The notes beneath the pieces were generated by a model that saw only the letters and a list, made by a program, of their open reading frames with translations, searched no databases and had not been told where the DNA came from. The translations under genes were made by a program, and so were the position numbers. 35,087 nt of DNA from Methanoculleus sp. EBM-46 (GTDB lineage Archaea > Halobacteriota > Methanomicrobia > Methanomicrobiales > Methanoculleaceae): the NCBI GenBank assembly GCA_001896715.1, contig MPOY01000108.1, positions 1-35,087 on the forward strand, written 5' to 3'. Positions 1 through 35,087 of the stretch are shown one piece after another (positions within the stretch are counted from its first letter, which is position 1; each line of letters starts with the position of its first letter).

Positions 1-567
1 CAGGTACCCATAAAGCCGGGCAGAAAGCCGGCCCGAGCGGTAGGCTTCTTCGTCGACGTCCATCACCTCGGAGTCGCGGCAGGCAACCCCCCCCGCCCGC
101 CGGATGAGGTCGGCCGCGGCCGCCGGGTTGACTGCAAAGACCGCCGAGTACATCTTCACACCGGCAGGGATCCCGAGGACGGGGACCGACCGCCCCACGG
201 CGTCGAAGACGTCGCGGGCAGTCCCGTCCCCGCCGCAGAAGACGATGAGGTCGAGACCGGCATCGAGAAACGCCCGGCACGCGGCCTTCGTATCGGCAGC
301 ACCCGTCGGGCCAGATGGCTGGTAGACGACGGTAAAGCGGTCGATACCGGCACCGGCAAGGGCATCCTCGCCCATCGGCGCGGCACAGGTATACCACGTA
401 ATATCGTCGTCTCTGAGAAGGGAGAGGGCCTGGACCGCCCGGTCGCGGGCGCGGGGGACGGCGCCGCGCAGGAGCGCCTCCGAGACCTTTCCATCCGTCC
501 CCGCGAGCCCCACGGCGCCGCCCATACCGGCGACGGGGTTGACCAGAAACCCGACGGTCTTTCTCAT
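1..567 (-). CDS. ATP-NAD kinase-like protein (COG3199), partial
   Basis: Open reading of 189 codons running off the left edge of the window, so the C-terminus is missing. The N-terminus starts [17 protein letters not shown], and a GGDGT nucleotide-binding motif lies at residues 112-116; both are typical of the NAD kinase/diacylglycerol kinase superfamily, here the archaeal COG3199 branch, which is predicted to phosphorylate NAD. The ATG overlaps the trpA stop codon by 4 bases (ATGA), so it is the last visible gene of the trp operon and is probably translated by coupling. A role in tryptophan synthesis is not implied by its sequence. Family assignment is fairly sure; the substrate is inferred. 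Confidence 0.82.
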   Translation of the reverse strand, partial: MRKTVGFLVNPVAGMGGAVGLAGTDGKVSEALLRGAVPRARDRAVQALSLLRDDDITWYTCAAPMGEDALAGAGIDRFTVVYQPSGPTGAADTKAACRAFLDAGLDLIVFCGGDGTARDVFDAVGRSVPVLGIPAGVKMYSAVFAVNPAAAADLIRRAGGVACRDSEVMDVDEEAYRSGRLSARLYGYL

Positions 568-1400
568 CCCTCTACTCTTTCGCGCCGGGGCATATCAGGA
601 TCGGGGTCGGGAGCGAATCCGCTCTTGAGCGCCCTGATTACGGCGCGGAGGACTTCGTGCATCCCGGCTTCGTCGCCGGGGTGCTCCTCGATTACGCGGA
701 CAAGCGCGCTCCCTACGATGACGCCGTCCGCACCGGCGGCGGCGACCGCAGCCACGTGTTCCGGGCGCGAGACCCCGAACCCGACGGCGAGCGGGAGGTC
801 CGTCTTCTCCCGCACCGCACCGACCAGCCCGGCGAGGTTCGGGGGGAGATGGTCGCGCTCGCCGGTCACCCCCTCAAGCGAGATCAGGTAGACGAACCCG
901 GAAGCGCCCCTGAGGATCTTTTGCCGGCGCTCCGGCGAGGTCGTCGGGGCGACGAGCACGATCCGGTCGATGCCGTGCCGGAGGGCGGAGGGTGCGACCT
1001 CGCCCGACTCCTCGGTGGGGAGGTCGACGATGAGGATACCGTCCGCACCGGCGGCGGCGGCCTCCGCAAAGAACCAGTCGACCCCCCGACGGTAGACGAT
1101 GTTGTAGTAGGTGAAGAGGACGAGGGGGAGGGGCGGCGCGTACTCCCTGACCCGCCGAACGAGGGCGAAGACGTCGTCCGGGGTGGTGCCCACACGGAGG
1201 GCGCGGACATGCGCCCGCTCGATCACGGGGCCGTCCGCCACCGGGTCGGAGTAGGGGACGGCGATCTCGAGGAGGTCGACGCCCGCATCGACCATCGTCT
1301 TCGCCACGCCAAACGACGTTTCTCTATCAGGGTCCCCGGCGACGGTGAACCCGACGAAGACCGGGTTCTTCCGGGCGAAAAGTGCCTCGATCCGGCTCAT
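564..1400 (-). CDS. trpA: Tryptophan synthase alpha chain
   Basis: 278 aa, normal length for TrpA. It cleaves indole-3-glycerol phosphate to indole and glyceraldehyde 3-phosphate within the alpha2beta2 complex. The catalytic acids are visible as Glu45 (in [11 protein letters not shown]) and Asp56 (in VADGP), and the phosphate-binding GFGVS and GVIVGSA segments lie in the C-terminal third. The start ATG overlaps the trpB stop by 4 bases and its own stop overlaps the next gene by 4 bases, consistent with translational coupling across the operon. The partner beta chain is TrpB at 1397-2569. Confidence 0.97.
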
Positions 1401-2569
1401 GCCGCGCCTCCGTGAACGTTCGCGACGTCTGCAACGTCCTTGTCGCCCCGGCCGGAGAGGTTGACGACGAGGATGTCGTCTTCATCGAGGTTGTCCGCCG
1501 CCCGGAGGGCGTAAGCGACCGCGTGGGCGGACTCGAGCGCCGGGATGATCCCTTCGACGCGGGAGAGGTAGCGGAAGGCGTGGAGCGCTTCGGCGTCGGT
1601 GACCGCCTCGTAGCGGACCCTTCCCGCGTCCTTCAGCATGGCGTGCTCCGGCCCGACGGAGGGATGGTCGAGGCCCGCGGCGATCGAGTGCGTCTCGAGC
1701 GCCTGGCCGTCGCCGTCCTGGAGGAGGTAGGAGAGCGCTCCCTGGAAGACCCCGACCGAACCGGCCGAGAGCGAAGCCCCGTGACGGCCGGAGATAAGTC
1801 CCTCGCCGCCCGCCTCCACGCCGACGAGCCGCACATCGTCGTTCACGAACGGGTAGAAGATGCCGATTGCGTTCGAACCCCCGCCGACGCAGGCGACGAC
1901 GATGTCGGGGAGCCGCCCTTCCCGCTCGAGGATCTGCCGCCGCGCCTCCTCGCCGATGACCGACTGGAAGTCCCGGACGATCCGGGGGAAGGGGTGCGGG
2001 CCGACGCAGGAGCCGAGCAGGTAGTGGGTATCCCCAAGGTTCGCCACCCAGTCGCGCATCGCCGCGTTAATGGCGTCTTTAAGTGTCCGCGTCCCGGAGG
2101 CGACCGGGACGACCCGGGCGCCGAGGAGCTCCATCCGAAAGACATTGAGCGCCTGGCGCCGGGTGTCCACCTCACCCATGTAGACCTCGACGGGCAGATC
2201 GAGAACTGCGCCCGCGATCGCCGTCGCGACGCCGTGCTGCCCGGCGCCGGTCTCGGCGATGAGCCGGCGCTTGCCCATGAACTTCGCCATGAGCGCCTGG
2301 CCGAGGGTGTTGTTCAGTTTGTGGGCGCCGCCGTGGAGGAGATCCTCCCTTTTCAGGTAGACACGGCAGCCGAGGTCGCGGGAGAGGTTCCCGCAGAAGG
2401 TAAGCGGTGTCTCCCGGCCGGCGTACTCGTGCAGGTACCAGGAGAGCCGGCGGGAGAACTCCGGGTCTTCGCGGACCCGGGCATAGGTCTCCTCAAGCTC
2501 GATCAACGCGCTCATCAGGGTTTCGGGCACGTACTGCCCGCCGTATACTCCGTATCGTCCTGCTCTCAT
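1397..2569 (-). CDS. trpB: Tryptophan synthase beta chain (TrpB1 type)
   Basis: 390 aa PLP enzyme that condenses indole with serine to give tryptophan. The PLP lysine is Lys84 in GAHKLNN, the catalytic Glu106 is in ETGAGQHG, and the phosphate-binding GGGSN is at 229-233. The frame is open upstream to 2755, but the start [16 protein letters not shown] at 2569 matches the family N-terminus and overlaps the trpF stop by 4 bases (ATGA), so the upstream extension is rejected. This is the alpha-partnered TrpB1 type; a second, TrpB2-type enzyme heads the same operon. Confidence 0.97.
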
Positions 2570-3138
2570 GGTTCTATCGTCCTGCATGCCTTCACGAACG
2601 CCCTCATGAGACGCTCGTCCTTGATCCCCGGCGCCGCCTCGACGCCCGAAGCGACGTCGACGGCGTAAGGCCTTACCGCCCGGATTGCCGCGGCGACGTT
2701 TCCGGGGGAAAGCCCCCCCGCGAGGATGACCGGCACCGGGGAGGCGGCCACGCATCTTCGTGCGTATTCGGGGTCGAACGCCCGCCCGGTGCCGCAGCTG
2801 CCGTCGACGACCACCGCGTCGCAGTCGTCCCGGAGAGCGTCGCCGGGAGCAAGCATCCGGATGACCCGGACCCCCGCGCCCCGGGGGAGGGCGAGGTCGC
2901 CTGCCACCTGGACCGCGTCCGGCCGCGAGGAGAGGATCGTCGCGAGGTCCTCCTCCCGGTCGGTCGAAGTGACGGCGACCGTGGTCACGAACGGCGGAAC
3001 CGCCGCGAATATTTCCCGCGCCAGCTCCGGGGTCACCGACCGGGGCGAGGGGCTCGCGAGCACCACGCCGATCGCATCGGCTCCAGCCGCGGCGGCGGCA
3101 CGGGCGTCGCCGACGGTGGTGATCCCGCAGATCTTCAC
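2566..3138 (-). CDS. trpF: Phosphoribosylanthranilate isomerase, GTG start
   Basis: 190 aa when started at the GTG at 3136-3138, which overlaps the trpC stop as GTGA exactly as the other operon junctions overlap as ATGA. A GGAGGG lies 12 bases upstream. This start gives MKICGITT, placing the catalytic cysteine at residue 4 as usual for TrpF. An open extension to 3168 adds ten residues that the family does not have. The enzyme converts N-(5'-phosphoribosyl)anthranilate to CdRP, the substrate of TrpC upstream. Catalytic Asp lies in the VDVASGVE segment. Confidence 0.93.
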
Positions 3139-3893
3139 GCGAATACGAATCCCTCCAGCCGTTTGCACCGATCTTTAGCCGACATCAGGGCGGACCCGAT
3201 CAGGAACGCATCGCAATGCCTCCCGAGGCTCCGGACATCGTAGGGCCACGTGATGCCGCTCTCGGAGACCACGATCCTCCCCGCGTCACGTGCCGCTTCC
3301 GCGAGGCGGAAGGTCGTCGAGAGGTCGATCCTCATCGTCTCCAGGTCGCGGTTGTTGATCCCGATAAGTCTCGCATCCGTCGCGAGAGCGCGTTCCATCT
3401 CGTTCCTGTCGTGGACCTCGACGAGCGCCTCAAGACCGAGCGCGTATGCCCCGTCGACGAACGCGGGGAGGCGATCCCCGAGCACCCGGGCGATCAGGAG
3501 GACGGCGTCGGCGCCGAGCGCCCGGGTTTCTGCAAGCTGGCGCTCGTCGACGATGAAGTCTTTCCTGAGGATCGGCACCGTTACCGCACGCCGCACCCGG
3601 ACGAGGTTTTCGATGCTCCCAAAAAAATAGGCAGGTTCGGTCAGCACCGAGAGCCCGACGGCTCCGGCGGCGGCGAACTCCCTCGCGATCGTCTCGGGGG
3701 CGCAGCCGTCGTGGATTCTGCCGCGCAACGGGGAGGCGTACTTCACCTCGGCGATGATCGCGCGTCTCTCCCGGCACGCACGTATGGCGGCCTCAAGGCT
3801 CCGGTGGGGCGGAGCGCCGGGATCGATCTCCGGAAGAGTGTCGAGGCTCTCCAGGCGCTCCCGGGTCGCCCTGACGATATCGTCGAGGATCAT
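3135..3893 (-). CDS. trpC: Indole-3-glycerol phosphate synthase
   Basis: 252 aa single-domain (beta/alpha)8 enzyme that decarboxylates and cyclises CdRP to indole-3-glycerol phosphate. Seen: [10 protein letters not shown] with Glu49 and Lys51, [10 protein letters not shown] with the second conserved lysine, GINNRDL, and SESGI. It is not fused to TrpF, unlike in enterobacteria. Starts with an ATG overlapping the trpD stop by 4 bases and its stop overlaps the trpF GTG. Confidence 0.97.
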
Positions 3894-4906
3894 ACCGGGC
3901 CTCCGGTCGCCTCGACCAGCCGGCGGAGCCGATCGAGCGCCGCGCCCGAGTCGATCGAAGCCTCGGCGCGGGCGATGCCGGCGGCGATGTCGCCGGCCTT
4001 TCCACCGAGGTAGATCGCCGCCCCGGCGTTGAGGGCGACGATGTCCCGGGCGGGGCCGTCCTCCCCCGCGAGGACGGAGAGGAGGAGCCGGGCGTTCTCC
4101 TCCGGCCCGCCGCCCCGGAGTGCGGCCACAGGCGAGCGCGGGATCCCGAACTCCATGCAGTCGAGCGTATACGTTTCGACCTCGCCGTCCCGGAGCTCCG
4201 CGACCGTCGTCGGCCCGGCCGTCGCGATCTCGTCGAGACCCGCGCCGTGGACCACCATCGCCCGCTCCACCCCGAGATCCCCGAGCACCCGCGCGACCGG
4301 AAGGGTCAGGCGGGGATCGTAGACGCCGAGGAGGTGAGCCCCGGCACCTGCCGGGTTCGTGAGGGGACCGAGGAGGTTGAAGACCGTCCGTATCCCGATC
4401 TCCTGCCGGGCCGATCTGGCGTACCGCATCGCCGGGTGGTAAGCCGGGGCGAAGAGGAAGGCGATCCCGGCGACCGCGAGGACCTCCCCGACCTTATCGG
4501 GCGGGATCGCGACGGAGACGCCGAGCGCCTCGAGGACGTCGGCCGAACCGCACCGGCTCGATACGCCCCGGTTTCCGTGCTTCACGACCGGGACGCCGGC
4601 CCCGGCCGCGACAAAGGCGGCCGCGGTGCTGATGTTGAACGTCCCCGCACCGTCGCCCCCGGTCCCGCAGGTATCCACCCGCATCTCCGGGGCGGGGAGA
4701 ACAACCGGGACGGCCGCCGCCCGCATCGTCCGGGCGAACGCCGCGATCTCCGTCTCGCTCTCCCCTTTCATCCGCAGTGCCGTGAGGAAACCGCCGACCT
4801 GGGCGGGAGTCGCCACGCCCCGCATGATCTCCTCCATCACCCTTCCCGCCTCGGCGGAGGTGAGGTCCGTGCCCGTGGAGATCCGGACAATCGCTTCGCG
4901 GATCAT
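3890..4906 (-). CDS. trpD: Anthranilate phosphoribosyltransferase
   Basis: 338 aa, standard length. Transfers phosphoribosyl from PRPP to anthranilate. The PRPP-binding loop GTGGDG is at residues 81-86, NIST at 91-94 and KHGNR at 109-113, all in their normal order. A separate protein, not fused to TrpG. Four-base ATGA overlap with trpG upstream and with trpC downstream. Confidence 0.97.
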   Translation of the reverse strand: MIREAIVRISTGTDLTSAEAGRVMEEIMRGVATPAQVGGFLTALRMKGESETEIAAFARTMRAAAVPVVLPAPEMRVDTCGTGGDGAGTFNISTAAAFVAAGAGVPVVKHGNRGVSSRCGSADVLEALGVSVAIPPDKVGEVLAVAGIAFLFAPAYHPAMRYARSARQEIGIRTVFNLLGPLTNPAGAGAHLLGVYDPRLTLPVARVLGDLGVERAMVVHGAGLDEIATAGPTTVAELRDGEVETYTLDCMEFGIPRSPVAALRGGGPEENARLLLSVLAGEDGPARDIVALNAGAAIYLGGKAGDIAAGIARAEASIDSGAALDRLRRLVEATGGPV

Positions 4907-5484
4907 GCCGCACCCCCCATACCGGAGAGGAAGTTTTTCATCAGGCGGTTCCCGTCGGGGGTGAGGATGCTCTCCGGGTGGAACTGCACCCCCTCGATCG
5001 GGAACTTCCGGTGCCGGACGCCCATGATCGCCCCGTCGTCGTCGCTTCGGGCCGTCACTTCGAGGCAGTCCGGGACGGTCGCCGGATCGATGACGAGCGA
5101 GTGGTAACGGGTCGCGACGAGGGGGCTTGCCACCCCCGTGTAGATCCCCGCACCGTCGTGCCGGATCGCCGACCGCTTCCCATGCATCAACCGATCCGCC
5201 CGAACGATGCGTGCACCGAACGCAAGGCCGATCGCCTGGTGGCCGAGGCAGACCCCGAGCGTCGGGACGGTTCGGCTGATCGTGCCGAGGACCTCCCGGT
5301 AGAGAGCGGAGTCCCGGGGATGCCCCGGGCCCGGCGAGAGGACGACACGGTCGAAGAGCACGGGACGGATCCGCTCAAACAGCGTATCGCTCTTCACCAC
5401 GACCGGCTCCGCCCCGAGCATACCGATCTGCTGGCAGAGGTTGAAGGTGAAGCTGTCGTAACTGTCGATGACGAGCACCCGCAT
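4903..5484 (-). CDS. trpG: Anthranilate synthase, glutamine amidotransferase subunit
   Basis: 193 aa class I glutamine amidotransferase that hydrolyses glutamine to supply ammonia to TrpE. The nucleophile Cys79 is in GVCLGHQAIG and the His/Glu pair is in FHPES near residue 169. The start MRVLVIDSYDSFTFNL is canonical; the ATG shares one base with the trpE stop (TGATG). The frame is open far upstream through trpE in another register, which is only a high-GC artefact. Confidence 0.97.
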   Translation of the reverse strand: MRVLVIDSYDSFTFNLCQQIGMLGAEPVVVKSDTLFERIRPVLFDRVVLSPGPGHPRDSALYREVLGTISRTVPTLGVCLGHQAIGLAFGARIVRADRLMHGKRSAIRHDGAGIYTGVASPLVATRYHSLVIDPATVPDCLEVTARSDDDGAIMGVRHRKFPIEGVQFHPESILTPDGNRLMKNFLSGMGGAA

Positions 5485-7003
5485 CACTCCGCCTCCGCGC
5501 CGAGCGCCGCAAGCATCGCCCGCCCTTTGTTCTCGGTCTCGGCCCACTCCCGGCCGGGGTCGGAGTCGGCCACGATCCCCGCCCCCACCTGGACGGAGGC
5601 GGCGCCGGCCTGCATGACGATCGTCCGGATGGCTATCGCGAGGTCCATCGTGCCGGAAAAACCGAGGTAACCGACGGCTCCCGCGTAGATCCCGCGCCGG
5701 AGCTTCTCCGTCTCGCCGATGATCTGCATCGCCCGAACCTTCGGGGCGCCCGAAACGGTCCCCGCGGGAAAACAGGAGCGTAAGGCGTCGAATCGGTCGA
5801 GCCCCTCCCGGAGGGTGCCCGTGACCGTCGAGGCGATATGCTGAACGTGCGAGAACCGCTCGATGGTCATGAACCCCTCCACCGAGACGCTCCCGTACCT
5901 CGATACCGCCCCGACGTCGTTTCTCGCCAGGTCGACGAGCATGATGTGTTCGGCTCGCTCTTTCTCGTCCGCGAGGAGCTCGGCCGCGAGCCGGTCGTCC
6001 TCCGCCGGGGTCCTTCCCCGCGGTCGGGTGCCGGCGATCGGGACGGTCGTCACCCGGCCGTCCTCCACCCGGACGAGCATCTCGGGACTGCTCCCGGCGA
6101 CCGCCATGTCCCCGAAGTCCAGGTAGTACATGTAAGGGCTCGGATTTTTCACCCGGAGCCGCCGGTAGACCTCGAACGGGTCGCCCGCGATACGGCAGGC
6201 GAGCCGCCGGGAGAGGACAGCCTGGAAGACGTCGCCTGCGGCGATATGCTCCTTGATCCGGAGAACCGCGCCCGAGAACTCTTCCGGGGTGCAGGACGAC
6301 GTCACAACCCCTGAGGAGGGGGGATAGCCCGTGCATGCCGGGGTGAGGTCGCGTATCCGGGCGAGCGCCCCGGCGATCGCCTCACGGGCCCGGTAGTACT
6401 CCTCCTCTGCGTCGGCTCCGTCGGTGACGAGCAGGTTCCCGACGACCGCGAGCCGTTCTCTCCGGTGGTCGAGGGCGAGGCAGTTTTGCGCCAGCATGAA
6501 CCGGGCGGCGGGCTCTTCGGAGCCCTCCGCCGTCTCCACCCGGGAGACCGGGTAGATGGAAGAGATGAGGTCGTAGGAGAAGTAGCCCGCGAGCCCCCCG
6601 GAGAACCCCCGGAGCGGCGAAGGGGCGACCCGGAACCGGGCCATGAACGAACGGGCGGCACCGATGGGATCGGCGGCCTCGACCTCCCCGGCGATCGCTC
6701 GGATGCGGGGATCGCCGGAGACGGTCAGCGCACCGTCGGAGGCCACGACGACCGTCGCAGCCGGGGCGGTGCAGATGAAGGAGTAACGGGCGGTCTTCCC
6801 GCTCCCTTCGAGCGACTCCAGCAGGAACCCGGGGCCATCCCGGAGGGACGCGTAAAGGTCCGCCGGCGAAGGTGCCGGAAGCGGGATCTCGGTAAATACG
6901 GGGACGATGAGAGGCAGACAGGCCGCGTCCGCTGCAGCGACGGCCGCTTCGTACCCCGGTTCGGTGTTCAGCTCTCTTGGAGCGCCGTCCAGTCCACCGG
7001 CAT
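5484..7003 (-). CDS. trpE: Anthranilate synthase component I, apparent 5' frameshift
   Basis: Aminase subunit that converts chorismate to anthranilate with TrpG. The chorismate-binding half is complete: MYYLDFGDMAVAGSSPEML, IAGTRPRG, DEKERAEHIMLVDLARND, FPAGTVSGAPK and GAVGYLG. The N-terminal feedback-site region (LLESLEGSGKTARYSF) is in the same frame, but that frame has no ATG, GTG or TTG upstream of it; the first is a GTG at 6746, too late. An ATG at 7001-7003, coupled to the trpB2 stop (TGATG), opens a different frame and reads 11 codons ([11 protein letters not shown]) to a TGA at 6968-6970. One extra base near 6971 would join the two into a 506-aa protein with a natural N-terminus. Either the strain carries a frameshift or the assembly lost a base. 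Coordinates span the reconstructed gene. Confidence 0.85.
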
Positions 7004-8361
7004 CACCCCGTCGCCGGCAGCCGGGCGAGCGACTCCTTGATCAGCTCGACCGGGTACTCGTAGTCGACGAGCCTTCCTCCAAAGTATGCCTCGTAGGAGG
7101 AGAAGTCGAAGTTCCCGTGCCCGGAGTTGTTGAAGAGGATCGTCTTTGCCTCCCCGGTCGTGCGGCACCGGACGGCCTCATCGATCGCGGCCTTCACGGC
7201 GTGGGCTGCCTCGGGCGCGACGATGATCCCCTCCGTCCGGGCAAACATCACGGCGGCATCGAAGACCTCGTTCTGGTGGTAGGCAACGGGCCGGACCACG
7301 CCATCGCGGGCGAGGCGGGAGACGAGCGGCGACATCCCGTGGTAGCGCAGGCCTCCGGCATGGATCGCCGGCGGGACGAAGTCGTGGCCGAGGGTGAACA
7401 TCCGCAGCATCGGCGTCAGCCCCGCGACATCCCCAAAGTCGTAAGCGTAGAGCCCCTTCGTCAGGGTCGGGCAGGCGAACGGCTCCACCGCGACGATATC
7501 GGTCTCGGGGTGTTTTCCCGTGATCTTATCGCCGGCAAACGGGAAGGAGAGCCCGGCGAAGTTGGAACCGCCGCCGACGCAACCGATCACCACATCGGGG
7601 TAGGCTTCCACCATGGCAAGCTGCTCCCGCGCCTCCTGGCCGATGATCGTCTGGTGAAGGCAGACGTGGTTGAGGACGGAGCCGAGCGCGTAGTTGGTGT
7701 TCTCGTGGTTTGCCGCATCCTCGACCGCCTCGGATATGGCGATGCCGAGGGAGCCCGGCGTATCCGGGGAGTGGGCGAGGACCGCCCGTCCCGACCGGGT
7801 CTTATCCGACGGGCTCGGTATGCATTCGGCACCGTAGACCTGCATCATGCTCTTACGGTAGGGTTTCTGCTCGTAGGAGGACCGGACCATGTAGACGGTG
7901 CACTCCATGTCAAAGAGGCCCGCTGCAAACGCAAGCGATGACCCCCACTGCCCCGCCCCGGTCTCGGTCGCGAGGCGCTCGACCCCCTCCTCGCGGTTGT
8001 AGTAGGCCTGGGGAATGGCGGTGTTGGGCTTGTGCGAGCCCGGCGGGCTCACGCCTTCCCACTTGAAGTAGATCTTTGCCGGGGTCTTCAAGGCGGCCTC
8101 GAGCCTTCGTGCCCGGTAGAGGGGGCTTGGTCTCCAGAGGGTGAGGATATCCCGGACCTCGCCGGGGATATCGATGTAGCGCTCCGTAGTCATCTCCTGC
8201 CGGATCAGTTCCATCGGAAATATGTGGCGGAGGTCATCGGGAACCGCCGGTTTCCCGGTCGCCGGGTGGAGGGGCGGATCCATGGGTGTCGGGAGATCCG
8301 CCTGGATGTTATACCACCGCTTCGGCATCTCCCCCTCGTCAAGGAGGATCTTCGTCTGCAT
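7003..8361 (-). CDS. trpB2: TrpB2-type tryptophan synthase beta chain
   Basis: 452 aa, longer than TrpB1 and with the TrpB2 pattern: PLP lysine Lys111 in [19 protein letters not shown], and [17 protein letters not shown]. TrpB2 enzymes make tryptophan from indole and serine (or phosphoserine in some archaea) and do not form the classical complex with TrpA; their role beside TrpB1 is usually indole salvage. The frame is open to 8394, but that ATG lies inside the TATA box. The ATG at 8359-8361 ([18 protein letters not shown]) is preferred and coincides with the predicted transcription start, so the mRNA is likely leaderless. First gene of the trp operon. Confidence 0.93.
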
Positions 8362-8373
8362 ACACCATGGTGT
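8362..8373. promoter_or_regulatory. 12-bp palindrome, candidate trp operator
   Basis: ACACCATGGTGT is a perfect 12-bp palindrome sitting between the TATA box and the trpB2 start codon, where a bound repressor would block transcription initiation. Known archaeal TrpY boxes (TGTACA) differ, so the cognate regulator is unknown. Confidence 0.4.
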
Positions 8374-8383
8374 GTTTCTGACA

Positions 8384-8395
8384 GATATATACATT
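8384..8395 (-). promoter_or_regulatory. TATA box of the trp operon
   Basis: On the minus strand the sequence reads CAATGTATATATCT, a good archaeal TATA box about 27 bases upstream of the trpB2 ATG at 8361. No other promoter-like sequence is seen in the overlapping genes that follow, so it probably drives the whole operon. Confidence 0.65.
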
Positions 8396-8469
8396 GCGGA
8401 TCAACAATGATCAGAGTAGTTTGTTTTAATGCGCATGGCCCGGGCGGGGATAGGCCCCCGGGAAAAAGG

Positions 8470-8475
8470 GTATAT
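8470..8475 (+). promoter_or_regulatory. TATA box of the YdjM-like gene
   Basis: GGGTATATGG is centred about 27 bases before the ATG at 8499, predicting transcription from or next to the start codon (leaderless). The GGAGAG just before the ATG is only two bases away, too close to act as a ribosome binding site. Confidence 0.5.
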
Positions 8476-8498
8476 GGTAATATCACCACTGGAGAGCG

Positions 8499-9080
8499 AT
8501 GTACCTCCTCGCCCACGCCATGGTCGGCATCCTCATCGGGATCGTCTTCGCGGCGATCGTCGGCGATCGGCGACTTATCGCGCTCGGCGCCCTCGGTGCC
8601 GTCCTCCCCGACCTGATCGATAAGCCGCTCGGGCACATCGTCCTTGCCGGGACGGTCAACTACGGGCGGATCTACTTCCACGGCCTCACCGTCCTCTCCC
8701 TCGCCCTCCTCGCCGGCTTCCTCATCTACCACTACCGCGGCCAGGTCGGCCTCCTCGTGGTGGCCGCCGGTATGGCAAGCCACCAGGTTCTCGACGGCAT
8801 GTGGCGGCAGCCCGTCGAGTGGTTCTGGCCGTTCCTCGGCCCTCTCCCACAGCACGACTACCCGGGAGACTACTTCTGGAGCTCGATCCTGCGGGAGCTC
8901 GCCCAGCCGAGCGAATGGCTCTTCTTTCTCCTGATCGCCGGGCTGTTTACCGTTCTTTACCGGCGGGAGATAGGGGCCCTCCTCACCGGGCTTGCAGACC
9001 CTGGAACCTGGAGGATGCTCGTCCTCGTCCTCGGTCTCGCCGCCGTCGCCGCGCTGGTCGTGGGCGCGCGGTTCCTGTGA
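8499..9080 (+). CDS. YdjM-like membrane-bound metal-dependent hydrolase
   Basis: 193 aa integral membrane protein with about five hydrophobic segments (near residues 5-22, 27-40, 62-80, 142-158 and 170-192). Motifs LPDLIDKP, HGLT and HQVLDGMW supply Asp and His residues placed as in the YdjM/DUF457 family of predicted zinc-dependent membrane hydrolases (related in fold to phospholipase C). Substrate unknown. It is transcribed divergently from the trp operon and convergently with the methyltransferase downstream; no functional link to either is evident. Confidence 0.75.
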   Translation: MYLLAHAMVGILIGIVFAAIVGDRRLIALGALGAVLPDLIDKPLGHIVLAGTVNYGRIYFHGLTVLSLALLAGFLIYHYRGQVGLLVVAAGMASHQVLDGMWRQPVEWFWPFLGPLPQHDYPGDYFWSSILRELAQPSEWLFFLLIAGLFTVLYRREIGALLTGLADPGTWRMLVLVLGLAAVAALVVGARFL

Positions 9081-9098
9081 GAGAGAACCTCCCGGTCG

Positions 9099-9935
9099 TC
9101 ACCCCTGTTTTTGCCACCGGATCGCGGCGTATATCGATCTCCCGGGGAGAACAAGCCCGCCATCCTGCCGGATGAGGTGTTCACGGAAGTAGTCCCGGAG
9201 TATCTCCCGCTGTTGCAGGGTCGTTACGCCCATCCGGGGAGTGAAGTGGTCGACCGCATCCTCCACGGTCGTGAAGGCGACCGTATCGCCCATCGGGCGC
9301 ATCCGGACGTCTGCGTAGATCCCCATCCCGTAGAGGACGTTGAAGAGGCAGTCGGCCTTCGGCCTCGGGTGATACGGCGCCCCGTGCAGGTCCTCCCAGA
9401 GCGCGAGGTATATCCGTTCCCAGAGCGGTTCATCGGCGAACCAGTAGAGGTGGACCGACCCGGACTCGGAGGCAGCTGCATTCATCGCCGCCGCGGCCGA
9501 CCGGATGTCGGGCATGGTGAGCGAGAACGAGGCGACCACCCTGTCGTAAGGCGGCGCGATGTCGCAGGCCGGATCGATCTCCTCCCAGAGGCCGCGGACG
9601 GTGGTGATCGTGGTGATCCCCTCCTGCTCCGCCGCCGCCCGGAGCTCGGCAAGCATCCCCTCCGCAGGCTCGACTGCCGTCACCAGCGCACCGGCCCGGG
9701 CAAGCGGCAGGGCGAGAGTCCCGGGCCCCGACCCGATATCCAGCACCCGGTCGCCGGGAGCGACGTCGAGGTCCGAGAGGGTCTCGGCAACCCGTCGTGC
9801 ATGATCGGACGCAAGGCGGGTAGCGTACCGCCGGGCCCGCTCCCGGTCGCTCCAGAGTTCGACACCCTCCCGGAACGCCGGAGTCGACCGGTTCAGGGCA
9901 AGCCTCCTCCGCCAGACCTCGTTCCAATCCGGCAT
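9099..9935 (-). CDS. Class I SAM-dependent methyltransferase
   Basis: 278 aa from the ATG at 9935 (MPDWNEVWRRRLALN), which has AAGGA eight bases upstream; an ATG 15 bases earlier is possible, and the longer open frame to 10115 is not. The Rossmann motif I VLDIGSGPGT is at residues 64-73, acidic Glu89 (AVEP) binds the ribose, and VVASFSL is the motif II region. The C-terminal half (tryptophan-rich, with a PLWERIYLALWEDLHG segment) is like methanogen methyltransferases of unknown substrate. It stands alone; no neighbour suggests a target. Confidence 0.8.
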   Translation of the reverse strand: MPDWNEVWRRRLALNRSTPAFREGVELWSDRERARRYATRLASDHARRVAETLSDLDVAPGDRVLDIGSGPGTLALPLARAGALVTAVEPAEGMLAELRAAAEQEGITTITTVRGLWEEIDPACDIAPPYDRVVASFSLTMPDIRSAAAAMNAAASESGSVHLYWFADEPLWERIYLALWEDLHGAPYHPRPKADCLFNVLYGMGIYADVRMRPMGDTVAFTTVEDAVDHFTPRMGVTTLQQREILRDYFREHLIRQDGGLVLPGRSIYAAIRWQKQG

Positions 9936-10034
9936 GGGAAGATCCTTCATCGGACAATCGGTCGCCTCCGAAGCATAAACAGGTATCCATACGCGCCCTG
10001 TGGGCATCCGTGTGGCCCGGGGGATACCCCAACC

Positions 10035-10043
10035 ATTATATAT
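10035..10043 (+). promoter_or_regulatory. TATA box of the gerW-like operon
   Basis: CCATTATATATGAGG; the centre near 10039 predicts a transcription start near 10065, at the first GTG of the GerW-like frame. Confidence 0.55.
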
Positions 10044-10064
10044 GAGGCCGGAGAGGGAATACTT

Positions 10065-10553
10065 GTGGTGAATAGTGTGACTGGCGAATCCATGCTCCAG
10101 ATAACCGTCGATCAACTTGCGAGATCACTCTGTGCGAGCGCCGTCCTCGGTGCCCCGGTCGAGACTGCTGAACGGGTCATCATACCGGTCGCCGAATTCG
10201 GGTTCGGGTTTGGTGCCGGAGAATGCAAAGGAGGGACGAAAGAAGGTAACCAGGGCGGTGGAACCGGGACCGGCGGCGGGGGCGGCATATCGGCCATCGC
10301 TCTGGTCATCGTCACCAAGGGCGTATCCGGCCCCGAAGGTATTCAGGTCATATCGCTGAAGAAGAAGAGCGAGATCGCCGAGGTGATCACGACGCTCGGG
10401 GAGGCGGTCGGCCCGCATGTCGCGAAAGCGATCGAGAAGGGCGGCGAGATGATACAGCAGCGTAGAGGCAAACCGTCCCAGAAGCCGGAAGAAGGAAGAC
10501 CGAAGCCGGAAGAGGGGAAGGAGATCCCGGTCAGCGGTGAGGAAGGGGCATAA
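10065..10553 (+). CDS. GerW/YtfJ family protein
   Basis: About 162 aa. The start is uncertain: GTG codons at 10065, 10068 and 10077 and an ATG at 10092 are in frame. The TATA spacing and a GGAGAGGG seven bases ahead favour 10065/10068. The core VLGAPVETAERVIIPVAEFG, FGFGAGE, a glycine-rich stretch (GGGTGTGGGGG) and AIALVIVTKG match the GerW family first known from Bacillus spore proteins and widespread in non-sporulating prokaryotes; its biochemical role is unknown. The C-terminal 35 residues are a charged Lys/Glu/Pro tail. As in Bacillus, it is followed by a DUF2953 gene. Confidence 0.85.
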   Translation: MVNSVTGESMLQITVDQLARSLCASAVLGAPVETAERVIIPVAEFGFGFGAGECKGGTKEGNQGGGTGTGGGGGISAIALVIVTKGVSGPEGIQVISLKKKSEIAEVITTLGEAVGPHVAKAIEKGGEMIQQRRGKPSQKPEEGRPKPEEGKEIPVSGEEGA

Positions 10554-10574
10554 AGTCCTCTTTTTCTCCAGAAC

Positions 10575-11249
10575 ATGGCCGCGACCCTTCTCTTCTTCCT
10601 CCTGCTTGCCGCCGTCATCATCCTCCTTGCGATTCTGCTTGCCCTGTACCTGGTCCCGGTGACCGTCTCGACGGTCGCCGACTGCGGGCGGGAAAGCCTC
10701 CGCGGGACGGCAACCGTAGCCTGGGGCATCGTGGGGGCGAGGGTCCGGGCCGACGAGGATGTGCAGGTGTTCGAGGTCCTCCTTGCCGGCCGGCGGGTCA
10801 TGGTCCGGGATATCCGGGAGATGGCGGCGGCAAAACCGGAAGAAGAGAAGAAGGTGGAGGAGCCAAAACCGGCCCTCCCGGTGGGGGAGTACGTCGACGC
10901 CGCCCGCGACCTCTGGCCCCATATCCAGAGGATCGTTGCCGCCATCTACCGGTCTCTCTACCTTGAGACCCTCCGCGGGGAGGTCACCCTCGGCCTCGAG
11001 AGCCCCGCCAGTACCGGCGTCGTCTACGGTTACTGCACCGCCGCCCGTTACGCCCTCTGGCCGGCGGAGGCGATCGATCTCGTGCTGACCCCGGACTTTG
11101 ACCATGAAGTCTTCGAGGGAACGTTCACGCTCAGAGTGCAGATCCGCCGCCCCCTCCTGATCGTCATACCGGTCGTGCAGGCTCTCCTGCAGAAACCGGT
11201 GCGGCAACGGCTCCGGCAGGTCTCGGGAAGAGGTGCTCCGGGTGCCTGA
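10575..11249 (+). CDS. DUF2953 membrane-anchored protein
   Basis: 224 aa. An N-terminal transmembrane helix (about residues 4-27, almost all Leu/Ile/Val/Ala) is followed by a soluble domain and a Lys/Glu/Pro linker near 85-100. The C-terminal part (LGLESPASTGVVYGY, then FEGTFTLRVQIRRPL) is the DUF2953 pattern. The gene begins 21 bases after the GerW-like stop. GerW and DUF2953 are paired in many genomes, so the two probably act together at the membrane. Function unknown. Confidence 0.8.
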   Translation: MAATLLFFLLLAAVIILLAILLALYLVPVTVSTVADCGRESLRGTATVAWGIVGARVRADEDVQVFEVLLAGRRVMVRDIREMAAAKPEEEKKVEEPKPALPVGEYVDAARDLWPHIQRIVAAIYRSLYLETLRGEVTLGLESPASTGVVYGYCTAARYALWPAEAIDLVLTPDFDHEVFEGTFTLRVQIRRPLLIVIPVVQALLQKPVRQRLRQVSGRGAPGA

Positions 11250-11496
11250 AGGGAGCGAACTTGTCGTCGGCGGCGCCCGGAGGGTCGGCGACCGGTACAT
11301 CATTCCCGTCATCAGGACGCTCGTTCTCCATGCAGGAAGAACTGCCGTGGTCAGCCTGACGCCGGTCGCGCTCATCATAGCCGAGGGAGAGTGCGAGTAC
11401 CTCATCCGCCTCCCGGGCGCGCCCCGGTCGATCGAGAGCGCACTCGATACGCTTCGCGGCGATATCGACCGCCAAAAAAGAGAGTGTCCGGGGTAG
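11233..11496 (+). CDS. Small GerW-like-core protein, third gene of the operon
   Basis: 87 aa from a GTG at 11233 that lies inside the end of the DUF2953 gene (17-base overlap; a GTG at 11242 would leave 8). Not a recognised family. By eye, VVGGARRVGDRYIIPV followed by SLTPVALIIAEGE lines up with VLGAPVETAERVIIPV and SAIALVIVTKG of the GerW-like protein two genes upstream, without its glycine-rich insert. It may be a minimal paralogue that pairs with it. The stop is three bases from the convergent ABC permease stop. Confidence 0.6.
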   Translation: MLRVPEGSELVVGGARRVGDRYIIPVIRTLVLHAGRTAVVSLTPVALIIAEGECEYLIRLPGAPRSIESALDTLRGDIDRQKRECPG

Positions 11497-11499
11497 CCG

Positions 11500-12645
11500 T
11501 CACTCGTGGCGGAGAGCCTGGATCGGGTTTAAGTGCGCCGCCTTCCAGGCCGGGTAGATGCCGGAGACCGCGCTCATCCCGATGCCGAAGGCCATCCCGA
11601 AGACGATGTAGAGAAGGCTTGTCGGATTGAAGAAGTAGTCGGGGTTCCCGGAGAAGACAGCCGTCATCATGTATCCGGTGCCGAAACTGAGCACGCCCCC
11701 GATGGCGGCACCCACGAGCCCGAGGATCAGGGCCTCGTAGATGAACATCCGCATCACCTCGCTCCGGCGGGTGCCGATGCTCCGCAGGACCCCGATCTCC
11801 TTGATCCGCTCGGTGACCGACATCAGCATCACGTTTAAGATCGAGACTCCGGCGACGATGAGCGATACCGCGCCGATACCCATCAGAAAGACCGTGATCG
11901 AGTCGACGGCCGCAAAGACCTCTTTCAGGATCCCCCGGGTATCCATGACGGTGACGACATTCTCCCGCCGATTCATCTTCTGTTCGATCGCCTCCTTGAC
12001 CGCATCGAGGTCGTTGACGTCGCGGACCTTCACGATGACCTGGTCGTACGTATCTTTATCGTAGTGGTTCGAGTACCACGAGTAGGGCACGACGATGGCA
12101 CTATCAGGGTTGATGTCGAACCCCATCCCCCGTTCCTCGAGCACGCCCACGACCCGGAGGGTCTCGTTGCCGATCGTGGCCCGGGCACCGAGTTTGAGGC
12201 CGGTATCCTTGTTGTTCTCGGCAAGCGTCTTTCCGATCACGCACCCGGAACCGGTATCCTTCGGGTATGCTCCCGCCTCCATATCGAGCAGGAAGGGGAT
12301 ATCTTTGGCCGGGATCGCGTAGATCATGGCGCCGCTTTTGGTCTCGCCCACGGTTACCGAGTCAAACGTGGTCGCGAACGGTATGGCCCGGTTGGCGCCG
12401 ACCGCCCGGGTGATATCGTCCACCTGCCGTTTGGTGAGTTCCGTGGTTCCCGAGCGGGTCGCCGGGGAGACGGTGATGGTGTCGCCGACATCGCTGACCA
12501 TATCGTTGAACATGAGGTTGATGCTGTTGCCCATGATACCGAGCGTGGCGATCGCGACGACGCCGATGGCGATCCCGGTGACCGCGAGGATCGACCTGAG
12601 CCAGTGGCGGCTGACGTTCCGGCGGGCAAGGTCGAAGAAGGTCAT
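11500..12645 (-). CDS. MacB/FtsX-type ABC transporter permease
   Basis: 381 aa. One N-terminal transmembrane helix (about 17-40) precedes a periplasmic-type MacB core domain (about 45-250), then three C-terminal helices (about 255-285, 308-335 and 345-370) of the FtsX fold. The signature LNVMLMSVTERIKEIGVLRSIG before the last helices is diagnostic. With the ATPase directly upstream (4-base ATGA overlap) it forms a transporter of the MacB/LolCDE type, which moves lipoproteins or peptides mechanically rather than through a pore. The substrate is unknown; the co-operonic COG1361 protein may be its partner. Confidence 0.9.
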   Translation of the reverse strand: MTFFDLARRNVSRHWLRSILAVTGIAIGVVAIATLGIMGNSINLMFNDMVSDVGDTITVSPATRSGTTELTKRQVDDITRAVGANRAIPFATTFDSVTVGETKSGAMIYAIPAKDIPFLLDMEAGAYPKDTGSGCVIGKTLAENNKDTGLKLGARATIGNETLRVVGVLEERGMGFDINPDSAIVVPYSWYSNHYDKDTYDQVIVKVRDVNDLDAVKEAIEQKMNRRENVVTVMDTRGILKEVFAAVDSITVFLMGIGAVSLIVAGVSILNVMLMSVTERIKEIGVLRSIGTRRSEVMRMFIYEALILGLVGAAIGGVLSFGTGYMMTAVFSGNPDYFFNPTSLLYIVFGMAFGIGMSAVSGIYPAWKAAHLNPIQALRHE

Positions 12646-13310
12646 GCCAGCCTCCCATCCACCAGCCGGATCGTGCGGTCGGCGTACTCGGTCATCCGGG
12701 GATCGTGCGTGACCATGATGACGGTCTTGCCCTCCTCGCGGTTCATCCGGCCGAGGAGTTCCATGATCGCCGTCCCGGTCTTCGAGTCCAGGTTCCCGGT
12801 CGGTTCGTCGCAGAGGAGGAAGTCGGGATCGTTGATGAGCGCCCGGGCGATCGCCACCCGCTGCTGCTGTCCGCCCGAGAGTTCGCCGGGTTTATGGGTG
12901 AAGTGCGACTCGGTGATTCCGACCGCCGCGAGAACCTCCTCTGCCCGCTCGCGGGATACATCCCGCCGGCCTTTCAGGATGAGCGGGTACTCGACGTTCT
13001 CGACCACCGAGAGGAGCGGTATGAGGTTGAACTGCTGAAAGATGAACCCGATGTGGTCCCGCCGCATAAGGGTCAGTTCGTCGTCGTCCATCCTGCTGAT
13101 CCGCTTTCCTGCGATGGTGACCTCTCCTGATGTCGGGACGTCAAGCGACCCCATGACGTTTAAGAGCGTCGACTTCCCCGACCCGGAGGGGCCCATGATC
13201 AGGACGAACTCACCCTCTTCGATAGCGAGATCGATCCCGGCAAGCGCCACGACATCGCCGGCCGGGAGGGGGTAGACCTTCGTGACCGCATCGAAACTGA
13301 TGACGGGCAT
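12642..13310 (-). CDS. MacB/LolD-type ABC transporter ATPase
   Basis: 222 aa. Walker A GPSGSGKST at residues 40-48, Q-loop FQQFNLIPLL, signature LSGGQQQR from 144, Walker B FLLCDEP at 164-170 and switch histidine in VTHD near 200. The pattern is typical of the LolD/MacB/FtsE class. The ATG follows the COG1361 stop by five bases and the stop overlaps the permease start (ATGA). Confidence 0.94.
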   Translation of the reverse strand: MPVISFDAVTKVYPLPAGDVVALAGIDLAIEEGEFVLIMGPSGSGKSTLLNVMGSLDVPTSGEVTIAGKRISRMDDDELTLMRRDHIGFIFQQFNLIPLLSVVENVEYPLILKGRRDVSRERAEEVLAAVGITESHFTHKPGELSGGQQQRVAIARALINDPDFLLCDEPTGNLDSKTGTAIMELLGRMNREEGKTVIMVTHDPRMTEYADRTIRLVDGRLA

Positions 13311-13315
13311 CGCTG

Positions 13316-14452
13316 TTACTTCCGTCTCCAGGAGTAGTAGATGGCGCCGACGATCCCGAGAGCGAGAAGCACGACGACGACGATGCCGGCAAGCGGCAGC
13401 TCGCCGTCCTCTCCGCCGGACAGCGCCATTGTGGTGCCGCCGACGTCGACCATCGTCGTCGCCGTGTAGCGGTTGCCATCAGCGTCCCGGTACTCGATGA
13501 CGATCGGGATCTCCGTTACGTCTGCGTCGGCCTGGAGTGTCACCTCAAACGGGGACGCATCGTCGGGATCGAGGGTTCCGACGATGTAGATCCGGTACGG
13601 ATCGGTGGGGGTCGCCGGCTCGCCCGGGGAGATGATAACCGATCGCGCGGACTCAAGGCCTGCGTTCATGACATCGCCCACGATCCGGTATCCTTTTGCT
13701 TCCTGCCGGACCTCGACGTTGGTGATGACCGGGTCCGCCTGCCGTTTGTCCTCGTCGAACGTGATCGGCAGGATGAGGTCGGCGGTATGGGTGTTGATGC
13801 CGTTGCGCCAGACCACCTGGAAGGCGGCGGTCGTCTCCGCTGCCGGGGTCAGGTTGAAGACGGCGGTCCCGGAGGCGTCGGGCGCAAGAGCGCCGATGAA
13901 CGCGCTCGACGGGATGGCCTTAAGACCTGTTCCCTGCGGGATCACCTGGACGCCGGAGGCGGCGTTCGGGCGGGGGTTCCCCACCCGGATGGTTACGTCG
14001 GCCGTCCTCCCCTCGGAGAAGGCATCGGGTTTTTTGATAACCGATATGCTGAGCGGGGTATTCTCGACCTGGACCGGGATCGGGTAGCGCAGGCTGCCGG
14101 CGTTGACGAAGTCGAGGACGAAGACGGGGTAGAACGTCCCCTCCCCGCCGTCCGCACGAACGGTGAAGGTGAACGTCTTCGTGTTTTTGGTACCGAGCTC
14201 CCCGACAGCGGGGTAGGAGTCGCTCAGCGGCACGACACCGCTCCCGAAGAGCCGGGCGCTCCGGATAGCGACCGGTTCGGCACCGTTGTTCTGGATCGCG
14301 ATCGTGAGCGTCCCGGTATCCCCTTTCATCAGGATCGGCGGGTCGATGGAGGAGGAGGTCACGGTGATGTCCGCGGGGCCGGCAGAGGCCGGTCCGGTGA
14401 ATGCCGCGAGGGCGCAGACAAGTGATATGATGACAAAGTAGAGCGGTCTCAT
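13316..14452 (-). CDS. COG1361 S-layer-like surface protein
   Basis: 378 aa from MRPLYFVIISLVCALAAF at 14452, two bases past the stop of the Yip1 gene. A signal peptide (about 1-24) is followed by repeated CARDB/Ig-like beta domains (for example GDTGTLTIAIQNNGAEPVAIRS, given here in parts: GDTGTLTIAIQNNG). A C-terminal transmembrane helix ends in a positive tail (YYSWRRK), so most of the protein is outside the cell. In archaea such proteins are often encoded beside MacB-like ABC genes, and it may act as their extracytoplasmic adaptor; that role is inferred. An upstream open extension to 14575 overlaps the previous gene and is rejected. Confidence 0.85.
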   Translation of the reverse strand: MRPLYFVIISLVCALAAFTGPASAGPADITVTSSSIDPPILMKGDTGTLTIAIQNNGAEPVAIRSARLFGSGVVPLSDSYPAVGELGTKNTKTFTFTVRADGGEGTFYPVFVLDFVNAGSLRYPIPVQVENTPLSISVIKKPDAFSEGRTADVTIRVGNPRPNAASGVQVIPQGTGLKAIPSSAFIGALAPDASGTAVFNLTPAAETTAAFQVVWRNGINTHTADLILPITFDEDKRQADPVITNVEVRQEAKGYRIVGDVMNAGLESARSVIISPGEPATPTDPYRIYIVGTLDPDDASPFEVTLQADADVTEIPIVIEYRDADGNRYTATTMVDVGGTTMALSGGEDGELPLAGIVVVVLLALGIVGAIYYSWRRK

Positions 14453-14454
14453 GG

Positions 14455-15111
14455 TTACAGCCATCCGGCGAGCGCTATGAGGAGATAGATGATGTAGAGG
14501 CCCACGGGTATCCCGACGGTGAGGGCCGCATTCCGCGTGGAGAGGTTGCGCGCATGTTTCATGCCGAAGACCCATATGTTCGCGCTCCAGGCCAGGAAGA
14601 GGATGGTCACGACCCCGGCGATCTGCGCGAGCGGGTCGGTTGCTATGACGTGCGCGAGGTTCTCCGTCACCGCCGCGATCTCTTCAGGGCTCCTCGCGAT
14701 CGGGAGCGTCAGGTTCGCTATGATCTGGTAGGAGAGAAGAGCCCCGATGATGCCGCCGAAGATCTGGGGCAGGAACCCGTAACCGGTGACCTCGAGCGTC
14801 CGCGCAAGCGATCCCTCTCCCTTGAAGGCCATCGATATGATGTAGAAGACGATGCCGTATATGAACCATGTCAAAAACCCCCCGACGACGGCAACCACCG
14901 CGGCGAAGCCCACCATGAGCACCCCGATGGCCTGGGCCTCTGCGGGGAGTATTCCAACGAACATGTTTGCCGCCAGTGCAGCCGAGACCGCACCGATCAC
15001 CCCGATAACGAGCGCGATCAGCGCCGGCACCTTCAGGCTCGGTTCATCCCGCATGCGGCTCTCGAAAAAACGCCCGGGATCGAAGAGTACCCGGAGAAAT
15101 CCAATTTCCAT
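14455..15111 (-). CDS. Yip1-domain membrane protein
   Basis: 218 aa starting MEIGFLRVLFDPGRFFESRM, with AGGAGG ten bases upstream. The opening segment (LFDPGRFF) followed by five hydrophobic helices is the prokaryotic Yip1 (PF04893) pattern. It is the first gene of the operon with COG1361 and the MacB-like transporter. An A/T-rich AAAAGTTTAT at 15151-15160 (minus strand) may be the TATA element. Function unknown in archaea. The longer open frame to 15291 has no support. Confidence 0.8.
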   Translation of the reverse strand: MEIGFLRVLFDPGRFFESRMRDEPSLKVPALIALVIGVIGAVSAALAANMFVGILPAEAQAIGVLMVGFAAVVAVVGGFLTWFIYGIVFYIISMAFKGEGSLARTLEVTGYGFLPQIFGGIIGALLSYQIIANLTLPIARSPEEIAAVTENLAHVIATDPLAQIAGVVTILFLAWSANIWVFGMKHARNLSTRNAALTVGIPVGLYIIYLLIALAGWL

Positions 15112-15450
15112 GATAGATATGCCTCCTGTATTTCTGTTATACAAGAGGGGATAAACTTTTTCGGAAACACAGAAGCAAAAATTCAGGGATCTTCCCAAAT
15201 CTCCGGAGAAATGCAGGAGTATTGCCTCAAACCCGGACCTGAGGTGGACCGCACCGGGATCGAGGTGCCGGCGAGGATATGCCGCCCGCATCGCCCGGGG
15301 GAAGAGCGGCGGCGGGGACCTCCCTGACGCCTAACGTCTCAAAATCCCGCATGCGGTTCTTCTTCGCGGCAACGCGAGAGGCTGTCTCACCGCTCATATA
15401 CCTGAACACGCGCATTGCCGCGAAGTCCGGGAGATGGGTCGAGCACTCCC
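15112..15450. other. Intergenic region, no convincing gene
   Basis: 339 bases between the Yip1 operon start and the radC stop. The left third is A/T-richer and holds the Yip1 promoter. A 62-codon minus frame (15227-15415) exists but is Arg/Pro-rich toward the end, has no ribosome binding site and no family resemblance, so it is not called. Confidence 0.5.
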
Positions 15451-16128
15451 CTACATGTGCCCGAGCTCTTTGAGGCTCACGTAACCCTTCTTCGTGACGA
15501 TGATGTGGTCGAGCACCCGTATGCCGAGGATCGACCCGGCCTCGATGAGCTGCCGGGTGATGCTGATATCCTGGGTGGAGGGGTCCAGGGTGCCCGAGGG
15601 ATGGTTGTGGACCAGTATGACCGATGCGGCGCGGTCGGTGATCGCCTCGGCAAAGACCTCGCGGGGATGGACGAGGCTCTGGTTCAGGATACCGATGGTG
15701 ACGACCCGGCGTCTGATCACCTCCCCGGCACCGTTGAGCGTTATGCAGAAGAAATATTCCTGTTTCTTGTCCCGCCACTCGCTGACCAGCGGGAGCACTT
15801 CATCGGGCTTGGTGATCCGGCTCCCGGCAACGCCCTCATCGTCTGCCAGGTACCGCCGCCCGAGTTCGAAGCAGGCCATGATCTCGCAGGCTTTCGCCGC
15901 CCCGATGCCCTCTATCACGAGGAGGGCATCATACGAGGGATTGCCTTTGGCATTATCCAGGTATTGTTTTACATCTCCGGCAATCTGCGAGACGTCGCGC
16001 CCCTTTACACCCCGCCCGAGGAGGAGGGCAATCAGTTCGGCATTGGTGAGCGACTGGGGCCCCCGTGCTGCGAGCTTCTCACGCGGGCGATCGTGGTCGG
16101 GTATATCGCGCATCTTCTTCATGCTCAT
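15451..16128 (-). CDS. radC: RadC family JAB-domain protein
   Basis: 225 aa. N-terminal helix-hairpin-helix region (IEGIGAAKA at about 72-80), then a JAB/MPN metallo domain with HNHPSG at 174-179 and Asp187, the full zinc-ligand set. RadC was named for DNA repair, but its true role is unsettled; the fold is that of a metal-dependent hydrolase. Monocistronic, with a TATA-like TGTATACG at 16173-16180 about 48 bases upstream of the ATG. An ATG at 16122 could also serve as start. Confidence 0.9.
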   Translation of the reverse strand: MSMKKMRDIPDHDRPREKLAARGPQSLTNAELIALLLGRGVKGRDVSQIAGDVKQYLDNAKGNPSYDALLVIEGIGAAKACEIMACFELGRRYLADDEGVAGSRITKPDEVLPLVSEWRDKKQEYFFCITLNGAGEVIRRRVVTIGILNQSLVHPREVFAEAITDRAASVILVHNHPSGTLDPSTQDISITRQLIEAGSILGIRVLDHIIVTKKGYVSLKELGHM

Positions 16129-16172
16129 TCGGCCCTGCGAGGTTCTTCATCTCCGGTTTTGATTTGGAAGCA

Positions 16173-16180
16173 TGTATACG
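16173..16180 (-). promoter_or_regulatory. TATA-like box of radC
   Basis: Minus strand CGTATACATG, predicting transcription from about 16149, twenty bases before the radC start. Confidence 0.4.
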
Positions 16181-16319
16181 TTGTCAATCAGTTCGCCGCA
16201 CCGGGTGAGCGCAACGCGAGAGCAGGGCGAGGGGCGGCGTTAGGTTCTCTGTTGAGCATGCAGAAAACCGGGGGATACTACCGAAACCCTTTTGTCTGAG
16301 AACTGCTATCTCTCACAAA

Positions 16320-17975
16320 ATGGAGCTGCCCTGGAGGAGCACCGAGGTCTGGTGCAGGAAAGGACGGGCGTATTGCGAGGAGGGGCAGTACGACCGGGCC
16401 GTCGAGTGCTACGACCGGGCGATCAGGCTGAACGCCGGCGCCGCCGATGCCTGGTACCATAAGGGGCTCGCTCTCACCGCTGCCGGGCGCCACCAGGAGG
16501 CGGCCGGATGTCTCGACCAGGCCACCAGGATCGATCCGGCATCCGCCCGCTCCTGGTGCGCCCGGGGGCAGGTGCTCTACAACCTCCGGCAGTACCAGGA
16601 GGCCGCCGAGTGCTGCAGCCAGGCGGTGAAGCTCGCGCCTGACTCCGCGGACGCCTGGCTTACCCGGGGGCACGTCTTCAGGAGTATGGGGCGAACCCCC
16701 GATGCGATCAGAAACTACGATCAGGCCATCGCCATCGATCCGGGCCGGGTGGAGACCTGGCTTGCCAGGGGAACGGCGCTTGCCACCGAACGACAGTATG
16801 ATGCGGCGATCGACTGCTACGATCAGGTCATCGCGCTTGACCCCGGGAACGCAAACGCCTGGTATGCCAGAGGAACGATCCAGGCCATCCTCTCCCGGCA
16901 CAACGACGCCCTTGCATCCTGCGACCGGGCCGTCGCGATCGACTCAAACCACGCCGACGCCTGGTATGTCAGGGGATGCACGCTTGCGGTGCTGGAGCAG
17001 TATGCGGAGGCGATCAACTCCTACGACCGGGTGCTTGCCGTCCGTCCGGGGGATGCCGATGCCTGGTACAACCGGGGCCGGGCGTTGCACCGTCTCGAGC
17101 GCCATGCGGAGGCAAACGAGTGTTACGACCGGGCGCTCCGGATCAAGCCCGACTACGCCGGAATCTGGTACCATAAAGGCACGGCACTGAGGAAACTGAA
17201 ACGCTACGAACCGGCGCTCGCCTCTTTTGACCGGGCACTCAAGGAGAACGCCGCCGACCCGGGGATATGGTATCAGGAGGGGCTCATCCTCTTCAGCCTG
17301 AAGCGCTTTGAGAAGGCGATCGAGTGCTTCGACCAGGTGCTCAGGCTCCGCACCGATCACCCGGATGCATGCTACTACCGTGGCGAGAGTTACTACGCCC
17401 TCGGGGACTACGGGGCGGCGGTCACCTGCTACCGGACCGTGGTCCGGATGGACCCGGAGAACGCCGTCGCCTGGAACAACTACGGAAACGCGCTCTACCG
17501 GCTCGAGCGTTACGAAGAAGCCCTTGCCTGCTACGAACGGGCGCTTGGAGTCAACCCCGAGAACCAGGGCGCCTGGAGCAACAAGGCAAACGTCCTCTCG
17601 ATCCTCACGCATTACGATGAAGCGCTCGCCTGCTACGACCGGGAGCTCCGGACAAACCCGGAGAACGCAGACGCGTGGTACAACAAAGGTCTTGCGCTCT
17701 TCATTCTCGGATGTTACGGCGAGGCTGCCGCCTGCTATGCGCGAGCACTCGCTATCGATCCCGCGAGAGCGGAGGTCTGGTGCGCCCGGGGCAACACCCT
17801 CGTCATCCTGGAGCGTTACGAGGAGGCGCTCGACTGCTACGACCGGGCGCTCGCCGCAAACCCCGACGACCCCGGGGCGCTCAAGGGGAAGGCGATGGCC
17901 CTCATCTACATCGACCGCCCCGCCGAGGCGGCCAGGTACTACGAGAGGCTGCAGCGGTTGCCGGGGCGGTCCTGA
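16320..17975 (+). CDS. TPR-repeat protein, 16 units
   Basis: 551 aa composed almost wholly of 16 tandem tetratricopeptide units of 34 residues. Each follows a W-Y-x-(K/R)-G ... A-x-x-C-Y-D-(R/Q)-A-L-x-(I/L)-(D/N)-P pattern, with AWYNKG and CYDRAL as recurring forms. There is no signal peptide, membrane helix or extra catalytic domain, so it is probably a cytoplasmic protein-protein scaffold; the partner is unknown. Units keep exact length with no insertions, and unit 11 replaces the usual Trp with Cys (DACYYRG). No clear TATA box is seen upstream. The stop is followed by a GC hairpin and the repeat at 17992-18059. Confidence 0.93.
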   Translation: MELPWRSTEVWCRKGRAYCEEGQYDRAVECYDRAIRLNAGAADAWYHKGLALTAAGRHQEAAGCLDQATRIDPASARSWCARGQVLYNLRQYQEAAECCSQAVKLAPDSADAWLTRGHVFRSMGRTPDAIRNYDQAIAIDPGRVETWLARGTALATERQYDAAIDCYDQVIALDPGNANAWYARGTIQAILSRHNDALASCDRAVAIDSNHADAWYVRGCTLAVLEQYAEAINSYDRVLAVRPGDADAWYNRGRALHRLERHAEANECYDRALRIKPDYAGIWYHKGTALRKLKRYEPALASFDRALKENAADPGIWYQEGLILFSLKRFEKAIECFDQVLRLRTDHPDACYYRGESYYALGDYGAAVTCYRTVVRMDPENAVAWNNYGNALYRLERYEEALACYERALGVNPENQGAWSNKANVLSILTHYDEALACYDRELRTNPENADAWYNKGLALFILGCYGEAAACYARALAIDPARAEVWCARGNTLVILERYEEALDCYDRALAANPDDPGALKGKAMALIYIDRPAEAARYYERLQRLPGRS

Positions 17976-17999
17976 GCGCGGGATCCCCTATACCCGCGC
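17976..17999. terminator. GC-rich hairpin after the TPR gene
   Basis: GCGCGGG and CCCGCGC form a perfect 7-bp stem around a 10-base loop directly after the TPR stop codon. There is no T-run, so termination is only suggested. The right arm enters the 68-bp repeat. Confidence 0.4.
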
Positions 18000-18059
18000 T
18001 ATCCGCCCGACGGCTTCCATCAGGTTCTCCATCGACGTCGCGTAGGAGAGCCGGAGCCA
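17992..18059. repeat. 68-bp direct repeat, copy 1 (possible att site)
   Basis: Identical over 68 bases to 20808-20875, the last 22 codons of the aminotransferase gene ([20 protein letters not shown] region, then Val). Here the copy is detached from any gene. Just beyond the perfect block both sides stay loosely similar: on the minus strand it still ends in a Val codon plus a stop (GTA TAG here, GTC TGA in the intact gene). Confidence 0.9.
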
Positions 18060-18075
18060 CGGGCAGGGAATCGCA

Positions 18076-19017
18076 TCAGGTGAGATCCTGCACCTCCGAC
18101 GGATCGACTGCCGGTACATATCGGAAGACTCCTTCCGACTTGCCGCCCCACAGTGCGTTGCACGAAAAGACATACACCGGCACGATGTAGTTCTGGGGTT
18201 CGGTTTGTGTCGCCATCCAGTAGCCAAGCGAGATGTTGGTCACCACGAGTTTGTCGTAATTCTCTGGGAGTGGTTGGATCATGACGTTCCCCGCAGAGAG
18301 TCGCTGATATGCCTGCTCCGGAGTCACGATCTTCACATCGCGGACCGGTTCCGGATCGAATTTCCTGAGAGAATTCGAGACAGCTACCACCTCGCCGTTT
18401 TCTCCGACCGATACGCCGATCCCTGCGTTATGCACGGGGAGGCCCCCGATCTCTCCCACGAATGTTACATGTTTCGTGAGGATATACTCCGCTCCACCAG
18501 GGGTTGCGCTTCCATCTACAAACGAAGATCCGACACTCACATCCGTAGCGTGAATGTCACCGGAAAGAAGTCCGCGTTCCTTCAAGTAGTCCATCGCGAT
18601 CGCACGAGCCTCGTCGTCGGACGGAATGTCCGGCTGCCTGTTAGTGGCGTAAGGGTACGCCTTTGCCGGGATGATATACTGGAACGCTCCGGAGTTCGTG
18701 TAATAATACAACCTTCCATCGGTTCTTTCAGGCTTTTTCACGTCTCCCGATACCCCGAACAGATCGCCGATGCGCCGTTCCTCCGCGATGCTGTTGTCGG
18801 GGAGAACAGTCCGGTATACCGGGTACGAATCGTTCACATCCGGGAACGGTGCGGCGAGGACATAGGGTCCGGATAATCCAATGATATTCGGAATCGAAGG
18901 AACGTCTATGATTGGTGTTCCTGGCGTTGCCTGTTGCAGGCAGATCAACCCGACTCCTGCGGCGATGATTCCCAGTGCAACAACTGCGAATCCCATAAAT
19001 ATTACTTTTCTCTTCAT
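18076..19017 (-). CDS. Membrane-anchored protein of unknown function
   Basis: 313 aa, not recognised. An N-terminal hydrophobic helix (about residues 6-28, after MKRK) acts as signal or anchor and the rest is predicted to be outside. Two stretches pair a helix with a strand-rich part (SDDEARAIAMDYLKERGL and TPEQAYQRLSAGN), reminiscent of PepSY/YycI-like extracytoplasmic domains, but this is only a resemblance. The start has GGAG six bases upstream and lies 17 bases after the interrupted gene, so they form an operon. Its base composition is visibly lower in GC than the flanking genes, and it lies between the two 68-bp repeats. Confidence 0.75.
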   Translation of the reverse strand: MKRKVIFMGFAVVALGIIAAGVGLICLQQATPGTPIIDVPSIPNIIGLSGPYVLAAPFPDVNDSYPVYRTVLPDNSIAEERRIGDLFGVSGDVKKPERTDGRLYYYTNSGAFQYIIPAKAYPYATNRQPDIPSDDEARAIAMDYLKERGLLSGDIHATDVSVGSSFVDGSATPGGAEYILTKHVTFVGEIGGLPVHNAGIGVSVGENGEVVAVSNSLRKFDPEPVRDVKIVTPEQAYQRLSAGNVMIQPLPENYDKLVVTNISLGYWMATQTEPQNYIVPVYVFSCNALWGGKSEGVFRYVPAVDPSEVQDLT

Positions 19018-19034
19018 TTTCTACTCCAAAATTT

Positions 19035-20519
19035 TTAAGGAAGGCAAGTATATTGCCACTGGTAGACATATGGGTCGACATACAGATCTTCGTCTGATTC
19101 TACCGATCCGCTGCCCCAAATATGGTCGTTTTCGCAGTCCTTACTCTCACCGAGGACTCTTAGTCTGACGGGAGGCCCATGCGTCATGTCAGTCGCATTG
19201 AACCATGCATCTATGACTGTCTCTCCATTCAGGAGCAAAGTAGCAAGATTTTCCCCGTCATTCACGTCCCAACCTTCGGTCTCAAATCCGCAGACAAGAT
19301 GAACTCCGTTCATTGTATATGTCCTTGGTGGAGGGCATTTGAAGACCGTTTCTGTGGCGTTTGTGGTATGACACCCGTGGAGGAATATCCATTCCAGGTC
19401 ATTGTCCCCCCATGAGCAGTCTACGAAGTGAAAGGTTCCAAGAACGTCACTTAAAGCCATCGCACTAGCGCTGCCATGACTTGCGACAAGAGCAACGTCA
19501 ACCCCATCGATGTACTTCCAATCCTCGCCTCCCCATTCACTTGATGTAAATAGACCCCGAAAAACCTCGTGATCTCCGTACTCAAACATCGGGATCCAGC
19601 CTCCCTCTACAACAAGCGTGTTGTAGAATCCGCGAGAGGTATTGCTGCTTTGCGAGAGTGGATGTTGCCAATTAAAATCGTAATTATCCACCCACGTCAC
19701 CCCGACCTGGGGATAATCAAGATCGTGATAATCCTTCGTCGCTTTCAGAGGAACCAGAGTTGCTTCTTCCGTCATGGACACCCAGTACGCCTTTCCCGGG
19801 AACATCAGGCGCCGGTCGCTGTGGCTGCCTGTTGCGCCGCGGATCATGCTGACCTCGTAACCCTGCGTTTCCGCATCATAACCCTGTACCGTTACCCACG
19901 CGTTCCTGAGGGAAATGAGCGTATCCCGTGCAGATTCCTGGCTCAAACCATAGAATCCGACAACGTTCCAGCCGGAATAGAGGTGGTTTGTCACTCCCGT
20001 CTGCTCTTGGGTGGGCTTGAAGTAGAGCGGGATCTGGTACGACCCGTTTGCATAGATCCATATCCCCTCGAGCGGCCTGAACTCATCCTGGGCGCTCATC
20101 GATTCCCACTGGTCGCTCGAGCCGTTATATCGGAAAACCGAGTGGCCGGCCGTGTCCACCCCGGCGAAGATCGCCTGCATAGTATCATACCCGTCGACAA
20201 GCCAGAGGGGCGTCGAGACAAGATTCCATCCCGGATGCAGGATCAGCGTGTTCGACGCCGAATCGAAGGCGGTTGCCGGATACAACCCGCCCCGCGCTAT
20301 CGGCGAGCTCGGTGGCTCTCATCCCGGCGGATACGGGGGGACCAGATCCTCCACGGCGATGGGGCCGGCAGATGTCATAACTATCGCCGCGCTCCCTTCG
20401 TCCGGTGTAGCGGCGCCGGGGTCTGATTCCTCACCCAGTACGGGTGCAACCGCGATGCCGGCGACGAGCAGCACGATGAGCGCTCGCACCAGGTATCCGG
20501 AAATGTCTGTGGTTCGCAT
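19035..20519 (-). pseudogene. Secreted caspase-like (DUF6345-like) protein, interrupted by in-frame TGA
   Basis: A strong AAGGAGGT precedes the ATG at 20519. The first 66 codons encode a signal peptide (about 9-29) and a Pro-rich linker ending VPPYPPG, then a TGA (20319-20321). The same frame stays open for 427 more codons to 19035. The downstream part has no ATG start, no signal peptide and only a TTG without a ribosome site at 20285. It holds two PGWNLVS/SGWNVVG modules (each ending GIWIYA or KAYWVSM) and then a domain with VASHG and, about 37 residues later, FLHGC. That His-Gly and Cys pair is the pattern of clan CD (caspase/gingipain-like) peptidases, and I match it to DUF6345 from memory. 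Probably a nonsense mutation or a sequencing error. Confidence 0.7.
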
Positions 20520-20665
20520 CGTTACCTCCTTTCGTTCTGTGAACGGAGGCACGGAGAAAGGGTTATCTACCCAGATTACCCATGCTCTCATGCCTTCGGG
20601 CCGCAGGGGGGTTCTTCATTCGCGGTGATCGATCCCTCTGTGACAATGAGGACTGCAACGGTCCT

Positions 20666-20673
20666 CTATATAG
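20666..20673 (-). promoter_or_regulatory. TATA box of the island operon
   Basis: CTATATAG on the minus strand, predicting a start near 20640 and a leader of about 120 bases before the ATG at 20519, the longest leader suggested in this window. Confidence 0.45.
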
Positions 20674-20785
20674 CATTTCTGTCACAATCCTCTACACGTC
20701 AGGGCGCCGGTACCGATTCCGGGCCTTCGCGATCGGCGGATCGCAGAGCGGTCTGCCGTGCAGGCATTTAAAATCGGCATTGAAC

Positions 20786-20811
20786 AAAAAAAAGACGGGA
20801 TCTTCAGACCC
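20786..20811 (-). terminator. T-rich terminator of the aminotransferase gene
   Basis: On the minus strand the stop codon lies within CGGG...CCCG and is followed by TCTTTTTTTT, a run of eight T (20786-20793), a typical archaeal termination signal. Confidence 0.6.
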
Positions 20812-21934
20812 GCGCTATCCGCCCGACGGCTTCCATCAGGTTCTCCATCGACGTCGCGTAGGAGAGCCGGAGCCAGCCGGGGGTGCAGAACGCCGTCCCC
20901 GGGGTGACCGCCACGTGGGCGTCGTGGAGCCACGACCGGGCGATCGCCATGTCGTCGCCGCCGACGTTCACGTAGGCGTAGAAGGCGCCGTCCGCCGGAG
21001 CGGTGGTGTAGCCGAGGTCGCAGAGCGCCGGTATGATGTAGTCGCGCCGGCGCTCGAACTCGCGGCGCATCGATTCAACGCAGTCCTGGGGCCCCTCAAG
21101 CGCGGCGACCGCGCCGAACATGGCAAACGTCGTCGGGTGCGATATGGTGTGCTGCTGCACCTTCTCCATCTGCCGGATGACCGGCCGGGGCGCGACCGCG
21201 TAGCCGAGCCGCCACCCCGTCATCGCGTAGGCCTTCGAGAACCCGTTGATGGTGATCGTCCGCTCCGCCATACCCGGGAGGGAGGCGATCGATACCGGCG
21301 TCTTCCCGTAGACCAGTTTCTCGTAGATCTCGTCGGAGAGTGCGAATATATCGTTGTCCCGGCAGATATCGGCGATCAGCCGGAGAGAGTCCGCGTTCAG
21401 CACCGCGCCGGAGGGGTTCGAGGGGGAGTTGACCACGATCATCCGTATCCGGGGGCCGACAGCCTCGAGCAGGGTATCGTCGACCTGGAACGTCTCGGGA
21501 GAGAGAGCGTGGTGCCGGGCAAGGCCGCCCGCTATACGGGCACAGGGCTCGTAGGAGACCCAGGAGGGATCGAGGATGAGCACCTCGTCGCCGGGGTTCA
21601 GGACGGCCTCCATCGCCTCGTATATGGCGTCTTTTGCCCCGCAGGTGACGATCACCTCATCCGGCTTTGCAGAAAACCCGTTCTCGCGGGTGATCTTCTC
21701 GGCAATCGCGCCCGTCAGCTCCGGTATGCCGGCACTCGGGGCGTAATGCGTCTCTCCGCGGCGGAGAGCGTCGATACAGGCATCTTTGATGTGTGCCGGG
21801 GTATCGAAGTCCGGCTCCCCGATCGAGAGGCTGATGACATCGATACCTTCCTGCGCCATCCGCTTTGCCGCGTTCGATATCTCGATGGTCGCGGAGGGAG
21901 GGATGCCCGCAATCTTCTCTGAGAGGCCTCTCAT
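20804..21934 (-). CDS. Class I aminotransferase (aspartate-type)
   Basis: 376 aa fold-type I PLP enzyme. Seen: [10 protein letters not shown] with the substrate-contacting region, [15 protein letters not shown] with Asn173, DEIYEKL (Asp201 and Tyr204), the PLP lysine Lys234 in [15 protein letters not shown], and the carboxylate-binding Arg in WLRLSYATS near the C-terminus. Closest in pattern to archaeal aspartate/aromatic aminotransferases; exact substrate cannot be set from sequence alone. ATG overlaps the ribH stop by 4 bases, so it is co-translated with the riboflavin genes. Its last 68 bases reappear at 17992-18059. Confidence 0.92.
20808..20875. repeat. 68-bp direct repeat, copy 2 (inside aminotransferase 3' end)
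   Basis: The intact-gene copy of the repeat at 17992-18059; the offset is exactly 2816 bases. It ends two bases inside the stop-proximal Val codon and covers the carboxyl-terminal helix of the enzyme. Confidence 0.9.
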
Positions 21935-22338
21935 CCCAATCGCTGGACCATCTTCACGGCCGATTCGACGGCACGCCTGGCGTAGTCGATACGTTCGGTA
22001 GCTTCCATCCGGGTCATCCCCGGCCCGGATATGCCGAGAGAGACGGGTTTCCCGAACTCAAGCGAGAGGTCGATGATCTTACGCGCCGCGTGCTGGACGA
22101 CGATCTCGTCGTGCTGGGTGGCGCCCTCGATGACGCACCCGATCGTGACGACCGCATCGATGTCTTCCTGCCCGAGCAGTTTCTTGATCGCGAGCGGCAT
22201 GTCGTAGGCGCCGGGGACGTAGATCGCTCCCGCCACCTCCGCGCCGAGGAAGTTCGCGTGTTCCCGGGCCTCGATCTCCATCATGTAGGTGATGTCGCGG
22301 TTGAACTCCGCGACGACAAATCCAAGTCTTACCGTCAT
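21931..22338 (-). CDS. ribH: 6,7-dimethyl-8-ribityllumazine synthase
   Basis: 135 aa, the short archaeal form. Condenses 5-amino-6-(D-ribitylamino)uracil with 3,4-dihydroxy-2-butanone 4-phosphate. Start [15 protein letters not shown]; the [10 protein letters not shown] segment and the catalytic His76 in GATQHDEIV are as expected. The gene follows ribC by 58 bases and overlaps the aminotransferase by 4. The frame is open farther upstream, but those residues do not fit the family. Confidence 0.95.
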
Positions 22339-22396
22339 ATCAATCAATCCCTGTGGTAGTAATCGCACCGGATACTGATAACCATCGCTCTTTACG

Positions 22397-23985
<1,589 letters not shown>

Positions 23986-24022
23986 GGTGATCAGTCCGTA
24001 TCGTCTCGTCGGGGACGGACGC

Positions 24023-24038
24023 AGTTCCTGAAGGAACT
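24023..24038. promoter_or_regulatory. Inverted repeat in the divergent promoter region
   Basis: AGTTCCTGAAGGAACT, 6-bp arms with a 4-base spacer, 38 bases upstream of the class V aminotransferase ATG and 80 upstream of purE. A possible operator. Confidence 0.3.
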
Positions 24039-24118
24039 TGGATGTAAACTCTTATCAACCTCACCACGGTGCGATATCGGTAAAGAGATGAAGGGGCAGG
24101 AGCATACCAGAGGGAGGT

Positions 24119-24511
24119 ATGGTTGATGTCGCGGTGATCTGCGGCTCCGCTTCGGATACACCCGTAGCGGAGAAGGTGTTTGCAGTCTTACAGGAGCACG
24201 GCATATCCTACGACTACCAGGTGATCTCGGCGCACCGGGATCCCGAGAGGCTGGACGGGTACGTGAAGGCAAGCGACGCCCGGGTCTTCATCGCTATCGC
24301 CGGGCTTTCCGCGGCCCTCCCGGGCGTGGTCGCCTCGAAGACGGAACGCCCGGTGATCGGTGTCCCCGTGAGCGGGAAACTGATGGGGTTTGATGCCCTC
24401 CTCTCGATCGTCCAGATGCCGAAAGGCGTCCCGGTGGCCTGCGTCGGCGTGGACAACGGTGAGAATGCCGGCCTGCTCGCGGTGCGGATCCTCGGCGCGG
24501 GCCGCGCCTGA
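24119..24511 (+). CDS. purE: PurE, N5-CAIR mutase, short C-terminus
   Basis: 130 aa, with GAGGGAGGT just before the ATG. GSASD (9-13), SAHRDPERL (from 37), [11 protein letters not shown] and PVIGVPV build the PurE active site, which rearranges N5-CAIR (or carboxylates AIR) in purine synthesis. The family is usually about 155-170 aa; the last helix is missing. The frame stays open for 37 codons after the TGA at 24509-24511 and encodes a helix-like RVLAAYRRSRSAITAWIDGQ, so the gene may have been truncated by a stop or indels. The catalytic core is complete. Confidence 0.92.
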
Positions 24512-24644
24512 TACGCTCCATGCCGACTTCCCGGACCTGACAGGGTCCTCGCGGCCTACCGGCGGAGCCGGAGCGCGATAACCGCCTGGATCGACGGGCA
24601 GTTCGGAGGGAAGGGCGCCCCGTAGTGCCGACAGCGAACGCCTC

Positions 24645-25928
24645 TTACGGTTCCATCCGCTCTTCTGGCGGCGCCTTGAGGATCTCCCGGACCATCTTTA
24701 CGGCGCAGAGGTCGCCGCACATCGAGCAGGTCTCAAGCGCCCCGTCCCGCTCGTGAATGCGCCGGGCCTCCCCGGAGAAAAGCGCCGCCTCGAACTGTTT
24801 CTCCCAGTCGAGCGCCCGGCGCGCCTCCGCCATACGGGCTTCGTGGTTCCTGGTGCTCCCGGCGGCGCGGGAGAGGCTCCCGACGTGTGCGGCGATCCTT
24901 GCCGCCCGCGTCCCTTCCACGATGTCGCGGATATCCGGCAGCGCCAGATGCTCGGCCGGCGAGACCATGCAGAGGAAGTCGGCGCCGTGCATGCAGGCGA
25001 TCGCGCCGCCGATCGCCCCCACGACGTGGTCGTAGCCCGGCGCCACGTCGGTCACGAGCGGGCCGAGCAGGTAGAGCGGTGCGCCGTCGGTCAGCTCCTT
25101 GATCATCCGGACGTTGTAGCCGATCTGGTCGACCGGTATATGCCCCGGCCCCTCGATCATCCGTTGCACCCCGGCGGCAATCGCCCTCTTCGCGAGATGC
25201 CCGAGCGTCAGGTACTCGGTCGTCTTTGCGAGGCGGCCGGCATCCACGAACGCACCGGGGCGCATCCCGTCCCCGAGGCTCACGACCACGTCGTGCTCGG
25301 CAAGGATCTCAAGCAGGTAGTCGTACTCGGCGTAGAGGGGGTTCTCTTCACCGGTCGCGGCCATCATAGCCACGTGGAAGGCCCCGCCGCGGGAGACGAC
25401 GCCCATCGTCCGGGGATCCGCCTCGAGGGAGGCGAGCGCGTCGCGGTTCACGCCGCAGTGAAGCGTCAGGAAGTCCACGCCCTGCCGGCAGTGCTCCCGG
25501 ACCACCGAGAAAAGCAGGTCGGCATCGAGATCCGCTGCGCTCCCCGCCCGCCGGACCGCTTCATACACCGGGACCGTCCCGACGGGCGCGTCGAGGGCGA
25601 GGATCCGGCGCCGGATGCGAACGAGATCGCCGCCGGTCGAGAGGTCCATCAGAGCATCCGCACCCTCGTTGAGGGCCGCCTTCGCCTTCTCGACCTCGAG
25701 GTCCTCGTCGCACCGGATACCCGATGTCCCGACGTTCACGTTGACCCGAACCCTGCAGCCCTCGCCGATGGCGCAGAGCCGGTGCGGCCGCACAGGGTTT
25801 GCCGGGACGACGATCCGCCCGCGGGCGACGGCCCGCGCGGCATGGTGCGGGGAAAGATCCTCCTCGCGGGCGATCGCCTCCACCTCCGGGGGGACCCCGC
25901 GCAGGCATGCGGAGATCAGGGTATGCAT
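24645..25928 (-). CDS. thiC: Phosphomethylpyrimidine synthase
   Basis: 427 aa from the ATG at 25928 (MHTLISACLRGVPPEVE); ATGs at 25937 and 25952 are also in frame. A non-canonical radical SAM enzyme that rearranges AIR to the HMP pyrimidine of thiamine. NVNVGTSGI, ADALMDLSTGGD, LHCGVN, SLGDGMRPG and EGPGHIP are family motifs, and the C-terminal iron-sulfur cysteines are 401, 404 and 408 (CSMCGDLC). AIR is also the precursor used with PurE, the neighbour. No riboswitch is seen or expected. Confidence 0.95.
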   Translation of the reverse strand: MHTLISACLRGVPPEVEAIAREEDLSPHHAARAVARGRIVVPANPVRPHRLCAIGEGCRVRVNVNVGTSGIRCDEDLEVEKAKAALNEGADALMDLSTGGDLVRIRRRILALDAPVGTVPVYEAVRRAGSAADLDADLLFSVVREHCRQGVDFLTLHCGVNRDALASLEADPRTMGVVSRGGAFHVAMMAATGEENPLYAEYDYLLEILAEHDVVVSLGDGMRPGAFVDAGRLAKTTEYLTLGHLAKRAIAAGVQRMIEGPGHIPVDQIGYNVRMIKELTDGAPLYLLGPLVTDVAPGYDHVVGAIGGAIACMHGADFLCMVSPAEHLALPDIRDIVEGTRAARIAAHVGSLSRAAGSTRNHEARMAEARRALDWEKQFEAALFSGEARRIHERDGALETCSMCGDLCAVKMVREILKAPPEERMEP

Positions 25929-25962
25929 AAGAACCATTTGTCCGGAGGCCATATTAGTCTAC

Positions 25963-26565
25963 ATGCCAGTCCGGTGGATCGCGAGCGGCACGACTTACGC
26001 CAACTCGTTCGTTTACGGAAACGTCCTCGTGGATGCAGGCGTTCTCCCGATGGCGGTGGAGCCGTATGCCGGCGCTATCGATACGATCGTCCTCACCCAC
26101 GCCCACTACGACCACACCGCCCACGTGAAGGAGATCGCCCGGCTCTGCGGCGACGCCGCCGTCTGCATCCACGAGGCGGACGCTCCCGGCCTTGTCAACG
26201 ACACCCGGAGCCTCGCCATGATCTTTGGCGCCCGATCGCCCGGGATCGCCCCCGACGTCCTCCTCTCCGACGGCGACCCGGTCGGGAGCCTCCGCGTCAT
26301 CCACACGCCGGGGCACACGCCGGGCGGGATCTGCCTCTACGATCCGGCGGCAAAAGTGCTCTTCTCGGGGGACACCGTCTTCGCCGGCGGATCGTTCGGG
26401 CGCTACGACTTCCCCGGCGGCGACCGGAGGGCACTTATAGCGTCGATTGAACGGCTCGCAGCACTCGATGTCGAGGGGCTCTACCCCGGGCACGGCGAGC
26501 CTGCCCCCACGGGCGGCGGGAGGCATATCGCGGCCGCCCGGGAGGCGTTCCGGTTCTATGGATAG
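25963..26565 (+). CDS. MBL-fold metallo-hydrolase
   Basis: 200 aa metallo-beta-lactamase fold. THAHYDH gives His46, His48, Asp50 and His51; a later HTPGHTPGG, SGDTVF and PGHGEP complete the two-metal site of the glyoxalase II-like group. Substrate not determinable. The start ATG is 35 bases from the divergent thiC start, so the two promoters must interlock. Its stop overlaps the GIY-YIG gene by 8 bases. Confidence 0.88.
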   Translation: MPVRWIASGTTYANSFVYGNVLVDAGVLPMAVEPYAGAIDTIVLTHAHYDHTAHVKEIARLCGDAAVCIHEADAPGLVNDTRSLAMIFGARSPGIAPDVLLSDGDPVGSLRVIHTPGHTPGGICLYDPAAKVLFSGDTVFAGGSFGRYDFPGGDRRALIASIERLAALDVEGLYPGHGEPAPTGGGRHIAAAREAFRFYG

Positions 26566-27013
26566 AGGGGTCTACGCCCTCATCCTCAAGAACCCGCACC
26601 GGGAGATCCGCATAGGCGCTCTCGGGAGAAGAGAGTTCGCGGAAGGCTCGCAGATCTACGTGGGCTCCGCCCACGGAAGCGGCGGCCTTGCCCGGGTGGA
26701 GCGGCACATCCGGCTCGCCCTTCGCCGTGACCGCTCCCCCCGGTGGCACATCGACTACCTCCTCCTCGACCCGCAGTTCGCTCTCGTCGCCGCCATCACC
26801 GCCGCGACCGACCGGGACTGCGAATGCGCCCTCGCCCGCGCCATCGGCGGGTCTTCTGCTCCGGGATTTGGGTGCAGCGACTGCGCCTGCCCCTCGCACC
26901 TCTTCTTTCGCCCCACCGATCCGGTCGAGGAGGTCCTCACCGCGTTCGAGAGCCTCTCCCTGGATGCCCGGATCACAAGAGTCAAGAGCGAGGGGAACGA
27001 GCATAAGGTATGA
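26558..27013 (+). CDS. GIY-YIG/DUF123 nuclease-like protein
   Basis: 151 aa. GVYALIL and QIYVGSAHGSGG are the GIY and YIG elements (residues 4-10 and 32-42), followed by RVERHIR, WHIDYLL and a C-terminal GFGCSDCACPSHLFF, as in the archaeal DUF123 (Uri-type) family that is sometimes fused to endonuclease III. Predicted structure-specific nuclease. Overlaps the MBL gene by 8 bases upstream and the flavoprotein by 4 downstream, so the three are translated as one unit. Confidence 0.85.
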   Translation: MDRGVYALILKNPHREIRIGALGRREFAEGSQIYVGSAHGSGGLARVERHIRLALRRDRSPRWHIDYLLLDPQFALVAAITAATDRDCECALARAIGGSSAPGFGCSDCACPSHLFFRPTDPVEEVLTAFESLSLDARITRVKSEGNEHKV

Positions 27014-27561
27014 GTGTTCTTGGCATATCCGGAAGCATGCGGAAGAACGGCAACACCGCACTCCTTGTCACCACCATCCTCGACCGGGTGCGGGAGGCAG
27101 GCATCGAGACCGAGTTCCTGACGCTCGCCGGTATGGATATCCGTCCCTGCACCGGCTGCGAGGCCTGCAAAAGCGCGAAGTGGTGCGCGACGGAGGACGA
27201 CGACTGGGCCGGCGTGGCAGAGAAGATGATCGGTTGCGAAGTCCTGGTCCTCGGCGCCCCGACCTATTACTACGACATCAACGGGCAGACAAAGAACCTG
27301 ATCGACCGGACCTACTCCCTCTACCACGACAGGCGTCTTGCGGGCAGAAAAGCGGTCTCCGTCGCCGTCTGCGCCGATCGGGGGTGTGAACGGACGCTCG
27401 AGACCATAGAGGGGTTCCTCAACACCCACGAGTTCTCCTACCTCGGTTACGTCTGCGGAAAGGGCTATGCGCCGGGGGATGTGCGGAAGGATGAGCGCGC
27501 GATGGAGAGGGCGCGGCAGGTCGCGGATACGATCATCAGGTATCTTCGACCGGAGGACTGA
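27010..27561 (+). CDS. Iron-sulfur flavoprotein (Isf-like FMN reductase)
   Basis: 183 aa flavodoxin-like fold. The N-terminal LGISGSMRKNGNT binds FMN phosphate. Cys47, 50, 53 and 59 (CTGCEACKSAKWC) form the compact CX2CX2CX5C cluster of methanogen iron-sulfur flavoproteins, which reduce oxygen species or quinone-like acceptors with ferredoxin electrons. GAPTYYYDINGQTKNLIDR is the isoalloxazine-contacting loop. Third gene of the MBL/GIY-YIG operon (ATGA overlap). Confidence 0.9.
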   Translation: MSVLGISGSMRKNGNTALLVTTILDRVREAGIETEFLTLAGMDIRPCTGCEACKSAKWCATEDDDWAGVAEKMIGCEVLVLGAPTYYYDINGQTKNLIDRTYSLYHDRRLAGRKAVSVAVCADRGCERTLETIEGFLNTHEFSYLGYVCGKGYAPGDVRKDERAMERARQVADTIIRYLRPED

Positions 27562-27590
27562 AGAGCGGATACGCCCGGCCGGGGCATCCC

Positions 27591-27644
27591 TGACCACGGG
27601 AAGGATCTCCGGGCCCAGCAGCCCGAACGCCCTTCCCGCGGTCA
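27591..27644. terminator. Long two-tier hairpin between convergent genes
   Basis: TGACCACGGGAAGG (27591-27604) pairs with CCTTCCCGCGGTCA (27631-27644) over 14 bp with one G-U pair. Inside its loop CGGGC and GCCCG (27610-27614, 27621-27625) make a second stem. It includes the stop of the DUF1328 gene and could terminate either transcript. Confidence 0.5.
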
Positions 27645-27797
27645 GAAGAGCAGCGATAGTATCGCGAGGATGATGAAGATGATGACCAGCCACTTCGCGA
27701 TCGACATCGACATTCCAGCAATGCCCCTTACCCCGAGCAGGGCAAAGATAATCGCCAGTATAAAGAAGAGGATTGCAAGGCTGATAAGATCTGCCAT
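27642..27797 (-). CDS. DUF1328-like small membrane protein
   Basis: 51 aa from [17 protein letters not shown] at 27797, with GGGAGGGAG upstream and a TATA box (27854-27863) placed for a leader of about 35 bases. Two hydrophobic helices around a GVRGIAGMS turn match DUF1328 (YtjA-like) peptides of unknown function, often stress-linked in bacteria. The longer frame to 27839 is not needed. Confidence 0.75.
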
Positions 27798-27853
27798 ATC
27801 TGTCTCCCTCCCAATCGCCAGTCGGCGTTGAGGAGCCACACTCCATCCGTGGG

Positions 27854-27863
27854 CATATATATC
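27854..27863 (-). promoter_or_regulatory. TATA box of the DUF1328 gene
   Basis: Minus strand GATATATATG, an excellent archaeal TATA box about 60 bases before the ATG. Confidence 0.6.
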
Positions 27864-27912
27864 TTTCCGAGAATAGCGGTGGATCGGGAGAAGATCCGAT
27901 CCTCAGGCGATA

Positions 27913-29004
27913 TCAGTCCAGGAGGTCGTAGGTTGTCGTCCGCTGCCGGAGCATCCGGCCGAGATCTTCGGCCATCCGCCGCATATCGCCCGGGTCCAGG
28001 TAGCTGGTGCCCCGCGCGCCCGCTTCCCGGGATATGCTCTCCTCAAAGAGCGTCCCCCCGAGGTCGTCGGCGCCGGCAAGAAGCGCCGCCTCCGCCATCT
28101 TCGTCCCGAGCTTCACCCAGGACGCCTGGACGTGGTCGAAGTTGTCGAGGAAGAGACGGGCGACCGCAAACATAAGGAGATCCTCCCTCCCCGTCGCCCC
28201 AGCTCGTGCAAGACCCGCCCGGTAGAGAGGAGTATTCTCGTGGATGAACGAGAGGGGGACGAACTCGGTGAACCCATGGGTCTCGTCCTGGATCTCACGG
28301 AGGATGCCGAGGTGCCGGGCGCGGTCCGCATCGCTCTCGCAGTGACCGTACATGATCGTCGCGGTCGATGGGATACCAAGATAATGCGCCTCCCGGATGA
28401 CCCGGGCCCACGTCGCCGTATCGATCTTGTCAGGGCAGATCACTCTCCGGACGTCGTCCACCAGGACCTCGGCCGCCGTCCCGCAGAGTGTCGAGAGGCC
28501 GGCCGCTTTCATCGCGATGAGCACCTCCCGGGTGGAGAGACCGCTCCTCCTCGCGGCGTATGCCACCTCCATCGGGTTGCTCGCGTGGATGTGGACAGCG
28601 GGCGCTTCGTCCCGTATCCAGGAGTAGATATCGATGTAGGATTGGGCGTCAAACCCCGGGTGGAGGCCGCTCACCGTGCAGATCTCGGTCACGTTCCGCT
28701 CGCGCGCCTCCCGGGCCTTCTTTCGCACGACGGTCTCGTCGTAGCGATATACGTCGGGATCGCCTGGTTTTCGAGAGAACCCGCAGAACCCGCAGGCGTT
28801 CACGCAGAGGTTGGTCACGTTGATGTTCTGGTTCCGGATGTAGGTGACGACGTCACCTACTCTCTCTTCCCGGAGTTCATCGGCGGCAGCGGCGATCGCC
28901 CAGACATCCCGGTCCCTGGTCGCGAAGAGGCGGACGGCCTCCTCCTCCGTGAGCCGGTGGCCGGCAAGCGTATCGCTGAGCAGCTCTTGCAGCGGTGGCG
29001 TCAT
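27913..29004 (-). CDS. cofH: CofH, FO synthase subunit 2 (copy 1)
   Basis: 363 aa radical SAM enzyme; Cys67, Cys71 and Cys74 (CVNACGFC) bind the 4Fe-4S cluster and SAM. CofH joins tyrosine's aromatic part to 5-amino-6-ribitylaminouracil in the synthesis of the deazaflavin FO, the chromophore of F420. SGLHPGFDAQSY and TIMYGHCES are family motifs. It stands alone and divergent from the small gene at 29120. A paralogue lies 443 bases upstream of its start; the two are nearly identical in their last half but differ at residues 76-170. Confidence 0.9.
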   Translation of the reverse strand: MTPPLQELLSDTLAGHRLTEEEAVRLFATRDRDVWAIAAAADELREERVGDVVTYIRNQNINVTNLCVNACGFCGFSRKPGDPDVYRYDETVVRKKAREARERNVTEICTVSGLHPGFDAQSYIDIYSWIRDEAPAVHIHASNPMEVAYAARRSGLSTREVLIAMKAAGLSTLCGTAAEVLVDDVRRVICPDKIDTATWARVIREAHYLGIPSTATIMYGHCESDADRARHLGILREIQDETHGFTEFVPLSFIHENTPLYRAGLARAGATGREDLLMFAVARLFLDNFDHVQASWVKLGTKMAEAALLAGADDLGGTLFEESISREAGARGTSYLDPGDMRRMAEDLGRMLRQRTTTYDLLD

Positions 29005-29119
29005 ACACCTCGACCATCTTTACAGGATGATCCCATTTGGCGCGTTCAGTTCAAGAACCTTCGCATCCGCTCCCGGCGGGGGGCATATGCTTATCTGTCC
29101 CGGGAACATCTCCGCAGCC

Positions 29120-29437
29120 ATGGCTCAGCAGATCCTATGTCACCAGCGGACACGGCTCAGCTACAAGGACGCATACGGCTACGTCATCCCGGTCGGCGGG
29201 ACCAGCCTGATGACCTGGGTGACCGATGAAGGGCTGATCGCGACCGCCGGGTTCGATATCGAGGCGCTGGCAAATGCCGGAGTTCCCGCGGCGATCGTGG
29301 GCCCCTCGGAGGAAGAATCCACCCTGGAGAATCTCGACGACCTGATGGACGCCGAGGTGAAGGCGATGAACCTTCCGGCGATACAGCGCCGCATCGAGGT
29401 CGGTATGTCGGGGCGCGAGGCCCTGAACAGGATTTGA
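29120..29437 (+). CDS. Small protein of unknown function between the cofH copies
   Basis: 105 aa from MAQQILCHQRTRLSYKDAYG; an ATG at 29087 would add eleven residues (MLICPGNISAA). Not recognised. It is acidic with a strand-rich N-terminal half and helices at the end (DDLMDAEVKAMNLPAIQRR), no signal peptide or membrane helix. Ribosome site is weak for both starts. Position between two FO synthase genes might hint at a link, which is only inference. Confidence 0.65.
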   Translation: MAQQILCHQRTRLSYKDAYGYVIPVGGTSLMTWVTDEGLIATAGFDIEALANAGVPAAIVGPSEEESTLENLDDLMDAEVKAMNLPAIQRRIEVGMSGREALNRI

Positions 29438-29446
29438 GGGGTCGCC

Positions 29447-30535
29447 TCACACCGCCCCGTAAGTCGTCGTCCGCTGCCGGAGCGTCCGGCCGATGTCTTG
29501 GGCAATCCGCTGCATATCGCGCGGGTCCAGGTAGTCGGCACCCTCGCTGCCGGCGTCGGTCGAGACGTCGTCGCAGAACATCGTCCCCCCGAGGTCGTCG
29601 GCGCCGGCAAGAAGCGCCGCTTCCGCCATCTTCGTTCCCACCTTCCCCCAGGAGACCTGGACGTGGTCGAAGTTGTCGAGGAAGAGGCGGGCGACAGCGA
29701 CCATCAGGATATCCTCTCTCCCCGTCGCCCCCGCTCGCGCGAGACCCGCCCGGTAGAGAGCGGTATTCTCGTGGATGAACGAGAGGGGGATGAACTCGGT
29801 GAACCCATGGGTCTCGTCCTGGATCTCGCGGAGGATGCCGAGATGCCGGGCGCGGTCCGCATCGCTCTCGCAGTGGCCGTACATGATCGTCGCGGTCGAT
29901 CGGATCCCGAGATGGTGCGCCTCCCGGATGACCCGGACCCATGTCGCCGTATCGCATTTCCTCGGGCAGATGATTCGCCGGACGCTGTCCACCAGGATCT
30001 CGGCCGCCGTCCCCTGCAGGGTTCCAAGACCCGCTTCCCGGAGCCGCTCGATGGCTGCAACGGTCGAGGTGCCGCTCTGTGCCGCCGCCCAGACTATCTC
30101 GTCCGGGCTTGCGGTGTGGATATCCACGCCGGGGGCGGCCTCCCGCACGGAGGAGATGAGGTCGGCATAAGAGTCGAGCGTGTAGTCGGGGTGCACCCCC
30201 GAGAGGAGGCAGATCTCGGTGACGTTCCTCTCACGCGCCGTCCGGGCCTTCTCCCGCACGGTCGCGGGGTCGTCATAAAATGCGCCCGGATCATCAGCCC
30301 GCCGCCCGAATCCGCAGAACCCGCAGAGGTTCTTGCATATGTTGGTGACGTGGATGTTCTGGTTTCGGACGTAGGTGACGGCGTCGCCTGCCCTCTCCTC
30401 CCGGAGCTCGTCGGCGGCGGCGGCGATCTTCCAGATATCCCGGCCGCGGGTTGTGAACAGCTGCACCGCCTCCTCCTCGGTGAGGCGGTGGCCGGCGAGC
30501 GTATCGCAAAGCAGGGTATGCAGTGAGTGCGGCAT
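29447..30535 (-). CDS. cofH: CofH paralogue (copy 2)
   Basis: 362 aa from MPHSLHTLLCDTLAGHRL; radical SAM cysteines 67, 71 and 74 (CKNLCGFC). Family and probable reaction as for copy 1, but the region that follows the cluster (about 76-170) is quite different: SGVHPDYTLDSY and IHTASPDEIVWAA here. Because that part of the barrel surrounds the substrates, it might accept another partner. The last 190 residues match copy 1 almost fully. The longer frame to 30706 is rejected. The stop is ten bases from the convergent small gene. Confidence 0.88.
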   Translation of the reverse strand: MPHSLHTLLCDTLAGHRLTEEEAVQLFTTRGRDIWKIAAAADELREERAGDAVTYVRNQNIHVTNICKNLCGFCGFGRRADDPGAFYDDPATVREKARTARERNVTEICLLSGVHPDYTLDSYADLISSVREAAPGVDIHTASPDEIVWAAAQSGTSTVAAIERLREAGLGTLQGTAAEILVDSVRRIICPRKCDTATWVRVIREAHHLGIRSTATIMYGHCESDADRARHLGILREIQDETHGFTEFIPLSFIHENTALYRAGLARAGATGREDILMVAVARLFLDNFDHVQVSWGKVGTKMAEAALLAGADDLGGTMFCDDVSTDAGSEGADYLDPRDMQRIAQDIGRTLRQRTTTYGAV

Positions 30536-30564
30536 CGTAAACAACTCTATTGATCTCCCGGGAC

Positions 30565-31233
30565 TTATTCCTCTTTCCCTTTGCGCCGCGCAAGGATGAG
30601 ATCGTGTATGAGGATGATGACGACGACGATGACGGCAAACTCCGCGAGGTGGAGGGGGAGGTAGCCCACGAGCGGCACTGCAACGAGGGCTTTTCCGACG
30701 ATCCACTCCTTCCTGACCGGCTCGATCAGGCCGATGCCTGCTATGCGGAGGTTCCCCTGATCGATATAGGGGTTGTTGTCCCCTTTGGTGATGTAGCCGC
30801 CGTGCGGGTCGGCGTAGAACTGTGCAAGCCCCGACTCCTCCACGGCGGCGGTATCGACGTAGGTCATCGCCCGGTGAATGATCGGATGGACGGAGTCGGC
30901 GCCGTTCGGGCGGTAGACGATCACGTCGCCGTAATCCCCAAACGACGAGTGCCCGGTTTGCTGCCCCTCGACCCAGGTCGTGAGCCCGCCGAACCGGTCC
31001 TCATCGACGACGAGGACCAGGTCGCCGACGTTCATGTGGGGAACCATGCTCTCCGACTCGATCGTGACCACGGCAGGCCAGGTGCCGGCAAAGAGGTAGA
31101 GGGCGAGAGCGATACCGCCCACGACCACGACGACCCAGAGGAGGTCGCGGGCGAGGGAGACGACCCGGTTATCGCTCTCCCGGAACGCCGCGAGGATCGA
31201 TGCTACACGCTGCAGCAGGGTGACATCCGACAT
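30565..31233 (-). CDS. Signal peptidase I, archaeal type
   Basis: 222 aa. N-terminal transmembrane helix (about 31-50), then the S26 domain with nucleophile Ser62 in ESESMVPHM and, in place of the bacterial lysine, His120 in HPIIHRAM, as in archaeal and ER Sec11 enzymes. KGDNNPYID is box E. A second helix (about 196-214) anchors the C-terminus. It removes signal peptides from exported proteins such as the COG1361 protein. A TATA box at 31260-31268 predicts a nearly leaderless message. Confidence 0.94.
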   Translation of the reverse strand: MSDVTLLQRVASILAAFRESDNRVVSLARDLLWVVVVVGGIALALYLFAGTWPAVVTIESESMVPHMNVGDLVLVVDEDRFGGLTTWVEGQQTGHSSFGDYGDVIVYRPNGADSVHPIIHRAMTYVDTAAVEESGLAQFYADPHGGYITKGDNNPYIDQGNLRIAGIGLIEPVRKEWIVGKALVAVPLVGYLPLHLAEFAVIVVVIILIHDLILARRKGKEE

Positions 31234-31245
31234 TTGTTGTAAAGA

Positions 31246-31255
31246 GAGTGCACTC
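31246..31255. promoter_or_regulatory. Palindrome between TATA and start of signal peptidase gene
   Basis: GAGTGCACTC, a perfect 10-bp palindrome placed like the one before trpB2. A candidate operator; short enough to be chance. Confidence 0.25.
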
Positions 31256-31259
31256 CCTT

Positions 31260-31268
31260 CATATACAT
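31260..31268 (-). promoter_or_regulatory. TATA box of signal peptidase gene
   Basis: Minus strand ATGTATATG, centred about 31 bases before the ATG at 31233. Confidence 0.5.
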
Positions 31269-31304
31269 AGGTTCCCCGGGGACCGGGCGGAGAAGAGATA
31301 AACC

Positions 31305-31313
31305 CATATTATA
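31305..31313 (+). promoter_or_regulatory. TATA box of polB
   Basis: CCATATTATACC, centred 27 bases before the ATG at 31336, which predicts a leaderless transcript. Confidence 0.55.
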
Positions 31314-31335
31314 CCGGGGAGAATAACATGAGTCC

Positions 31336-32739
31336 ATGCTCGCCGAAGCGGAGATCGTACGCCGGTTCCTTGCGCTGAAACACCAGGTCCATCCCGACGT
31401 GGTGAGTTACATCCGGGAACAGAACGATCCGGCGCTCATCGACCGGATAGCGGCGGGGGTTCCCGACGGCACCCTGGTCATATCCGCGGAGCATATACCG
31501 GGGCTCAGGAAGGTCAGGGATGGGATCCGGTTCCTCGTCGATCCGGAACTCGAGGTGATCACGGGGAGCGCCGGGTCCACCGGGAGCGTCACCGGCCACG
31601 AGGACGCCGTCCACTACTTCCGGGACCGCTACAACAACCTCTCCTCGATGATCCGTGGCAGGATGACGACGATACCCATCGAGGCGCTGGTGAAATCCCC
31701 CCACCGTTACCGGGACGAGGAGTGCGGCATCATCGGTATGGTGGCCGACGCCCGGACGACCGCAAAAGGGCACCGGCTCGTCGAGGTGGAGGACCCCACC
31801 GGGGCCATACGGGTGCTCTTCAACAAGGGACGGGACGACTCCTTTCTGGAGGCGGAGCGGATCCTCCCCGACGAGGTGATCGGGGTGAAGGGGAAACTCT
31901 CGGGCGACGGGGGGCTTCTCTTTGCCGAACACCTCTTTCGCCCGGATATCCCCATCAACCACGCCCCGTTCAAGAGCGATAGGCCGGGGAAAGCCGTCCT
32001 GATATCCGACGTGCACGTCGGGAGCGACACATTCCTCGAGGAAGGGTGGAACCGGTTTGCCGACTGGCTCCAGGACTCGGACGCCGCATACCTCCTGATA
32101 GCGGGCGATCTCGTCGACGGTATCGGCATCTACCCCGGACAGGAGAACGAACTGACGATCCGGAACATATACGAGCAGTACGATGTCTTTGCCGGCATGC
32201 TCCGCGACCTCCCTTCGCGGATACGGATCATTGCCGCTCCCGGGAACCACGACGCCGTCAGGATGGCCGAACCCCAGCCCGCGATACCGGCGGAGTTCTC
32301 GGGGAAATTTCCGGCAAACTGCACTCTCGTCGAGAACCCCTGCCTCTTGAACCTCCAGGGTATCCGGGTCCTCATGTATCATGGCCGGTCGTTTGACGAT
32401 ATGATCGGGCTCATACCGGGCGCAAGTTACGAGCGGGCCGGGGAGATCATGGATGAGATGCTCAAACGCCGGCTGCTTGCCTCCCCCTACGGCATGCGGA
32501 CCCCCATCGCCGCAATGAAGAGCGATCGGCTCGTCATCGACCCGCTCCCCGAGATCCTCCTCACGGGGCACGTCCACATCTGCGGCGTCACCCGCTACCG
32601 GGGCGTCCTCGGGGTGAACGCCGGCACCTGGCAGTCGCAGACGTCGTTTCAGAAACAGATGAATATCCATCCTACACCCGCGCGGGCGTTCGTCGTCGAT
32701 CTCCAGACACTTCAGCCTGAAGTGATGGATTTCAGCTGA
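31336..32739 (+). CDS. polB: DNA polymerase D small subunit (DP1), exonuclease
   Basis: 467 aa. An OB-fold region (about 125-200) precedes the calcineurin-like phosphodiesterase domain with its metal motifs: SDVHVGS (from 224), GDLVDG (257-262), GNHDA (303-307), YHGRSFDD and GHVHICG. In DP1 these motifs are intact, unlike eukaryotic homologues, and give the 3'-5' proofreading activity of polymerase D. The large subunit DP2 is not in the window. An overlapping ATG at 31328 is out of frame. Followed by a T-rich stretch. Confidence 0.96.
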   Translation: MLAEAEIVRRFLALKHQVHPDVVSYIREQNDPALIDRIAAGVPDGTLVISAEHIPGLRKVRDGIRFLVDPELEVITGSAGSTGSVTGHEDAVHYFRDRYNNLSSMIRGRMTTIPIEALVKSPHRYRDEECGIIGMVADARTTAKGHRLVEVEDPTGAIRVLFNKGRDDSFLEAERILPDEVIGVKGKLSGDGGLLFAEHLFRPDIPINHAPFKSDRPGKAVLISDVHVGSDTFLEEGWNRFADWLQDSDAAYLLIAGDLVDGIGIYPGQENELTIRNIYEQYDVFAGMLRDLPSRIRIIAAPGNHDAVRMAEPQPAIPAEFSGKFPANCTLVENPCLLNLQGIRVLMYHGRSFDDMIGLIPGASYERAGEIMDEMLKRRLLASPYGMRTPIAAMKSDRLVIDPLPEILLTGHVHICGVTRYRGVLGVNAGTWQSQTSFQKQMNIHPTPARAFVVDLQTLQPEVMDFS

Positions 32740-32746
32740 TATTCAC

Positions 32747-32755
32747 CCTTTTTCC
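32747..32755 (+). terminator. T-rich terminator after polB
   Basis: ACCCTTTTTCC shortly after the stop codon, typical of archaeal U-run termination; no clear stem. Confidence 0.4.
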
Positions 32756-32770
32756 CCGGATGTTTTCCAC

Positions 32771-32780
32771 ATATTTAAAA
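32771..32780 (+). promoter_or_regulatory. TATA box of hppA
   Basis: ATATTTAAAA, predicting a start near 32803 and a 27-base leader that contains the GGAGGA (32813-32818) ribosome site. Confidence 0.6.
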
Positions 32781-32829
32781 ATGTTGAATTCCTCTGTATA
32801 TGGTACTCTGTTGGAGGAATGAGAAAGAG

Positions 32830-34854
<2,025 letters not shown>

Positions 34855-34858
34855 CTCA

Positions 34859-34870
34859 CCTTTTTTTAAC
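34859..34870 (+). terminator. T-run terminator of hppA
   Basis: CCTTTTTTTAAC begins four bases after the stop codon; a seven-T run of archaeal type. Confidence 0.55.
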
Positions 34871-34878
34871 TTGCGGGG

Positions 34879-34947
34879 GTGAAGGGGGCGGAGCGGGAAG
34901 TCCCCACCCTGAAGGGTGGGGACTTCCCGCTCCGCCGCCCTTCTTCA
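34879..34947. repeat. Long hairpin, likely left-end structure of an IS200/IS605-type element
   Basis: A 24-base arm (34887-34910) and its exact complement (34913-34936) meet at CCCTGAAGGG. Outside, GTGAAGGG and CCCTTCTTCAC extend the pairing with a three-base bulge. The core pairs AAGTCCCCACCCT with AGGGTGGGGACTT. Subterminal hairpins of this type are recognised by the transposase in IS200/IS605 elements, and tnpB follows 57 bases later. Confidence 0.7.
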
Positions 34948-34968
34948 CTTTCACCCTGCATGGATCGA

Positions 34969-34977
34969 GTATATCAT
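34969..34977 (+). promoter_or_regulatory. TATA box of tnpB
   Basis: GAGTATATCAT, centred about 31 bases before the ATG; predicted leader of only a few bases. Confidence 0.45.
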
Positions 34978-35003
34978 ATCCCAGGTTCATTCTTCTCTTG
35001 TCT

Positions 35004-35087
35004 ATGCTCATTTCCTACAAGTATCGAGCATACCCCGATGCAGCGAGAGAAGCGCGGTTGCATGAAGCACTCGATACCTGTCGGTGG
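35004..35087 (+). CDS. tnpB: TnpB (IS200/IS605 OrfB), N-terminal fragment cut by window end
   Basis: 28 codons to the window edge, beginning MLISYKYRAYPDAAREARL and then LHEALDTCRW. The YKYR-YP...L...L-x-x-CR pattern is the well-known N-terminus of TnpB/OrfB, the RNA-guided endonuclease of IS200/IS605 and IS1341-type elements. No tnpA lies upstream, so this is probably a tnpB-only (IS1341-type) element. Guide RNA and right end would lie beyond the window. Confidence 0.8.
   Translation, partial: MLISYKYRAYPDAAREARLHEALDTCRW

Follow-up and report, generated by a model that had tools for sequence, protein, structure and literature searches.

A single in-frame TGA in a predicted secreted DUF6345 protein gene of Methanoculleus and its counterpart in another family of the order

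The window analysed here is a stretch of 35,087 nucleotides from Methanoculleus sp. EBM-46 (GCA_001896715.1, contig MPOY01000108.1, positions 1 to 35,087), whose own assembly, G000, comprises 657 contigs and is 85.5% complete; G-numbers denote the genomes and L-numbers the loci compared, with G010 and G020 belonging to the same genus as G000. On the minus strand, an ATG at 20519-20517, preceded by AAAGGAGGTAACG, i.e., a strong ribosome site, opens a 66-codon ORF that starts MRTTDISGYLVRALIVLLVAGIAVAPVLGEES and ends VEDLVPPYPPG. This first segment (20322..20519, minus strand; ribosome site GGAGGTAA) combines a signal peptide, as judged by inspection, with an acidic and Pro-rich linker, and is 89% identical in G010. 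It is ended by a TGA (20321-20319, minus strand), after which that frame continues uninterrupted through 427 codons to a TAA at 19037-19035, just as the earlier note had described. The body (19035..20318, minus strand) contains a linker, domain 1 (about residues 20-193) and a DUF6345 domain (body residues 209-410; 19089..19694, minus strand). Its nearest candidate start, a TTG at 20283..20285 (minus strand) that lies 33 nt past the TGA, is in the body frame and heads a 416-aa ORF. Downstream by 17 nt is a partner gene (18076..19017, minus strand) with an N-terminal hydrophobic segment (by inspection) and an FTP propeptide motif, the latter being a weak match (PF07504, E=1.8e-4, 21.8 bits against a cut-off of 21). 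No second stop or frameshift was seen in the G000 gene in the frame from ATG to TAA.

The C-terminal half of the body scores well above the Pfam gathering cut-off for DUF6345 (PF19872; E=2.4e-32, 112.6 bits against 26.9) and can be counted as a member of that family, but in G000 it is fused to domain 1 and cut off from the signal peptide by the stop. Domain 1, of about 170 residues, has seven more matches within the same genome and is C-terminal in the three that were followed to their stop (L002, L005, L008), as it also is in L016 and L072, two larger proteins from relatives; the single TGA recorded for each of those three own-genome loci was considered as repeated recoding and discarded, being the terminal stop in all three. 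The body was matched at E<=0.001 in 43 of the 61 genomes searched (own included), mostly via domain 1 alone. These matches, the PF19872 assignment and the dN/dS values below 1 presented below identify the body as genuine coding sequence. Two of its residues, His281 and Cys316, are invariant in seven aligned sequences, and together with a GHG...C pattern they suggested that DUF6345 might be a caspase-like (clan CD) peptidase; neither a PDB sequence search nor Pfam supported such an assignment. The AlphaFold models are of low confidence (mean pLDDT 29.0 and 30.6), and a literature search on DUF6345 found no paper.

The family is patchily distributed, with matches at E<=1e-60 in 8 of the order's 232 genomes, G000 among them; the class-level and order-level sets consist of the same 232 genomes. 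A phylum search of 392 genomes from the larger group gave, among the matches listed, no additional homologue combining the linker with the two domains, and a match in G462 with one TGA and one TAA turned out to be an intact DUF6345-only gene plus a chance extension. No relative was found among viral contigs and plasmids. Nine loci unite domain 1 with DUF6345 (G000, G010, G020, G049, G009, G012, G026, G220 and L039; L040 and L041 are apparently G020 and G009, as their identities and translations match, and are counted once). By inspection, the N-terminus is intact in three of the nine (G010, G012, L039) and carries the TGA in two (G000, G049); elsewhere it is frameshifted (G020), interrupted upstream of a PKD repeat (G026), devoid of a recognisable signal peptide (G220) or lost off the end of the contig (G009). 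A comparable linker is absent from G012, G026 and G220, and five linkers are readable. In G010, the same locus is a single intact gene of 500 codons with PPYPPG-W-EPPRSP and the codon TGG, in agreement with the prior claim of one gene interrupted by a single stop. G020 likewise has TGG, although there an upstream insertion upsets the frame, a 26-base gap lies at the TGG and a TAG stands in the body, while L039 has PPLPPG-Y with the codon TAT in an intact ORF. The tally is therefore two TGA (G000, G049), two TGG and one TAT. Judged from these homologues, this is a single gene predicted to encode a signal peptide, a PP-x-PPG linker, a surface domain and DUF6345. As TGG occurs in G010 and G020 and TAT in L039, TGG (Trp), one transition away from TGA, is the most likely original codon, rather than the CGA or GGA that had been proposed; nor does the proposal that the residue at the stop is dispensable sit well with an aromatic residue in all three readable homologues without the TGA.

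A DNA pattern for PP-x-PPG-TGR gave 25 matches in 23 of the 232 genomes, against 2 for a reversed control. Four fall within this gene family (G000, G049, G010, G020); on inspection by eye, the remaining 21 belong to different genes or frames, and several represent the same place in related species. At L015 (G026, about 1249-1500), the frame is broken just upstream of the PKD-like repeat beside a His-Gln run (HQHQHQHQH), which is possibly a slippage-prone repeat. The upstream region and signal peptide at L076 (G016, about 269-1500) are similar, with 91% identity over 32 residues, but the secreted protein that follows them is apparently unrelated, as if leaders had been exchanged among genes.

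A downstream partner scan of 11 loci found the gene open and almost full-length in nine (L009, L011, L012, L013, L014, L017, L037, L039, L046), with no match at L010 and a match at L015 that sits before the DUF6345 gene (gene 1). Among the seven partners compared, identity is 50-57% within a group of G000, G220 and L039 and 61-82% within one of G010, G020, G009 and G049, against 24-32% between the groups, which are the same two as those of DUF6345. At 18076-20519, as at L011-L014, L039 and L046, a DUF6345 gene and an FTP-motif gene are paired, with two subtypes that travel together. G000 and G010 agree in the upstream region, in the signal peptide and over much of domain 1 but differ in their DUF6345/partner subtypes, so that the cassette may be swapped by recombination.

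Pairwise dN/dS (Nei-Gojobori) is below 1 wherever dS is unsaturated. For domain 1, the values for G000 are 0.40 with G010, 0.32 with G009, 0.51 with G020 and 0.22 with G049; those for G049 are 0.19 with G010, 0.20 with G009 and 0.22 with G020; and the other pairs give 0.25 (G009-G010), 0.37 (G010-G020) and 0.52 (G009-G020). For DUF6345, where G000 has another subtype and its comparisons are saturated, G049 gives 0.12 with G010, 0.16 with G009 and 0.14 with G020, and the other pairs 0.22 (G009-G010), 0.21 (G010-G020) and 0.17 (G009-G020). The partner gene has 0.25 in each of G010-G049, G009-G049 and G009-G010, so that the body of G049, at 0.12-0.20 against G010 and G009, lies below the partner gene in the same pairs and shows no relaxation. 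Constraint has acted on the body over its history; on branches as long as those of the G049 pairs (dS of 0.91-0.98), a young stop in G049 would nonetheless leave no trace. The domain 1 values of G000 (0.40 and 0.32) exceed that of G009-G010 (0.25), a weak hint of relaxation, although they may have been raised by mosaic tracts. Branch counts (N/S) of G000 against G010 are 26.5/17.5 versus 8.5/7.5 with G009 as outgroup and 26.5/12.5 versus 8.0/8.0 with G049, but the two branches are alike with G020 (13.0/12.0 versus 17.5/13.5); where G020 and G009 agree, they are 11.0/10.0 versus 5.0/7.0. Such counts are upset by the sharing of mosaic blocks, e.g., FYGLSQESARDTLISL common to G000 and G020 and FWDVHQACARDMLLPL common to G010, G009 and G049.

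The second TGA lies in G049, a single-contig genome from another family of the order, with PPHPPG-TGA-GPSESP followed by 427 open codons up to its own stop; neither of the two copies has a second stop in frame. The earlier note had held that homologues likewise divided into two ORFs would speak against its reading, and G049 does have this arrangement, which falls short of proof of two genes; the shared TGA also lowers the likelihood that a sequencing error or a unique mutation is responsible. This copy came from searching many genomes (61 in one search and 232 in another). When the first segment was searched against 231 genomes, G000, G010, G020 and G016 were clear and three others weak, and G049 was not matched at E<=0.001, which places the two TGA copies at a great distance from each other and makes a recent transfer between G000 and G049 unlikely. 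In the G010 gene, 123 of the 500 codons are stop-prone, 19 of these being TGG; with a transition bias of 1 to 8, two random nonsense mutations would fall on one codon (any codon) in 0.9-2.2% of cases and a second on this specific TGA codon in 1.2-3.1%. Approximate arithmetic that counts a third nonsense event (the TAG of G020) gives about 3-7%, and since that event is known in the family, the fair chance figure is nearer this range. The shared codon is thus suggestive but not decisive. By the estimate of Belinky et al. 2021 (PMC7918605), only about 1.5% of in-frame stops with an orthologous counterpart are independent in origin, and reversals to sense are stressed; the figure favours common descent over recurrence, though it concerns closely related sequences. 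Following those authors, the TGA could be old and the TGG of G010 and G020 a reversal. The present case resembles theirs in having a single stop in a conserved frame, the same codon in more than one genome and dN/dS below 1; it differs in that their cases mostly have no or few mismatches within 30 bases, whereas the TGA copies here, from archaea of two different families, have diverged strongly.

The reading that we hold to be probable, by a modest measure, is that of an ordinary nonsense-interrupted gene, with the TGA of G049 as a recurrence. One gene for a secreted protein (signal peptide, linker, surface domain and DUF6345) would carry a TGG-to-TGA nonsense codon, which in G000 would be young; most translation would end after 66 codons and the protein would be largely lost, with tRNA-Trp misreading of UGA perhaps yielding a trace of the full-length product. 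The stop interrupts the gene where close relatives have a Trp codon: the orthologues do have a sense codon there (TGG in G010 and G020, TAT in L039), yet G049 has TGA. This is ranked first because gene 1 is frequently damaged at its N-terminus in other genomes, within a patchy and mosaic family, which gives decay a higher prior; the TGA of G049, which would be a second, independent nonsense mutation at the same codon, is taken as a recurrence because several genomes have a damaged or missing N-terminal part. That the stop is instead an error of sequencing or assembly is quite improbable: the assembly is fragmented and TGA differs from TGG by one base, but the gene is otherwise free of stops and frameshifts and the same TGA recurs in a one-contig genome of another family. 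An improbable alternative has two products, namely a 66-codon secreted peptide and a separate body reinitiated at the TTG 20285. The distance of 33 nt from the stop would suit it, and G049 has GGAGG 4 nt ahead of the matching TTG; in G000, however, no clear ribosome site was found in the preceding sequence GGGGCGGG, as the claim that the body has no good start of its own had anticipated, the same TTG serves as a conserved Leu codon of the body in G049 and in the intact gene of G010, and the body would be made without the signal peptide that is present (by inspection) in G010, L039 and the DUF6345-only L037, L154, L159 and L160.

The remaining alternatives turn on how UGA is decoded. That it specifies selenocysteine or is reassigned is very improbable indeed. 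Beyond the in-frame UGA itself, PF05889 (SepSecS) is above cut-off in all three genomes (G000, G010, G049), but its matches are uninformative because the model also matches Bacillus and Synechococcus. The archaeal Sec kinase (TIGR03574, above cut-off in 1 of 14 control genomes) had no match in any of the three (G000 being 85.5% complete), and Cys occurs in none of the three readable relatives that lack the TGA, the residue there being Trp or Tyr; the view that selenocysteine was unlikely has held up. As for reassignment to Trp, UGA is in regular use as a terminator, TGA being the commonest one, at 19 of the 25 ORFs of the window that were selected by eye as genuine. ARAGORN calls on Rfam tRNA matches in G049 and G000 include no UCA anticodon, in a survey where tRNA-Trp is absent from the calls, 2 of 70 loci (L142, L148) have none and some of the calls with introns look wrong; four matches to a UCA-anticodon pattern included no UCA tRNA among the three inspected, the fourth (L164) being judged from its sequence alone.

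Doubtful, though a serious possibility, is a maintained UGA readthrough, in which the stop would act as a translational throttle that near-cognate tRNA-Trp reads as Trp in a fraction of passes, so that little secreted DUF6345 protein is made. The same-codon TGA in two families, ahead of open bodies, speaks for this, as do the constraint on the body and an ancestral codon that is likely Trp, such that misreading by tRNA-Trp restores the residue. It is weakened by the number of sequences (n=2, or 2 of 5 readable linkers, with coding sequence downstream), by the TGG of two same-genus relatives and by the decay of the family in other genomes. The RNA fold around the stop is not unusual (z 0.13), and several third positions around it differ between the two copies, the conserved context being limited to GGA-TGA-G; we know of no archaeal signals for such stop readthrough. 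According to Belinky et al. 2021 (PMC7918605), many in-frame stops do not mark pseudogenes and orthologous ones seldom arise independently; low-frequency decoding of UGA as Trp in E. coli is also cited there, but most such stops are held to be short-lived and the vast majority are assumed not to be functional recoding. According to a 2021 review (PMC8211752), the demonstrated archaeal stop readthrough is the incorporation of Sec and Pyl, which the present locus resembles in having an in-frame stop in a methanogen and from which it differs in that the Sec kinase was not found, the codon is UGA and not UAG, and relatives have an aromatic residue.

If the gene is of the ordinary interrupted kind, the annotation would be corrected to that of one gene, broken by a stop at what was likely a Trp codon in the ancestor; should the stop be maintained, this would be archaeal stop readthrough with a standard amino acid, outside selenocysteine and pyrrolysine. 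The broader proposition that Methanomicrobiales keep a UGA at the post-signal-peptide Trp codon of a surface DUF6345 protein, with low-efficiency Trp readthrough as dosage control, we regard as unlikely. The shared TGA is nevertheless worth testing, and its occurrence in two families makes the maintained-stop reading directly testable; sequence comparison does not yet demonstrate recoding.

Elsewhere in the window, 564-8394 holds what we take to be a tryptophan-biosynthesis-like gene cluster, presumably with a second TrpB-like ORF at 7003-8394. Two similar adjoining ORFs at 27913-29004 and 29447-30706, which by their motifs are presumably radical-SAM-like, have long near-identical stretches in common and apparently represent a tandem duplication.
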